Shown: positions 1-47,775 of the stretch, piece by piece
Layout: every line of letters begins with the position of its first letter
Numbering within the stretch: the first letter of the stretch is position 1
IMG/VR virus record: IMGVR_UViG_3300023108_001641
Coordinates: 1 to 47,775 of that record
Origin: a virus
Direction: 5' to 3' (one strand)
DNA length: 47,775 nt
Translations under genes and position numbers: made by a program
Notes under the pieces: model-generated
Told to the model about the DNA's origin: nothing
Databases searched by the model: none
The model's input: the letters and a program-made list of their open reading frames with translations, nothing else

Positions 1-306
1 GGTTGTAGCAACACCCATTGCAAGTTCAATAGCATCACGAGCGGCGTGTCCTGTTAGTTCTCGATTTTGTAATTTTTCTGCAAGTTCTTTAAACACAGAC
101 CACGCAAGTCCTTGTCCAGTTAGCACGTCTGATCGTTCTGGTACTTGCTTCACACCAAATGTTACAAGAGGATCAAGAGCCATTGTAAGACCTTCAAAGA
201 ACTCTGGAAGTCCTTCGTCCATTGCTTCTAACAATAGTGCTTCTTTTGCAAGTCTAGAATTATCAGCTTCAAGTTTTTCAATAATTGTTTGTGGTTGTGT
301 TCTCAT
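1..306 (-). CDS. ATP-dependent DNA ligase, N-terminal part (runs off window)
   Basis: The gene starts at an ATG at 306 and is still open at base 1, so only about 102 N-terminal residues are visible. They contain a stretch reading LDPLVTFGVKQVPER near residue 45 and LTGHAARDAIELAMG near residue 85, which resemble the N-terminal helical domain of phage ATP-dependent DNA ligases. The nucleotidyltransferase lysine motif would lie outside the window, so the call rests on N-terminal similarity alone. A GAGGGA ribosome binding site lies just upstream of the ATG. The glycosylase gene upstream ends at 308, one base before this start, so the two DNA-repair genes are probably co-transcribed. It would seal nicks during phage replication and repair. 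Confidence 0.6.
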   Translation of the reverse strand, partial: MRTQPQTIIEKLEADNSRLAKEALLLEAMDEGLPEFFEGLTMALDPLVTFGVKQVPERSDVLTGQGLAWSVFKELAEKLQNRELTGHAARDAIELAMGVATT

Positions 307-307
307 T

Positions 308-700
308 TTATCCCTCAAATTCCTCATTTATATATCGTTGTAATTCATGGTCTCCTACATTTTCAGGCAGTTCTTTTTTATAAAATAAACGATAACTGTC
401 TGAACCGTACTTGCCAATACCGTATAACTCTGTTGCATCTTCTCCATCCCAGTCATCAAATTGCTCACTCATACGATATAGTCTTTGTGCTCTTACTCTA
501 CGCATACCTAGAGGAGCAATTACTTCTTCTATTTCATTTTTTGTAGCATGTAAAAATGCTTTGTGTGTAGGCCATTTAGAAAAAAATGTGGGCAACACAG
601 CCTTAACTTGTTTTCTGCCTGTGCAGTTTAAACAAATTACGCCTACCATGTGTTGCCACACATTGTCTACTTGTTGTTGAACCATTAAGTCATCACGCAT
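308..700 (-). CDS. HhH-GPD DNA glycosylase, MBD4-like (mismatch thymine/uracil)
   Basis: This 130-residue protein matches the catalytic domain of MBD4-type glycosylases: a CLNCTG segment near the N-terminus, LGMRRVRAQRLYRMS, the helix-hairpin-helix ELYGIGKYGSDSYRLF and a terminal GDHELQRY, whose Asp aligns with the catalytic Asp of the family. Such enzymes remove thymine or uracil from G mismatches. The protein is essentially only the catalytic domain. A TTG codon at 715 would also open the frame, but ATG at 700 has GAGGAT nine bases upstream, so I use 700. It overlaps the 3' end of the phosphoesterase gene by eight bases and is followed directly by the ligase, which suggests a base-excision repair pair. 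The exact substrate is not readable from sequence. Confidence 0.75.
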   Translation of the reverse strand: MRDDLMVQQQVDNVWQHMVGVICLNCTGRKQVKAVLPTFFSKWPTHKAFLHATKNEIEEVIAPLGMRRVRAQRLYRMSEQFDDWDGEDATELYGIGKYGSDSYRLFYKKELPENVGDHELQRYINEEFEG

Positions 701-1214
701 TTGGCAAATCCTCAATGTTCAAAGGAGTAAAATTAATCTGTTCTACGCTTACACATTTGTAAGGACCTTCTGGTGAAGGATTACTGTGGATGTGTCCATG
801 AACATTCAACATGCCTAAACCCCATCTATGAGTTTCAGCTAGTGTAGTTGGATGCAAAGGTGCGTGACTAAGGATTACTCCATGATCCTTTAGCTCTTTC
901 CAAAGTTCTATAGTTTTGAAGTAGGGAGCTAAAAACTTTACATTATCGTGGTTACCTAATATCAAATGTTTTTTACCAGGTAACTTGGCAAAGTTTGCTT
1001 CTAACCATTCTACTTTGTTATGACCAAACAACACATCACCTAAGTGGTAAACAGTATCGTTAGGACCAACTGTATCGTTCCAGTTGTCCATCATGCATTG
1101 GTTCATATGATCTACACTGTCAAAAGTTCTAGGAGGCTTACCTGCATAATCTTTGAATGTAAGGATAGCTTCATGGTTGAAGTGTGTATCTGATATCAAA
1201 AATATGTTGCTCAT
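693..1214 (-). CDS. Calcineurin-like metallophosphoesterase
   Basis: The 173-residue protein has the metal-binding signature set of metallophosphoesterases: SDTHFNHE near the N-terminus, HLGDVLFG, LILGNHDN and, toward the end, LSHAPLHP and NVHGHIHS. These are the Asp, His and Asn ligands of a dinuclear metal site, all intact, so it should be an active phosphodiesterase or phosphatase of the small YfcE-like kind seen in many T4-like phages. The ATG at 1214 has an AGAGG ribosome binding site; an upstream alternative codon at 1253 is disfavoured because it would lie on the -10 element. A sigma70-type promoter at 1244-1272 drives it. The natural substrate is unknown. Confidence 0.85.
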   Translation of the reverse strand: MSNIFLISDTHFNHEAILTFKDYAGKPPRTFDSVDHMNQCMMDNWNDTVGPNDTVYHLGDVLFGHNKVEWLEANFAKLPGKKHLILGNHDNVKFLAPYFKTIELWKELKDHGVILSHAPLHPTTLAETHRWGLGMLNVHGHIHSNPSPEGPYKCVSVEQINFTPLNIEDLPNA

Positions 1215-1243
1215 AGTAGCCTCTGTTTGCCTATTATAGATAT

Positions 1244-1272
1244 AATATAGCATATTAAATTTTGCTTGTCAA
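1244..1272 (-). promoter_or_regulatory. Early (sigma70-type) promoter
   Basis: On the minus strand TTGACA is followed after exactly 17 bases by TATATT. CCAAAAGT lies just upstream (1275-1282), a feature shared with other promoters in this window. It drives the phosphoesterase, glycosylase and ligase genes. Confidence 0.8.
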
Positions 1273-1288
1273 TCACTTTTGGAAAAAT

Positions 1289-1389
1289 TGGCTCTGGGGG
1301 AAGGACTCGAACCTTCACGCTAAATATATTGCAGTACATTCAGCACATGAGAAACAATCATGCGTGTCTACCATTTCCACCACCCCAGA
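1289..1389 (-). tRNA. tRNA with GTT (Asn) anticodon and a class II long variable arm
   Basis: A complete cloverleaf can be drawn: seven-base-pair acceptor stem (TCTGGGG with CCCCAGA), G73 and encoded CCA, a T arm with loop TTCGAGT, and an anticodon stem CATGA/TCATG with loop TTGTTTC, giving anticodon GTT at 1353-1355. U1-A72 and G73 fit tRNA-Asn. However, the D arm is the same as in the tRNA-Leu at 4206-4289, and the variable arm has a seven-pair stem with a 12-base loop, as in Leu or Ser tRNAs. Position 37 is T rather than a purine, which is unusual. It lies seven bases after the AsnRS-like gene and may be co-transcribed with it. Function as a decoding tRNA is uncertain. Confidence 0.7.
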
Positions 1390-1395
1390 TTAAAA

Positions 1396-2217
1396 TTACT
1401 TTTTATCTAATGCGGCAATCATTCTAGTCATTCCAATTCCTCCACCTACTCTTGGGAAGAAGTCGAATTCCAAGAACTTTTCTAGTTCTGCTTCTACACG
1501 TTCTTTTGAAAACAATTTGTAAAGTAGTTCACTGTATTCGCCGTTTGTAATAGTATGAAATGTATCTCTCATCATTTCCACATCACAACTACGTTCTGCT
1601 GATCCTATAGTTTCCATACCACCTAAGATAACATCAATTTTTTTAGAATGTACTCCATCTTCGTATCTGCTCATATTCCAGAACGGTGATGTCATTTCAG
1701 GAAAGTCTGTGATCATTGTTGAACCAAACTCATCATACATTTTAGTTTCTTCTTCAGCAGTCATTTCATAATCTTCTGCAAGTCCGTAATGCTTCTGCCA
1801 TTCTTTGTATGTCTTTTCTGTAGGCTTAGGAAATCCTAAGTATTCACAGAGTTCATATTCCATCTTTTTAAGATCGTTTATGTCACCTGGCATTTCAAAT
1901 TCAAACATTGGAAATATTATATCATGTCTGCCTGGAATTGCATTAGGCTCTTGTCTGTAGGAAGTGGAGACACAAAAAAACCCCTTACTAGAGGGGCTAC
2001 TTAATAATTCGTGTTCTAACCACATTTGGCCTGTTTGCGGCAACGGCCACACCTGGCCTGCGTAATTATAAGTTGCTACATTGAATGGATCTTCACATGC
2101 GGCAAGTATGCTTAGTCTGTTTTGAGTGTGTACTTCTTCAAAACCTTTATCCAAAAAAAATGACCTTAAAAGGCCAACTGTTTTTGTAAATTTACTTGGG
2201 GATATTAATTGCGTCAT
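1396..2217 (-). CDS. AsnRS/AspRS-like class II synthetase core without anticodon-binding domain (possible asparagine synthetase or tRNA ligase)
   Basis: The 273-residue protein is a class IIb aminoacyl-tRNA synthetase catalytic core. Motif 2 is seen in STSYRQEPNAIPGRHD followed by FPMFEFEM, and motif 3 in VGGGIGMTRMIAAL at the C-terminus; the class-defining arginines are present. The N-terminal OB-fold that reads the anticodon in AsnRS and AspRS is absent, since the protein begins straight in the catalytic region. Known AsnRS paralogues of this shape include archaeal asparagine synthetases that make Asn from Asp, so aminoacylation cannot be assumed. The gene lies between two tRNAs with odd variable arms, one with an Asn anticodon. 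It carries a terminator-like hairpin inside its reading frame (1974-1996). The ATG at 2217 has only a weak purine-rich leader. Confidence 0.8.
   Translation of the reverse strand: MTQLISPSKFTKTVGLLRSFFLDKGFEEVHTQNRLSILAACEDPFNVATYNYAGQVWPLPQTGQMWLEHELLSSPSSKGFFCVSTSYRQEPNAIPGRHDIIFPMFEFEMPGDINDLKKMEYELCEYLGFPKPTEKTYKEWQKHYGLAEDYEMTAEEETKMYDEFGSTMITDFPEMTSPFWNMSRYEDGVHSKKIDVILGGMETIGSAERSCDVEMMRDTFHTITNGEYSELLYKLFSKERVEAELEKFLEFDFFPRVGGGIGMTRMIAALDKK
1974..1996 (-). terminator. Terminator-like hairpin inside the AsnRS-like gene
   Basis: On the minus strand CCCCT, a short loop and AGGGG are followed by seven Ts, the form of an intrinsic terminator, but it lies about 75 codons into the AsnRS-like frame. 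It could shorten a share of transcripts. Confidence 0.5.
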
Positions 2218-2240
2218 TTCTTTTTCCTTTTCCGTTAGTC

Positions 2241-2270
2241 AAAAAAAATTTGCTCAAAAAAAAATTGAGC
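2241..2270 (-). terminator. Hairpin with T run before the AsnRS-like gene
   Basis: On the minus strand GCTCAA and TTGAGC form a six-pair stem around a run of Ts, followed by AAATTTTTTTT. It lies between the tRNA genes (and the late promoter at 2288-2295) and the AsnRS-like start, so it may end tRNA transcripts or act as an attenuator. Confidence 0.5.
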
Positions 2271-2287
2271 TGTTTCTTTCGTCGAGT

Positions 2288-2295
2288 TATTTATC
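2288..2295 (-). promoter_or_regulatory. T4-type late promoter (GATAAATA)
   Basis: GATAAATA on the minus strand, one base from the T4 late consensus TATAAATA, lies between the last tRNA of the cluster and the AsnRS-like gene. A transcript would pass through the hairpin at 2241-2270 first. Confidence 0.45.
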
Positions 2296-2305
2296 ATTTG
2301 TGGAA

Positions 2306-2399
2306 TGGTAGTCCCGGGGGGATTCGAACCCCCATCGCTCTCTAATCTGGAGACTGTGCCGAGTATAAGCCGGGTGTTTTACCGTTAAACTACGGGACT
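2306..2399 (-). tRNA. tRNA with TAT (Ile) anticodon and extended variable arm
   Basis: Acceptor AGTCCCG pairs with CGGGACT, with A73 and encoded CCA; the T arm is GGGGG with loop TTCGAAT. The anticodon loop reads CTTATAC on a CCGG/TCGG stem, giving TAT at 2365-2367, which would read the AUA isoleucine codon. The D arm is of the ordinary class I type, yet between the anticodon stem and T arm there are about 24 bases containing TCTC/GAGA with a seven-base loop, a variable arm not expected for tRNA-Ile. The identity is therefore provisional. It is the last tRNA of the five-gene cluster, just upstream of the AsnRS-like gene. Confidence 0.6.
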
Positions 2400-2402
2400 A
2401 TA

Positions 2403-2478
2403 TGGTGCGCCTGGAGAGATTCGAACTCCCAATCAACCCGTTATGAGCGGGGGGCTTTAACCGTTAAGCTACAAGCGC
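2403..2478 (-). tRNA. tRNA-Met (CAT), elongator type, or Ile2
   Basis: A full cloverleaf with acceptor GCGCTTG/CAGGCGC, A73, encoded CCA and anticodon loop CTCATAA (anticodon CAT at 2443-2445). Position 1-72 is paired, so it is not an initiator. Whether C34 is modified to lysidine, making it an AUA-reading Ile tRNA, cannot be told by eye. Confidence 0.85.
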
Positions 2479-2484
2479 ATATTT

Positions 2485-2560
2485 TGGAGTGGGTGAGGAG
2501 ACTCGAACTCCCATAACACGGATTTGCAATCCGGTCCGTAACCATTCCGGACACACCCAC
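2485..2560 (-). tRNA. tRNA-Cys (GCA)
   Basis: Acceptor GTGGGTG/CACCCAC, T73 (the cysteine identity base), encoded CCA, and anticodon loop TTGCAAA with GCA at 2525-2527. The T loop is TTCGAGT. Confidence 0.9.
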
Positions 2561-2563
2561 AGT

Positions 2564-2640
2564 TGGTCTTGGTGGCAGGATTCGAACCTGCGATCTTCTG
2601 GTCCCAAACCAGACGCCTTACCAGACTAGGCCACACCAAG
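2564..2640 (-). tRNA. tRNA-Pro (TGG)
   Basis: Acceptor CTTGGTG/CACCAAG with the C1-G72 pair typical of tRNA-Pro, A73, encoded CCA, anticodon stem TCTGG/CCAGA with loop TTTGGGA, anticodon TGG at 2604-2606. It is three bases from both neighbouring tRNAs. Confidence 0.92.
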
Positions 2641-2642
2641 AT

Positions 2643-2717
2643 TGGCACCGGTGGAAGGAATCGAACCCTCTCTTTCAGTTTTGGAGACTGCTGTGCAACC
2701 ATTGACACCTCACCGAT
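2643..2717 (-). tRNA. tRNA-Trp (CCA)
   Basis: Acceptor ATCGGTG/CACCGGT, G73, encoded CCA, anticodon loop CTCCAAA with CCA at 2682-2684, T loop TTCGATT. It is the first tRNA of the five-gene cluster and begins one base after the T run of the upstream terminator. Confidence 0.9.
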
Positions 2718-2752
2718 AAAAAAAGCCCCTAAACAATTTCTTGCTAGGGGCT
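2718..2752 (-). terminator. Intrinsic terminator just upstream of the tRNA cluster
   Basis: On the minus strand AGCCCCT and AGGGGCT form a seven-pair stem followed by seven Ts, ending one base before tRNA-Trp. Since the nearest promoter (2880-2908) lies upstream, this is either an attenuator for the tRNA operon or a true stop. Confidence 0.75.
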
Positions 2753-2879
2753 TGCTTAAATAAACTTTTTTCTAAAGTCGCATTAAGGCATACCCCAAGG
2801 GCATGGGCACCAGCATATTAATATTATCTGTTGTATTGCACTTAACACGTTTAAAATCCTTTTTCGTTATTGTCTATAT
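2753..2879 (-). promoter_or_regulatory. Leader region between promoter and terminator, with possible leader peptides
   Basis: This gap of about 125 bases holds no ordinary gene. Transcribed from the promoter at 2880-2908 it includes AAGGA followed by a GTG at 2848 opening a 21-codon frame (to 2783), and in another frame an ATG at 2816 opening 14 codons (to 2772). The segment 2783-2816 is clearly more GC-rich than its surroundings, which suggests selection. The region ends in the terminator at 2718-2752. I read it as a candidate leader for the tRNA operon; a small RNA is the alternative. Confidence 0.4.
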
Positions 2880-2908
2880 AATATAACACAACTATTTAGT
2901 AAGGTCAA
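2880..2908 (-). promoter_or_regulatory. Early (sigma70-type) promoter overlapping a stop codon
   Basis: TTGACC, 17 bases, TATATT on the minus strand, preceded by CCAAAAGT. The TGA stop of the lipase-like gene lies inside the -35 element. It points toward the tRNA cluster. Confidence 0.8.
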
Positions 2909-3486
2909 CCACTTTTGGAAAAAAATTCTTGTATATAAATTACAGAACGTTTGCTTAAAACTATTTCGTAGTGATTGCGATCAATCCATTTGTAATCTAC
3001 ATCCTCTCTACAAGTCATACTATCTAGCGTAACAATACCATCGTTTGCACCAACTAACCAAGGTACATCTCCTTTAGTAGATACGATAGCTAACCAAGGA
3101 ACTGTTATTTCTATTTCTTTACTACCTTGTACAAATTTACTATGCGTATGTATATCTCTAAATAGTTGATATCCAGGATTTAAATATCTGCCCCAAGTGG
3201 CAATTTCACTGCCATTAAAAGGAGTTGATAAACTAACTACATTTGATATAACTTTAGGAAATTCTTTCTGTAAATATATTGCATATAAACCACCTAGACT
3301 GTGTGCAACAATACTAAAAGGTCCATCTGTATTTTCTAAAACTTCTATCATAGATTTGATATTAGTTTGTGCATCTTCATCTTTGTCGTAATTAAGAAAT
3401 ATTTTTTCTGTAGGTTTAAGCTCTGAATCAATAAAGGCGAAACTTCGTTCGCTTGCTGTAGCGCCATGTATATAAATAATTTTCAT
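2905..3486 (-). CDS. Alpha/beta-hydrolase (lipase/esterase-like)
   Basis: The 193-residue protein begins with a strand leading to IYIHGATAS, the oxyanion-hole HG motif of lipases, and has the nucleophile elbow VAHSLGG near residue 75. Later AND and NRHY-type segments could supply the acid (in GANDGIV) and the catalytic His (DRNHYEI), so the triad looks complete. The start at 3486 is chosen because its ATG overlaps the TGA of the preceding zinc-ribbon gene (ATGA), a translational-coupling arrangement; an earlier TTG at 3531 has no support. Substrate unknown; it could act on membrane lipids or esters in the host. No signal peptide is visible. Confidence 0.75.
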   Translation of the reverse strand: MKIIYIHGATASERSFAFIDSELKPTEKIFLNYDKDEDAQTNIKSMIEVLENTDGPFSIVAHSLGGLYAIYLQKEFPKVISNVVSLSTPFNGSEIATWGRYLNPGYQLFRDIHTHSKFVQGSKEIEITVPWLAIVSTKGDVPWLVGANDGIVTLDSMTCREDVDYKWIDRNHYEIVLSKRSVIYIQEFFSKSG

Positions 3487-3644
3487 TGGTCTGATATGCT
3501 CGCCCGTGCCTTTGTCCCGCAATGCGGGCAATGAAAAGTTGTTCTATCTATACAGTATTTGTCTTCCATAGTAGCGTAGGTAAACCAACCATTGCAGTTG
3601 GTGCAAGTCAGATGCCAAATTATTTCCTTGACTGCTTTAAACAT
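3483..3644 (-). CDS. Small zinc-ribbon protein, 53 aa
   Basis: The frame begins at ATG 3644 and contains LTCTNCNGW near residue 13 and HCPHCGTKA near residue 40, two CxxC knuckles that would bind one zinc. The spacing resembles small zinc-ribbon proteins common in T4-like marine phages. Its stop overlaps the start of the lipase-like gene by four bases, so the two are likely translated together. A GATAAATA late motif sits at 3653-3660, so close to the ATG that a transcript from it would have almost no leader. Role unknown, possibly nucleic-acid or protein binding. Confidence 0.7.
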   Translation of the reverse strand: MFKAVKEIIWHLTCTNCNGWFTYATMEDKYCIDRTTFHCPHCGTKARASISDQ

Positions 3645-3652
3645 CTTAAAGA

Positions 3653-3660
3653 TATTTATC
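3653..3660 (-). promoter_or_regulatory. T4-type late promoter motif (GATAAATA)
   Basis: GATAAATA on the minus strand, eight bases upstream of the zinc-ribbon ATG. The short distance implies a near-leaderless transcript if it is used. Confidence 0.4.
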
Positions 3661-4136
3661 TATTCGTGTTCACCGCCGGGGTCGTTTGGATCTAAAGGAA
3701 CCTTATGAGCATTGCCATCTTTGTCTCTATAGATAGTATATGTTCTGCCTCTACCGTAAGATGTATAACCACTAGCAAAATTAAATACAGTAGGTTTACG
3801 TTTTGCAGTTTCAAATGTACCAACTGTAACTGCTATGGCTCCTAAAAGAACTACGTGGGCAATAGCACTAATACCAAAGACGGTCCAACTACCTACAATA
3901 ATAGCAAAAGCTATACACCACATCCATGCAAGAACTTGCATTATAAGATGTTGCGTTTGTAAGTCTGGAATGTTTCGCAAAGGGTTATGTTTTACATTCA
4001 TAACGCCATTCCAACTATTATAAACAAATTCTTTCATACTTTTAATTTCCTCAAAAGTTACACGCTTTGGATAATGTGCGTCTGCACTATCTCTAAAATC
4101 TATTGCATCATATAAATTATGAAACTTTTCTGACAC
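3660..4136 (-). CDS. Membrane protein of unknown function, 158 aa
   Basis: No family recognised. The N-terminal half is soluble; two hydrophobic segments near residues 80-125 (around WMWCIAFAIIVGSW and HVVLLGAIAVTVG) indicate two membrane helices; the tail is polar with a GRGRTYTIYRDKDG stretch. The start is a GTG at 4136 with AAGGAT seven bases upstream. The frame is open further upstream, but that part overlaps the promoter at 4171-4199 and the tRNA-Leu gene, so it cannot be coding. Confidence 0.65.
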   Translation of the reverse strand: MSEKFHNLYDAIDFRDSADAHYPKRVTFEEIKSMKEFVYNSWNGVMNVKHNPLRNIPDLQTQHLIMQVLAWMWCIAFAIIVGSWTVFGISAIAHVVLLGAIAVTVGTFETAKRKPTVFNFASGYTSYGRGRTYTIYRDKDGNAHKVPLDPNDPGGEHE

Positions 4137-4170
4137 AACTAAATCCTTAAAATACGCTGTTACTTTATAC

Positions 4171-4199
4171 ACTATACTACCTTTTCCTTTTATTGTCAA
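4171..4199 (-). promoter_or_regulatory. Early (sigma70-type) promoter
   Basis: TTGACA, 17 bases, TATAGT on the minus strand. The CCAAAA element upstream overlaps the encoded CCA end of tRNA-Leu. It drives the 158-residue membrane protein gene and places the transcript start about 28 bases before its GTG. Confidence 0.8.
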
Positions 4200-4205
4200 C
4201 AATTT

Positions 4206-4289
4206 TGGTGCCCATGGAGGGACTCGAACCCCCACGCCGTAAGCACAGGTACCTAAAACCTGCGTGTCTACCAATTCCACCACATGGGC
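4206..4289 (-). tRNA. tRNA-Leu (TAG)
   Basis: Acceptor GCCCATG/CATGGGC, A73, encoded CCA, anticodon stem CAGGT/ACCTG with loop TTTAGGT, anticodon TAG at 4253-4255, and a normal class II variable arm. It starts one base inside the stop of the 62-residue protein gene. Confidence 0.93.
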
Positions 4290-4477
4290 TATGTAGAAGT
4301 TGAACCAACTGGTTTACATTGATACTGTACTGTATCCCAATCTCCATCAGCTGGTAGTTCGGTATAAATTTTTAACATTTTGTTACATTCATCTTTTGTA
4401 TCAAACCATTGTATATCTTGTTCAAGACAAGTTGATCCTAAACAAACAGTAAGTAAAATGTGCCAAATGATTTCCAT
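4289..4477 (-). CDS. Small exported Cys-containing protein, 62 aa
   Basis: The N-terminus is hydrophobic (IIWHILLTVCLGS), consistent with a signal peptide or anchor, and the rest holds four cysteines in all, with a central DTKDECNKMLK segment. It resembles small periplasmic proteins encoded by marine T4-like phages, including the 56-residue protein at 32833-33003, which shares the plan of a short leader, ETC/DEC motif and terminal cysteine. Function unknown. Its stop overlaps tRNA-Leu by one base. Confidence 0.6.
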   Translation of the reverse strand: MEIIWHILLTVCLGSTCLEQDIQWFDTKDECNKMLKIYTELPADGDWDTVQYQCKPVGSTST

Positions 4478-4490
4478 GTCACTTCCTTAA

Positions 4491-4566
4491 TGGTGCCGGC
4501 ACACGGACTCGAACCGCGGACCTACTGATTACAAATCAGTTGCTCTACCAACTGAGCTATGCCGGC
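4491..4566 (-). tRNA. tRNA-Thr (TGT)
   Basis: Acceptor GCCGGCA/TGCCGGC, A73, encoded CCA, standard D arm, anticodon stem ACTGA/TCAGT with loop TTTGTAA, anticodon TGT at 4531-4533. Confidence 0.94.
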
Positions 4567-4572
4567 GTCAGG

Positions 4573-4580
4573 TATTTATT
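4573..4580 (-). promoter_or_regulatory. T4-type late promoter for tRNA-Thr (AATAAATA)
   Basis: AATAAATA on the minus strand, six bases before the 5' end of tRNA-Thr, so transcription would begin almost at the mature tRNA end. It overlaps the stop of the glycine-zipper gene. Confidence 0.45.
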
Positions 4581-5022
4581 TGTTAAAACGGATCCTGTGA
4601 TTTTTCCCACCATACCAGAAAGTCATAATGCTATGACTATAAACTTCTTTTTTAACTTCCTCGTATCTAGTTTCAAAACTACATTGTCTTTTAGTTTCGT
4701 ATGTAGTAGGACCTTTTTTATTGCCGCCGATTATAGCGCCAGTTAAGGCACCAACTCCTGTTGCGGCTTCTTTACCACTGCCTTTACCTACTTGATTTCC
4801 AAGTAATCCTCCAATAATACCGCCAATAATGGCTCCTTCTTTATCGAAGTTACCTTGACCTTGTCTAGGTACCTGTACGTCTTTACAAATTTCTACAGAA
4901 TAAGGAGTTTGTTGAATTACTGTTTTATAATGATCAGTAACTGTGCCTTGCACACTATCTGCTAATGCAGGTGAACAACCAACCGCTAAGACTGTAAACA
5001 TTGTCATAATAGATTTCTTCAT
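4576..5022 (-). CDS. Glycine-zipper outer-membrane protein (SlyB/17-kDa antigen type)
   Basis: A signal peptide ends near ALA at residue 21. Residues 64-100 form a glycine zipper (GAIIGGIIGGLLGNQVGKG, then GVGALTGAIIGG), a hairpin of two membrane-associated helices known from SlyB and 17-kDa surface antigens. Flanking regions hold Cys in CKDVQVP and RQCSF. There is a cysteine at residue 16 (AVGC), so processing as a lipoprotein is possible. It would sit in the host envelope and may alter outer-membrane stability. It overlaps the next gene upstream by four bases. Confidence 0.75.
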   Translation of the reverse strand: MKKSIMTMFTVLAVGCSPALADSVQGTVTDHYKTVIQQTPYSVEICKDVQVPRQGQGNFDKEGAIIGGIIGGLLGNQVGKGSGKEAATGVGALTGAIIGGNKKGPTTYETKRQCSFETRYEEVKKEVYSHSIMTFWYGGKNHRIRFNK

Positions 5023-5330
5023 TTTGTGCTCCTAACAATACTGACAGTGCCGCCACCTTCTACCTTTGTGACTCTGTCATATTTAAAACTACGCCAACCT
5101 TTGGCGTTTAGATCCCAAGCTGTAATAGTACCTTTCTTAGGCGCTTTTTCGTTCTTGGGTCTGCTCTCTTCCGGAATATTCTCAATGTTTTTTGTACATG
5201 TCATAACACGTTCATCTCCATCGAGCTTGTTAAATGTTACAATTAAAACTCCTGTGCTAAGAATTTCAAGTAACTTTTCTTCCGTAGGAATATTTTTAAG
5301 ATCTGCTACGCTGTCTTTTACAATGTTCAT
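5019..5330 (-). CDS. Small SH3-like phage protein (DUF2693-like), 103 aa
   Basis: The pattern [12 protein letters not shown] in the first half and [16 protein letters not shown] near residue 80 matches a small beta-barrel family widespread in T4-like phages (I associate it with DUF2693). No catalytic residues are evident and its role is unknown. It overlaps the clpP stop codon by four bases and the glycine-zipper start by four bases, so it is part of the same operon. Confidence 0.6.
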
Positions 5331-5917
5331 TTTGCTTTCTCAACAATGCTGTCTGCTAGTCCATAATCGATTGCTTCTTGTGCTGACATGAATGTATCTC
5401 TGTCCATGTCCCTTTCAAAGTCTTCGAATGTTTTACCTGCTGTATTGTGTTTTACATAAAGCTCTGTCAGTTGCTTTTTCCAATACATAATTTCTCTGTA
5501 ACTAATTTCAATATCACTTGCCATACCTCTAGCACCGCCACTTGGTTGATGAATCATGTGTCGTGCATTAGGAAGTAAAAACCGTTTGCCTGGTTCACCT
5601 GCTTGTGCTAAGAAACTACCCATTGAACATGCTTGTCCTAAAACATATGTATGAACAGGTGCTTTGATAAATTGCATAGTATCATAAATGCTCATGCCAG
5701 CAGTAATTACACCGCCTGGAGAATTAATAAAAAACTTAATTGACTTTTCAGGATTTTGTGATTCTAAAAACAATAATTGTGCAACAATTAAGTTTGCACT
5801 ATTATCTTCAACAACACCGTTAAGCATAACGATGCGATCCTTCATCAAGCGTGAATAGATATCATAAGAACGTTCTCCGCGTGATTCTTGTTCTACTACC
5901 ATTGGTATAAGTGGCAT
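5327..5917 (-). CDS. clpP: ClpP protease subunit
   Basis: The 196 residues cover the full ClpP fold. The catalytic Ser98 lies in QACSMGSF, His123 in [10 protein letters not shown], and the Asp in the ERDMDRD segment near residue 172; the oxyanion region FFINSPGG is intact. It should assemble with a host ClpX or ClpA, since no unfoldase is seen here. The short N-terminus ([10 protein letters not shown]) matches processed bacterial ClpP. With ClpS (20768-21079) and tmRNA (35640-35930) also phage-borne, it may redirect host proteolysis. TAATG overlap with the small gene upstream indicates coupled translation. Confidence 0.95.
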
Positions 5918-6147
5918 TATAGTCCTCTTCCTTGTTTTAGATTAAATTCTTTAGGTCCTAGTGTTGTAAATTCCATACCAAGTGCATTACCTACATACAC
6001 TTTACCATTGAATCTAAATCTTATTTTATTTGTAGCAATGAAAGCATCAAAGCTCTCATCTTTTTTAAAATTATCTATTTCTGCCTCAACAACTTTATCG
6101 TTGTGGGTACAAGTAATAGAAACTTTCTTGTCATATACTATAGTCAT
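5917..6147 (-). CDS. Hypothetical protein, 76 aa
   Basis: No family recognised. It is a small soluble protein that looks beta-rich ([13 protein letters not shown], then [14 protein letters not shown]). It is the first gene after the promoter at 6168-6196 and heads the operon that includes clpP; its TAA overlaps the clpP ATG. Confidence 0.6.
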
Positions 6148-6167
6148 AACTTTCCTTATTTTTTGTT

Positions 6168-6196
6168 ATTGTATATGATTTTAAATCAAATGTCAA
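6168..6196 (-). promoter_or_regulatory. Early (sigma70-type) promoter
   Basis: TTGACA, 17 bases, TACAAT on the minus strand with CCAAAAGT just upstream. It drives the clpP operon. Confidence 0.8.
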
Positions 6197-6205
6197 GACT
6201 TTTGG

Positions 6206-6406
6206 TTAATGTAATGTAACTTGTGCAGTTGGATCTGTACCAAAATAATTTTTGCATAATTGAACTATTGCTTCTGGTACCTCTTCTTCTTCACTGCCTT
6301 CTGGCACAAACATACCTTTAAGAGTTCCATCTTTACTAATAATTAAACCCCAGTCGTCGTCTTCCAAGGCTTCTTCAAATTTTATAACTGTTGGTTCTGC
6401 CATCAT
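6206..6406 (-). CDS. Hypothetical acidic protein, 66 aa
   Basis: A short acidic protein with EEALEDDDWGLIIS and an EGSEEEEVP stretch; no family recognised, though small proteins with the DDDWGLIISKDG pattern occur in T4-like marine phages. GGAGGTG lies directly before the ATG. It closes the operon that begins with the SprT-like gene. Confidence 0.6.
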   Translation of the reverse strand: MMAEPTVIKFEEALEDDDWGLIISKDGTLKGMFVPEGSEEEEVPEAIVQLCKNYFGTDPTAQVTLH

Positions 6407-6416
6407 ATGGCACCTC

Positions 6417-7109
6417 CTATACTTTGTAAATTCTTACGTAATTTAATGCTGTTTCGTTAACTTCGAATAGTTTATTTTTTGTATGATCTTTGACTTTTGC
6501 TTTGAACTTTCTATGTTCTCCAACTGGTACTTCAAATTTACACCAGAAGCTTACAAGATTGCCCATATAGTCAGCAGTGTAATGATAACGCTCGTAGTGA
6601 TTACTGTAGCTACTACTTAGTATTTTACAAACGCCTTCAACGGGCTCTCCTTTTTCACCAATGGCGTTAGATTCACGATACTCAGTTCTAATTGTTTTTT
6701 TAAGTGCAACATCTTTAGTTTCTCTTGATACAAATTCAGGAACATAAGCAAGTATTCCTAGTTTGTTAAATGGCACAGTTTCTAACCAAACTGCTTCTAC
6801 AATATCTCTTTGGAAGTCAGATAAGTCATCTCCTAATACTGACATTGTATATCGTCTAAAATGTTTCAATGCATCGTCAACTGACTGATAATCTTCTTCT
6901 AGTGTTTTGATTGGACGGAAATCATCAGGACGATAGTCAGGACGGAATTGAAATTTTAAAAGATCCTTATTACTAAACAATGTGTGATTTTCAGGTTCTG
7001 AAAATCTATAGGTATCTTTTACATAGCCTTTGTTTTGTCTATAGGCGGCATACGCTACAGCCAAAACGTCTTGTGTTTTGTATTCCATTTCAACAACCTT
7101 ATTTGTCAT
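6417..7109 (-). CDS. Hypothetical phage protein, 230 aa
   Basis: No family recognised. It appears soluble, with charged helical segments and a C-terminal half that looks beta-rich (YTADYMGNLVSFWCKFEV). No catalytic motif stands out. It overlaps the 3' end of the SprT-like gene by 11 bases, so the two are co-translated. Confidence 0.6.
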   Translation of the reverse strand: MTNKVVEMEYKTQDVLAVAYAAYRQNKGYVKDTYRFSEPENHTLFSNKDLLKFQFRPDYRPDDFRPIKTLEEDYQSVDDALKHFRRYTMSVLGDDLSDFQRDIVEAVWLETVPFNKLGILAYVPEFVSRETKDVALKKTIRTEYRESNAIGEKGEPVEGVCKILSSSYSNHYERYHYTADYMGNLVSFWCKFEVPVGEHRKFKAKVKDHTKNKLFEVNETALNYVRIYKV

Positions 7110-7563
7110 GTGTCCACTTAAGATGTCCTAGTTTGTGATGCTCTGCCCATTGCACAAATAAACCACACTCTCTACCATGTGCTTCTATTTCCCATGGTTG
7201 ATCCCAATAGCTAGGTTCCTTTTTAAGATAACGACCCTTCCATCTGTGCTTATTGGTAGTGCTTTCAAACAATTCACCTTTGGCAAATTGTTTTGCATGT
7301 ACCATTTCATGAGCTACAGTTTCAAGAAGTCTACGTAATTTTGCTTGCCTATTGATATCAAATTCAAATGCTCTTGGGCGATATGGGTCTGCATGATCTG
7401 CAGGTATACAGTAACCCCAACTATCGTCACGACCAAAGTTTTTTAGATTAATTTCGAATTCTAAGTTACGCATTCTAGGCATCATTTTGCTCACACAAAA
7501 TTCAACCATACTTTTGACATATTTCTTTTGTGAACGTGATCCGCCTTTGACTGATATGTACAT
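7099..7563 (-). CDS. SprT-like zinc metalloprotease
   Basis: The core LLETVAHEMVHAKQF near residue 88 contains HExxH with two zinc-binding histidines and the catalytic Glu, in the setting of SprT/WSS1-like proteases; a later segment around EIEAHGRECG could hold the third ligand. Eukaryotic relatives (SPRTN) cleave DNA-protein crosslinks; phage members of this shape are common but uncharacterised. It has its own promoter at 7595-7623 and begins with ATG 7563 preceded by AGGAGC. Confidence 0.75.
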   Translation of the reverse strand: MYISVKGGSRSQKKYVKSMVEFCVSKMMPRMRNLEFEINLKNFGRDDSWGYCIPADHADPYRPRAFEFDINRQAKLRRLLETVAHEMVHAKQFAKGELFESTTNKHRWKGRYLKKEPSYWDQPWEIEAHGRECGLFVQWAEHHKLGHLKWTHDK

Positions 7564-7594
7564 AAATGCTCCTGTATACTGTATTTACTTTATT

Positions 7595-7623
7595 ATAATA
7601 ACAAATAAGTGATCAGAAGTCAA
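7595..7623 (-). promoter_or_regulatory. Early (sigma70-type) promoter
   Basis: TTGACT, 17 bases, TATTAT on the minus strand, just after the stop of the IF-1 gene. It drives the SprT-like operon. Confidence 0.7.
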
Positions 7624-7632
7624 CTAAAATGG

Positions 7633-7851
7633 TTACATTCTGAAGGTAATACGCCCTTTTTGTAGGTCATATGGGCTGATTTCACACTTGACTGTGTCGC
7701 CTGCTACTAATCTAATGCGATTTTGACGCATTTTTCCGCCTGTATATGCTGTAATTGTATGCCCATTTTCAAGCATTACTTTATACATTTGGCCAGGCAT
7801 TACATCTGTAATTTTGCCCTGTGCTTCGATTACATCACTATTCTTCGGCAT
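7633..7851 (-). CDS. infA: Translation initiation factor IF-1
   Basis: The 72-residue protein aligns over its full length with bacterial IF-1: IEAQGKITDVMPGQMYKV, LENGHTITAYTGGKMRQN, RIRLVAGDTVKCEISPY and DLQKGRITFRM. The length is exactly the usual one and the OB-fold residues that contact 16S rRNA helix 44 (the basic GKMRQNRIR region) are kept. IF-1 sits in the ribosomal A site during initiation. A phage copy could bias initiation toward phage mRNA, with bS21 at 23456-23716 as a possible partner. It overlaps the AbrB-like gene upstream by 14 bases, so its translation is probably coupled to that gene. Confidence 0.93.
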   Translation of the reverse strand: MPKNSDVIEAQGKITDVMPGQMYKVMLENGHTITAYTGGKMRQNRIRLVAGDTVKCEISPYDLQKGRITFRM

Positions 7852-8071
7852 TAGTAATTACGATGACACCTTGATCTTCTAATGATGCTTCTGCTGGTTT
7901 TGTAATGATTATAGTTCCTTTATCGCCGATTTCAAACTTTAAATGATCGCCGACTTTCCAACCCTGTTTTTCCATAATCTCAGGTGGAATAATCATGTTA
8001 ACTTCTTTGTCATTTCCAGGAATATCTTTAAAAATATCCTCTGCTTTATATTCTAATATATTTTGCGCCAT
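7838..8071 (-). CDS. AbrB/SpoVT-like DNA-binding domain protein, 77 aa
   Basis: Residues 25-58 (VNMIIPPEIMEKQGWKVGD followed by LKFEIGDKGTIIITK) match the swapped-hairpin AbrB/MazE fold, where an IPxxxxxxxGWxxGD pattern is characteristic. Such domains dimerise and bind DNA, as transition regulators or antitoxins. No toxin gene is next to it; the overlapping neighbour is IF-1. A late motif AATAAATA ends four bases before its ATG and there is no Shine-Dalgarno sequence, so it may be translated from a leaderless transcript. Confidence 0.7.
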   Translation of the reverse strand: MAQNILEYKAEDIFKDIPGNDKEVNMIIPPEIMEKQGWKVGDHLKFEIGDKGTIIITKPAEASLEDQGVIVITNAEE

Positions 8072-8075
8072 ACTG

Positions 8076-8083
8076 TATTTATT
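8076..8083 (-). promoter_or_regulatory. T4-type late promoter motif (AATAAATA)
   Basis: AATAAATA on the minus strand, four bases before the ATG of the AbrB-like gene and overlapping the 2OG oxygenase stop codon. Confidence 0.4.
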
Positions 8084-8636
8084 TCCATTGTGGGCCTCTC
8101 ACCCATCCAACTAGGCTGTGTCTAACACCTTTTGTTACTGGCAAAACTCTGTGCCATTGATAGCTAGGAAAGAACAACAAGTCTCCTTTTTTAAGATCCA
8201 CTGTATAGATTCTTTCTTCTTTTGCAGGACTACCTACTTCAAATTGGAATTCGCCACCTTCAAAGTCGTCGTTTAACAAAATACTAAAACTAATTTTTCT
8301 TACAGTTTCTTCTAGTTCTCCAATCATATGATCTACGTGCCAATCATATCGTTGTCCTATTTTATATTCTGTAAATTGCAATGGTTCTACTATACCAGCT
8401 TCAAACTCCCAACCACCTTGCTTATTAGCTCCCATAGCATAATTATAAATTTCTTGGAATAATTCTTGTGAGTTTTCGTTTGCATCTATCCAACTAACAT
8501 CGCTTATTCTTGCGTTATTAGGATCTTTGTCACTAGATGTAGCAACATCAACATTGGGTGCAAGTTCGTATACTTTATCTATACTATCTAAAAATAGTTG
8601 GTCTGTAAAGTGTATAAAAGATTGTTTACGTAGCAT
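8079..8636 (-). CDS. 2OG-Fe(II) oxygenase, PKHD/prolyl-hydroxylase type
   Basis: The 185-residue protein has the double-stranded beta-helix iron site: HxD in YDWHVDHM near residue 100, a distal His in FFPSYQWHRV, and an Arg-containing C-terminal strand (GVRHSLVGWVRGP) of the kind that binds 2-oxoglutarate. This matches PKHD-type hydroxylases found in many T4-like cyanophages and pelagiphages. Substrate unknown; protein or nucleotide hydroxylation is possible. It overlaps the small helical gene upstream by 11 bases. Confidence 0.85.
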   Translation of the reverse strand: MLRKQSFIHFTDQLFLDSIDKVYELAPNVDVATSSDKDPNNARISDVSWIDANENSQELFQEIYNYAMGANKQGGWEFEAGIVEPLQFTEYKIGQRYDWHVDHMIGELEETVRKISFSILLNDDFEGGEFQFEVGSPAKEERIYTVDLKKGDLLFFPSYQWHRVLPVTKGVRHSLVGWVRGPQWK

Positions 8637-8853
8637 CTTTCCAATTATCCATTTCAGTTTTTATTTCTGTTATTTGCTCATTAGCTAACCCTCTAGCCAT
8701 TGACTGCACCTGTTCTAAAAGATGTTTTACATCTTCTTTATCATATGTTTTACCACTTAGTTCCGAAAATTCATTACGTTTGCGATGTGCTTCTACACAT
8801 AAGTCGTGCATTGAATTAATACGTCTAATCCAGTCTTCGATAGAATGTTCCAT
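8626..8853 (-). CDS. Hypothetical helical protein, 75 aa
   Basis: A short, charged, alpha-helical protein (RRINSMHDLCVEAHRKRNE, then KHLLEQVQSMARG) with coiled-coil character and no recognised family. It lies between two 2OG oxygenase genes, overlapping both (TAATG with the upstream one), so it could be a partner protein; that is only inference from position. Confidence 0.55.
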   Translation of the reverse strand: MEHSIEDWIRRINSMHDLCVEAHRKRNEFSELSGKTYDKEDVKHLLEQVQSMARGLANEQITEIKTEMDNWKDAT

Positions 8854-9404
8854 TAAAACTCCATATCAGCCGCTACAATATAACGGTCCTCTTTTGATTG
8901 TACTATACCAGGGCGATGCCAAATTTTGCCTGGGTAAATCATCCAACATCCTGTCCTCCAAGGTACAAAATATTTACCTTCACTTTCAACACCATTAGGT
9001 GCCAGTTCGGTTCCAGCTGTTTCTAAATCTTTGACATCTTCAGGAAGTGTCATATAGTATACACCACTTACTGTTGTTGTGTTTGGATTATGGTTATGGT
9101 GATGCCAAAGTTTATCTCTGTCCTCAGCATGTTTCAACGATGTCTGAAAACTCCAACTTTGAATATTTTTAATTTGAACTTCTCTATTTAAAAAGGCAAA
9201 ACAGGACCATATAAAACTCATCTTAAGGTTTACATAGTCCTGTGTTGGTGTTGCAAATACATTCCAATTAGTTTGGAACTTAGGACTGTTAGTCCAATAT
9301 TTTCCTTCTGCTATTCCTTTGCGTACTTCTTCTACCATACGCTCTCTAGCAGAAGAATCTATTAGACTATTCCAATCATAGTATTCATGAGCCTGAAAAC
9401 TCAC
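8853..9404 (-). CDS. Putative 2OG-Fe(II) oxygenase, TIGR02466-like
   Basis: The central LWHHHNHNPNTTTVSGVYYM and the later MIYPGKIWHRPG match the iron-binding HxH/D and distal His region of the phage 2OG oxygenase family that also includes the protein at 22887-23450. I place the start at a GTG at 9404 that shares one base with the TAG of the peroxiredoxin gene and has AGGAA upstream; an earlier TTG would add ten residues inside the neighbour. About 183 residues. Substrate unknown. Confidence 0.7.
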   Translation of the reverse strand: MSFQAHEYYDWNSLIDSSARERMVEEVRKGIAEGKYWTNSPKFQTNWNVFATPTQDYVNLKMSFIWSCFAFLNREVQIKNIQSWSFQTSLKHAEDRDKLWHHHNHNPNTTTVSGVYYMTLPEDVKDLETAGTELAPNGVESEGKYFVPWRTGCWMIYPGKIWHRPGIVQSKEDRYIVAADMEF

Positions 9405-9940
9405 TACATAGATTCCTTGCAATAGGTTAAACAATTTTCCGGTGTAGTTTCTACATACGGATCATCGTCTTCACCATTATTGTTGATACCCGGTTCTTGC
9501 CACCATTTCTCAACAACACCGTCGTTGATGATAGCCATATAACGCCAACTACGCATTCCAAAGCCTAAATGGTTTTTACCAATTAACATTCCCATGTAAC
9601 GTGTAAAGTTACCAGAACCATCTGGAATTACTTTTACATTTTGGATGTCTTGTGCTTTGGCCCATGCATTCATTACAAATGCATCATTTACTGAAATACA
9701 GTAAATTTCGTCGACGCCATGGTTACGGATATCATCATAGTTTTCTTCAAAGCCTGGTAGCTGATATGTAGAGCAAGTAGGTGTAAATGCACCTGGCAAG
9801 CTAAACAATACTACTCTTTTACCTTTGAAGATTTCATCGCTAGTAACATCTTCCCAGCGAAACGGATTAGGACCTTCAATAGATTCATCTCTAACCCTTG
9901 TTCTAAAAACCACGCAAGGCGGTTTAAAGCCTTCTATCAT
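9404..9940 (-). CDS. Peroxiredoxin (Prx5/AhpE-like), 178 aa
   Basis: The active site LPGAFTPTCSTYQLPGF carries the peroxidatic Cys56 with the required Pro and Thr, as in the Prx5 subfamily, and the conserved Arg region GMRSWRYMAI is present further on. It reduces peroxides using glutaredoxin or thioredoxin; a phage glutaredoxin is at 36470-36724. Peroxiredoxin genes also occur in cyanophages. It could protect the infected cell and the RNR radical enzyme from oxidative damage in sunlit water. It has a strong promoter at 9966-9994. Confidence 0.9.
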   Translation of the reverse strand: MIEGFKPPCVVFRTRVRDESIEGPNPFRWEDVTSDEIFKGKRVVLFSLPGAFTPTCSTYQLPGFEENYDDIRNHGVDEIYCISVNDAFVMNAWAKAQDIQNVKVIPDGSGNFTRYMGMLIGKNHLGFGMRSWRYMAIINDGVVEKWWQEPGINNNGEDDDPYVETTPENCLTYCKESM

Positions 9941-9965
9941 AATTACGATCTCCTATTATGTTTTG

Positions 9966-9994
9966 AGTATACATTCTAACTTATTGATTGTCAA
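9966..9994 (-). promoter_or_regulatory. Early (sigma70-type) promoter
   Basis: TTGACA, 17 bases, TATACT on the minus strand, directly after the TAG of the FmdB-like gene. It drives peroxiredoxin and the downstream oxygenases. Confidence 0.85.
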
Positions 9995-10348
9995 CTATTT
10001 TTTTGTTGTTTTCTTAGATTTTTTTATTGAACTGCCCATAACAGTTGCTCCTTTGCGAGCTATTTTATCTGCAAATTCTTTTTTTTGTGCATTTCTTTTG
10101 TTTTCGTCATATTGATGAGCCATTCGTCTACCTGAGCCGTCAAACAAGTAGTCTGTAGTTGTTTTATTATACCCCCAACGTTCTTGTGGTTTACCTGATT
10201 GAACTTTAGGACGTTGAGGTACACCTATCATTCTTTTGAAATTTTTCGTTTCTCCACATGCTGGACACTCTTTGGGATTTTCATTAAAACTTAACAGTTC
10301 ATCCCACAGCTCATTACACTCTTGACAATGATATGGATAGATTGGCAT
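9995..10348 (-). CDS. FmdB-family zinc-ribbon protein
   Basis: It begins MPIYPYHCQECNELWD with a second knuckle CPACGETKNF near residue 33: the FmdB zinc ribbon with two CxxC pairs. The remaining residues are basic and low in complexity (KKSKKTTKK tail), suited to nucleic-acid binding. FmdB proteins are proposed regulators; phage members are uncharacterised. AAAGGAG precedes the ATG. It diverges from the plus-strand island starting at 10404. Confidence 0.75.
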   Translation of the reverse strand: MPIYPYHCQECNELWDELLSFNENPKECPACGETKNFKRMIGVPQRPKVQSGKPQERWGYNKTTTDYLFDGSGRRMAHQYDENKRNAQKKEFADKIARKGATVMGSSIKKSKKTTKK

Positions 10349-10377
10349 AGGTACTCCTTTGTATACGCATATTTAAT

Positions 10378-10385
10378 GATAAATA
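10378..10385 (+). promoter_or_regulatory. T4-type late promoter (GATAAATA)
   Basis: GATAAATA on the plus strand, followed by GGAGGG and the ATG at 10404. It is the only clear promoter for the plus-strand island. Confidence 0.5.
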
Positions 10386-10403
10386 TTAGTGGAGGGCAAC
10401 AAA

Positions 10404-10682
10404 ATGGATTTTTTAACTTTTGTTTCAGAAGTTGGGTTTCCGATTGCAGGTGCTTTAGCGGCGGGTGTTTTTGTGTTTACAACACTAAAATTTATATTAG
10501 CATCAGTAACAGGATCGGTACAAGGGCTAAAGGGCATTATTACTGCACTAGATAATAGAGTGCAGACTATGAATAATGACCTTGTAAAGATTGATGCACT
10601 GATGAGTTTCGCTCTAGGTGTAAAACCAAATGTTGACCGCATTGCGGCTAACGAAGGAAAGCATGACGCAAGGAGAGACTAA
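10404..10682 (+). CDS. Membrane protein with coiled-coil tail (paralogue A), 92 aa
   Basis: The N-terminus has FVSEVGFPIAGALAAGVFVF, a single membrane helix, followed by a helix with regular hydrophobic spacing (GIITALDNRVQTMNNDLVK). The same plan and many of the same residues recur in the protein at 10911-11234. GGAGGG precedes ATG 10404. The topology (one N-terminal membrane helix plus coiled coil) would suit a holin-like or envelope-scaffold role, but no family is recognised. Confidence 0.7.
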   Translation: MDFLTFVSEVGFPIAGALAAGVFVFTTLKFILASVTGSVQGLKGIITALDNRVQTMNNDLVKIDALMSFALGVKPNVDRIAANEGKHDARRD

Positions 10683-10684
10683 AC

Positions 10685-10939
10685 ATGTTATGGATGGATT
10701 ACAATATTACGCAAGCTGGTCCTCACTTTAAAGTAGAAGGTGATTGGCCAGGTGAAGTTATGGGTAGAACACAAGATGGCAAAGAGAAAGGTTATGCACT
10801 TTATAAACCAGGAGATGTTTTTATAGTAAACGAGCAAGGTTGGCTAATGAAAACAGATCAATTAAATGCCCTACTATATAAATATGAGGACAACCTAAAG
10901 AAAGAAACACATGACAGTGGAACTAGCGAACGCGATTAA
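10685..10939 (+). CDS. Hypothetical protein, 84 aa
   Basis: A soluble protein with a DGKEKGYALYKPGDVFIVNEQG stretch reminiscent of small beta-barrels; no family recognised. AGGAGA precedes its ATG. It sits between the two paralogous membrane proteins and overlaps the second by 29 bases. Confidence 0.6.
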   Translation: MLWMDYNITQAGPHFKVEGDWPGEVMGRTQDGKEKGYALYKPGDVFIVNEQGWLMKTDQLNALLYKYEDNLKKETHDSGTSERD

Positions 10940-11234
10940 AGAGTTTGGATTTCCTATTGTTGCGGCAATGGGATTAGGTTACTTTGTTTATTATGTTTGG
11001 ATTTGGGTTACTAGAGAAATTAAACCTGTAATTGGAGAAGCTAACGCTACTTTAATAGCTTTAATTGATAGAATCAGAATGTTAGACAACGATATGATTA
11101 GGCTAAATCAAAAATTACAAATGGTATTAGAATTTAAAGAAGAATATGAACGTTTGACAGGGAAAAAATTAGATATTGATCTTGAAGATATTGAGAAGGA
11201 GATAAAAAGTGCAGGGCGAAAAAAGAACATGTAA
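10911..11234 (+). CDS. Membrane protein with coiled-coil tail (paralogue B), 107 aa
   Basis: This protein shares with the one at 10404-10682 the segment EFGFPIVAAMGLGYFVYY (one membrane helix) and the motif LIALIDRIRMLDNDMIRLNQK in the coiled coil, so the two are duplicates that have diverged. A long charged tail follows (ERLTGKKLDIDLEDIEKE). It may hetero-oligomerise with its paralogue. Its last 26 bases overlap the start of the Cys-rich gene. Confidence 0.7.
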   Translation: MTVELANAIKEFGFPIVAAMGLGYFVYYVWIWVTREIKPVIGEANATLIALIDRIRMLDNDMIRLNQKLQMVLEFKEEYERLTGKKLDIDLEDIEKEIKSAGRKKNM

Positions 11235-11334
11235 AAAATGTGGGCACGATTGCCATTGTTATCAACCAACTTGTAAGGAGTGTGTAAATGACGTATGTAC
11301 AGGATGTGACTGCAAAGAACGAAGTACCAATTGA
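11209..11334 (+). CDS. Cys-rich mini-protein, 41 aa (metal binding)
   Basis: GTG at 11209 with AAGGAG nine bases upstream opens 41 codons containing ten cysteines in CKKCGHDCHC, TCKECV and VCTGCDCKE. This pattern of CxxC and CxC pairs implies binding of one or two zinc or iron ions. It overlaps the gene before by 26 bases and the one after by 47 bases in different frames, which is dense even for a phage. Similar Cys-rich small proteins occur in T4-like marine phages. Function unknown. Confidence 0.65.
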   Translation: MQGEKRTCKKCGHDCHCYQPTCKECVNDVCTGCDCKERSTN

Positions 11335-11446
11335 ACACTACGTTAAAATACTAAAAAAACATGAAGAATCTAGAGCATCATTTAATGAACGCATGGAATA
11401 CTGGAAAAAATATCACGAACAAAACGCACACGTGGTTAACAAGTAA
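11288..11446 (+). CDS. Hypothetical helical protein, 52 aa
   Basis: ATG 11288 has AAGGAG nine bases upstream, located inside the Cys-rich gene. The product is charged and helical (YVKILKKHEESRASFNERM). No family recognised. The strong ribosome binding site is the main argument that it is real. Confidence 0.55.
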   Translation: MTYVQDVTAKNEVPIEHYVKILKKHEESRASFNERMEYWKKYHEQNAHVVNK

Positions 11447-11534
11447 TATTGCACATGAAGATAGACTTATATTGATAAGTGTATTTGCAGGTTTTATTAC
11501 AGGATTTTTATTTGGTATTCTTATTTCGTTGTAG
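11361..11534 (+). CDS. Possible small membrane protein, 57 aa, nested
   Basis: This frame starts at ATG 11361 (or 11385) inside the 52-residue gene and ends at 11534, 14 bases into the end of the convergent cyclase gene. The C-terminal 25 residues are one clean membrane helix (LILISVFAGFITGFLFGIL), which random frames rarely give. There is no good ribosome binding site, so the call is tentative; it could be reached by re-initiation. A small lysis or envelope peptide is possible. Confidence 0.4.
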   Translation: MKNLEHHLMNAWNTGKNITNKTHTWLTSNIAHEDRLILISVFAGFITGFLFGILISL

Positions 11535-13575
11535 CAATAAAAACACCGTTCCAATCTTTAGGTAAGTCTTGGGTTTTCATATATTCACAACGTTCTATCC
11601 ACATATCATAATAGGCAGACATCTTTCCATCAAAGTGATTGTGTAATAATGTACAACTAGCAATAGCATCATCAAATTTTTGTGCTTTATAAAATTCATG
11701 CATTTCTTCATGCTTACGCTTTGCTGTTCGCCAAGCTGGTTTTACATCATCTAATACTGTCCAAATTCCTATTCCTACTGTTTTACCTTTTACAGCAAGA
11801 TCATCTACTTTGAGATAGAAGAATTCGTCTTTAGTTGCTTCGTATGTATTTTCTCCAACAAGTAGTAAACATCCGTACTCTTTACACTTGCTTTCAATAC
11901 GAGCGGCTGTACTGACTGCGTCTCCAAGTACGTCATAGCTGTGTCTTTTGGTACTTCCCATTTCACCGAGATAACCAAGACCAGTGTTAATACCAGCCCC
12001 CATACCCACAGGTGGACGTCCTTCAGGAATAATAATTTGTTCATTAAAATTCTCCACTGCCTTTAACATATTCAGTCCTGTTTGAACTGCGCTTTTAGGA
12101 TGTTCTGGATCATCAATAGGAGCATTATGTACATGCATACTAGCATCACCTATGTACTTAATAACCATACCGTTTGAATCTAAAATTGGTTGAGTTATAC
12201 TATCCATATATCCGTTCATAATACGGGTGAGTCCCTTAACATCATCGCCAAAAGACTCACCCAGGGGGGTAAATCCACGAAGATCTGAAAAACAAATACT
12301 TACTTCCTTTTTCATTCCTTCTTTTATTAGTGCTGGATTTTCTTGCAATAGTCTTACAACAGTAGGTGAAGCATATCCTGCAAATTGTTTTTTTATAGCT
12401 TGCTTTTGCATATACTCGCTAACAAACCTATTAAAAACTGCATGTAATCCTACTATTAAAACTGTCAGTAAAGGCATTGTTATATCTAATAGATAGAGAT
12501 AATTTGTCCAAGCATAATATACGCCATAGACTAGAGCTCCACCAAAAGCTATAATTTTAATGCCTACTAACCAATATGGAGTAAATCGTGCAAGCAACAC
12601 AAGAGCTATACCCAAGATTGCTGTTGTCATCAATTCAACTAGATTGGACCAATAAGGTCTTTGTATTTGATCTCCGTCTATTACAGTTTGTAAAGTAACT
12701 GCCGCAGGAATATAATTATGTTGAGGTCCTGTAGGACTGGCAATAACACCACCAATACCTTCTGCTGTTACTCCAAGAATAACAGTCTTACCTTCGACCA
12801 TATAAAACACTTCTTCATCTACAACACTTATTTCATTAAATTGCTTATTCCAACGTAGCCAAATTTGTCCATTAGGATCAGTTTTTATAATAGGATATCC
12901 AGGCACTCTAACAGCTTCTATACCTGCACCGGCTTCTTTAACTTGGTAGCTTGGATTTCCTGTTGCAACACGTATGACTTCCACTGCTAAAGCAGGATAC
13001 GTATCTTCTCCAATACGCATGAGGAGTGGTACTCTACGAACTACTCCATCTATTTCAGGAGCAGTATTAAGTACGCCGACACCATCGGCATTATTTCCTA
13101 ACAGCGGAATAGGTCCTAACATCCCCGGCCATTCAAACATGTAAGGCAAAGGATCACCTATTTTTGCAACACCTCTTGGTACTGCATTACGATTAACTTG
13201 TGTTGTACCTGTTTGTGCAATTACAACACCGTTATCGGCAAGTGCTTGAGCAAGTTCTGGGTCACCACCTAGTCTATCAGGTTCTGACATCAAAACAGGG
13301 AGTACTATAATACCCGCACCTGCTTCGCGAAGTTTCCAGATTATATCTGCTAGTACATCACGCTTCCAAGGCCATTGACCGTACTTCTCAATGGCTGGTT
13401 CGTCAATAGCAACTACTACAATGTCTTGGGATACTATTGGCTGATCTGTGTTTTGAAGTAGATCAAACTGCTTCAGCCTAGCAGTTTGTACGATGGTGCT
13501 ATCCCCATAATGCACAAATATCATAACTATTGCTGTAATAAATGCAACAGTCCAATGTGTGATCCACTTACTCAT
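11521..13575 (-). CDS. CHASE2-sensor adenylate/guanylate cyclase (class III)
   Basis: The 684-residue protein has an N-terminal membrane helix (residues about 7-25), a CHASE2-type extracytoplasmic domain to about residue 310 (IVVVAIDEPAIEKYGQWPWKR is diagnostic), a bundle of membrane helices to about 385, and a class III cyclase domain. The two metal-binding Asp are kept (CFSDLRGFTPL and KYIGDASMHV), as are the adenine-selecting Lys and Asp (VIKYIGD, SYDVLGD) and the transition-state Arg (TAARIES). The usual Asn in VNxAAR is Ser here (AVSTAARIE), which may reduce activity. If active it would make cAMP in response to an outside signal. A late motif abuts the ATG. Such a gene is unusual in a phage. 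Confidence 0.9.
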   Translation of the reverse strand: MSKWITHWTVAFITAIVMIFVHYGDSTIVQTARLKQFDLLQNTDQPIVSQDIVVVAIDEPAIEKYGQWPWKRDVLADIIWKLREAGAGIIVLPVLMSEPDRLGGDPELAQALADNGVVIAQTGTTQVNRNAVPRGVAKIGDPLPYMFEWPGMLGPIPLLGNNADGVGVLNTAPEIDGVVRRVPLLMRIGEDTYPALAVEVIRVATGNPSYQVKEAGAGIEAVRVPGYPIIKTDPNGQIWLRWNKQFNEISVVDEEVFYMVEGKTVILGVTAEGIGGVIASPTGPQHNYIPAAVTLQTVIDGDQIQRPYWSNLVELMTTAILGIALVLLARFTPYWLVGIKIIAFGGALVYGVYYAWTNYLYLLDITMPLLTVLIVGLHAVFNRFVSEYMQKQAIKKQFAGYASPTVVRLLQENPALIKEGMKKEVSICFSDLRGFTPLGESFGDDVKGLTRIMNGYMDSITQPILDSNGMVIKYIGDASMHVHNAPIDDPEHPKSAVQTGLNMLKAVENFNEQIIIPEGRPPVGMGAGINTGLGYLGEMGSTKRHSYDVLGDAVSTAARIESKCKEYGCLLLVGENTYEATKDEFFYLKVDDLAVKGKTVGIGIWTVLDDVKPAWRTAKRKHEEMHEFYKAQKFDDAIASCTLLHNHFDGKMSAYYDMWIERCEYMKTQDLPKDWNGVFIATTK

Positions 13576-13579
13576 GCAG

Positions 13580-13587
13580 TATTTATG
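13580..13587 (-). promoter_or_regulatory. T4-type late promoter motif (CATAAATA)
   Basis: CATAAATA on the minus strand four bases before the cyclase ATG, which lacks a Shine-Dalgarno sequence. This is the same arrangement as at 8076-8083. Confidence 0.4.
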
Positions 13588-13593
13588 AGAATA

Positions 13594-13773
13594 TTATTCC
13601 TTAATTAAATTTTTAACAAGTTGTTTTTTTAGATATTCTTTGCCTTTTAGAAAGTCTGTAATTTTACTATTAACTTCGAATTGGTTTTCATACAAAGGAG
13701 CACATTCTCCTTCTTGCATAACTACATCGTCTGGTAATTTAATTACTTTAATTTCATCTTTTACAAATTGCAT
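13594..13773 (-). CDS. Hypothetical protein, 59 aa
   Basis: A small soluble protein (KVIKLPDDVVMQEGECAPLY) with a lysine-rich end; no family recognised. ATG 13773 has AAGGAGGGC upstream. It follows the 160-residue membrane protein gene by ten bases. Confidence 0.55.
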   Translation of the reverse strand: MQFVKDEIKVIKLPDDVVMQEGECAPLYENQFEVNSKITDFLKGKEYLKKQLVKNLIKE

Positions 13774-13783
13774 ATTGCCCTCC

Positions 13784-14266
13784 TTACCAAGATCCATTAG
13801 CAACGCCTATAAAGTAGATAATAAGTGTAAGTATACCTGTACCTATACTAACTAAAATTAATCCTACTATCCATTCTAGAATTGCTTGCTTACGTTCTTC
13901 TGCTCTGTATATTGCGTCTTTGCGTTCTTTACGCATTTTTGCTTCAATAGAAACTATTTCATCCCAAGCACTAGGTCCATAGAAAAAGCTGATGTAACCT
14001 TTTAGTTCATCACGCATTTCTTTTGCTTTTTGTTTGTGTCCCCAGACTTCCAATGCGTTTTGTTCTATTTGACTGCTACCAAATAGTTTTTTAAACATTG
14101 GTGGATTTTCTGCTTGCCTATGTGCAAAATCTAAATCACTGATAGATGTTGCCCATTGGTTAAGTGTGCCAGCCATATCACTAAGTTCTTTACCTGTGTC
14201 TATAGCTGATTTTATTCCGCGATAAGCGGCCGTGGCCATTCCTATGGCTGATACTGGATCTATCAT
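13784..14266 (-). CDS. Phage membrane-anchored protein, 160 aa
   Basis: The protein starts with small-residue helices (MIDPVSAIGMATAAYRG), has a charged helical middle (EAKMRKERKDAIYRAEERK) and ends in a membrane helix (LEWIVGLILVSIGTGILTL). Proteins with this layout occur repeatedly in T4-like marine phages without a known role. It may be a structural or lysis-related component. Confidence 0.65.
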   Translation of the reverse strand: MIDPVSAIGMATAAYRGIKSAIDTGKELSDMAGTLNQWATSISDLDFAHRQAENPPMFKKLFGSSQIEQNALEVWGHKQKAKEMRDELKGYISFFYGPSAWDEIVSIEAKMRKERKDAIYRAEERKQAILEWIVGLILVSIGTGILTLIIYFIGVANGSW

Positions 14267-14309
14267 TTATTTCAAGCCCTCATTGGACGGCGAATGCCGT
14301 ACAATGTAT

Positions 14310-14486
14310 TTAGCGTTGCAAAAGTTTTTTCTTTAGATCAAAAGTTTTAGGCATAGGTTCTCTACCTAGTCTAATATTCATTTCTTTTATTCTACTTTTT
14401 ATCATTGCAACTTTTATTACAAGTTCGTCTGTACTAGGATCGTACTCGTCAATTGGTTGAAATAGATTTTTTATAGTTTGTATCAT
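14310..14486 (-). CDS. Hypothetical small protein, 58 aa
   Basis: ATG 14486 opens 58 codons: a basic helical protein (VIKVAMIKSRIKEMNIRLGR). It begins four bases after the stop of the 73-residue membrane protein gene and fits the operon spacing. No family recognised and no strong ribosome binding site. Confidence 0.5.
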   Translation of the reverse strand: MIQTIKNLFQPIDEYDPSTDELVIKVAMIKSRIKEMNIRLGREPMPKTFDLKKKLLQR

Positions 14487-14489
14487 GTG

Positions 14490-14708
14490 CTATTTAACTT
14501 GGAATACTGGTTCCCAACTCCAATCCGGAACCTGTTGCCAAAATACTTCTGGAGATACAAAAACTGTTTCCCAAGTAGCATTAACAACACGATACTCAAA
14601 ATATAAATGTGTAATATAAATTACACCCATTGCAATTATAAGTCCACAAATAAAAAAATATAATTTTTCTAAAGGTGACCAATAATGATCTTGATTAAAC
14701 TCGCTCAT
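14490..14708 (-). CDS. Small membrane protein, 72 aa
   Basis: A single membrane helix (LYFFICGLIIAMGVIYITHL, residues about 17-36) is followed by an aromatic-rich tail (WQQVPDWSWEPVF). ATG 14708 shares one base with the TAA of the gene before and has GGAGG upstream. It lies downstream of the curli operon on the same strand; a link to it is only positional. Confidence 0.6.
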   Translation of the reverse strand: MSEFNQDHYWSPLEKLYFFICGLIIAMGVIYITHLYFEYRVVNATWETVFVSPEVFWQQVPDWSWEPVFQVK

Positions 14709-14983
14709 TAGCATCCTCCCTCAATATGATATTTTCTAGTTTTGCCCCAGCAAGGATCTATATTATTATGCGAACCCCCTGGATATCTAAACTGAGGATT
14801 TGCTTTCAGAAAAGCCTTTGTGTGCTCTAGGTCTTTGACATAAAATTGTTGTCTACCTTTTCCTGCACAATAAGAGGCTTTTGTAAAATCAAACCCTATA
14901 AATCTTTCTTCTACTGGTTTATTATAATCATAGCCGTTTGCCAGTAGACATTCCTTAGCTATGTCGTTGAATCCCATTTCCAT
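14708..14983 (-). CDS. Hypothetical protein downstream of the curli operon, 91 aa
   Basis: A soluble protein with four cysteines and the segment KASYCAGKGRQQFYVKD; no family recognised. ATG 14983 has GGAGGG upstream. It follows the curlin-like gene by 27 bases and could be an accessory factor of that system, but nothing in the sequence shows it. Confidence 0.55.
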   Translation of the reverse strand: MEMGFNDIAKECLLANGYDYNKPVEERFIGFDFTKASYCAGKGRQQFYVKDLEHTKAFLKANPQFRYPGGSHNNIDPCWGKTRKYHIEGGC

Positions 14984-15010
14984 GTTTTTGCCCTCCAAAA
15001 ATATATTTGT

Positions 15011-16066
15011 TCAGTTTTGTGTTACGGTTACTGAACAACCGTTGGCATTCGTACAAATGCCTGTCAAACTATAAGACTTGCTTGTAGTTGTATTGTTTGT
15101 GGTTTGAGTGCTTGTAAAGTCATAAGCACCACCACTGTTTGTAAGATCAACTTCAAATGAATGTGCCATAGTTCCACGTTGACTAGCATCAACTGTATGA
15201 TCATCACCTGTAAGCACAATATCTGCCCATTGTTGACCACCATTGCCTCTTTGCAATAAATCCACTGTGTTATCGTCGCCTGTGATTTCAACAAAGCCAT
15301 CGTGTCCTGCTTTGCCCATTTGTGTATGTGTCACACCATTGTTATCACCATTTACTACGTTTGCTATATGATGTCCAGCACCTCCGCCACCGGCTCTGTT
15401 GGTGTCTGTTTGATAACTGTCTAAAATATTGTTATTGCCTGTAACAGTCCAGTATACTTCGTGATCACCTGTTTCATCTGTATCAACAGTGCCATCGTCG
15501 TGTTTGCCTTGCCAAGCATTGACAGCATTATAATTACCCGATACTACAACACGGCTAAAGTTATTGTCTGATTCTTGATAACTATCTAAGTCATTGCTGT
15601 CTCCGTCGGCTTCTGCGTATGCATCGTTGTAATCACCTTCTTGATATATTACTATTGTATTGCCATCATTATTGTAACTATTACCAGTTTCGGCGTGAGC
15701 ATCATTGTTGTCACCTAGTTGTGTAACGGTCATTGTGCAGTCTTCACCGTGACAGTCTATCACAGCATCATTATTATCGCCAGTCTGTGTTAGAGTGCTA
15801 CTGCTATCTCCTATATCAGCATTGTATATTCCAAGCGTATTGTTGTTGCCTGTTTGTGTATAAGAAAATGTAGACGGACCAAGACTTCCTAGCAGTCCTT
15901 TGTTTGATAGGTTATTCAAATCACCAATTTTATTGTTTTCACCATCCTGAGTAATAGTCAAAGTTAGATCGTCACCGACTTGGTTAATATAAATTTCATT
16001 AGCCCAACTAGTTTGACTGAATAATGTCAATGCTATTGTTAGTGCTTTCGCCCACCCTGTAGTCAT
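15011..16066 (-). CDS. Curlin-like fibre subunit 1 (CsgA/CsgB type)
   Basis: The 351-residue protein has a signal peptide ending at SWA, followed by NEIYINQVGDDL, the same mature N-terminus as the second curlin-like protein at 17138-17866. The body is many imperfect repeats with the curlin signature Q(T/L)GDNN, for example FSYTQTGNNN, TLTQTGDNND and VTQLGDNNDA, which stack into an amyloid beta-solenoid. It would be exported through CsgG and assemble on the cell or released debris. ATG 16066 overlaps the FecR-like gene by 59 bases. It is longer than Escherichia coli CsgA. Confidence 0.85.
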   Translation of the reverse strand: MTTGWAKALTIALTLFSQTSWANEIYINQVGDDLTLTITQDGENNKIGDLNNLSNKGLLGSLGPSTFSYTQTGNNNTLGIYNADIGDSSSTLTQTGDNNDAVIDCHGEDCTMTVTQLGDNNDAHAETGNSYNNDGNTIVIYQEGDYNDAYAEADGDSNDLDSYQESDNNFSRVVVSGNYNAVNAWQGKHDDGTVDTDETGDHEVYWTVTGNNNILDSYQTDTNRAGGGGAGHHIANVVNGDNNGVTHTQMGKAGHDGFVEITGDDNTVDLLQRGNGGQQWADIVLTGDDHTVDASQRGTMAHSFEVDLTNSGGAYDFTSTQTTNNTTTSKSYSLTGICTNANGCSVTVTQN

Positions 16067-17135
16067 AGATTTGAAAATCTCCCTGCTGTACATTTAATGA
16101 ATAGCCATACCTGTCATTCATTGTTATGCTGGTAGTATTAGATCCATCTTCACGGAACCAATGATAACCATTATCAATCTTATTAAAACGTATACCGGTT
16201 TGACTGTCATAACCGTAAATGCTAGTATCTTCTTTTAAAAACATTTCATTCTGTCTTTGTAATTCATCTCTAAATATAGCCATTAGAGCGGCATTCAGCT
16301 GATCCAACATGTCGTATAATAATTCGCCTAACAAGTGATCTGTTTCGTCTAATGCTGTTACCCATATGTCATCTACATTTAATAGATCTTGATCCAGTCC
16401 GTCAAATTCTAAAAAGTCCAAGCCTAAAAAATCATACATTTCTTTATGACGTTTTTTTATAACCATTTCTTCATCTTCGTAAGGTGTACGCTTGCGAAGT
16501 AAAATCAATTGATTGAGTAAATTTTCATCTACATCAATAAGTAAAGGGGGAGATGGAGGTTCCCAACGTGTGCTGGTCATCGTTGATTGGAAGGCTTGAT
16601 TCATGATAACTTGTCCTGCGTCGGTTTCAACTTCTATCTCTCCAGTGTAACAATTTCCATTTGTGTCACAAGAAGGAAGAAGTGTGATCATTGAACCACC
16701 CATCTCATCTACTATCATTACAAAATCGGTTCCCCTAACTCCGATTGTAGCAGATGGGGTACTAATCTTAACATTCTGACGGTATTTTTTTGCAATTTGC
16801 CCTGAAGCATATCGCACTCCGCCAAGACTTGCCTTGATTGAAAGACTGCCAACATCGTTGGCTGGATCATAGACGAACTCGTCGATTACCAAACGTGAAT
16901 GTTCAGTTATATCTACACGAGTTTCGTCTATGAAATCGATTCTCATAGTTCCTCGAGCTGTTACGGCTGTGTCCATAGTTTGTACACCAACACCGCTACC
17001 GCCTTCAATTACATCGCTTCCTCGTTCTAGCACACCAGACCCTTTAATTTTACCAATGTTACCCGCAGGTACATTCGCAAATGCTGTTGCAATAGAAAGA
17101 CCAAGCCACCCAATTATCAGTAGGAAAACTCTCAT
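16008..17135 (-). CDS. FecR-domain exported protein of the curli operon
   Basis: A signal peptide ends near ANVPAG. The first 150 mature residues form a FecR-type beta domain, with the diagnostic TPSATIGVRGTDF near residue 130. The C-terminal part is acidic and helical and ends with a stretch resembling a curlin-like repeat (YGYSLNVQQGDF and NNSIDIIQSN). It could act as a periplasmic or surface adaptor or nucleator for the fibres. It starts at ATG 17135 immediately after the stop of the other curlin-like gene; GTG at 17138 is an alternative. Confidence 0.8.
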   Translation of the reverse strand: MRVFLLIIGWLGLSIATAFANVPAGNIGKIKGSGVLERGSDVIEGGSGVGVQTMDTAVTARGTMRIDFIDETRVDITEHSRLVIDEFVYDPANDVGSLSIKASLGGVRYASGQIAKKYRQNVKISTPSATIGVRGTDFVMIVDEMGGSMITLLPSCDTNGNCYTGEIEVETDAGQVIMNQAFQSTMTSTRWEPPSPPLLIDVDENLLNQLILLRKRTPYEDEEMVIKKRHKEMYDFLGLDFLEFDGLDQDLLNVDDIWVTALDETDHLLGELLYDMLDQLNAALMAIFRDELQRQNEMFLKEDTSIYGYDSQTGIRFNKIDNGYHWFREDGSNTTSITMNDRYGYSLNVQQGDFQIYDYRVGESTNNSIDIIQSN

Positions 17136-17137
17136 CA

Positions 17138-17866
17138 CTAATCGCTTTGTGTAATGTCAACGTCAGCATCATCACCGCTAAAATCTGCACTGATAGTATT
17201 GTCATTTATACCGCTTTGGTTAATAACAAAACTTCCGCCGCCACCAGTTATGTCTAGATCTACTGTATGACCATTTGTACTACCATCGCCACTGATATCA
17301 ATGTCTATTGCATTACCACCGCTACCAGCAGTTGAACTACCAGCCGTAGGTGTAGCTGTGCTAAGTGTTGCACTGTTGTCAATTACAACAGTTATTGCCG
17401 CACTTTCACCATCAACAGTTGTGTTAGTAATGTTATTATCACCTGTTACTGTGAAGTTTATCGTACTACCATCAGCATCAGCTGTGCCACCGATTGCAAA
17501 TGTAAAATCATTTGTGTCTCCTGTGGTTGTGATGTTAAGTGTAATATTTTCACAGTTTGTACCGCCACTATCACAAGTTAAATCTACTGTATTGTAGTCA
17601 CCTGTGAATGCCCAAGTACCTGTGTAACTATTGCCATTAATGACTGCCGCAATGTCATTGTTATTACCAGTCTGCGTGATACTAAAGGTCATATCATCAC
17701 CATCGAGATCAACTGCTGTAGTTGAATCACCAAATTGGTTACTAGATCCATCCTGTGTAATGTCTAAATCTAAGTTGTCGCCAACTTGATCAATGTAAAT
17801 CTCGTTAGCGAATGACATAGATCCAAATAATAACAGGAACATACCTATAATTATTGAACGCATCAT
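17138..17866 (-). CDS. Curlin-like fibre subunit 2
   Basis: The signal peptide ends at SFA and the mature protein begins NEIYIDQVGDNL, as in subunit 1. Repeats of the form SITQTGNNND and NITTTGDTND continue through the 242 residues and it ends in ADVDITQSD. It is rich in Thr, Ser, Gly and Asp with few charged basic residues, typical of extracellular amyloid subunits of marine organisms. Two subunits in one operon recall the CsgA and CsgB pair (major subunit and nucleator), but which is which cannot be decided. Confidence 0.85.
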   Translation of the reverse strand: MMRSIIIGMFLLLFGSMSFANEIYIDQVGDNLDLDITQDGSSNQFGDSTTAVDLDGDDMTFSITQTGNNNDIAAVINGNSYTGTWAFTGDYNTVDLTCDSGGTNCENITLNITTTGDTNDFTFAIGGTADADGSTINFTVTGDNNITNTTVDGESAAITVVIDNSATLSTATPTAGSSTAGSGGNAIDIDISGDGSTNGHTVDLDITGGGGSFVINQSGINDNTISADFSGDDADVDITQSD

Positions 17867-17872
17867 TGTCCT

Positions 17873-18673
17873 CTACTTTCTGAACTCCCAGAGTCCTTTT
17901 CTTTCACCTTCATATACCAGTTCTATTATGCCGGCCTCAATAGCCGCCCTTACAGCATAATTTACTGGTTCGTTCACTGAGTACCCTGCCTCAGTTTCAA
18001 CTAATTTAGTACCCAAGTCAAAGAACTTGAATACATCCGCTCCGGATCTATAGCTCGCTATTGTTTTCTCTGTCGCTATACTCATTAGCACTCTTCCTGT
18101 GCTAACTGATACTAACCGCATTACTACGGTTACAGTATCTACTCGGTATTCAGTTTGAATACCAATTCCTAAATATCTTGCACCGGCTCCTCCCACTGTG
18201 TTATTAGAGTCGTATCCAACAACACCTCCTTCTAGAATCAATCCTGCGAACAACATTGGTTTTAATGGAGTTGGCCCATTAGGCATTTCTTTTTCATAAA
18301 CTTCTCTTGTGTTACGTATTAACTGGCGCTCTTTGATAAGATTGTCCATGCCAACACGTTCAACAACTTCGAACCATGATTCGTTGCCTACTTCTTGTAG
18401 TGCTTTTATAACCCAAACCTCAGCCCCCTGGGTAACAGCGGAGCTCAGATTTGCGATTTTATCAGCAGGTTTACGCTGACCTGTTTTATCGGAAAAACTA
18501 TAAACAGCAATAGTAATTTTTTTGCCTTCGATTGGCGGAACGGCGCTCATGCGCTCTGGTATAGGTGAAGGTTGTAATGTTGGTGGGTTGTCAATTTCTA
18601 CCTTGTTAGGAATAGAAGTACAACCAGCCATCATCGCTAGTAGTAGGATTAAAAGCAGGGATTTTTTAATCAT
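17873..18673 (-). CDS. csgG: CsgG, curli secretion channel lipoprotein
   Basis: A lipoprotein signal ends at LLAMMAGC (Cys18). The rest follows CsgG closely: IAVYSFSDKTGQRKPAD, a GARYLGIG motif, TVTVVMRLVSVSTGRVL, then NEPVNYAVRAAIEAGII and a terminal GLWEF. CsgG forms a nine-subunit outer-membrane pore for curlin export. Length 266 is normal. Its ATG shares one base with the TAA of csgF. CsgE is not seen in this window, so substrate gating may rely on the host or be absent. Confidence 0.95.
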   Translation of the reverse strand: MIKKSLLLILLLAMMAGCTSIPNKVEIDNPPTLQPSPIPERMSAVPPIEGKKITIAVYSFSDKTGQRKPADKIANLSSAVTQGAEVWVIKALQEVGNESWFEVVERVGMDNLIKERQLIRNTREVYEKEMPNGPTPLKPMLFAGLILEGGVVGYDSNNTVGGAGARYLGIGIQTEYRVDTVTVVMRLVSVSTGRVLMSIATEKTIASYRSGADVFKFFDLGTKLVETEAGYSVNEPVNYAVRAAIEAGIIELVYEGERKGLWEFRK

Positions 18674-19140
18674 TAGAAATTAAACTCCCCTGATCCTGGT
18701 ATTGTGATAGTTGTAATACTACCATCAGCGTCCACAACTTCAAGTGTTAGTTCACTTGTAGTAGGATCTCGGGTCCAAGTAATTGTTGAACCTTCAATTT
18801 CTGCTGTTCCTGTTGATGCACAACTGTCTGAACAGTCAGCAAACATACTGTCTACCATCTGCTTAGAGAGTGTTGCATAAATTCTTGATTCTACGTTTTT
18901 AACAAATTTATTAAGAGTACTATTTTCTAGTTCTCGCTCTAAACGGTTTGCTTCAGCCTCTGCTTCTTTACGTAAATCTTCTTTTCTGTTATGTTGTAAT
19001 TGTTCAACACTTAGAACATGCGTTGAATATCCATTACCATAATGGAATGCTGGATTTTTAAATCCCCAAGTAAGATCACTTGCGGCTACTTGTGGCATGG
19101 CCAGGAAGATAGCCAATATTATGTAAAATAATTTCTTCAT
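18673..19140 (-). CDS. csgF: CsgF-like curli assembly factor
   Basis: After a signal peptide ending at QVAA the mature protein starts SDLTWGFKNPAFHYGNG, equivalent to the CsgF N-terminal segment that plugs the CsgG pore. The C-terminal part (STITWTRDPTTSELTLEVVD and ITTITIPGSGEF) resembles the beta region of CsgF. CsgF couples secretion to nucleation at the surface. ATG 19140 has GGAGGG upstream; a late promoter lies at 19161-19168 and the palindrome at 19174-19191. It is the first gene of the curli operon. Confidence 0.88.
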   Translation of the reverse strand: MKKLFYIILAIFLAMPQVAASDLTWGFKNPAFHYGNGYSTHVLSVEQLQHNRKEDLRKEAEAEANRLERELENSTLNKFVKNVESRIYATLSKQMVDSMFADCSDSCASTGTAEIEGSTITWTRDPTTSELTLEVVDADGSITTITIPGSGEFNF

Positions 19141-19160
19141 GATTGGAAGCCCTCCATTAA

Positions 19161-19168
19161 TATTTATC
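19161..19168 (-). promoter_or_regulatory. T4-type late promoter of the curli operon (GATAAATA)
   Basis: GATAAATA on the minus strand, 20 bases before the csgF start and leaving room for the GGAGGG site. It suggests late expression of the curli genes. Confidence 0.55.
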
Positions 19169-19173
19169 AAAAA

Positions 19174-19191
19174 GTGTTAAAATTTTAACAC
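19174..19191. promoter_or_regulatory. Perfect 18-bp palindrome, candidate operator
   Basis: GTGTTAAAATTTTAACAC is its own reverse complement. It lies in the 75-base gap between csgF (minus strand) and the Fis-like gene (plus strand), next to the late promoter of the curli operon. It is a likely binding site for a dimeric regulator, possibly the Fis-like protein itself. Confidence 0.6.
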
Positions 19192-19215
19192 CTTTCTTTA
19201 GATGATATATAATAT

Positions 19216-19455
19216 ATGAGCATACTAAAAGAACAAGAATATATATGGGGTGTTTTTGATGAACTAGCAAAAACAAAACCAGCTAGAGAGATAAAATCAA
19301 ATCTGCCAGATGAGGTAGACAATTTCATTATAGATAAGATTGCTGAAGCACTTAAAGAACACAACTGGAATCAAACCAAGGCCAGTAAATCATTAGGTAT
19401 TAAAAGAACTACCTTAATTGCAAAATGTAAAAAGTACGGATTGTTTTGGAAGTAA
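19216..19455 (+). CDS. Fis-family helix-turn-helix protein, 79 aa
   Basis: The C-terminal half EHNWNQTKASKSLGIKRTTL followed by KCKKYGL is the Fis/NtrC-type HTH_8 domain, with the Asn-Gln-Thr and Leu-Gly-Ile pattern well kept. The N-terminal 40 residues are helical and probably dimerise. It is transcribed away from the curli operon, with a palindrome between them, so it is a good candidate regulator of that operon and of itself. TATAAT at 19208-19213 is two bases before the ATG and there is no Shine-Dalgarno sequence, so the message may be leaderless. Confidence 0.85.
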   Translation: MSILKEQEYIWGVFDELAKTKPAREIKSNLPDEVDNFIIDKIAEALKEHNWNQTKASKSLGIKRTTLIAKCKKYGLFWK

Positions 19456-19456
19456 A

Positions 19457-19485
19457 AAGGGTGCTGTTTTACCAGCACCCTTGCC
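19457..19485 (-). terminator. Intrinsic terminator of the pcyX-heme oxygenase operon
   Basis: GGGTGCTG and AGCACCC flank a short loop; on the minus strand five Ts follow. On the plus strand it sits directly after the Fis-like gene with a weaker T tail, so it may work in both directions. Confidence 0.7.
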
Positions 19486-19523
19486 CTCACGCTCTAATAT
19501 TATTTAAGCATGAGGTTACCTAA

Positions 19524-19541
19524 GTTAAGTAGCTACTTAAC
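19524..19541. repeat. Perfect 18-bp palindrome at the end of the bilin reductase gene
   Basis: GTTAAGTAGCTACTTAAC is self-complementary and spans the stop codon of the bilin reductase gene. There is no T run on either side, so it is not a plain terminator. It could protect the 3' end of the message or bind a protein. Confidence 0.5.
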
Positions 19542-20226
19542 TATTAATTTTAGGAAAAAGCATGTCTGTGCAAAATTTATCTACATCTTCTTCTGGTAGT
19601 CCTAGGCTTTTCATTACTCTAGGTGTATGCGGATTTTGTTGCTGGTTATGACAGTAGTAGTCTTGACACGCTTGTACAATATCAGGTTGCCCTTCACCAT
19701 CTGTAGCACCTACTTCATCAAAGTATGCTCTTAGATTTGATACAGCAATTCTAATAATTTCATCTGCTTCTTCGTCAGACTTTACATTACCTGCCGCAAG
19801 CATTTTCTCAGTAAATATATTACGTGCCCATTCAGGCAATTCACGTTGCTTCTCAGGAACAAAATGTTCTACACTTTCAAAATAGCCTTGTATCATTGGA
19901 TGATCAGGATCAGCACTTGCACTAAAATCATGAAATGCTCCAGTCATTTTATTCTTACCAGCAATAACATCAAAGCCGTAAATAGGTGCTGGATTGTGTA
20001 ATTGTGGAAATATACATACGTGCATCATCCATAAGCCTTTGCTATCTCTAGCATCAACTACATCAATATGCGCTCGACGTATAGAACTATTGCTCCAAAC
20101 CCTATTAATCCAACCACCATCAGGACGGTTGAAATAATCAAGTCCAGGTTCTGAGAACTCTTTAGCGTTTTCATTAAATATTTCAATAATTTCATCTTTA
20201 CAATTTATTAATTTTTCCCAAATCAC
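19537..20226 (-). CDS. pcyX: Ferredoxin-dependent bilin reductase, PcyX/PebS-like
   Basis: The 229-residue protein has the bilin reductase core: AHIDVVDARDSKGLWMMHV, then PIYGFDVIAGKNKMTGAFHD with the conserved Asp100, and a C-terminal QACQDYYCHNQQQN followed by FCTDMLFP, with the second catalytic-type Asp near 187. It is the size of phage PebS. It directly follows heme oxygenase with a four-base overlap. In work on oceanic phages such pairs make phycoerythrobilin from biliverdin in a four-electron reduction, and the type called PcyX was assigned to phages of non-cyanobacterial hosts. PcyX versus PebS cannot be settled by eye, and why a host without phycobilisomes would need a bilin is unknown. 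Confidence 0.82.
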   Translation of the reverse strand: MIWEKLINCKDEIIEIFNENAKEFSEPGLDYFNRPDGGWINRVWSNSSIRRAHIDVVDARDSKGLWMMHVCIFPQLHNPAPIYGFDVIAGKNKMTGAFHDFSASADPDHPMIQGYFESVEHFVPEKQRELPEWARNIFTEKMLAAGNVKSDEEADEIIRIAVSNLRAYFDEVGATDGEGQPDIVQACQDYYCHNQQQNPHTPRVMKSLGLPEEDVDKFCTDMLFPKINS

Positions 20227-20771
20227 TTAGGCAACTCCATCATATCTTTAAATAATCTAGTAGCAAAATCGAAACAAGTTTTTGCTTCGTCAGCCATGTC
20301 ATCGTTTAGTTGTGATCTAATATGTTGTTTTAGGAAATCATGTTCTTGTTTAAACTTATAAAATCTACCTCTGCCAGGAACACGCTTTGCAATCATTTGT
20401 CCTCCACTTAGATCTCCCATGTGTCTTACATATACATGAGCCATAATTTTATCTCTATCGTCTTTGATATCTTTCATATAATGAACATACTCCATTACAC
20501 TTGGACATAGTGCAGGACGTTCTTTATCACCTTTGCTCCAAAGTTCTTCAAAGTCAGAATAGATACTAGGAGCTCTACGTAGTGCAGGCGCTCCGTCAAA
20601 TATGCCGTGTATCATTGCAAATGCTTCTAGAACATCATATGCCGGATGTTGGTTGTAAAGATAGGTAGCGTACCTTTCTTTGCTTATTTTTCCGCCCATT
20701 AGTTCTTTTACAAACTCTTGGCGTTCTGCGTTTTTATGATGTTCCCAAGTTAATTCTTTTAAGTTGCTCAT
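20223..20771 (-). CDS. ho1: Heme oxygenase (HO1 type)
   Basis: The proximal heme ligand region reads LTWEHHKNAERQEFV (His12) and the distal helix YVRHMGDLSGGQMIAKRV carries the flexible GDLSGGQ motif of biliverdin-forming heme oxygenases. At 182 residues it is slightly shorter than cyanobacterial HO1. It cleaves heme to biliverdin, iron and carbon monoxide using ferredoxin. Overlaps of four bases with both clpS and the bilin reductase show one operon. Besides feeding the reductase, it could release heme iron. Confidence 0.93.
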   Translation of the reverse strand: MSNLKELTWEHHKNAERQEFVKELMGGKISKERYATYLYNQHPAYDVLEAFAMIHGIFDGAPALRRAPSIYSDFEELWSKGDKERPALCPSVMEYVHYMKDIKDDRDKIMAHVYVRHMGDLSGGQMIAKRVPGRGRFYKFKQEHDFLKQHIRSQLNDDMADEAKTCFDFATRLFKDMMELPK

Positions 20772-21079
20772 TCTTGTTCAATCTTTATATTCAAAGGAAA
20801 GCCGTGATTTCTGCTCATCGTAATTGCTTCTACCTGCTTGCTTTCAGCGACTTCATAACTATATATGCCTGCTATACCAGATCCTTCGTTATGAATGGTT
20901 AGAGTCAATTTTTCTGCTGTGTCTTTTGAATGTTTAAAGATGTCAACAAGTAACAAAATTACAAAATCAATAGGTGTGTTGTTATCGTTTAATAGAATAA
21001 CTTTATACTTTTTAGGAAATTCTATTTCTCTTTTGATTTTTTCGTCTATTGTAATTTCTTGGATAGTTTCGGTACTCAT
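20768..21079 (-). CDS. clpS: ClpS adaptor
   Basis: The 103-residue protein has the ClpS core KYKVILLNDNNTPIDFVI and TIHNEGSGIAG, with the Asn-Asp pair and His that hold the N-terminal degron amino group, and EVAESKQVEAI for the ClpA contact. ClpS delivers N-degron proteins to ClpAP and blocks ssrA-tagged substrates there. It shares an operon with heme oxygenase. Together with phage ClpP this gives the virus influence over both protease and adaptor. Confidence 0.92.
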   Translation of the reverse strand: MSTETIQEITIDEKIKREIEFPKKYKVILLNDNNTPIDFVILLLVDIFKHSKDTAEKLTLTIHNEGSGIAGIYSYEVAESKQVEAITMSRNHGFPLNIKIEQE

Positions 21080-21125
21080 AATTACTCCTTAATTCGGGGG
21101 AGATATTTCACTCCCCCTAGACTGA

Positions 21126-21596
21126 TTACTTCTCAGATACGTTACCTTCAATTGTTTTGCCTGCGTTGATTTCAATCTTCTTAGGCTTTAACGCTTCAGG
21201 TATCTCTCTGATTAGATGAATGTTAAGCATTCCGTTTTTAAGTTCTGCTGATTTCACTTCTACGTGATCTGCAAGTGTGAACTCTCTACGGAAATTACGT
21301 CCGCCAATACCTTTGTGTAGGTAGTTGACTTTGTCTTCACCTTTTGGAGTAGTTCCTTCAACCTTTAAAATATTACTATCTTTTGTAATATCAAGATTGT
21401 CCATACCAAAACCAGCTACAGCGAGTGAAACCATAAATTCGTTTCCGTCCTCGTCAAGTTTAGCTATATTGTATGGTGGGTAACCCTGGGTATTTACACT
21501 GTTCTCAAACAGTCTGTCCATTTCATCGAACATTCTGTCGAATCCAACCATGTGTCTATGTAGTGGGGTTAAGTCTAGAGTTGTTAGTCTTGTCAT
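21126..21596 (-). CDS. Small heat-shock protein Hsp20 (IbpA-like)
   Basis: The alpha-crystallin domain covers about residues 40-135: YNIAKLDEDGNEFMVSLAVAGF, IGGRNFRREFTLADHVEVK and LKNGMLNIHLIREIPEA, followed by the conserved C-terminal KPKKIEI tail. It is the length of IbpA. T4-like marine phages often carry one; it may hold phage structural proteins in a foldable state. TAAAGGAG precedes the ATG. It has both an early and a late promoter (21685-21715) and a structured leader of about 90 bases. Confidence 0.95.
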   Translation of the reverse strand: MTRLTTLDLTPLHRHMVGFDRMFDEMDRLFENSVNTQGYPPYNIAKLDEDGNEFMVSLAVAGFGMDNLDITKDSNILKVEGTTPKGEDKVNYLHKGIGGRNFRREFTLADHVEVKSAELKNGMLNIHLIREIPEALKPKKIEINAGKTIEGNVSEK

Positions 21597-21684
21597 TGTT
21601 TTCTCCTTTATTAAGCAAGATTAATCTTGGAGTCCCTAATGGGCACTCCTAGTAAAGTAGGACTCTTTCCTAGCTCTACATTAT
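21597..21684 (-). promoter_or_regulatory. Structured 5' leader of hsp20
   Basis: The leader contains a hairpin built from GGAGT and ACTCC with inner CCC/GGG pairs and a second short palindrome, CAAGATTAATCTTG, before the ribosome binding site. Such leaders stabilise messages or sense temperature; neither is shown here. Confidence 0.4.
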
Positions 21685-21715
21685 TATTTATACAATATTT
21701 ACAACAATTTGTCAA
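21685..21715 (-). promoter_or_regulatory. Combined early and late promoter of hsp20
   Basis: TTGACA (21710-21715), 17 bases, then TATAAATA (21685-21692). The same TATAAA serves as a sigma70 -10 element and as the core of an exact T4 late promoter, so expression may run through the whole infection. Confidence 0.7.
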
Positions 21716-21737
21716 GAAAAGATTGTCCAAAATTGTA

Positions 21738-22886
21738 TTATTTTGCATAAACATCGTTAAATTGTTGTGTACAGCGTACAAAAGTAGTACAACGCATCAA
21801 ATGTTTAAGTCTTTGTGCGCCTGCATATGTGCAAGTGCTACGCAAACCACCTAAAATGTCCTGTATTGTAACAGCTACATCTCCTCTATATGGTACAAAC
21901 ACTTCACGACCTTCTGAACTACGGTATTCTTTTAATCCTCCAAAGTGCTTGTCATTTGCGGCTTTACTACTCATACCATAGAATTGCACAAACTTCTTTT
22001 CTTCTACAATAGGTGTGTAATTATCTTTGCTTGGGATTTCACCATTCATGCCATCGTCAAACTCTTTAGTAAATTCACCTGTTTGATAATATCTTGTAAC
22101 TACTTCACCACCGCCTTGATCATGCCCAGCAAGCATCCCGCCAAGCATAACAAAATCTGCTCCACCTGCAAAGGCTTTAGCGACATCTCCAGGGCAAGTA
22201 CACCCGCCGTCAGCAATAACGTGACCCCCAAGTCCATGGGCGGCATCTGCACATTCGATGACTGCTGATAACTGCGGATATCCAACACCAGTTTGTATGC
22301 GAGTAGTGCAAACACTCCCGGGACCAATGCCCACTTTAACAATATCGGCTCCACTTAATATTAACTCCTCTGTCATTTCACCTGTAACAACATTGCCAGC
22401 TATTATTACAATGTTAGGATACAGGTTTCTAAATTCTCTTACAAATGCAACAAATCGTTCTGAGTAACCATTTGCAACATCAATACACACATAACGTAAT
22501 TTCTCACCTACTTGCTCGTAAACATTTCTAAATTTTATATGATCACTATCAGTGATGCCTATACTCATTGCAACATATTTTGTACGTTCTGGGTTATCAT
22601 TATCAAAGTAATCTACAAGTTCATTGACTGAATATGTTTTAACTAGGCAGGTAAAAATATTTCCTGTAGCTAGATGATCAGCCATTTCAAACGTACCAAC
22701 TCCGTCCATGTTACTAGCCATAATAGGCACGCCTCGATAGTGTCTAAAGTTTTCTTTTTGACCTTTGTAGTTACGGAATGTAAATCCTCTTGACAAATCA
22801 ACCTGTTGTCTTGAACCTAATGTACTACGCTTAGGTCTGATCAAAACATCTTTGTAATCTAATTTTACATCTTCTTCAAGTCTCAT
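21738..22886 (-). CDS. guaC: GMP reductase (IMPDH/GMPR family)
   Basis: The 382-residue barrel protein has the family start [15 protein letters not shown], the loop [18 protein letters not shown] with the catalytic Cys, the glycine motif [13 protein letters not shown] and the phosphate motif [12 protein letters not shown]. The later [11 protein letters not shown] followed by VPYRGDV favours GMP reductase over IMP dehydrogenase, and no CBS domains are inserted. The enzyme deaminates GMP to IMP with NADPH, shifting purine pools toward adenine nucleotides, which would suit an AT-rich phage genome. It is a little longer than bacterial GuaC, with about 20 extra C-terminal residues. It follows the 2OG oxygenase with no gap. 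Confidence 0.88.
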
Positions 22887-23450
22887 TTACCTTACTCCAT
22901 AATTAAAACTTAGACTTATTCTTTCTTTGCTGGATTTATTTTGTGAAACACTGTGTCTTAACCAGCCCGGAAACACTAACAGTTGTTGTTCTACAGGTGT
23001 CAAAACTTTCTTTTGACTTGTAAAACTATTGTATGATTCAAGTTGTGGAATATAGTATTCGCTTTGATCATCTCTATAAAATTCTATATTACCACTGTCT
23101 TCAGGAACCTGTATATAATATGCACCACTTAACACTGCACCATGATGGTTGTGTATCGTATTGTAGCTAAATGGAGGATTAACATTGAACCATAAATTGT
23201 ATAACCTAAGTGCAGGAAGTCCTGCTTGTGTGCAAATATTTTTTACAGATTTATCAAGGTCAATTAAAAATTGAATATTAGTTTTACTAATATCTTGTGG
23301 CTTACTTTGCCAACCTCCTGCATTACTAATATCTACACCCTTGTCATTATCTTTGGCAGACAGAATTTGTCTAGCAAAACTATCTACATCAGTTTTAATT
23401 TCTGATTTCCAAAGAAGATTAGGAAATAATATTTCAGCCTTAGGCTCCAT
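22887..23450 (-). CDS. 2OG-Fe(II) oxygenase, TIGR02466 family
   Basis: Residues about 105-185 carry the family marks: YNTIHNHHGAVLSGAYYI, the acidic EDSGNIEFYRDD, then LVFPGWLRHSV and ERISLSFNYGVR, giving the iron ligands and the Arg for 2-oxoglutarate. Family members are common in marine T4-like phages with unknown substrates. It shares a fold plan with the protein at 8853-9404. It sits between the bS21 and GMP reductase genes in one operon. Confidence 0.82.
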   Translation of the reverse strand: MEPKAEILFPNLLWKSEIKTDVDSFARQILSAKDNDKGVDISNAGGWQSKPQDISKTNIQFLIDLDKSVKNICTQAGLPALRLYNLWFNVNPPFSYNTIHNHHGAVLSGAYYIQVPEDSGNIEFYRDDQSEYYIPQLESYNSFTSQKKVLTPVEQQLLVFPGWLRHSVSQNKSSKERISLSFNYGVR

Positions 23451-23455
23451 TGATG

Positions 23456-23716
23456 TTATCTACCAAATTCTGCTTGCTGTTGACGTTGCTTTTTCAACCA
23501 TCTAGCTCTTCCTGCGGCTTTGGCTTTTTTCTTCTTTGCACTCGGCTTTTCGTAAAATTGTCTTTCACGTATCTCTTGAATGATACCGGCTTCTTGCACT
23601 TTCTTTTTAAATTTACGTAGTGCAAAATTAAAGTCACCATTTCTAACTTCTACAGCTAGGCCTTGTTTACCATGGTTGCTAAAATCTCTTTTTGGTCTGT
23701 TTGGGTTAAACTTCAC
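23456..23716 (-). CDS. rpsU: Ribosomal protein bS21
   Basis: Residues 19-70 match bS21: GLAVEVRNGDFNFALRKFKK, VQEAGIIQEIRERQFYEKPS and KKKKAKAAGRARW. The N-terminus has about 15 additional residues (NPNRPKRDFSNHGKQG). bS21 sits beside the anti-Shine-Dalgarno end of 16S rRNA and affects mRNA selection; phage copies, including in pelagiphages, are known. Together with phage IF-1 it could bias initiation. It overlaps the gene upstream by 11 bases and has its own promoter inside that gene (23778-23807). Confidence 0.93.
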   Translation of the reverse strand: MKFNPNRPKRDFSNHGKQGLAVEVRNGDFNFALRKFKKKVQEAGIIQEIRERQFYEKPSAKKKKAKAAGRARWLKKQRQQQAEFGR

Positions 23717-24086
23717 TTATACCTCCTATTAGTTGTTTGATGAAATCTAAATTGTATACTTTGTTCATACTCAGCTTATTATACACTAGATGCTCCCCTT
23801 GTGTCAACCAATAAGTTTTAGGAAAACTTACCAAATAACTGCCTAAATACTTAACTTCTGGATCTGAATCGTCCAAATTGTATATAACAGTGTTTGCCAT
23901 TTCAAAAACTTCTAACAACCAATTTAAATTTGGTTCTTTGTAAATGTAAATGTCAATAGGATGATCCCATTCTGCAATTTGTTCTTGCAGTTGTTGTTCA
24001 ATTTCTGGTGTGGGATAAATTAAAAGAAACTTGTATGATCTACTGTGTAATTTATCAGGAGCAGTAATTATATTAATTTTGTTCAA
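23706..24086 (-). CDS. Hypothetical protein, 126 aa
   Basis: A soluble alpha/beta protein (YKFLLIYPTPEIEQQLQEQI, TVIYNLDDSDPEVKYLG) without recognised motifs. The pattern of short strands and helices resembles a Rossmann-like or toprim-like small domain, but no active site is visible. It holds a promoter for bS21 within its 3' half and follows the large coiled-coil gene by eight bases. Confidence 0.55.
   Translation of the reverse strand: MNKINIITAPDKLHSRSYKFLLIYPTPEIEQQLQEQIAEWDHPIDIYIYKEPNLNWLLEVFEMANTVIYNLDDSDPEVKYLGSYLVSFPKTYWLTQGEHLVYNKLSMNKVYNLDFIKQLIGGISEV
23778..23807 (-). promoter_or_regulatory. Internal early promoter for bS21
   Basis: TTGACA, 18 bases, TATAAT on the minus strand, inside the 126-residue gene and about 60 bases before the bS21 start. 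The -10 is consensus. Confidence 0.7.
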
Positions 24087-24094
24087 AGGACTAC

Positions 24095-26152
24095 CTAGCG
24101 TTTAATATCTTTCCAAATGCTTTTTTCATCTTGTTCAGCATTTTGTTTGTAGCCCTCTTCTTCGTTTTTCGTATAATCTTCCCAAGGAAGTTTGTCTATT
24201 ACACCTTTTATATATAAAGTTTTGTAACCTTTAAGTGTCTCTTCTGGATGATCTAATTTCCATCTGTATTTTGCATCTTTCATTGCATCAGATGCTTCTA
24301 GCTGTTCGTACTGTTCTTTTCTAGCTAGTTCTTTTTTTTTAGTTTGATCTGCCTCGCCTGCATAAAAGATTTTGTTTTTTGTATCAGCATATTCTTTTTC
24401 TGCTACTTCTTTTGCTTCTTCAGATTCAAATGCTTCTTGTACAGTCACAGGTTCGGTTACTTCTTCCTTACTGACTTCCTGTTCTTCTTCACCAATGAAT
24501 CGGTCAAGTTCTTTTTCTGTGATGTCTCTTTCTTCTTCTGCATCTGGTCCTGTAGTTTCTGTAGTGTTGTGCTCTGTAGAGCTCGTATCGATGATAGTTT
24601 CATTTACTTCCTCTTCTGTTTGTTCATTCTCTTGAGTTGTTTTTTGGTTTGCATTTTCGACAATCTTTTGGGCTCTTGCTTGTTCATAAGATTTCCAATC
24701 AAACGGTTTGTTACGCCTGGCCCATTCAAACGTATATTGACTTGCTATTAGTAATAGTACAGCTAATGGATCAAAAACAAATATAATTGTAATTATAACC
24801 CAACGCACTGCTTCTTCAAGTAAATTCCTGTTTGCCTCTTCACCGTAAATAAATTCAGCAATATATTTAATAGGTCCTACTTCTGCTTCTAATTTACGGT
24901 ATTCTGCTTCTAGTGCATATTTTTCTTGTGTTAATGTATCAATTTCAGTCGATGCTGATTTGATCCTTGCATTTTGTTCATCTACAGCCGCATCAATTTC
25001 GTCGGCTTTATCTGTTTGTGCTAGTTGTGAACGTAATCTTTCTATTAGTGCTTGACTGTTAACAACTTGGTCTTCTGCACTCTTACGTAATCTTTGTATT
25101 TCATCTCTTGCTGTCTGTATTACAGGTGATTCAGTTTGACGCACTTCGTCTATTTTACCTAGCATCACTAGTTCACGTTCTTTTAGTGCAGGTATTTGAT
25201 TTTCTCTAATATCTTTTACAACACCAGCAAGTCTTTCACGTTCTGCATCTACTGTTGTTGTAGCATCTGTTCTAAGTTTGCTTATGTCACCTTGTATCTG
25301 ACTTATTCTGTCCTGTTGAGCCGCTACCCATTTTGCAAGAGCAGTTCGTGTATTACCACCAAAAAGTCCATCACTAGTCACGCCAATAATAGCCTGACCT
25401 GCTCTAATTTGTGATTTTTCTGTGCTTTGTAATTGATTGGTTACACGGATAATTTCTTCTTCAATTTTTTTAATTTGTTCTAGTAGTGGTTGTACTGCAC
25501 TGGTATCTGCACTTAAATTAGCTATTTTATCTTCATATTCTCTTGCAGTAGTTTCTAGTCTTGTGATTTCATTTTGTATATTTGTTAATTGATCTTCGTA
25601 CGGTTTTGTTCTTGAGTTATCTGTTTCTCTAGCATCAGCAATAATTTTATTTTGTTGCTCAATTGCAGGAGCAATGCGGTCAAATGCTTTGTCAATACGG
25701 TCTTGTTCTTTATCTATCTGTGATTGTATGTTTGCATCTGCTCCACTACCACTTGATTCTAGTTGTGTAATTTTATTTTCAGCACGTTCTATTATGCCAT
25801 TTAATCTTCCAACTTCTTTTTCAATCTGTTCTACTTTTGCAATACTTTCTTCACTAGCACTTGTTTGTTCAATGTGGGCTTTAGATAAGAAACCAAAGAT
25901 ACCCATGCTTGTAATAAGCATAAGAACAACAACGGATGTGGCTAGATAGGTTCTAAGCCACCAAGTAGCTTGTTTCCAATATCTATGTAACCATACAGCG
26001 GTGACAAGTTTTCCAACTTCTAGCACACCGCCCATAATCATAATAGGGATTGCGGCCGCGGCGAATATAGCCACAAGGCCTGCGATTGAGTAATAAATTG
26101 CTACTGCACTGATACACAATGCAGTGATCATTGTTAAGATTGCTAAGAACAT
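24095..26152 (-). CDS. Large membrane and coiled-coil protein with a peptidoglycan-binding-like segment
   Basis: The 685-residue protein begins with two to three membrane helices (residues 1-40 and about 68-92), continues with a long coiled coil rich in Glu, Gln and Arg (residues about 95-425), has another membrane pair near 440-470 (VRWVIITIIFVFDPLAVLLLI), and ends in an acidic cytoplasmic-type tail. Inside the coiled coil, IGVTSDGLFGGNTRTALAKW near residue 255 resembles the PG_binding_1 motif (DGxFGxxTxxAxxxxQ). Relatives occur in T4-like marine phages with no known role. It may bridge membrane and cell wall during infection or lysis. Confidence 0.75.
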   Translation of the reverse strand: MFLAILTMITALCISAVAIYYSIAGLVAIFAAAAIPIMIMGGVLEVGKLVTAVWLHRYWKQATWWLRTYLATSVVVLMLITSMGIFGFLSKAHIEQTSASEESIAKVEQIEKEVGRLNGIIERAENKITQLESSGSGADANIQSQIDKEQDRIDKAFDRIAPAIEQQNKIIADARETDNSRTKPYEDQLTNIQNEITRLETTAREYEDKIANLSADTSAVQPLLEQIKKIEEEIIRVTNQLQSTEKSQIRAGQAIIGVTSDGLFGGNTRTALAKWVAAQQDRISQIQGDISKLRTDATTTVDAERERLAGVVKDIRENQIPALKERELVMLGKIDEVRQTESPVIQTARDEIQRLRKSAEDQVVNSQALIERLRSQLAQTDKADEIDAAVDEQNARIKSASTEIDTLTQEKYALEAEYRKLEAEVGPIKYIAEFIYGEEANRNLLEEAVRWVIITIIFVFDPLAVLLLIASQYTFEWARRNKPFDWKSYEQARAQKIVENANQKTTQENEQTEEEVNETIIDTSSTEHNTTETTGPDAEEERDITEKELDRFIGEEEQEVSKEEVTEPVTVQEAFESEEAKEVAEKEYADTKNKIFYAGEADQTKKKELARKEQYEQLEASDAMKDAKYRWKLDHPEETLKGYKTLYIKGVIDKLPWEDYTKNEEEGYKQNAEQDEKSIWKDIKR

Positions 26153-26197
26153 AATATATTTAACTCATTTACACTATTCGAATATATTATCTTATAA

Positions 26198-26632
26198 CTA
26201 TTTTTGTACAAAACGCCATCCATCATGGCCTGCTTCTTTACATGCTGTATCTTTAAAATTACGCTGTCTATCTTTGACTACGAGTGTTGTATATATAACT
26301 CTACAAAAACCACTTCCTTGTGGATAACCATGCACAGCCTTAACAAAACCCATTGCATCACCTTGATACCATTTGAACATAGTTCCGTATTGGCTTTCTA
26401 AAGCCATATGAACTGCGTGAGTTTGTTTTTGTTTTTGCTCTTCGTTTAGCATATAATTAAAATCTTTATAAAAATTATAGGCTACGTGTGCAATACTAGT
26501 TGAAGGTTCATATGGTCCTACAACACTATTTTGTACACTTGAACTTTGATAAGGTCTAGATCCGCAAGCTACTAAGCTACCTAACAAGACCGTTAAGATC
26601 AAGTACTTCCACACTACCGTCAGGATATTCAC
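26198..26632 (-). CDS. Lipoprotein with 17-kDa surface-antigen-like domain
   Basis: The lipobox LGSLVACG gives an acylated Cys at about residue 23. The mature part, with KFVKAV-like spacing GFVKAVHGYPQGSGFCRVIY, DTACKEAGHDGWRF, resembles the C-terminal domain of rickettsial 17-kDa surface antigens (GxCRxxx ... ACxxxDGxW). It starts at a GTG at 26632 with GAGGAG six bases upstream and overlaps the previous lipoprotein gene by 56 bases in another frame. It is the third of three adjacent lipoprotein genes. Confidence 0.7.
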   Translation of the reverse strand: MNILTVVWKYLILTVLLGSLVACGSRPYQSSSVQNSVVGPYEPSTSIAHVAYNFYKDFNYMLNEEQKQKQTHAVHMALESQYGTMFKWYQGDAMGFVKAVHGYPQGSGFCRVIYTTLVVKDRQRNFKDTACKEAGHDGWRFVQK

Positions 26633-26903
26633 ATTGCACTCCTCTTTGTAAATAACGTTTGCCGTATCTTACTTCAGTGTATTCAAATTCCCTACACGCT
26701 TTGTCAATACCAGCTCGTTGGATTTCAGCTTGTTTGCCAGGTCTATCGCTACATTCTAGAATCGTTTCACTGCTTACATCTGCACCATCTTTTAATACAA
26801 TAGTCTGATCAGTATAACAGTAGGGTGATTTGTAGTCTACTGTTTTACCACTGCAAGCAGTAAACAGGACTAGAATTAAAATTCCTAATCCTGCTCTAAC
26901 CAT
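26577..26903 (-). CDS. Small lipoprotein, 108 aa
   Basis: The lipobox LVLFTACSG ends the signal at Cys17. The mature part has six cysteines, in YCYTDQ, LECSDRPG, ACREFEY and VQCEYPDG. No family recognised. Its ATG shares a base with the TAA of the LPP20-like gene, so the lipoproteins are made together. Confidence 0.65.
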   Translation of the reverse strand: MVRAGLGILILVLFTACSGKTVDYKSPYCYTDQTIVLKDGADVSSETILECSDRPGKQAEIQRAGIDKACREFEYTEVRYGKRYLQRGVQCEYPDGSVEVLDLNGLVR

Positions 26904-27382
26904 TAGTTATTACCTGCGTTGGCTACTAAGCCGTCAAATACTTCTTTAGGCATCCGAAGTTTTACGAATGTATAAGTATTGCCTGCATAGATGTAAGTAC
27001 CACGCTCTTCTTCAAGATGTTGACTTACTCTCGTATCATTTACAACGTAAGAAATAAATGTGTTAGTATCTCTTGTATTGTTACTAAATTCTAGAGTAGT
27101 TTCACTGTTTACTCTACCGTTGATACGCTTTGCAAAATTATTCATAGCAATAGCATACATTTGCTCTTCAGCGGCTTGCTGATATACGCTTTGTCCTGAT
27201 CCACAAGCATAAACGTACTCTTTCTTCCACCAGAAGAATCCTTCACTGCCAGCCTGAGCGCATTTCGCATACCACTTAGGTTGAGCATATGTGTCTCTTT
27301 CTGCAATAGTAGTATAACTTGAACAAGCTGTCAAACTTGCCAAGACACCTAAAACTGCAATACTTTTAAATAAGCCTTTCAT
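26903..27382 (-). CDS. LPP20-like lipoprotein, 159 aa
   Basis: The signal ends at LASLTACSS. The mature protein has AQPKWYAKC, then QQAAEEQMYAIAMNNFAKRI and a strand-rich end (GTYIYAGNTYTFVKLRMP), the plan of LPP20 and FlgT-like lipoprotein domains in which a helix packs on a sheet. It would sit on an envelope membrane of the infected cell. It follows the small helical gene at 27392-27550 and shares its promoter. Confidence 0.7.
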   Translation of the reverse strand: MKGLFKSIAVLGVLASLTACSSYTTIAERDTYAQPKWYAKCAQAGSEGFFWWKKEYVYACGSGQSVYQQAAEEQMYAIAMNNFAKRINGRVNSETTLEFSNNTRDTNTFISYVVNDTRVSQHLEEERGTYIYAGNTYTFVKLRMPKEVFDGLVANAGNN

Positions 27383-27391
27383 TTTAGCCTC

Positions 27392-27550
27392 TTAATTAAA
27401 AATTGAAGCAACCTTCGAGAACAATTCTGCAATCTGCTCTTGATTAGTTGCCAGTTGAACTTTGGCATCAGCCCACGAATTGGTCTGATACTCTACAATC
27501 TTGTCCTTTTCATGAACAAGAAACTCTTTTATTTTTGTTACTGTTTCCAT
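27392..27550 (-). CDS. Small helical protein, 52 aa
   Basis: ATG 27550 with AGGAGG six bases upstream opens 52 codons of amphipathic helix (KEFLVHEKDKIVEYQTN, LATNQEQIAELFSKV). No family recognised. It is the first gene of the lipoprotein operon, close to the promoter at 27570-27598. Confidence 0.65.
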   Translation of the reverse strand: METVTKIKEFLVHEKDKIVEYQTNSWADAKVQLATNQEQIAELFSKVASIFN

Positions 27551-27569
27551 GTAACCTCCTAATGTTAGT

Positions 27570-27598
27570 ACTATACTATAGTATTAATCAAAGGTCAA
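27570..27598 (-). promoter_or_regulatory. Early (sigma70-type) promoter overlapping a stop codon
   Basis: TTGACC, 17 bases, TATAGT on the minus strand, preceded by CCAAAAA. The TGA of the upstream oxygenase gene lies inside the -35 element. It drives the lipoprotein operon. Confidence 0.8.
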
Positions 27599-28239
27599 GT
27601 GTTTTTGGTTAAGAAGTCTTCTGAAGCGAAGAATACGTAATTAATGATAACCCTGCGGTTGTGATCAACTGGATTAGAACTTGCATGAAACCTATTACTT
27701 GCAAATACAATAGCACTACCTTTTTTGGGAGGATTACTATGTATAAGTTCAAAATTTTTGTATCCTCCGTAGTTTAACTTATCAGCAAAAATAGGGTTTT
27801 CATGAAATACTTTGTCAAAGATTTTTGTATCGCCATCTGAATCATTTACATAATAAACCATACTATATGCTTTGGTATTATTTCTTAGATCAATATGCGG
27901 CGGATGATACTTGTCTTTTTGTTCTACATCTTTCATCAACATGTTAACTTTGATACGCTGTGGCTGTTCGATTTTACTCTGCATATGATGTTCTAAGAAA
28001 TGCAATGGAGACATTAGTAATTCAAATTGAGGACTTATAACTCCTCTGTCATGTGCATAGACATCGTGTTGAAATTGATAGGTTTCTTGGATGCAACTAT
28101 TTGTATGATCATAGTTGTCATCTACTCCTGAAGTTTGGTCTCTATAGCCCCAAGCAAAGTCATCACGCCAACAGGTTACTGTTTCAATCTGATTAGCTAG
28201 ACTTTCGGGAACTAGTTTATCTATAATTTTGTAATCCAT
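27595..28239 (-). CDS. 2OG-Fe(II) oxygenase, prolyl-4-hydroxylase-like
   Basis: The iron site is read from YHPPHIDLRNNTKAYS (HxD) and FASNRFHASSNP with a following Arg-rich strand DHNRRVIINYVF for 2-oxoglutarate. VYYVNDSDGDTKIFDK between them is typical of the family. About 214 residues from ATG 28239; an earlier TTG at 28257 would overlap the hydrolase gene and is less likely. Substrate unknown. It is the fourth of five such oxygenases in the window. Confidence 0.8.
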   Translation of the reverse strand: MDYKIIDKLVPESLANQIETVTCWRDDFAWGYRDQTSGVDDNYDHTNSCIQETYQFQHDVYAHDRGVISPQFELLMSPLHFLEHHMQSKIEQPQRIKVNMLMKDVEQKDKYHPPHIDLRNNTKAYSMVYYVNDSDGDTKIFDKVFHENPIFADKLNYGGYKNFELIHSNPPKKGSAIVFASNRFHASSNPVDHNRRVIINYVFFASEDFLTKNT

Positions 28240-28247
28240 GTTAGTAC

Positions 28248-28868
28248 TTATTGCCAACGATAAAACTTATGGCTATCAATTGAGCCTACATATTGAAGTT
28301 CTCTTGCCCAACTAGGTTTTACATAGTGTGCATGATAGTGTGTAGAACCTTCAGTTATTCCGCGATACTTTTCGGAATAGATTAATGTGTAAGCAATGTA
28401 CTGAGCTTGAGCCCATGCAGTCTTGTCCGCAATATTTTCTGCCTTGCCGTCACAGTACCAACTGAACTGGCACATATTACGCACAGGAAAATACACTCGT
28501 TCGTGATCAGCTAGATCAGGATCTTGTCTAGTCTTCCAACTTTCTTTCACTGGGCCTTGTTTGACCACTTCACAAATAGTCGCAGGATAACGTCTATCTC
28601 TTACGCGGTTTAATACTACATCTGCAACTGCTACCTGTCCTGCAACTGAATCACTTCGAGATTCAAAATAAATGTTTTCAGCTAGACAGTATGCTTCTGG
28701 ATCTTGTTCTCGTGTAAAAAGTTCATCTTGGACTGTTCCATCATCATTAAGATAAACTGTCTTACCGTCGTTTGTTGTCAATTGAATTGTGCTGGCAACT
28801 AAAGTATTTGCAGTGCCTGTGGAAATCATTGTTACTAAGAAAGCAACAAATAATGTACTACGAGTCAT
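28248..28868 (-). CDS. SleB-like cell-wall hydrolase, exported
   Basis: An N-terminal signal segment (LFVAFLVTMISTGTAN) precedes a Hydrolase_2/SleB domain: CLAENIYFESRSDSVAGQVAV with the catalytic-type Glu, VVLNRVRDRRYPATIC and FSWYCDG. Such enzymes are lytic transglycosylases or amidases of peptidoglycan. In a phage it could serve lysis or entry. The GAGGG ribosome binding site favours the ATG at 28868. Confidence 0.88.
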   Translation of the reverse strand: MTRSTLFVAFLVTMISTGTANTLVASTIQLTTNDGKTVYLNDDGTVQDELFTREQDPEAYCLAENIYFESRSDSVAGQVAVADVVLNRVRDRRYPATICEVVKQGPVKESWKTRQDPDLADHERVYFPVRNMCQFSWYCDGKAENIADKTAWAQAQYIAYTLIYSEKYRGITEGSTHYHAHYVKPSWARELQYVGSIDSHKFYRWQ

Positions 28869-28921
28869 TATATCCCTCATGTTCTATATATTCCGTTTTT
28901 GTTGATAGATTAATACGCATA

Positions 28922-29296
28922 TTAGTTTCTACGCATTTGTGCGATATCTTTTGCATCTTGTTTGTTGTCAGCAAATACAGGTACAAGATTACTCTTATGC
29001 ATAACTGCAACACCTAGTAACTGACGTTCGCCTGAATACTGATGACTTTGTTTTTGCGGACAATGTCCGTCTATCTTATCGCTAGTAGGAACAGTGTTGC
29101 GATCACTGCTATAATCTGGAATGGTATTAACTGGAGCTCTTTCGCCCCTTGCTTTCATTTGATCAGGATGAACACCCATCTTACGTAACCATTTGTCATG
29201 TTCGATTTGTGCCTGACGATCTCTTTGGGTAATGCCTTTGGGTTTGCGTTTCTTAGTATTGATTGTGGACATGCCACGTACTAGATGCATAGTCAT
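28922..29296 (-). CDS. Hypothetical basic protein, 124 aa
   Basis: The N-terminal part is basic (STINTKKRKPKGITQRDRQA), the C-terminal part ends in a segment HKSNLVPVFADNKQDAKDIA, a pattern seen in uncharacterised proteins of T4-like marine phages. No catalytic motif. It has its own promoter at 29329-29357. Confidence 0.65.
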   Translation of the reverse strand: MTMHLVRGMSTINTKKRKPKGITQRDRQAQIEHDKWLRKMGVHPDQMKARGERAPVNTIPDYSSDRNTVPTSDKIDGHCPQKQSHQYSGERQLLGVAVMHKSNLVPVFADNKQDAKDIAQMRRN

Positions 29297-29328
29297 TTGC
29301 GCCTGCCTTTCTGCCTATTACAACTACT

Positions 29329-29357
29329 AATATACAGTAAGTAGGCGCAAATGTCAA
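29329..29357 (-). promoter_or_regulatory. Early (sigma70-type) promoter
   Basis: TTGACA, 17 bases, TATATT on the minus strand, with CCAAAAAA upstream. It drives the 124-residue protein and probably the SleB-like hydrolase. Confidence 0.82.
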
Positions 29358-29375
29358 GTTTTTTGGTAAAATTAA

Positions 29376-29639
29376 TTACGCTACAGTTCTTCTCTTAAGA
29401 ATTGTGTACTCAACTGCTGGTCTACCTTGGTAGCCACTTTCTACAGGAGTAGTTTTGATGTTAAAACCAGCTTCTCTTAGCTCAGTTAATCTAGCACCTG
29501 GAGATTGGATGTCCATATCTCTTAAATCTTCAGAAGTAAATGTTTTACCATTTCCCCAGAAGTTTGCTAAAATAGTTTGGTTTTGTGAACCTTCTTTGAA
29601 AAACTTCGTGCCTATTGCACTTTTGTTTACTCTTGGCAT
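29376..29639 (-). CDS. Winged-helix-like small protein, 87 aa
   Basis: The stretch KTFTSEDLRDMDIQSPGARL followed by ELREAGFNIKTTPVESG matches the small helix-turn-helix/wing proteins of T4-like phages, in which a recognition helix precedes a beta wing. It is likely DNA-binding. ATG 29639 has AGGAGC upstream. It has its own promoter at 29689-29717. Confidence 0.65.
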   Translation of the reverse strand: MPRVNKSAIGTKFFKEGSQNQTILANFWGNGKTFTSEDLRDMDIQSPGARLTELREAGFNIKTTPVESGYQGRPAVEYTILKRRTVA

Positions 29640-29688
29640 GTTAAGCTCCTTTTTTATTATTGTTATTATTTTGTTTAACATAGTCTAC

Positions 29689-29717
29689 ACTATACTATAA
29701 GTCGCGCTAAAAGTCAA
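29689..29717 (-). promoter_or_regulatory. Early (sigma70-type) promoter overlapping a stop codon
   Basis: TTGACT, 17 bases, TATAGT on the minus strand, with CCAAAA upstream. The TGA of the 467-residue gene lies inside the -35 element. Confidence 0.8.
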
Positions 29718-31117
29718 CCTATTTTGGTAAACATAGGATATTTTCCAGGAGTTGTGCCTTCTAAAAGCAATATTTTTACGCTTTTTTGAAGTTTTTCCAC
29801 GTTTTTGTAGTGTTTTTCCACTAAATTATCTAGTCCATATATAGGATAGCTGTTTAACCACGCAAAAATGTCACTGTACATGAATAAAACACGTTCGTAT
29901 CCGTTCTTTTCTATCATTCGGACTATATTGTCTACATTTTGTAGTATATTTTGTACTACATAATAGTGCTTTGCTTTTTTGTATGATTTCCAAGCCTTGG
30001 GCCAATCGTCAAATTGTTGCTGAAGATTTTCTATGTCACTGATATTCCACACAGGCAGTGGCCCTCCGTTTTGAGTAGTAGTTGGCATGCCTTCTATAGT
30101 ACCATCCCAATGTTCTATTGCAAATGCTTTACCTTCTATTCTGTCTTTACTAAAATCGTAGTGTATATAATCACAATTATTTTTAATAACATTTTTTCCA
30201 AGAGATAGTATGACTTCTTTCCAACCTTGTGTTGGACTTATAATACAATCTACTTTAGATAAATCTTCTTTAAAATCTTCAAACCTAGGCACATAAATTT
30301 TTTCCGAATTAAAGTAGCAAAAGTCTCCGATAAAAACTTGTTGTTTTTGTTTGTTTAAAACTTTGATTAACTTTTCATGTCCTGTAAACTCTATTTTTTC
30401 ATTATTAATTTTTTTACTAGCTCTGTCTCTGTAAATTTTTAGTGTTGTGATCCAGCTTGCAAGGTTATCTTCAGGATAGGTATATGCATAAGTCTTTCTT
30501 ACATGTTGAGGGATGTTTAGCACAGGAAGTCCTAGTAGGCAACTTTTTTCTATCAAACGCCAACCAACACCACACTTCACATCTACATCTGAATGATGAC
30601 CCTCATCTTTTTCAATAAACAAAGGTGTGTATGTGTCATGTATCTTTTGTTCTGAAACTTTTATTTTAGGCAGTTTTGCTCCGTTAATCCATTCTTCTTT
30701 ACCCAAAGGTGCAAAGTTTACCTTTCTCCATTGTTTACAATTTATTACACTTATCTGAGGCCATAGCTTGAAGTATTTTGTACCTGATTTTGGATTCATT
30801 GTAGGATTGTTAAATTTTGTGCTTTCATATTCGTCTATAATTTGCCCTGCTACTAAAAACTCAGGAGCGCCATCTAACCATTTCCTTATTTGTTTGTCAA
30901 ACTCTGTTGTAGTTCTACCATCAAACACTATACCTTGATGAACAAATACCAAATAGTCATTGTTGTGGCAATACTGTTCTACAGTTTTTTTAGTTGCTCC
31001 AAAATGTTCCCAATCTATTTGTGTAGCAGTGCAACCAAACTTCATATAATATCTATCCCACGATTGGTCATGGGTCAACGTATCCTTAATAACGTAAATA
31101 TATTTTATTGAGAGCAT
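29714..31117 (-). CDS. Large hypothetical protein, possible glycosyltransferase-like, 467 aa
   Basis: No family is recognised with confidence. The N-terminal half has strand-loop patterns such as NDYLVFVHQGIVFDG and the segment EGHHSDVDVKCGVGWRLIE, which recall GT-A fold glycosyltransferases, while the C-terminal half has VDCIISPTQGWKEVILSLG and looks like a second alpha/beta domain. No clear DxD motif can be fixed. It overlaps the Asp-hydroxylase-like gene upstream by 13 bases, so a joint role in protein or glycan modification is possible. Confidence 0.5.
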   Translation of the reverse strand: MLSIKYIYVIKDTLTHDQSWDRYYMKFGCTATQIDWEHFGATKKTVEQYCHNNDYLVFVHQGIVFDGRTTTEFDKQIRKWLDGAPEFLVAGQIIDEYESTKFNNPTMNPKSGTKYFKLWPQISVINCKQWRKVNFAPLGKEEWINGAKLPKIKVSEQKIHDTYTPLFIEKDEGHHSDVDVKCGVGWRLIEKSCLLGLPVLNIPQHVRKTYAYTYPEDNLASWITTLKIYRDRASKKINNEKIEFTGHEKLIKVLNKQKQQVFIGDFCYFNSEKIYVPRFEDFKEDLSKVDCIISPTQGWKEVILSLGKNVIKNNCDYIHYDFSKDRIEGKAFAIEHWDGTIEGMPTTTQNGGPLPVWNISDIENLQQQFDDWPKAWKSYKKAKHYYVVQNILQNVDNIVRMIEKNGYERVLFMYSDIFAWLNSYPIYGLDNLVEKHYKNVEKLQKSVKILLLEGTTPGKYPMFTKIG

Positions 31118-31797
31118 ATTTTTCTTAGAGCGTTTTCTTGATATTCGTACATTACAGGTTCTTGTTCTCCGTGTACAATAAAATGATATCTATCTTCGTC
31201 ACTATCATTTACAACGCTATGCATCATTCCTGTATTCGGATATATCGCATAACTTTTATCAAAAGGAAGATATCCTTTTTCGTGTACATAAAACTTACAA
31301 CCTTTTGGATTATTAATTGCAATATTAAGTGCGCCACCTACAAACAAACTTCTGTCAATATGTGGTGCAATATATCCACCAGGTGCGACTTTCATTATCC
31401 TTACTCTAGTAAATTTTTTATAAGGTAATCTTTTTATGAATTTTTTACATGCTGGTAGATATTCTGATACATCAGTCCAGCGATTTTCTTTACAGTAGTC
31501 TTGGTATCCGTATCTGCTATGTGCTTGTGTATGTGTGCTACTTAATCCGTATAATGTTATTGCTTCCCAACCAGTACCGTCTCCTCCGCGATGTGGTACA
31601 AAGTTATCACGCAAAGGTTTAATTTCATTTAAAAGTTTTTCAAAGTTTGGTACAGGAAAATTATCTGCAAGTGCTACAGGAATATAAGGACCTAATTTCC
31701 TTGTGTCTCTATTTTCCCATTCGCTAATATTATTATAAGGAGCAAGTGCTTCATAGTCATTTGCCTCAGCGAATTTTCTTACTTCTATTGGAATCAT
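31105..31797 (-). CDS. Aspartyl/asparaginyl beta-hydroxylase-like oxygenase
   Basis: The iron site is in GYIAPHIDRSLFVGGALNIA and a second His in YPNTGMMHSVVNDSDEDRYH, with the Arg that binds 2-oxoglutarate close to it; NNPKGCKFYVHEKG between them is typical of Asp/Asn hydroxylases. At 230 residues it is a single catalytic domain. Known relatives hydroxylate Asp or Asn in proteins. Its overlap with the 467-residue gene suggests a shared pathway. Confidence 0.8.
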   Translation of the reverse strand: MIPIEVRKFAEANDYEALAPYNNISEWENRDTRKLGPYIPVALADNFPVPNFEKLLNEIKPLRDNFVPHRGGDGTGWEAITLYGLSSTHTQAHSRYGYQDYCKENRWTDVSEYLPACKKFIKRLPYKKFTRVRIMKVAPGGYIAPHIDRSLFVGGALNIAINNPKGCKFYVHEKGYLPFDKSYAIYPNTGMMHSVVNDSDEDRYHFIVHGEQEPVMYEYQENALRKICSQ

Positions 31798-31822
31798 AAA
31801 ATATATATCGCTTAATATTATT

Positions 31823-32260
31823 TTAACTAGGTAAAGTGACTACACCCTCACGTAATAGTTTTTCTCTGTTGGCCATGTGTTTCATTTGTATTTCTTCTTT
31901 GGAGCCTCCAAAGTAAGCTACAGCATGTCCTTCTTCGATTAGTATATCAGTAGCTCGTTTGCCGTCAATAAGAAAGTCTCCTAAGATTCTTCCAAACTTG
32001 CCTTTTTTATCTTCACCACTTTTATCTATTTCAGTTTTTAGAACTTGCATTGATCCTATAGGTAGCAGTTCTTTTAGTTTGGCTTTGCTTGCTAATCCAA
32101 ACGCCTTTTCTACTTTATCTCTTGTTCTAGACTCGGGTGTATCTATGCCCATCATACGCACACGCTCTTTGTGCATCCACACACCAAAACCTAGATCTAT
32201 ATCTACATCAACTGTGTCTCCGTCTACAACTCTTAATATTTTACATTTATATTCATACAT
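31823..32260 (-). CDS. Staphylococcal-type thermonuclease (SNase fold)
   Basis: The SNase signature is present: ILRVVDGDTVDVDIDLGF, ERVRMMGIDTPESR with the first catalytic Arg, a KAKLKELL helix, and KFGRILGDFLIDG with the second Arg. It is one domain of 145 residues with no signal peptide, so it acts inside the cell or after lysis. Likely a calcium-dependent endonuclease that could help degrade host nucleic acid. Confidence 0.92.
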   Translation of the reverse strand: MYEYKCKILRVVDGDTVDVDIDLGFGVWMHKERVRMMGIDTPESRTRDKVEKAFGLASKAKLKELLPIGSMQVLKTEIDKSGEDKKGKFGRILGDFLIDGKRATDILIEEGHAVAYFGGSKEEIQMKHMANREKLLREGVVTLPS

Positions 32261-32261
32261 A

Positions 32262-32498
32262 TTATTCTCCTTCTATATCAACTTCCTTCGAACCCATCGG
32301 ATCCATCGTCGTCGATTCGTTTTTCATCTCTTGGTCGTTTTTTTTTGAAAACAGATCTTCAAAACTTAAGGCTGTTACAAAAATTGTTGTGGCGGCTAAC
32401 ATTGGCATTGTGTATATCATCTTCTCAGTAATGAATGCTACAGTCCAAGTTGGTGCTAGTACAGCTGATGCTTTTATTGTCGCTAGTTTCCAATTCAT
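32262..32498 (-). CDS. Small membrane protein, 78 aa
   Basis: Two hydrophobic segments (TWTVAFITEKMIYTMPML and AATTIFVTALSF) followed by a polar, methionine-rich tail (KNDQEMKNESTTMDPMG). Its ATG overlaps the TGA of the gene before (ATGA). This layout is common among small phage membrane proteins; function unknown. Confidence 0.6.
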   Translation of the reverse strand: MNWKLATIKASAVLAPTWTVAFITEKMIYTMPMLAATTIFVTALSFEDLFSKKNDQEMKNESTTMDPMGSKEVDIEGE

Positions 32499-32836
32499 CC
32501 TAAATCCATCCTCCATGGCAGTATAGTATAGCCTAGCGGTGCTAGGACGTATTGTTCGAAGCAGTAGAATGATATCAGTGCTAGTATAGTTCTAGCCCAC
32601 CAAGGCAACTTAATTACTTGATTTCTTAATGGTGTCATAGCCCAAAATATAAAACGTGCTACGTGTCCCCAAAACCAATCACCAATATTAAATGGTGGTG
32701 TCTTCCATAGTATCACAGGTACCAACAGCCACCATAACCATAATGGATAATCATCATCCGGAGTATCAAAATAAATTGCAAGTGCAATCATTCCTAGTAG
32801 ATAAAGACCTATGTATTTTTTAAGGTGCTGGGTCAT
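32495..32836 (-). CDS. Membrane protein, 113 aa
   Basis: Three likely membrane helices: YIGLYLLGMIALAIYF, WLWWLLVPVILW and ARTILALISFYCF, with a Trp-rich interface (FNIGDWFWGHVARFIFWAM). No family recognised. The gene overlaps its neighbours on both sides by four bases, in a chain of four small membrane or exported proteins. Confidence 0.65.
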   Translation of the reverse strand: MTQHLKKYIGLYLLGMIALAIYFDTPDDDYPLWLWWLLVPVILWKTPPFNIGDWFWGHVARFIFWAMTPLRNQVIKLPWWARTILALISFYCFEQYVLAPLGYTILPWRMDLG

Positions 32837-33003
32837 TTGTTTACATTAATCCAAATACAGTCTACAGTTTGTCCTTTTGCTGTGACAAGCACACTTGCTT
32901 TACTCATTGCTGAAACGCAAGTTTCTTTATCTTCATAGTTACCAATATGGTATGTTTCCATTTGGTTAGTAGCAGTTAACGCTATCCATAACAAAGCCCA
33001 CAT
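32833..33003 (-). CDS. Small exported protein, 56 aa
   Basis: A short N-terminal leader (MWALLWIALTATNQ) is followed by a mature part with KETCVSAMSKAS and VDCIWINVN, two cysteines that could pair. The plan resembles the protein at 4289-4477. It shares one base with the stop of the gene upstream and four bases with the start of the next. Confidence 0.6.
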   Translation of the reverse strand: MWALLWIALTATNQMETYHIGNYEDKETCVSAMSKASVLVTAKGQTVDCIWINVNK

Positions 33004-33197
33004 TATTCACTGCCAAACATTTCTATTAAAGGCGGCCCAAAGTTTCCTGCGGCCCATCCTAGTGCAACAATAGCAATGACGCCAATGACTAACCATTTCA
33101 TTTTGAAGTCGTCTACATCCATTCTAATTGCCACAAGCTCATTTCCTAGTATACGAAGTTGAATCTCCATTTTACCTTTGTCATCTGTTTCTGCCAT
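33003..33197 (-). CDS. Small single-helix membrane protein, 64 aa
   Basis: A charged, helical N-terminal half (KMEIQLRILGNELVAIRMD) followed by one membrane helix (WLVIGVIAIVALGWAAG). This layout is that of small phage proteins sometimes proposed as lysis accessories. No firm family. It follows the 44-residue basic protein gene by three bases. Confidence 0.6.
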   Translation of the reverse strand: MAETDDKGKMEIQLRILGNELVAIRMDVDDFKMKWLVIGVIAIVALGWAAGNFGPPLIEMFGSE

Positions 33198-33200
33198 TTA

Positions 33201-33335
33201 TTATCTTCCTTGTCCTCTGTACTTTTTGAAACTTCTGCGTTTACTTTTATTCATTTTGCATGTCGACGGCTTACGTCCTATGCTAGTTTTGTGAAACACA
33301 GGTTCATGTGCAATATATGCCTTGTGTAACTTCAT
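33201..33335 (-). CDS. Small basic protein, 44 aa
   Basis: ATG 33335 with GGGAGG upstream opens 44 codons ending in NKSKRRSFKKYRGQGR; the C-terminal pattern KKYRGQG is one I know from small proteins of T4-like marine phages. Very basic, so nucleic-acid binding is likely. A TATAAATA late promoter lies at 33361-33368. Confidence 0.65.
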   Translation of the reverse strand: MKLHKAYIAHEPVFHKTSIGRKPSTCKMNKSKRRSFKKYRGQGR

Positions 33336-33360
33336 AATAACCTCCCAATCATTATATGTG

Positions 33361-33368
33361 TATTTATA
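33361..33368 (-). promoter_or_regulatory. T4-type late promoter (TATAAATA, exact)
   Basis: Exact late consensus on the minus strand, 25 bases before the 44-residue basic protein gene. It probably drives the chain of small genes down to the thermonuclease. Confidence 0.65.
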
Positions 33369-33379
33369 GGAATAGCCAT

Positions 33380-33404
33380 AAAAAAAGGGTGCGTTAAGCA
33401 CCCT
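33380..33404 (-). terminator. Intrinsic terminator after the small porin-like gene
   Basis: AGGGTGC and GCACCC form a stem with a five-base loop, followed on the minus strand by seven Ts. Confidence 0.85.
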
Positions 33405-33429
33405 TAGTAACTGACCATGTCAGCTAATG

Positions 33430-33807
33430 TTAGAAGCTAAATGAAGCGCCAACTGTGATGTCGCTTCTTGTTTCAGTTTCTAAATTGTACGAAACTTCAC
33501 CATACACTTTCCAGTTGCTGTCCATCATATGTTCAGCTTTGAAATCTAGTGTAGGTAATGTATCTGTGTGGTCCAACAACATAAAATCTGTGTTGTTATT
33601 CCATACAGTTAAATCTGTACCAACTGATAACTCAGTTGCACCACCTAACCAATAAGATGCTTTAGGTGTCAATGTAACATCTAGTACTTCTGTGTTAACA
33701 TTGTACTGAGAATCTAATTCGCCTGAAAAGCTAAGGCCTGAAGCCTCTTCCGCAATTACAGGAGAAGACATAGCCAATAAGGCCACTGTGGCAAGTTGTT
33801 TAATCAT
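33430..33807 (-). CDS. Small outer-membrane beta-barrel-like protein, 125 aa
   Basis: A signal peptide ends at PVIA; the mature 106 residues alternate hydrophobic and polar residues in strands (YNVNTEVLDVTLTPKASYWL, TELSVGTDLTVWN) and end with GASFSF, the terminal Phe typical of outer-membrane barrels. About eight strands would fit. Its promoter (33873-33901) and terminator make it a single-gene unit, so it is probably well expressed. It may alter envelope permeability. Confidence 0.75.
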   Translation of the reverse strand: MIKQLATVALLAMSSPVIAEEASGLSFSGELDSQYNVNTEVLDVTLTPKASYWLGGATELSVGTDLTVWNNNTDFMLLDHTDTLPTLDFKAEHMMDSNWKVYGEVSYNLETETRSDITVGASFSF

Positions 33808-33872
33808 TGCTTATTCTTTCCTTTTTTTATTGTAAGAACATAATGGGGGGGAGGTTATTATGCTCTATAGTA

Positions 33873-33901
33873 TGTATACTTTCTCTTTCAAAAAAGTTCA
33901 A
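33873..33901 (-). promoter_or_regulatory. Early (sigma70-type) promoter
   Basis: TTGAAC, 17 bases, TATACA on the minus strand, in the gap between the TonB receptor and the porin-like gene. The rest of this 160-base gap holds a run of Gs (33844-33851) and nothing else I can name. Confidence 0.65.
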
Positions 33902-33966
33902 GTTATTTTGCCAACCACGACAAAAAACTTTAATTGTGTTGCATATGAACAACACAAACTTATATA

Positions 33967-35571
33967 TCAAAAACTAGACGAAATCATAAATTTTAATGAA
34001 CGTCCATCTTGACTAAATCCGTGCGGTGACTCGTACTGCTCGTTAAGTACATTTGCCATTGTAACACCTAGATTAATTCCGTAATAGTTTTTGCTAAAAC
34101 TTAAATCTAATAGATGTAATTCTGGCATATTAATTGTAGTCCAATTTGAATTGTGTATATCTAAATGTTTGCCTTTGTATTTGTAGTTGGTAGTAATATT
34201 ATATGAATCTATTTCTAAATTATGTAATAGTCCTAAATTATAATTAGGACGTCTAAGAGACTTTATGTCAAACTTTTCACTGTCTATGTAACTAGCAAAA
34301 AGTTTTAGATTTTTTTGATTGTAGCTTAATTCTATTCCTTGGTTGTTGAGGTCACCGATATCAGATTGAAAAAATGTAGAAGTAAAGTTTTTGTAATCTA
34401 AACTTATTTCTTGTGTATTACTGTGTTCTTTATCTGTCCATGTTGTAGCATTTTTATATCCTGTTGAATGATTGCCACGTAATGTAAAATCTTTTATAGG
34501 TTGTATGAATCCTATCTTGTAGGTACTTGCATCTTCATCTAGTCTGTAGTGATAAGAAAATATATCGTAACTAAAATTTCCATATAAACCTATGTTATGG
34601 TATTTGTTGGTTTTAGATTCATCATGTTTGTAATCAAATCCTAATCCCCAATTATCTTTTTTGTGTTCACCTTTTATCATATAGCTGTTGCTTTGATAAT
34701 GTGCATCATCATACTGTCTATCATATTCGTGTGTATGTAAAGTAAGTGTAGTAGTTCCTAGTTTATTATAATAATCTAAGCCTGTTTGAAATGCGTAAAA
34801 AGTATTGTCAGCCCATTTGCCTTCTTGTATATCTAAACTATGTCCGTCTATTTCTGCAAAAGTATTTCTAGCAAAAAAACTATTACGCCAATGTAAATTA
34901 TAGTCAAACCATTTGCTTGTGTTTATTCCTATGTTCTTTGCTTCTACACCATCTTTTTCTTCTGCGCCTGCAAGTGCTGACTGTGTTTCAGATTCGTGTA
35001 CACCTCCTGAAAAACTTATATCCCAGTCATTGTATGTTTTCACATAATAGTTTCCGCTTACAGTGTTAGGATCAGCTTTAACTTTATTTTGATAATCAAC
35101 TGTTGTTATAAAATTAATAGCACCGCCTATTGCATCTGCACCAAAATGTGCTCCTGCACTTCCTTTGTAGACATCAATTTGGTAAACATTAAACATAAAG
35201 TCTTGTCCTATATCAAATGCACCTGTTGGTGTAGAGAAATCATTTATAGGAATACCGTTTAACAAAACTTGTGTATGATTGCTGTTAGATCCTCTTAGGA
35301 ATATTGATGCTTGTTGCCCAGTAGTTCCAGATTGTGCTACATCAACTCCTTGTACAAAGTTAAGCACACTTGGTAAGTCTACTAGGTTGTGTTTTTCTAT
35401 TTCAGTTTTAGATATAACATACGAAGGAGAAATTGCATCTCCTGTAAGATTACTATTACCTAACGGTATAGTTAGATGTAGACAAGGAGGATCATCATTC
35501 CAACTACAAGTTTCATCATTAGCAATTACTGATGTAGTAAGTAATAATAAAATTAAAAGACTCCTTAGCAT
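33967..35571 (-). CDS. TonB-dependent outer-membrane receptor (BtuB-like)
   Basis: A signal peptide ends at SVIA. The plug domain is clear: LVDLPSVLNFVQGVDVAQSG, SIFLRGSNSNHTQVLLNGIP and VYKGSAGAHFGADAIGGAIN, as in BtuB and other vitamin B12-type receptors. The barrel follows and ends in a terminal Phe (LKFMISSSF). At 534 residues it is shorter than Escherichia coli BtuB. A TonB box near the N-terminus is not obvious. The -10 element is so near the ATG that the message has almost no leader. A phage-made receptor could import nutrients, or mask or replace host receptors against superinfection. Confidence 0.88.
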   Translation of the reverse strand: MLRSLLILLLLTTSVIANDETCSWNDDPPCLHLTIPLGNSNLTGDAISPSYVISKTEIEKHNLVDLPSVLNFVQGVDVAQSGTTGQQASIFLRGSNSNHTQVLLNGIPINDFSTPTGAFDIGQDFMFNVYQIDVYKGSAGAHFGADAIGGAINFITTVDYQNKVKADPNTVSGNYYVKTYNDWDISFSGGVHESETQSALAGAEEKDGVEAKNIGINTSKWFDYNLHWRNSFFARNTFAEIDGHSLDIQEGKWADNTFYAFQTGLDYYNKLGTTTLTLHTHEYDRQYDDAHYQSNSYMIKGEHKKDNWGLGFDYKHDESKTNKYHNIGLYGNFSYDIFSYHYRLDEDASTYKIGFIQPIKDFTLRGNHSTGYKNATTWTDKEHSNTQEISLDYKNFTSTFFQSDIGDLNNQGIELSYNQKNLKLFASYIDSEKFDIKSLRRPNYNLGLLHNLEIDSYNITTNYKYKGKHLDIHNSNWTTINMPELHLLDLSFSKNYYGINLGVTMANVLNEQYESPHGFSQDGRSLKFMISSSF

Positions 35572-35580
35572 AAAGTCTTT

Positions 35581-35609
35581 ATTATATAATATTATTACAA
35601 AAATGTCAA
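35581..35609 (-). promoter_or_regulatory. Early (sigma70-type) promoter, consensus
   Basis: TTGACA, 17 bases, TATAAT on the minus strand: both elements match consensus. It drives the TonB-dependent receptor and starts right after the tmRNA terminator. Confidence 0.88.
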
Positions 35610-35610
35610 G

Positions 35611-35633
35611 AAAAAAGCAACTTTTCTGTTGCC
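35611..35633 (-). terminator. Intrinsic terminator of the tmRNA gene
   Basis: GCAAC, a six-base loop and GTTGC, followed on the minus strand by six Ts. Confidence 0.8.
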
Positions 35634-35639
35634 AGGTAA

Positions 35640-35930
35640 GTTGCCAACCCCGTTAGCCTAATCTAGGCCGCCATTGCCATTTCTGGCGCATAATTGTCGT
35701 TTGCAATTATAAAGTTTGACCAATAACGCAGTCATCCGGTTAACTCCACTTCACTTCCTACACTCGTCGATCCTAGTTCAGGCCCATCATAAGCACATGA
35801 CTTGCAACCTCTCGGTCCTTGTCCTATGCACAGGAAAGCAGGTGCATCTACTCTCATGTGTTTATGGTGGACCTGCGCGGTACTGCCCCGCGGTCCGATA
35901 TGTGTCCATGTTGCTTCAACATTAACAGTT
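35640..35930 (-). ncRNA. ssrA: Circularly permuted two-piece tmRNA
   Basis: Read on the minus strand, the acceptor piece comes first: a T-arm CGCGG-GGCAGTA-CCGCG and the acceptor end GGTCC followed by ACCA (CCA at 35865-35867). After an intervening loop of about 46 bases the coding piece starts near 35818 with GGACC, which pairs with GGTCC. The tag frame runs from 35704 to 35663: resume codon GCA, then a 13-residue tag ANDNYAPEMAMAA and a TAG stop. Acceptor piece before coding piece is the permuted arrangement known from alphaproteobacteria. tmRNA frees stalled ribosomes and tags products for ClpXP. No smpB is seen in the window. A late promoter (35931-35938) and terminator bound the gene. 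Confidence 0.9.
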
Positions 35931-35938
35931 TATTTATA
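35931..35938 (-). promoter_or_regulatory. T4-type late promoter of the tmRNA gene (TATAAATA, exact)
   Basis: Exact late consensus on the minus strand immediately upstream of the tmRNA acceptor piece, pointing to late expression. Confidence 0.7.
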
Positions 35939-35947
35939 ACAGAAGAG

Positions 35948-35982
35948 AAAAGGTTTGTCAACCATTAATTAACAAACCTTTT
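35948..35982. terminator. Bidirectional terminator between the Hc1-like gene and tmRNA
   Basis: AAAAGGTTTGT and ACAAACCTTTT form an 11-pair stem whose outer A/T pairs provide a T run in either direction. Confidence 0.8.
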
Positions 35983-35990
35983 CAGAAAAA

Positions 35991-36167
35991 TTACATTGCG
36001 TTCTTTTTTTCTTGGATCTCTTTACGGCGTTCCTTTGTAAGTTTACCTAGATCACCTAGAGCTTTACGAGCTCTTGCGGCCGCGGCCTTAACACTCTTAT
36101 CTTCGAATGTTTCTGACTCAGCGAGGTAGTTATTAAACGCTTGTACGATTTGTTCGTGTGTTGACAT
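35991..36167 (-). CDS. Hc1/H1-like basic protein, 58 aa
   Basis: ATG 36167 with AGGAGGAC upstream opens 58 codons. The segment VKAAAARARKALGDLGKLTK followed by ERRKEIQEKKN resembles the lysine- and alanine-rich Hc1 histone-like family. Small proteins of this type are frequent in T4-like marine phages. It probably binds DNA, perhaps helping nucleoid disruption or genome packing. Confidence 0.7.
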   Translation of the reverse strand: MSTHEQIVQAFNNYLAESETFEDKSVKAAAARARKALGDLGKLTKERRKEIQEKKNAM

Positions 36168-36176
36168 ATTGTCCTC

Positions 36177-36470
36177 CTAGTTTAATTTAAGTCCTGTTGT
36201 TGTTTCAACATACGTCTTAGATATATTATCATCTGTACGGCTGACCATAGCAACAGAACTGGTTAGTAATTTATATTTTTCTTTTTCAGGATTAACGCTC
36301 ATCATAAATGGTGCAAGTCCTACACCATTTTGACCCATAACCAAACACATTGGTTTGTGTAACATCATGTAGTCTCTTGCTTCTTCATCTAGTCTTGCTA
36401 CAATTTCTTCGCCACTAGTAAGTTTAATAGAGATGGTGTCCCCTTTTTTATAAGGTGCTTCAATTAACAT
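36177..36470 (-). CDS. Hypothetical small beta protein, Sm-like, 97 aa
   Basis: The first 60 residues (GDTISIKLTSGEEIVARLDE, YMMLHKPMCLVM) follow the strand pattern of Sm/LSm-like barrels, and a short C-terminal extension follows. Proteins of this kind occur beside glutaredoxin or RNR genes in T4-like phages. An RNA-binding role is possible but not shown. Its ATG shares one base with the glutaredoxin stop codon. Confidence 0.55.
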   Translation of the reverse strand: MLIEAPYKKGDTISIKLTSGEEIVARLDEEARDYMMLHKPMCLVMGQNGVGLAPFMMSVNPEKEKYKLLTSSVAMVSRTDDNISKTYVETTTGLKLN

Positions 36471-36724
36471 TATAAAGAGTGTCCTGTTCCTGTATAGTTT
36501 GTGTCTTCAACATACTTTGCAAATTGCTCGTAGCCTCCAACACCTTTACCATTTACTTTGATTTGTGGGAACGTTCGCGCTTCCGGAAAGTTTTCAAAAA
36601 CTTCTTCACGGTCAAAGTCTTTTCCAAGTTCTTTGTAGGTAAACTTGAAACCTCTTGTCTCGCATAATTGCTTCGCTTTCATGCAAGAAGGACAAGCAGG
36701 CTTGCCCCATATTTCTATGCTCAT
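36470..36724 (-). CDS. Glutaredoxin
   Basis: The active site IWGKPACPSCMKAK carries the CPSC dithiol; FPQIKVNGKGVGGYE provides the cis-Pro and the GG motif that hold glutathione. Length 84 is typical. It should reduce the phage ribonucleotide reductase encoded just upstream (four-base overlap with nrdB), like T4 NrdC. Confidence 0.92.
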   Translation of the reverse strand: MSIEIWGKPACPSCMKAKQLCETRGFKFTYKELGKDFDREEVFENFPEARTFPQIKVNGKGVGGYEQFAKYVEDTNYTGTGHSL

Positions 36725-37824
36725 AAACTAAATCCTTTCAATGAGTCTTTGCTTACATCTTGTTTAATGCCCCCAATGATGTAGCTCTCAACTTCAGTTT
36801 CTTGTGGTGCAACTTGAAGTCCTGAACTACTCAACCAGTGTTGTGTCCACGGTAGCGGATTTGTATTAACTGGCTGATCAAAGATTGCTTGCAAACCTAA
36901 AGCCTTAAGTCTACGATTAGCAATGTACTCTACGTACTGGTGTAACAATGTTGTATTCAAACCAATCATTGAACCGTCTTTGAACAAATATTCTGCCCAT
37001 GCTTTCTCTTCTGCTACACATTCACGCCACAGGTCGTAAACTTCTTTTTCGCATGACTTAGCAATCTTTGCCATTTCTGGATCATCTTTACCTTGCGCCC
37101 AAAGTTTTAAAATGTGTGTACTCAACGCTAGGTGTTGTGCTTCGTCACGAGCAATAAGAGAAATAATTTTTGCCGAACCTTCCATAAGTTTAAGTTCGCC
37201 AAAACCAAATGTACATGCAAAACTTACATAAAATCTTAAACCTTCTAAGATATTTACTGTCATCATTGCAAGGTACAATTTCTTTTTAACTTCACGCATT
37301 GTGCCTTTGCCTTTGTGCATAAAGTTATCAACTGCTTCATTAAACGCATCGTAATGTTTTGTAACACTTACAGCACGTTCAAGAATCTTTTCGTCATCTA
37401 AAATAGTATCAAATACTTCTGAAGGATCAGCATAAACATTTTTCATAATGTGTGTATATGAACGTGAATGAATTGTTTCAAAGAAGTCCCAAGTAACAAT
37501 ACATCCTTCTAGCTCAGGTAATGATACATGCGGAAGAAATGCAAGACAAGGACCGCGTCCTTGTACACTGTCTAACAAAGTTTGGTACTTCAAGTTAGCA
37601 GTAAAAATATGTTTTTGCTCTGGACGGAAGTTTGCATAGTCAGCACGATCTTTCTGCAAACTTACTTCCTCAGGACGCCAAAAGTAACCTAGCATTGTTT
37701 GATTTAATTTATCAAACACAGGGAACTTAAATGTGTCATACCTTTGTGTATTTTGATCAGCCCCAAAAAACATATTTTGCTTTGTGAAGTCAACTTTTTC
37801 TTTGTTAAAAACAGTCTTTGCCAT
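36721..37824 (-). CDS. nrdB: Ribonucleotide reductase class I, small subunit
   Basis: The 367-residue protein keeps the di-iron and radical residues: LLDSVQGRGP (Asp), WDFFETIHSRSYTHI (Glu, His and the radical Tyr), LEGLRFYVSFACTFGF (Glu) and ARDEAQHLALS (Glu and His). It generates the tyrosyl radical for NrdA and so supports dNTP supply. It is uninterrupted: no intron or homing endonuclease. Its own promoter is at 37851-37879. Confidence 0.97.
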   Translation of the reverse strand: MAKTVFNKEKVDFTKQNMFFGADQNTQRYDTFKFPVFDKLNQTMLGYFWRPEEVSLQKDRADYANFRPEQKHIFTANLKYQTLLDSVQGRGPCLAFLPHVSLPELEGCIVTWDFFETIHSRSYTHIMKNVYADPSEVFDTILDDEKILERAVSVTKHYDAFNEAVDNFMHKGKGTMREVKKKLYLAMMTVNILEGLRFYVSFACTFGFGELKLMEGSAKIISLIARDEAQHLALSTHILKLWAQGKDDPEMAKIAKSCEKEVYDLWRECVAEEKAWAEYLFKDGSMIGLNTTLLHQYVEYIANRRLKALGLQAIFDQPVNTNPLPWTQHWLSSSGLQVAPQETEVESYIIGGIKQDVSKDSLKGFSL

Positions 37825-37850
37825 GTGTGTCTCTTTCCTAATTTTCCTAT

Positions 37851-37879
37851 AGTATACGATCTTTGTAAGGCAGTGTCAA
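37851..37879 (-). promoter_or_regulatory. Early (sigma70-type) promoter of nrdB
   Basis: TTGACA, 17 bases, TATACT on the minus strand, directly after the TAG of nrdA. Confidence 0.85.
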
Positions 37880-37880
37880 C

Positions 37881-40199
37881 CTAAATTGCACACGCTTCAC
37901 AATATTCATCGTACTCTTCATCCGTTCCCATAAACTCAGAACGTTCTAATGGTTGTGGTTTTTCTTCTTCATCTTTCATTTCACTTGGATCAGTTTTGTA
38001 ATCATAAGTGTTTTGATAGTATGAAGTTTTCCAACCATACTTATACGTATTTAATAAATCTTGTATCATAACACTCATAGGAACTTCATTATTTTCAAAG
38101 TGTGTTGGATTATAACTCCAATTACCACTAATAGCTTGATCAAAGAACTTTTGCATTACAGCAACAACGTTGATATAACCTTCATTATTAGGCATATCCC
38201 ATAGTAGTGTATAGTAGTTCTTTAGAGTTTGATACTGCGGAACAATCTGCTTAAGAGGCCCTTTTTTGGACTTCTTAACGGACAAGTATCCGCGTGGTGG
38301 TTCGATTCCGTTAGTCGCGTTCGACACAACGGAACTGCTTTCTGATGGCATCTGAGCGGACAATGTCGAATGTCGAAGGCCGTGTTGTTTGATATCATCG
38401 CGTAAACCATTCCAATCATAATTTAATTTTCCATCAACAATATTATCAACATCTTTCTTGTAAGTGTCAACAGGAAGGATGCCGTCACTGTATTTAGTGC
38501 GGTTAAAATATTCACATGCACCACGCTCCTGTGCTAGGCTGTTGCTGGCTTTGAGTAGATAGTATTGAAATGCTTCTGTCAAATCGTGTACAAGTTTCCA
38601 TGCTTTCTTGTCTGCATAGTTTACTTTGTTTTTTGCGAGATAATGTGCAAGTCCAATATAACCAATACCTAAACTACGTCTTGCTTTTGTACTAATTTCT
38701 GCGGCCTTAATTGGATAACGTTGGTAGTCAATAATTTCTTCTAATGCTCGTACAGCAAGATCACAAAGTTCTTCAAGGTCATCTAGTTCTTTAATAAGAC
38801 CAACATTGATAGCTGAAAGAATACAAAGTGCAATTTCACCTTCTTCATCATCAATGTGTTGCAACGGTTTTGTTGGAAGTGTAATCTCTTGACACAAGTT
38901 GCTCATGTATACAGTATCTTTGAATGAGCTGTGTGTATTACAATGATCTACATTCATAATATAGATACGTCCTGTTTCTGCACGTTCTTTAATAAGTGCT
39001 GAAAATAAATCCATTGCAGGAATTGTTTTCTTTTTGATAGATGTTTTGCGTTCATACATTTCATACATTGTTTTAAACGCATCTGGATCTCCAAAATATG
39101 CATCATACAATCCAGGAACATCGTGGGGGCTGAACAATGTAATGTCGCCGCCCCCAAGCAAACGCTCGTACATTGTTTTGTTAAGTTGAATACTGTAATC
39201 CAACTTACGCACTCTGTTATCTTCTGTACCTTTGTTATTTTTTAACACAAGGATGTCTTCAATTTCTTGATGCCAAAACGGGAAGTGGGTTGTAGCACTA
39301 CCGCCACGTACACCATTTTGTGTACAACATCTTACTGTTGCTTCAAACTTTTTTAGGAACGGGATTATTCCTGTGTGTGCTACTTCTCCTCCTCTGATTT
39401 TTGCGTTGACGCCTCTGATACGTCCTGCGTTAATGCCGATACCAGCTCTTTGAGCTGTGTATCTACCGATGGACATGTCTGACGCAAAGATCGAATCGAG
39501 TGTGTCGTCGCTGTCAACAAGAACACAAGAGGCAAACTGCCTAACTGGAGTACGCACTCCTGCCATGACTGGCGTTGGGATGTTAAGTTTAAAAAGCGAG
39601 GTCGAGTCATAATATCTCCTTACGTAATATAATCTATCTTCCTTTGGATAATTTGCAAACAGTGTAGCCGCAATCATCATATACATGAACTGAGGAGTCT
39701 CAAAGATTTCTCCTGATGATCTATCCTGTACGAGATATTTGTCTACTACCTGACGCAAACCTGCGTAGGTAAAGTTCTCATCACGCTTGTGATGAATGTA
39801 ACTGTCTAGTTTTGCAATTTCTTCTTCTGTATATAAATCTAAAATTTGTGCATCATACACACCACGACCGATATTCTTTTTAATCATATCAAGGAGAGTA
39901 ACATGTTCATATCTGCCAAAAACTTGTTTGTTGATTCCGTATAACAACAAACGAGCGGCCGCGTATTGGTAGTTTGGATTTTCTAGAGAGATAAGGTCAT
40001 TTGCACTGCGGATTAATATTTCTTGTATTTCTTCAGTTGTCATACCATCGTAAAATTGTAGGTTAGCATTCATTTCAATTTGTGAGCTACTTACTCCAGC
40101 TAGGTTATTGCAAGCATGTTCAACAACAAAATGTATTTTATCAATGTTGAGATTTTCTTTTCTACCATCTCTTTTTACAATCATGGTACCATTTGACAT
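37881..40199 (-). CDS. nrdA: Ribonucleotide reductase class I, large subunit
   Basis: The 772-residue protein has an N-terminal ATP cone (IVKRDGRKENLNIDKIHF), the active-site cysteines in FASCVLVDSDDT and LCILSAINVG, the MSNLCQEITLPTKP motif with Asn, Cys and Glu, the Tyr-Tyr radical relay near KTSYYQNTY, and a C-terminal CEAC for glutaredoxin. It reduces ribonucleotides to deoxyribonucleotides. No insertions. ATG 40199 has GGAG nine bases upstream and a late motif at 40225-40232. Confidence 0.97.
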   Translation of the reverse strand: MSNGTMIVKRDGRKENLNIDKIHFVVEHACNNLAGVSSSQIEMNANLQFYDGMTTEEIQEILIRSANDLISLENPNYQYAAARLLLYGINKQVFGRYEHVTLLDMIKKNIGRGVYDAQILDLYTEEEIAKLDSYIHHKRDENFTYAGLRQVVDKYLVQDRSSGEIFETPQFMYMMIAATLFANYPKEDRLYYVRRYYDSTSLFKLNIPTPVMAGVRTPVRQFASCVLVDSDDTLDSIFASDMSIGRYTAQRAGIGINAGRIRGVNAKIRGGEVAHTGIIPFLKKFEATVRCCTQNGVRGGSATTHFPFWHQEIEDILVLKNNKGTEDNRVRKLDYSIQLNKTMYERLLGGGDITLFSPHDVPGLYDAYFGDPDAFKTMYEMYERKTSIKKKTIPAMDLFSALIKERAETGRIYIMNVDHCNTHSSFKDTVYMSNLCQEITLPTKPLQHIDDEEGEIALCILSAINVGLIKELDDLEELCDLAVRALEEIIDYQRYPIKAAEISTKARRSLGIGYIGLAHYLAKNKVNYADKKAWKLVHDLTEAFQYYLLKASNSLAQERGACEYFNRTKYSDGILPVDTYKKDVDNIVDGKLNYDWNGLRDDIKQHGLRHSTLSAQMPSESSSVVSNATNGIEPPRGYLSVKKSKKGPLKQIVPQYQTLKNYYTLLWDMPNNEGYINVVAVMQKFFDQAISGNWSYNPTHFENNEVPMSVMIQDLLNTYKYGWKTSYYQNTYDYKTDPSEMKDEEEKPQPLERSEFMGTDEEYDEYCEACAI

Positions 40200-40224
40200 T
40201 ATCTTTTCTCCTTGTTAAGTGTGG

Positions 40225-40232
40225 TATTTATT
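40225..40232 (-). promoter_or_regulatory. T4-type late promoter motif (AATAAATA)
   Basis: AATAAATA on the minus strand 25 bases before nrdA, overlapping the stop of the 141-residue gene. Confidence 0.45.
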
Positions 40233-40653
40233 GTTGGTTATGCATCTGATAACTCTGTTGTGAAATAAAGTATTCAAACGCTTGTTTCTTGCTGATGTGT
40301 TTAGTTCTGTTTAAACCAAGTACTCTATCGCCTACCACAAGCAAATAAAAGTAATCAGTTTTATCCCTATCTACACCAATATGTATCTCAAATTTTTCAC
40401 CTGAAAAACGTTCAGTTAATTGTAAAGAATAGTACATTCCTAGTACAATACAGAAGTCACAGTATTGATTGTCATGTATTAATTCCCATGCAGTAGGCCA
40501 GGTATTCTTATCATAAGGATCTGTGTGGATACTTACTAATGGAATAGTGTTGTAAAAGTTAATTACATCCTGTAATGGATCTTGAGAATCTTCTAAAGTT
40601 TTTCTGAATTCTGACCATTCAGATAAACGTTCTTCGTATTTTTTGTCCTGCAC
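40228..40653 (-). CDS. Hypothetical protein, 141 aa
   Basis: A soluble alpha/beta protein (NTWPTAWELIHDNQYCDFC, FYLLVVGDRVLGLNRTK) without recognised motifs; the segment WPTAWELI with a nearby Asp and Cys recalls transglutaminase-like small phage proteins, but the triad cannot be fixed. It lies between the tail fibre gene and nrdA. Confidence 0.55.
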   Translation of the reverse strand: MQDKKYEERLSEWSEFRKTLEDSQDPLQDVINFYNTIPLVSIHTDPYDKNTWPTAWELIHDNQYCDFCIVLGMYYSLQLTERFSGEKFEIHIGVDRDKTDYFYLLVVGDRVLGLNRTKHISKKQAFEYFISQQSYQMHNQQ

Positions 40654-40658
40654 TTAGC

Positions 40659-42248
40659 CTACCGTTTTGATTTTACCTTAAATGTGATTGTGCCTGCATC
40701 TGTTACTGTTGTGTTTGTTACGTTAATTTCTACTGTGTCTTTGGTTGCGTCTGCATTTTCATCTACATAATTTGCACTCAGCGTGAAGTTATTCAATAAG
40801 CTGTTGGTTCCTGCAAAATCAAATTCATCTCTAACCATTATATTATCATTGTCTGCATCTAGTGTTATATAAAGGATTCCATTGCGGTGTGCTTGGAATG
40901 CTGTACTATGATAAACATATTCAATTTCATAGTTTGTGTTTGCATCTCCTGGCAATCTAAAATATCTATTAGCAACTGGTTCGTTAGTTACACTAAGAGT
41001 TGCACCTTTGTTTAGATCCGCTACATGAGTTCCTTCAATAACAGGAGTAAACTTTTGATTTAATATATACTGTTGGTCGTAGCTTAGTAGATCAAATCTT
41101 TTAAAGTAGTCACCTGCACTTGTATTACCTGCTTTATCAAATTTTAAAACAGCATATGTACTTTGTGCCTCTGTACCACTTTGGTTACCAACGCTATAAA
41201 AAGAGTTGTTAAGACTACTAATGTCTGTACCTTCTTTTGCCCAAATAGCATTTCTAGCTATTTCGTCAAAGACAGTATTCTGAACACGCAGATATGATGG
41301 ACCTTGTTCTTGTCCAAGTTGTCCTAGTACAATATTTTCACCTAACACGATTCCATATCCATTTGTATCAAACTTACAGTTTTTGATTAATGTATTCTTA
41401 ATAGCATAATCACTGTATATAGGATAACTATACGCTCTTATTTCAACGTTGTCAAGTGTTAAATTGTTACTCATTACTGCCGCACTATCACCGATAATAT
41501 CAAAACCTTTTTGTGCAGAGCTAATTGCATCACCGCTATTCCATACACCCGCAAGTTTAAGATCTACAAATTCTGAATCTCTTACGCTGTGAGCGTCAAA
41601 CATTACACCACTTACTGTTTGGTTTAATGTAATACCACTCATTCTTACATATCTTGCTTGGTTGTTATAGTCTATTGGATCACTGTCACCTTTTACAAAA
41701 GTAAAACCTTCGGTTGCACTAATATTGAAAACAGTCTTATCAGTACCAGCACCTTGAATACTTGCGTATGGTGGAATACTAATTGTGCTTGTTAAAACAT
41801 ATGTGCCAGGATCTAGTATTAGTGTTACTCTGCTAACTGGGTTTGCATAGTTGGTGTTTAGATACAGTTGATTAATTGCTCTTTGAAGTGCGGCTGTATC
41901 GTCAGTTACACCGTCACCTGTAATGCCAAAGTTCTTTCCGTTTACAACATCATCTAGTCTATCTTGTAAACTTCTTTTGATTGGCTGAGTGGCTGTTGGT
42001 CCAGTTTGCATAGCACCCGAACCTGATTTATAAGTATAGGTACCAGCTAATTCAATTATACTGTCGTGTTCTGTTAAGATCTTTGTGTTACCAACTGCTG
42101 GTGCACCTTCACTTACAGATCCGTTACCAATATAAAATTCTTGTGTATCAACTGCCCACCCTAGCTCGCCTGAAGCAAGTTGTGGGATATTATCGACGCC
42201 TCTTTTACCACGTCTAACTTGAATCCTTGATATTTGAACAACTGCCAT
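40659..42248 (-). CDS. Tail fibre with pectate-lyase-like beta-helix
   Basis: The N-terminus VQISRIQVRRGKRGVDNIPQ with LASGELGWAVDTQEFYIGNG is the short domain common at the start of T4-like tail fibres and the major tropism determinant. From about residue 110, NFGITGDGVTDDTAALQRAI begins a pectate_lyase_3-type right-handed beta-helix seen in depolymerases and tailspikes. The C-terminal 130 residues are beta-rich (YILNQKFTPVIEGTHVADL) and probably trimerise. It would bind or cut host surface polysaccharide. An exact late promoter sits at 42267-42274. Confidence 0.85.
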   Translation of the reverse strand: MAVVQISRIQVRRGKRGVDNIPQLASGELGWAVDTQEFYIGNGSVSEGAPAVGNTKILTEHDSIIELAGTYTYKSGSGAMQTGPTATQPIKRSLQDRLDDVVNGKNFGITGDGVTDDTAALQRAINQLYLNTNYANPVSRVTLILDPGTYVLTSTISIPPYASIQGAGTDKTVFNISATEGFTFVKGDSDPIDYNNQARYVRMSGITLNQTVSGVMFDAHSVRDSEFVDLKLAGVWNSGDAISSAQKGFDIIGDSAAVMSNNLTLDNVEIRAYSYPIYSDYAIKNTLIKNCKFDTNGYGIVLGENIVLGQLGQEQGPSYLRVQNTVFDEIARNAIWAKEGTDISSLNNSFYSVGNQSGTEAQSTYAVLKFDKAGNTSAGDYFKRFDLLSYDQQYILNQKFTPVIEGTHVADLNKGATLSVTNEPVANRYFRLPGDANTNYEIEYVYHSTAFQAHRNGILYITLDADNDNIMVRDEFDFAGTNSLLNNFTLSANYVDENADATKDTVEINVTNTTVTDAGTITFKVKSKR

Positions 42249-42266
42249 ATTAATCTCCTGCTACTG

Positions 42267-42274
42267 TATTTATA
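42267..42274 (-). promoter_or_regulatory. T4-type late promoter of the tail fibre gene (TATAAATA, exact)
   Basis: Exact late consensus on the minus strand, 18 bases before the tail fibre ATG with its own AGGAG. An AGGGCG/CGCCCT hairpin (42281-42300) lies just upstream and may end the previous transcript. Confidence 0.7.
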
Positions 42275-42307
42275 CAATGTAGGGCGACCTAAGCCGCCCT
42301 ATACTGT

Positions 42308-42562
42308 TTACTTTGAAGCGATTAATGCATCGATCATTGTGCGTATTGCAATAAGCTCTTGTCGATGGCGTTGATCTGCTAGATCTTTACCCATGTCCTG
42401 ACCATCTTCAAATCCTAGTTGATATAAGTCAGTTTCTTTGTAGCTTTGATCTTCGTCTAAGCCATCTAAGAACTTTTTAAGTTTTGTACTATCCTTTTGT
42501 CTAGCACGTATCATTCCTAGAATGTCTTCAGATTTTTCTTTTTTAGGTTTTCTATCTTTCAT
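42308..42562 (-). CDS. Hypothetical charged protein, 84 aa
   Basis: A helical, highly charged protein (KDRKPKKEKSEDILGMIRAR, QLGFEDGQDMGKDLADQRH) without recognised family. It shares one base with the stop of the 384-residue gene upstream, so the two are co-translated. Confidence 0.55.
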   Translation of the reverse strand: MKDRKPKKEKSEDILGMIRARQKDSTKLKKFLDGLDEDQSYKETDLYQLGFEDGQDMGKDLADQRHRQELIAIRTMIDALIASK

Positions 42563-43716
42563 TATTGTACTGTATCCATATCTAAAAATTTAGCATTGTC
42601 TAAACCGCTGATTGTATTACTTTCAATTTCTGGAATACGCTTGCTTCTATTTGCTTTGTTAGTCTTTCTGATTTGATTCCAAACTTTAGCAAAACTTTGA
42701 ACAGCATTCTGATGAAATCTATTACCTTGCCAGTTTTTAGTTGAAGTCCATGTAGTAGGATTTACAAAACCAATTGGTGTTTCATTATCAACATCTAGAA
42801 GCACTTCATAACTTGGATCCATTGCTTCTGTTAGTATTTCCACTAACCATTCGTCACTACCTTTAAGTATATGCCTGTCAAACATTGCTATAATTGCTAC
42901 ACAACCTCTAATCCAGCTACCGTAAATTCTTTCTTTAGATAAACTAGGCCATACTCTACGATAAACTGTAACAGCTCTTACAAAATAAGTAAACTGTTTT
43001 TCATCAAATGAAACATTTTTTTCTTTTTTGTTAAGCTGAGGATTAAACATTGCTTGTGTCACATCACCTAATCCTGTTAGTAATGGCGGCTCAGCAAATG
43101 GATAAATTGTAACACCTAACCTATCAAAACAGTTTTGTTGAGCCCAGTGTTTTTCACTACCAGCACTTAATTCTGCTTTAAATTTATCATACGAAGCAAT
43201 ATTATCTTTCTGTTTAAATTGGCTGTTAAAATCGTCTGCTAACCTATCTAGTGTAGTGTGTACAATAGAACAAGGATAATCATAAACACCACGTAGGCAT
43301 AAAGCAAGTGTACGTTTTTGCCAATCCTGCAAGTAATCACCGTCGTATTCTCCTTCACCTGAAACTCTGTTACCTTGAGGGAATCCTGCCCTCTTAGGAT
43401 CAAATGTTAAAGCCATCTGCTTAACTTCTGATCGATAATTTTGTGGATGCGATGGATCAATTCTTTCACGTTGATCTACTTTATCTACACACTTATCAAG
43501 TAAACTTTGGATTGGTGGGTGACTTACAAAATGATCTTGGAAGTTATCAATAGGCTCCAGCATTAAACCTTCTGCTTCTTTATTGAATTCTTCTTGTAAA
43601 GTTTGGAAGTCTTCAGTTGCTATAATTTCTTTGATTGTTTTTTTCTTATCAATAGCAAACATTTCTCTAACTTTTTCGCGTGTGTTAGAAGGCACGATAG
43701 ATAGAACATTAGTCAT
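42562..43716 (-). CDS. Hypothetical protein, 384 aa
   Basis: No family recognised. A mainly helical protein with a central DWQKRTLALCLRGVYDYPCS and FVRAVTVYRRVWPSLSKERI. An exact late promoter, a leader with two hairpins (43741-43785) and GGAGAAAA before the ATG suggest strong late expression, as expected for a virion or assembly protein. Confidence 0.6.
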   Translation of the reverse strand: MTNVLSIVPSNTREKVREMFAIDKKKTIKEIIATEDFQTLQEEFNKEAEGLMLEPIDNFQDHFVSHPPIQSLLDKCVDKVDQRERIDPSHPQNYRSEVKQMALTFDPKRAGFPQGNRVSGEGEYDGDYLQDWQKRTLALCLRGVYDYPCSIVHTTLDRLADDFNSQFKQKDNIASYDKFKAELSAGSEKHWAQQNCFDRLGVTIYPFAEPPLLTGLGDVTQAMFNPQLNKKEKNVSFDEKQFTYFVRAVTVYRRVWPSLSKERIYGSWIRGCVAIIAMFDRHILKGSDEWLVEILTEAMDPSYEVLLDVDNETPIGFVNPTTWTSTKNWQGNRFHQNAVQSFAKVWNQIRKTNKANRSKRIPEIESNTISGLDNAKFLDMDTVQ

Positions 43717-43785
43717 TTTTTTCTCCTTTTTACTATGTTCAGCAGTAACCAGTACTGCTAGGAATGTAGAACCTGTCTACATTTT

Positions 43786-43793
43786 TATTTATA
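43786..43793 (-). promoter_or_regulatory. T4-type late promoter with hairpin leader (TATAAATA, exact)
   Basis: Exact late consensus on the minus strand. The leader that follows has two stem-loops (AATGTAGA with TTCTACATT; AGCAGTA with TACTGCT) ahead of the ribosome binding site. Confidence 0.7.
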
Positions 43794-43801
43794 TAACACT
43801 C

Positions 43802-43830
43802 AGCTTAACACAATTATTTTTGAATGTCAA
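43802..43830 (-). promoter_or_regulatory. Possible early promoter
   Basis: TTGACA, 17 bases, TAAGCT on the minus strand; the -35 matches but the -10 is weak. It lies upstream of the exact late promoter at 43786-43793. Confidence 0.45.
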
Positions 43831-43844
43831 CCTTTTTTTTTGAC

Positions 43845-44525
43845 TTAGGCGTGTTTTTCATAATAGGTATAAACTCTATTATACCACTCTTCACGCCACT
43901 CATCATATTCGTGCGGCCATAAATCAAACTGCTGATACTCACATGCTCTGCTACACATAAAGATATGTCCTTCACGTATGTTAGTTCCATATATCTCATT
44001 GTGAGCTTCTGCATAGGCTACAAGTTGTAGATAGTAATCAACTACCCATTCTTCTTTTTTAGGCTTGTTGGTTTGTTTGAAGTCCATAATACATGCTTCC
44101 CCTTTGTATGTTCCAACTAAGTCAGTTGTACCTGCATACATCTTAGGCATGTATAAATTTACTTCACTACCCCATATTTCATCTACGTGATTTAATGCAC
44201 GTTCTTTAATTTGTGTAGCCATCTTGTGTGCTTGTTGAGCATATGGATTACTGCCTGGAGTAGACCATTCACCTGTTTCTACATAATCTTCTAGGTACTT
44301 GTGCATACGAGTACCAACACCTGCGGCTTCAGTTGTAATCTCTTGTGCTTTTGCTTCGCCTACACGTTTGCGCCAGGCAATAAGATGTGTCTTGTCTTTA
44401 GTGGCGTCTAAGATTGTTGTAACGCTTGCTACAGCGTTCCCGTCGGGAGTTTCGTACAAACGTCTGCCATTAACTTGTTTACGATGAATTTGTTTATAAT
44501 CAAACTTCTTCTTTAGCAGGCTCAT
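43845..44525 (-). CDS. PD-(D/E)XK exonuclease (RecB-like)
   Basis: The catalytic core reads YAGTTDLVGTYKGEACIMDF followed by KQTNKPKK: an Asp, a strand, then DxK, with an upstream Glu-rich helix around GVGTRMHKYLEDYV, the arrangement of RecB/Cas4-like phage nucleases. A QLVAYAEA motif (the QxxxY helix) follows. ATG 44525 has GGAGAT upstream and overlaps the NfuA-like gene by 26 bases. It probably acts in recombination or host DNA breakdown. Confidence 0.85.
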   Translation of the reverse strand: MSLLKKKFDYKQIHRKQVNGRRLYETPDGNAVASVTTILDATKDKTHLIAWRKRVGEAKAQEITTEAAGVGTRMHKYLEDYVETGEWSTPGSNPYAQQAHKMATQIKERALNHVDEIWGSEVNLYMPKMYAGTTDLVGTYKGEACIMDFKQTNKPKKEEWVVDYYLQLVAYAEAHNEIYGTNIREGHIFMCSRACEYQQFDLWPHEYDEWREEWYNRVYTYYEKHA

Positions 44526-44856
44526 CCTTATCTCCTTGTAAGTCATATTCATCCCAATGGTCCATAAAAGGATCCATGGCATAGTAAGGATCAACCTGTG
44601 AATTAGGATCGTCAAATGCTTCTACTGTTTTGACTTCTGGTACATAATGTTTAATCATGTTTTCAACACCAAACTTTAAAGTCATAGTGCTACCAGCACA
44701 GCCTGAACAGGCTCCGCCTAATTGTAAATCTAGTTTACCATCTTTGTATGATATGAATTCAATGTTCCCACCGTGGCTTGCTACTGACGGCTTTACATGA
44801 GATTCAATTAGTGATTTTATTTGCTCAATAATTTCTGAGTCTGTTCTGTCAGACAT
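44500..44856 (-). CDS. NifU-like Fe-S cluster scaffold (NfuA C-terminal type)
   Basis: Residues 1-75 are a NifU-like domain: IKSLIESHVKPSVASHGGNI, LQLGGACSGCAGSTMTLKFG with the CxxC pair that binds a 4Fe-4S cluster. The last 40 residues are acidic and phage-specific. It could supply clusters to phage or host enzymes; the adjacent RecB-like nuclease belongs to a family with some Fe-S members, but the four cysteines are not evident there. Its promoter is at 44877-44905. Confidence 0.88.
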   Translation of the reverse strand: MSDRTDSEIIEQIKSLIESHVKPSVASHGGNIEFISYKDGKLDLQLGGACSGCAGSTMTLKFGVENMIKHYVPEVKTVEAFDDPNSQVDPYYAMDPFMDHWDEYDLQGDKDEPAKEEV

Positions 44857-44876
44857 ATTTTCTCCTATTTGTTTGT

Positions 44877-44905
44877 ATTATAAGAGAATTTAGTTGGAAT
44901 GTCAA
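44877..44905 (-). promoter_or_regulatory. Early (sigma70-type) promoter overlapping a stop codon
   Basis: TTGACA, 17 bases, TATAAT on the minus strand; both elements match consensus. The TGA of the upstream gene lies inside the -35 element. It drives the NfuA-like and nuclease genes. Confidence 0.88.
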
Positions 44906-45183
44906 CCTAAATCTGTAGCTCTCTGCGCCATCTTGCTAACAGTCTGATCAGTGTCAGCATCAGCGGCTGGCAAATCATCTACTGCATCACCTGTGGCTAG
45001 TGTAACTTTGTCTTGATCAAAGTTTTTGATTAGTTTTTTGATTGCTGGATCAGAATCATATGCTTGCTTTAGAAGATCATATGAAAACTGTACGTTACCT
45101 ATGTTGGCCATAAGTTTATCGAGTTCATCTATTGTGAAATCTTTTTGGTCTTTGTGGGAAAGGACTGTTAAAACCTTTTTCAA
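44902..45183 (-). CDS. Downstream frame of a probable -1 frameshift product, 93 aa as listed
   Basis: The frame encodes a helical protein (FTIDELDKLMANIGNVQFSY, AIKKLIKNFDQDKVTLATG). As a separate gene it would have to start with TTG at 45183, which has no ribosome binding site in range. The frame stays open upstream through nine protein-like codons (VSEAVDTRP) to the A9G run, where a -1 slip from the structural gene would enter it exactly. I therefore think it is mainly made as a C-terminal extension of the protein at 45207-46055. An altered start codon or a homopolymer sequencing error is the alternative. Confidence 0.6.
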   Translation of the reverse strand: MKKVLTVLSHKDQKDFTIDELDKLMANIGNVQFSYDLLKQAYDSDPAIKKLIKNFDQDKVTLATGDAVDDLPAADADTDQTVSKMAQRATDLG

Positions 45184-45185
45184 CG

Positions 45186-45216
45186 GACGGGTGTCAACCG
45201 CCTCACTTACTTTTTT
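45186..45216 (-). promoter_or_regulatory. Candidate -1 ribosomal frameshift signal
   Basis: On the minus strand: slippery heptamer A-AAA-AAG (45216-45210) in the right phase, followed at once by the TAA of the upstream frame, then a seven-base spacer ending at 45203, then a five-pair stem-loop (GGCGG 45202-45198, CCGTC 45190-45186). All three classical parts are in place. Confidence 0.55.
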
Positions 45217-46055
45217 TTTGAAAGAATCGCTCCTAACTTTCTGCTTCTTTCAATACTTTCTCTAGTAGGTCTTCCTTCTTCTTCGTCACCTGCCGCTGGT
45301 TCGCTTGCCGCAAACTCATCTCCTGCTGGTTCCATTTCTGCATCTGCATCTGCTTCTGCGTCTGCATCAACTGTAGGTTCCATTGCAGGCTCTTCATCAC
45401 CCATTGGTTCTACTGGATCAGCTTCACCTGTTACAGTGCCTAGTGCTTGTGTTAATGACTCACGAGCTGATTCCATTGCAGTGTACATACCTTCTAGAGC
45501 TGGTTTAACTGTTGCTGTAAATTGTTCTGAAACTTCTGATCCCATCTCATCACGGATAGCATCTGCTAGTTCTAGCATTGATTCTGATTGCATTTCTGCT
45601 GTGTCTTCCATCCAACCAGTAACTCTGTTTACCATGTCCTTTGCGGCCATGACAAGTTCTGCTTTATCTTCTTCGCCTTCTTTGATCTTTTTCTTAAACT
45701 GTGGTGGTACTTCGCCTTTCTTAGGCTTTCCGCCTTTGTCCTTAGCGGCTTTTTTCATTGGCTCTTTTTTGTCACCATCTTTATCTAAGTCTAAAAAGTC
45801 TGGCTTGTCTGCTTCTTTGATTGCTTGATTAAGAACGTCTAGGAAGAGTTTTGATTTTTGATATGCTTCGCTCTTAACTGCATCATAACTTTCGTTAGTT
45901 TCAATGTCACGTAGTCTTGTACGTAATTTGTTACGAGCATCTTCTAGTTGCTCAAGTGTAAATTTTTCTAAATTAATATTCATTCCAAAACGTTTTGCTA
46001 GGTTCTCATTTAGCAATGCCGCTGTAATTGGTGTTTTTATTTCTTTAATGTTCAT
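45207..46055 (-). CDS. Structural-type phage protein, 282 aa
   Basis: A helical protein with KFTLEQLEDARNKLRTRLRD near the N-terminus, a lysine-rich middle, VTGWMEDTAEMQSESMLELA, and an acidic Ala-Asp-Glu-rich tail (TVDADAEADADAEMEPAGDE). Proteins with this layout are found as conserved, probably virion or head-assembly proteins in T4-like marine phages. It ends in SKKK at a slippery A9G run, which may allow a -1 fusion to the next frame, giving about 384 residues. A late promoter lies at 46086-46093 and AAGGAAGAG before the ATG. Confidence 0.7.
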   Translation of the reverse strand: MNIKEIKTPITAALLNENLAKRFGMNINLEKFTLEQLEDARNKLRTRLRDIETNESYDAVKSEAYQKSKLFLDVLNQAIKEADKPDFLDLDKDGDKKEPMKKAAKDKGGKPKKGEVPPQFKKKIKEGEEDKAELVMAAKDMVNRVTGWMEDTAEMQSESMLELADAIRDEMGSEVSEQFTATVKPALEGMYTAMESARESLTQALGTVTGEADPVEPMGDEEPAMEPTVDADAEADADAEMEPAGDEFAASEPAAGDEEEGRPTRESIERSRKLGAILSKKK

Positions 46056-46085
46056 AGTGCTCTTCCTTGCAATATTTGTTACAGT

Positions 46086-46093
46086 TATTTATC
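46086..46093 (-). promoter_or_regulatory. T4-type late promoter (GATAAATA)
   Basis: GATAAATA on the minus strand, 30 bases before the structural-type gene, with a normal ribosome binding site between. Confidence 0.6.
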
Positions 46094-46095
46094 AT

Positions 46096-46521
46096 TTAAT
46101 TATATATAAACTGGTCAAGTTGATGCTTGCAGGCATCCACTTTATACATACTTATATCTAATCTTGTCTCTAGTATATCTTTTCTACTAGCTTCTTTTGT
46201 TGTATATAGCCCATGTTTGAAGAATAATGCGTCATTGTAGTGCTTAGATAGCATGTCGTCAATAGTTTTAACTTCTCTTACTATGTTTTTGTTACGCCCT
46301 TCAGCTATATTCTTAGCAATAGCAATAGCCGCTCTTTTACTAAAACAATGGGCAATTTTCTTATTTTCTTCTATATCATACACAAGGTGTCCGTGTGATG
46401 AACTTCTAACTACCATTGAACCTATACGTATGCTGTTGCCTTTTGCATAAGGCACGGGCAGGTTTTTTACACCTTCTTCTATAAGGCTCTTTAATTCTTC
46501 ACGTATTTTTTGGATACTCAT
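46096..46521 (-). CDS. Hypothetical phage protein, 141 aa
   Basis: The segment RSSSHGHLVYDIEENKKIAH followed by FSKRAAIAIAKNIAEGRNK, and a C-terminal LETRLDISMYKVDACKHQLD, form a conserved-looking protein that I have seen only as uncharacterised in T4-like marine phages. No catalytic motif. ATG 46521 overlaps the gene upstream by 23 bases. Confidence 0.6.
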   Translation of the reverse strand: MSIQKIREELKSLIEEGVKNLPVPYAKGNSIRIGSMVVRSSSHGHLVYDIEENKKIAHCFSKRAAIAIAKNIAEGRNKNIVREVKTIDDMLSKHYNDALFFKHGLYTTKEASRKDILETRLDISMYKVDACKHQLDQFIYN

Positions 46522-46714
46522 TCGCAACTACCATTGTGTAACCATTTTTAAGTACTTTACTTACTAAACTTTTACGTATAAGCCCTTCAATAACGAATTG
46601 TTCTCGTTCATCAAAACTTTCCATAGGCATTACCCCTCTAATGCTCTTAAGGACTTTACGTTCTTCATTGCTCATTGCAATACTAAATTCTGATATCAAT
46701 TCGTTCAGTTTCAT
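46499..46714 (-). CDS. Hypothetical protein, possibly winged-helix, 71 aa
   Basis: A short protein with FDEREQFVIEGLIRKSLVSK and a following KNGYTMVVAN strand, a helix-helix-strand order compatible with a small winged helix. No firm family. Its ATG shares one base with the stop of the Gln-rich gene. Confidence 0.55.
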   Translation of the reverse strand: MKLNELISEFSIAMSNEERKVLKSIRGVMPMESFDEREQFVIEGLIRKSLVSKVLKNGYTMVVANEYPKNT

Positions 46715-47118
46715 TACTTTAACGTTTGTAGTTGCTTCTTCATTACCTGAAGTTGTTGTTGCGTTGTTTTTATCTGTTGTTGTAGCAACTTTTTCTGTTG
46801 CTGTATCATTTTTTTCGCATCAGGATTATCGTCTGATGTTTGACCTTGTGGAGTTTGACCTTGTTGTGGTGCTCCGTCTTGTTTTGCATTAGGTGCTTCT
46901 GGTGGAGTTTGATTTCCTAGTGTAGGTGTCATCATTGGAGTAGTGTTAGGTATCTCTGCTTGTTTTGCAGTGCTTGTACCTGGAGACATTCTGCCTCCGC
47001 CGGCCATATTGCCTCCACCAAATTTTCCACCTATGTTTCTACCTAAATCTTTTACAGCCTTGCCTAGTTTCGCAAGGCCACCGAAACCTCTTCTTTCACC
47101 AAACTCACTGTATCTCAT
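46714..47118 (-). CDS. Low-complexity Gln-rich protein, 134 aa
   Basis: Residues 10-45 are Gly/Lys-rich (GRNIGGKFGGGNMAGGGR), the middle is Pro/Thr/Gln-rich and disordered, and the last 40 residues form a Gln/Lys coiled coil (QQQKKLLQQQIKTTQQQLQV). It overlaps the basic protein gene upstream by four bases. Likely a virion-associated or assembly protein; no family recognised. Confidence 0.55.
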   Translation of the reverse strand: MRYSEFGERRGFGGLAKLGKAVKDLGRNIGGKFGGGNMAGGGRMSPGTSTAKQAEIPNTTPMMTPTLGNQTPPEAPNAKQDGAPQQGQTPQGQTSDDNPDAKKMIQQQKKLLQQQIKTTQQQLQVMKKQLQTLK

Positions 47119-47441
47119 TTAATTCTCCGTCTACCCGAAAATCTCTTTTTAGGTTTCAAATTAATTCTTTTTAATCTTTTACTAGCAGGATTAACTCTCT
47201 TAGTCCTTGCTGTCTTAATATTTAGCGCCGTGCCTTTTTTACGTTTTGTTTTTGCTAGGGTAACTTTTGCTTTCTGATTTACAGGAGCATTACACGTAGC
47301 GGCTTTACTAACAATACGTCCTTTGCGAACTCCACTTGTGCAACGATATTTACGAACTTGTTTACCACCTGTTCTAGACCAAATAGCTGTAACAGCTTCG
47401 TCTGTTGGTTCTTCAATTGTATAAAACTCTCTTAACTGCAT
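47115..47441 (-). CDS. Very basic protein, tandem paralogue 2, 108 aa
   Basis: It shares with its upstream neighbour the block IWSRTGGKQVRKYRCTSGVR followed by KGRIVSKAATC, with two cysteines at the same places, then a long Lys/Arg-rich tail. Charge and size suggest DNA or RNA binding, perhaps a packaged or nucleoid-active protein. One base is shared with the stop of paralogue 1. Confidence 0.65.
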   Translation of the reverse strand: MQLREFYTIEEPTDEAVTAIWSRTGGKQVRKYRCTSGVRKGRIVSKAATCNAPVNQKAKVTLAKTKRKKGTALNIKTARTKRVNPASKRLKRINLKPKKRFSGRRRIK

Positions 47442-47725
47442 TAGCGTCTCGATTTGTTCATCATTCTTACACGCTTACTTACTGCGTTATGACGTTTAGT
47501 ACGTTGAGCCTTTCGTGCTATACGTTTACCTAATCTTGCTTGTGTTCTTTTCGCAGTTACCCTACGCTTTAAGTTTTTAGGCTTAAAGCATTGAGCTGGT
47601 GTGGATACAATACGTCCATGTCGCTGTCCGCCAGCACATCTGTATTTCCTAACCACTTTTTTACCAGATCTTGCCCAGATTTGCTTCTCGAGCATAAGGT
47701 CAGATGTAAGCTCTCTTAAGTTCAT
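47441..47725 (-). CDS. Very basic protein, tandem paralogue 1, 94 aa
   Basis: It contains IWARSGKKVVRKYRCAGGQR followed by HGRIVSTPAQC, the same two-cysteine block as paralogue 2, and an Arg/Lys-rich tail (KRIARKAQRTKRHNAVSKR). The two arose by duplication. A CTAAATA motif four bases before the ATG resembles the late motifs at 8076 and 13580. Function unknown, nucleic-acid binding likely. The 50 bases upstream to the window edge hold no other feature I can support. Confidence 0.65.
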   Translation of the reverse strand: MNLRELTSDLMLEKQIWARSGKKVVRKYRCAGGQRHGRIVSTPAQCFKPKNLKRRVTAKRTQARLGKRIARKAQRTKRHNAVSKRVRMMNKSRR

Positions 47726-47775
47726 ATAGTATTTAGTTTTTAATTGATGTTTAGGACTACAACTACGATTGTTGA

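Follow-up and report, generated by a model that had tools for sequence, protein, structure and literature searches.

Why a phage should carry its own tmRNA is the question raised by this locus, and the family to which it belongs offers three testable handles on the answer: the promoter of the RNA, a phage ClpP, and protein genes nested within the tmRNA gene. The sequence under study is the IMG/VR virus record IMGVR_UViG_3300023108_001641, all 47,775 bases of which are referred to here as the window. Phage-encoded permuted tmRNA is already known, and the window is not a first case: a 2022 count found 402 phages with tmRNA, with 53 unique structures in two pieces, mostly marine (PMC9004378), and a 2025 database paper counts 79 phage tmRNAs (PMC11915505).

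The window encodes a complete permuted tmRNA

The minus strand of the window carries a complete circularly permuted, two-piece, alpha-type tmRNA gene, as an initial annotation made from the sequence had proposed. The Rfam alpha_tmRNA model (RF01849), against which that annotation had suggested searching, matches positions 35614-35965 with 125.3 bits (cut-off 50; E 7e-34; model positions 1-355), and tmRNA_permuted (RF04321) matches 35663-35926 with 118.3 bits (cut-off 47; model positions 1-213). Both minus-strand matches are well over the curated cut-off and span the full model, and ARAGORN agrees, calling a permuted tmRNA with the tag ANDNYAPEMAMAA. The locus comprises the following features:

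35947..35983, minus strand: terminator-like hairpin of the upstream gene, overlapping the tmRNA -35 box (terminator scan)
~35865..35925, minus strand: tmRNA acceptor piece, with T arm CGCGG-GGCAGTA-CCGCG, acceptor 3' strand CAGGTCC and encoded ACCA (Rfam RF01849/RF04321, sequence)
35786..35864, minus strand: intervening segment (IVS) of 79 nt, whose ends pair as a clamp stem, with a structured tip (sequence, relatives)
35663..35785, minus strand: tmRNA coding piece, 5' part to the stop codon, with acceptor 5' strand GGGCCTG (G3-U70) (Rfam, sequence)
35663..35704, minus strand: tag reading frame ANDNYAPEMAMAA plus stop; codons 35704-35666, TAG 35665-35663 (ARAGORN, sequence)
35616..35662, minus strand: 3' part of the coding piece, with a hairpin overlapping the stop and a GGCAAC...GTTGC stem doubling as terminator (Rfam, sequence)
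35610..35633, minus strand: terminator-like hairpin (35633-35616) and T run (T6) at the tmRNA 3' end (terminator scan, sequence)

The acceptor piece precedes the coding piece, and together they form a 7-bp acceptor stem, GGGCCUG (35785-35779) with CAGGUCC (35875-35869), which includes the alanine-identity pair G3-U70. The acceptor piece ends in an encoded CCA at 35865. The initial annotation had read the piece order, strand and CCA correctly, along with the flanking terminators (hairpins at 35983-35947 and 35633-35616) and the complete tag frame, which is intact in both the ARAGORN call and the sequence. It had mis-assigned the acceptor pairing to GGACC/GGTCC: GGACC (35896-35892) corresponds to the conserved GGAC that precedes the T stem and is not the acceptor strand. 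An Ala resume codon is present, and the short tag frame, GCA...GCGGCCTAG, ends in AA followed by a stop. The tag of the window ends in MAA instead of LAA, which may weaken its recognition by ClpX. No SmpB was seen among the genes tested in the window fragment.

A composite promoter upstream of the tmRNA

Relatives were collected in two pattern scans of viral contigs, which yielded at least 133 parsed permuted tmRNA loci, at least about 108 of them distinct; because the sample derives from pattern scans, frequencies within it are not population estimates. Comparison with these relatives bears on the promoter, which has two elements:

35956..35961, minus strand: -35 box TTGACA, 17 nt upstream of TATAAATA (sequence; same spacing in relatives)
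35931..35938, minus strand: TATAAATA, -10 element or T4-late-type octamer (sequence, relatives)

The locus had been described as an independent late unit with an exact T4 late promoter. The octamer is exact, but its frequency in the window is that of chance (7 sites, 6.0 expected), and TTGACA stands 17 nt upstream. Measured against a sigma-70 promoter (TTGACA, 16-18 nt, TATAAT), the -35 box matches at 6/6 positions with 17-nt spacing and the -10 element, TATAAA, at 5/6; TATAAATA lacks the final T of the -10 preferred by sigma-70, and a promoter scan tool missed this promoter because it demands a T at that position. Only two of the seven octamer sites in the window have a -35 box, those of the tmRNA and at 21692, and the site directly before a tail-spike-like gene (42274) has none. 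The second composite promoter, TTGACA-N17-TATAAATA (21715-21685, minus strand), is upstream of an ORF at 21126-21596.

The octamer recurs in 72 of the 107 listed relatives having sufficient upstream sequence, and this, with its exactness, would suit a strictly late unit that only the phage late sigma factor reads, at TATAAATA. Such a unit is nonetheless unlikely. Most octamer-bearing relatives conserve TTGACA/T at 17 nt: 56 of the 72 match TTGACA at five or more of the six positions at exactly this spacing, 42 of them perfectly. Information per -35 position is ~0.7-1.2 bits, versus 0.03-0.7 (mostly below 0.5) elsewhere upstream in the listed relatives, and the 17-nt spacer shows no sequence conservation. 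Where the octamer is missing, several relatives instead have promoters of the ordinary sigma-70-like kind (TTGACA...TATAAT), and the octamer on its own occurs in the window no more often than chance would place it.

The T4 late sigma factor requires no -35 box, and late transcription needs phage gp55, gp33 and the clamp. Given a conserved -35 box that a late sigma factor would not need, transcription early in infection or throughout it is no less likely than late transcription. The likeliest reading is that a sigma-70 -35 box is joined to a T4-late-type -10 element in a promoter that acts both early and late, from which we infer early, possibly continued, transcription of the tmRNA. The consensus -35 box, its optimal spacing and its conservation leave the independent late unit unsupported, and the promoter provides a prediction for the timing of tmRNA synthesis.

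A phage ClpP accompanies the tmRNA

The same genome encodes a ClpP:

5327..5917, minus strand: phage ClpP (Pfam E 2e-76; NCBIfam PRK00277 298.6 bits, cut-off 249; PDB match)

In the PDB alignment the Ser and His motifs are present as expected, together with the Asp region. ClpP is the class of peptidase that degrades tmRNA-tagged proteins in bacteria, and a true ClpP in a tmRNA-encoding phage suggests a tag-and-degrade route that is assisted, or run, by the phage.

The phage RNA might instead be a decoy or regulator that ties up SmpB, AlaRS or ribosomes, blocking host rescue without tagging; a tag-less mycobacteriophage tmRNA-like RNA is reported, in work cited in PMC11915505, to inhibit host tmRNA. 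We regard this as quite improbable for the present family: a decoy has no need of a tag, whereas nearly all listed relatives retain the tag frame with its AA end, and the phage carries ClpP. Tag length varies among relatives. The permuted tmRNA of L164 (genome G009) has a tag of 22 residues, ANRKALGFADLTVGMSKMRLAA; alongside it, this genome carries a second tmRNA, of bacterial type. In other relatives tags reach 30 residues.

The RNA fold is conserved by compensatory changes

Acceptor pairs 1, 2, 3 and 7 are invariant, with G3-U in 108/108 distinct listed relatives, and pairs 4-6 covary in the same set, with changes in both strands. A clamp of ten pairs joins the two IVS ends, with 94% of cells paired and 4-6 pair types at most positions in the listed relatives; with the clamp register slid by 1-2 nt as a control, only 34-63% are paired. 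As the clamp extends the acceptor stem, the precursor would fold like an extended tRNA hairpin.

That the gene is a decaying host tmRNA copy, acquired by chance and with its function lost, is highly improbable: its 125-bit Rfam score is below the typical bacterial 200-310 bits and its tag ends in MAA in place of LAA, but all acceptor pairs, G3-U70, the T arm, CCA and tag frame are intact, promoter and terminator are retained as well, and 108 divergent listed phage relatives keep these features with compensatory changes, a covariation that largely refutes decay.

The IVS of relatives as a probable slot for small protein genes

In relatives, the IVS appears to be a closed, covarying stem with a gene slot at its tip, an arrangement that appears to be new: we found no report of small protein genes in a tmRNA IVS slot among open PMC papers. 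The listed phage loci have IVSs of 25-266 nt, and those of 74 bacterial loci span 3-103 nt (median near 27, mostly <60), none with an ORF. A 23-aa sORF of S. meliloti, considered as a known bacterial IVS ORF, merely reads into the tag.

ORFs were assessed by shuffling the IVS middle with dinucleotides kept and the clamp ends fixed. An ORF fills the IVS in all 23 distinct listed loci with an IVS of at least 150 nt (all p<=0.034, 19 at p<=0.02), and 17 of those 19 ORFs have a Shine-Dalgarno sequence. Among listed loci with an IVS of 100-150 nt, 7/20 reach p<=0.02; at 60-100 nt, 0/44 have a significant filling ORF. Stops recur at two sites, a TGA in the clamp TTATGAT or a TAG in the coding-piece AACTAGGATCGA. 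All 13 long-IVS loci tested with Rfam score above cut-off as tmRNA and are therefore not broken genes. On the tmRNA sequence tree the long-IVS state changes 20 times, and well-supported branches force at least 11 gains or losses.

The cargo proteins belong to over a dozen families, between which no similarity was detected, and several resemble single-pass membrane proteins. One family is DUF6356 (E 3e-12); nine other cargo proteins tested matched nothing in Pfam or PHROGs at E<=0.001. Most within-family pairs have dN/dS of ~0.07-0.24 with changes concentrated at third positions, by which measure the cargo ORFs are under purifying selection. Homologues of the cargo occur elsewhere in other phages as ordinary, free-standing genes. 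A Blast search with the cargo-bearing tmRNA of L264, on another branch, found no isolate, and the cargo proteins of L170 and L081 had no match in phage isolates. The cultured phage Melnitz has an IVS ORF (MFKWLSKTRLVVITRDYFRERNRKADAKIPKYLSG...) of 54 codons, 41 of them inside the IVS, with p=0.008 and a Shine-Dalgarno sequence; its annotation lists no CDS under the tmRNA.

The set was gathered by pattern from metagenomic contigs and some frames in shorter IVSs fall short of significance, as would be expected of chance open frames or assembly artefacts, yet for the long IVS ORFs this origin is extremely unlikely in view of the shuffle test, the Shine-Dalgarno sites, the dN/dS values, the recurrence in independent contigs, the homologues that are ordinary genes, and the ORF of Melnitz.

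Nested genes of this kind would place protein coding in the excised part of a structural RNA gene, so that RNA processing and translation compete on one transcript. At some loci the Shine-Dalgarno sequence is inside the clamp stem, and there folding and translation could compete. As the nested genes are absent from annotation even in Melnitz, phage tmRNA loci should be re-annotated.

The window has an empty slot and a free-standing cargo gene

The IVS of the window has an open frame (MRVDAPAFLC...), which we rejected as a gene (p=0.29, no Shine-Dalgarno sequence); since this IVS lacks a convincing ORF, the proposal of cargo rests on the relatives. Its sequence is shared with phages L186 and L245 with pair-preserving changes, and it looks like a structured spacer. 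A gene of one cargo family, which we call MEIIWHILL, stands elsewhere in the window:

4491..4566, minus strand: tRNA-Thr(TGT), upstream of the MEIIWHILL gene (ARAGORN, Rfam)
4289..4477, minus strand: free-standing 62-aa MEIIWHILL-family gene (homologues inside the IVS of relatives)
4206..4289, minus strand: tRNA-Leu(TAG), whose first base doubles as the final base of the MEIIWHILL gene's TAG stop (ARAGORN, sequence)

Members of this family are found inside the IVS of L016, L053, L262, L246 and L211. The window gene exactly fills the gap from the tRNA-Thr CCA to the tRNA-Leu 5' end, in the layout ...CACCA TTAAGGAAGTGAC ATG ... TAG, and the IVS of L246 reads CACCA TAAGGACATTGAT ATG. Both RNA contexts share one layout, in which a CCA end is followed by a ribosome-binding site, an ORF and a stop placed where the next RNase P site lies. 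In L016 (5547-6238), a tmRNA with an IVS gene is itself flanked by two tRNA genes.

We consider it likely that the IVS of marine-phage permuted tmRNAs is a general gene slot, that a strong composite promoter drives a precursor serving both as source of the rescue RNA and as a small mRNA, and that cargo moves between the IVS and gaps in tRNA clusters as modules of CCA, Shine-Dalgarno sequence, ORF and stop at an RNase P site. The window would then represent an empty slot with its cargo between tRNA-Thr and tRNA-Leu.

Proposed mechanism

As a whole, the locus is best explained as a working phage permuted tmRNA with a composite promoter, IVS processing, tagging and, in relatives, a cargo slot, a reading we hold to be very likely. 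By analogy with established tmRNA biology, host RNA polymerase, perhaps with the phage late polymerase too, would make one precursor from the composite promoter, ending at the hairpin that doubles as the tmRNA 3' domain. The two pieces would form the acceptor stem in this precursor, lengthened by the clamp of the IVS ends. RNase P would cut at G35785 and 3' trimming would proceed to the encoded CCA at 35865, removing the IVS and leaving the pieces joined through base pairing. Host AlaRS would charge the tmRNA via G3-U70; with host SmpB, it would enter stalled ribosomes and append (A)ANDNYAPEMAMAA, and ClpXP, for which the phage supplies its own ClpP, would degrade the product. In relatives, the small selected genes at the tip of the IVS hairpin would be translated from the precursor or from the excised fragment; in the window that slot is empty, with a cargo gene of the same family between two tRNA genes instead.

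Other genes of the window

A full-length BtuB-like TonB-dependent receptor (33967-35571, minus strand; Plug E 2e-19, signal peptide, C-terminal Phe) has its own perfect sigma-70 promoter (35609-35581). It is a phage-borne outer-membrane transporter conserved in 31 viral contigs; one pelagiphage receptor of the BtuB-like TonB-dependent class has been mentioned (PMC10504331). Near a tRNA cluster, a 273-aa protein (1396-2217, minus strand) matches class II aminoacyl-tRNA synthetases (Pfam D/K/N family, E 7e-17) and also a PHROG of unknown function. A seventh tRNA (2646-2717, minus strand) was found by Rfam and missed by ARAGORN. The window further encodes a ferredoxin-dependent bilin reductase-like protein (19537-20226, minus strand; PHROG ferredoxin oxidoreductase, PcyA model below cut-off) and a GMP reductase (21738-22886, minus strand; NCBIfam 525 bits, cut-off 397).

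The host question and comparison with known systems

The initial annotation had taken the tmRNA type to point to the host, an argument that fails on Melnitz, the isolate nearest to the window tmRNA in the phage collection: it has a two-piece, alpha-type permuted tmRNA yet infects OM43 (PMC9004378), which is outside the Alphaproteobacteria. The type of tmRNA is therefore unreliable as a host marker. In 385 alphaproteobacterial genomes, the window tmRNA DNA had no host tmRNA match of useful length except in one MAG contig. This contig and the IMG/VR contig of L043 are both 29,883 bp and share sequence, so it is probably mis-binned phage DNA. Genomes of one related order have tags such as ANDNEMALAA. 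Phage-type tmRNAs also occur in MAG contigs named Neomarinimicrobiota and Rickettsiales (L088, 2056-2400; L094/L140), which are probably mis-binned phage DNA too.

The window RNA resembles Caulobacter ssrA and RF01849 in its acceptor-IVS-coding order, G3-U70, GGCAGTA-type T loop, ANDN.. tag and 3' stem ACCUGGCAACAGAA, but lacks much of the 3' helix region of the model. It differs from alphaproteobacterial tmRNA in its phage promoter, its MAA tag end and its 79-nt IVS, bacterial IVSs being mostly shorter than 60 nt.

With Melnitz and with Mosig, a Pelagibacter phage that infects SAR11 and has SsrA annotated, the window shares the occurrence of a permuted tmRNA in the genome of a marine myophage. 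Melnitz also has the same composite promoter and, directly adjoining its tmRNA, a homologue of the window MEIIWHILL gene. It differs in a glutamine riboswitch just 3' of the tmRNA (confirmed by our search), none being detected beside the window tmRNA even at a lax threshold, and in its 142-nt IVS, which holds an ORF whereas that of the window does not.

The closest parallel to the nested genes is in tmRNA genes with group I introns, self-splicing elements in the T loop that carry homing-endonuclease ORFs (PMC11915505). In both cases a protein gene is nested in a removed part of a tmRNA gene; here, however, that part is the IVS of permuted genes, its removal would be by tRNA processing, and its cargo consists of many unrelated small proteins.
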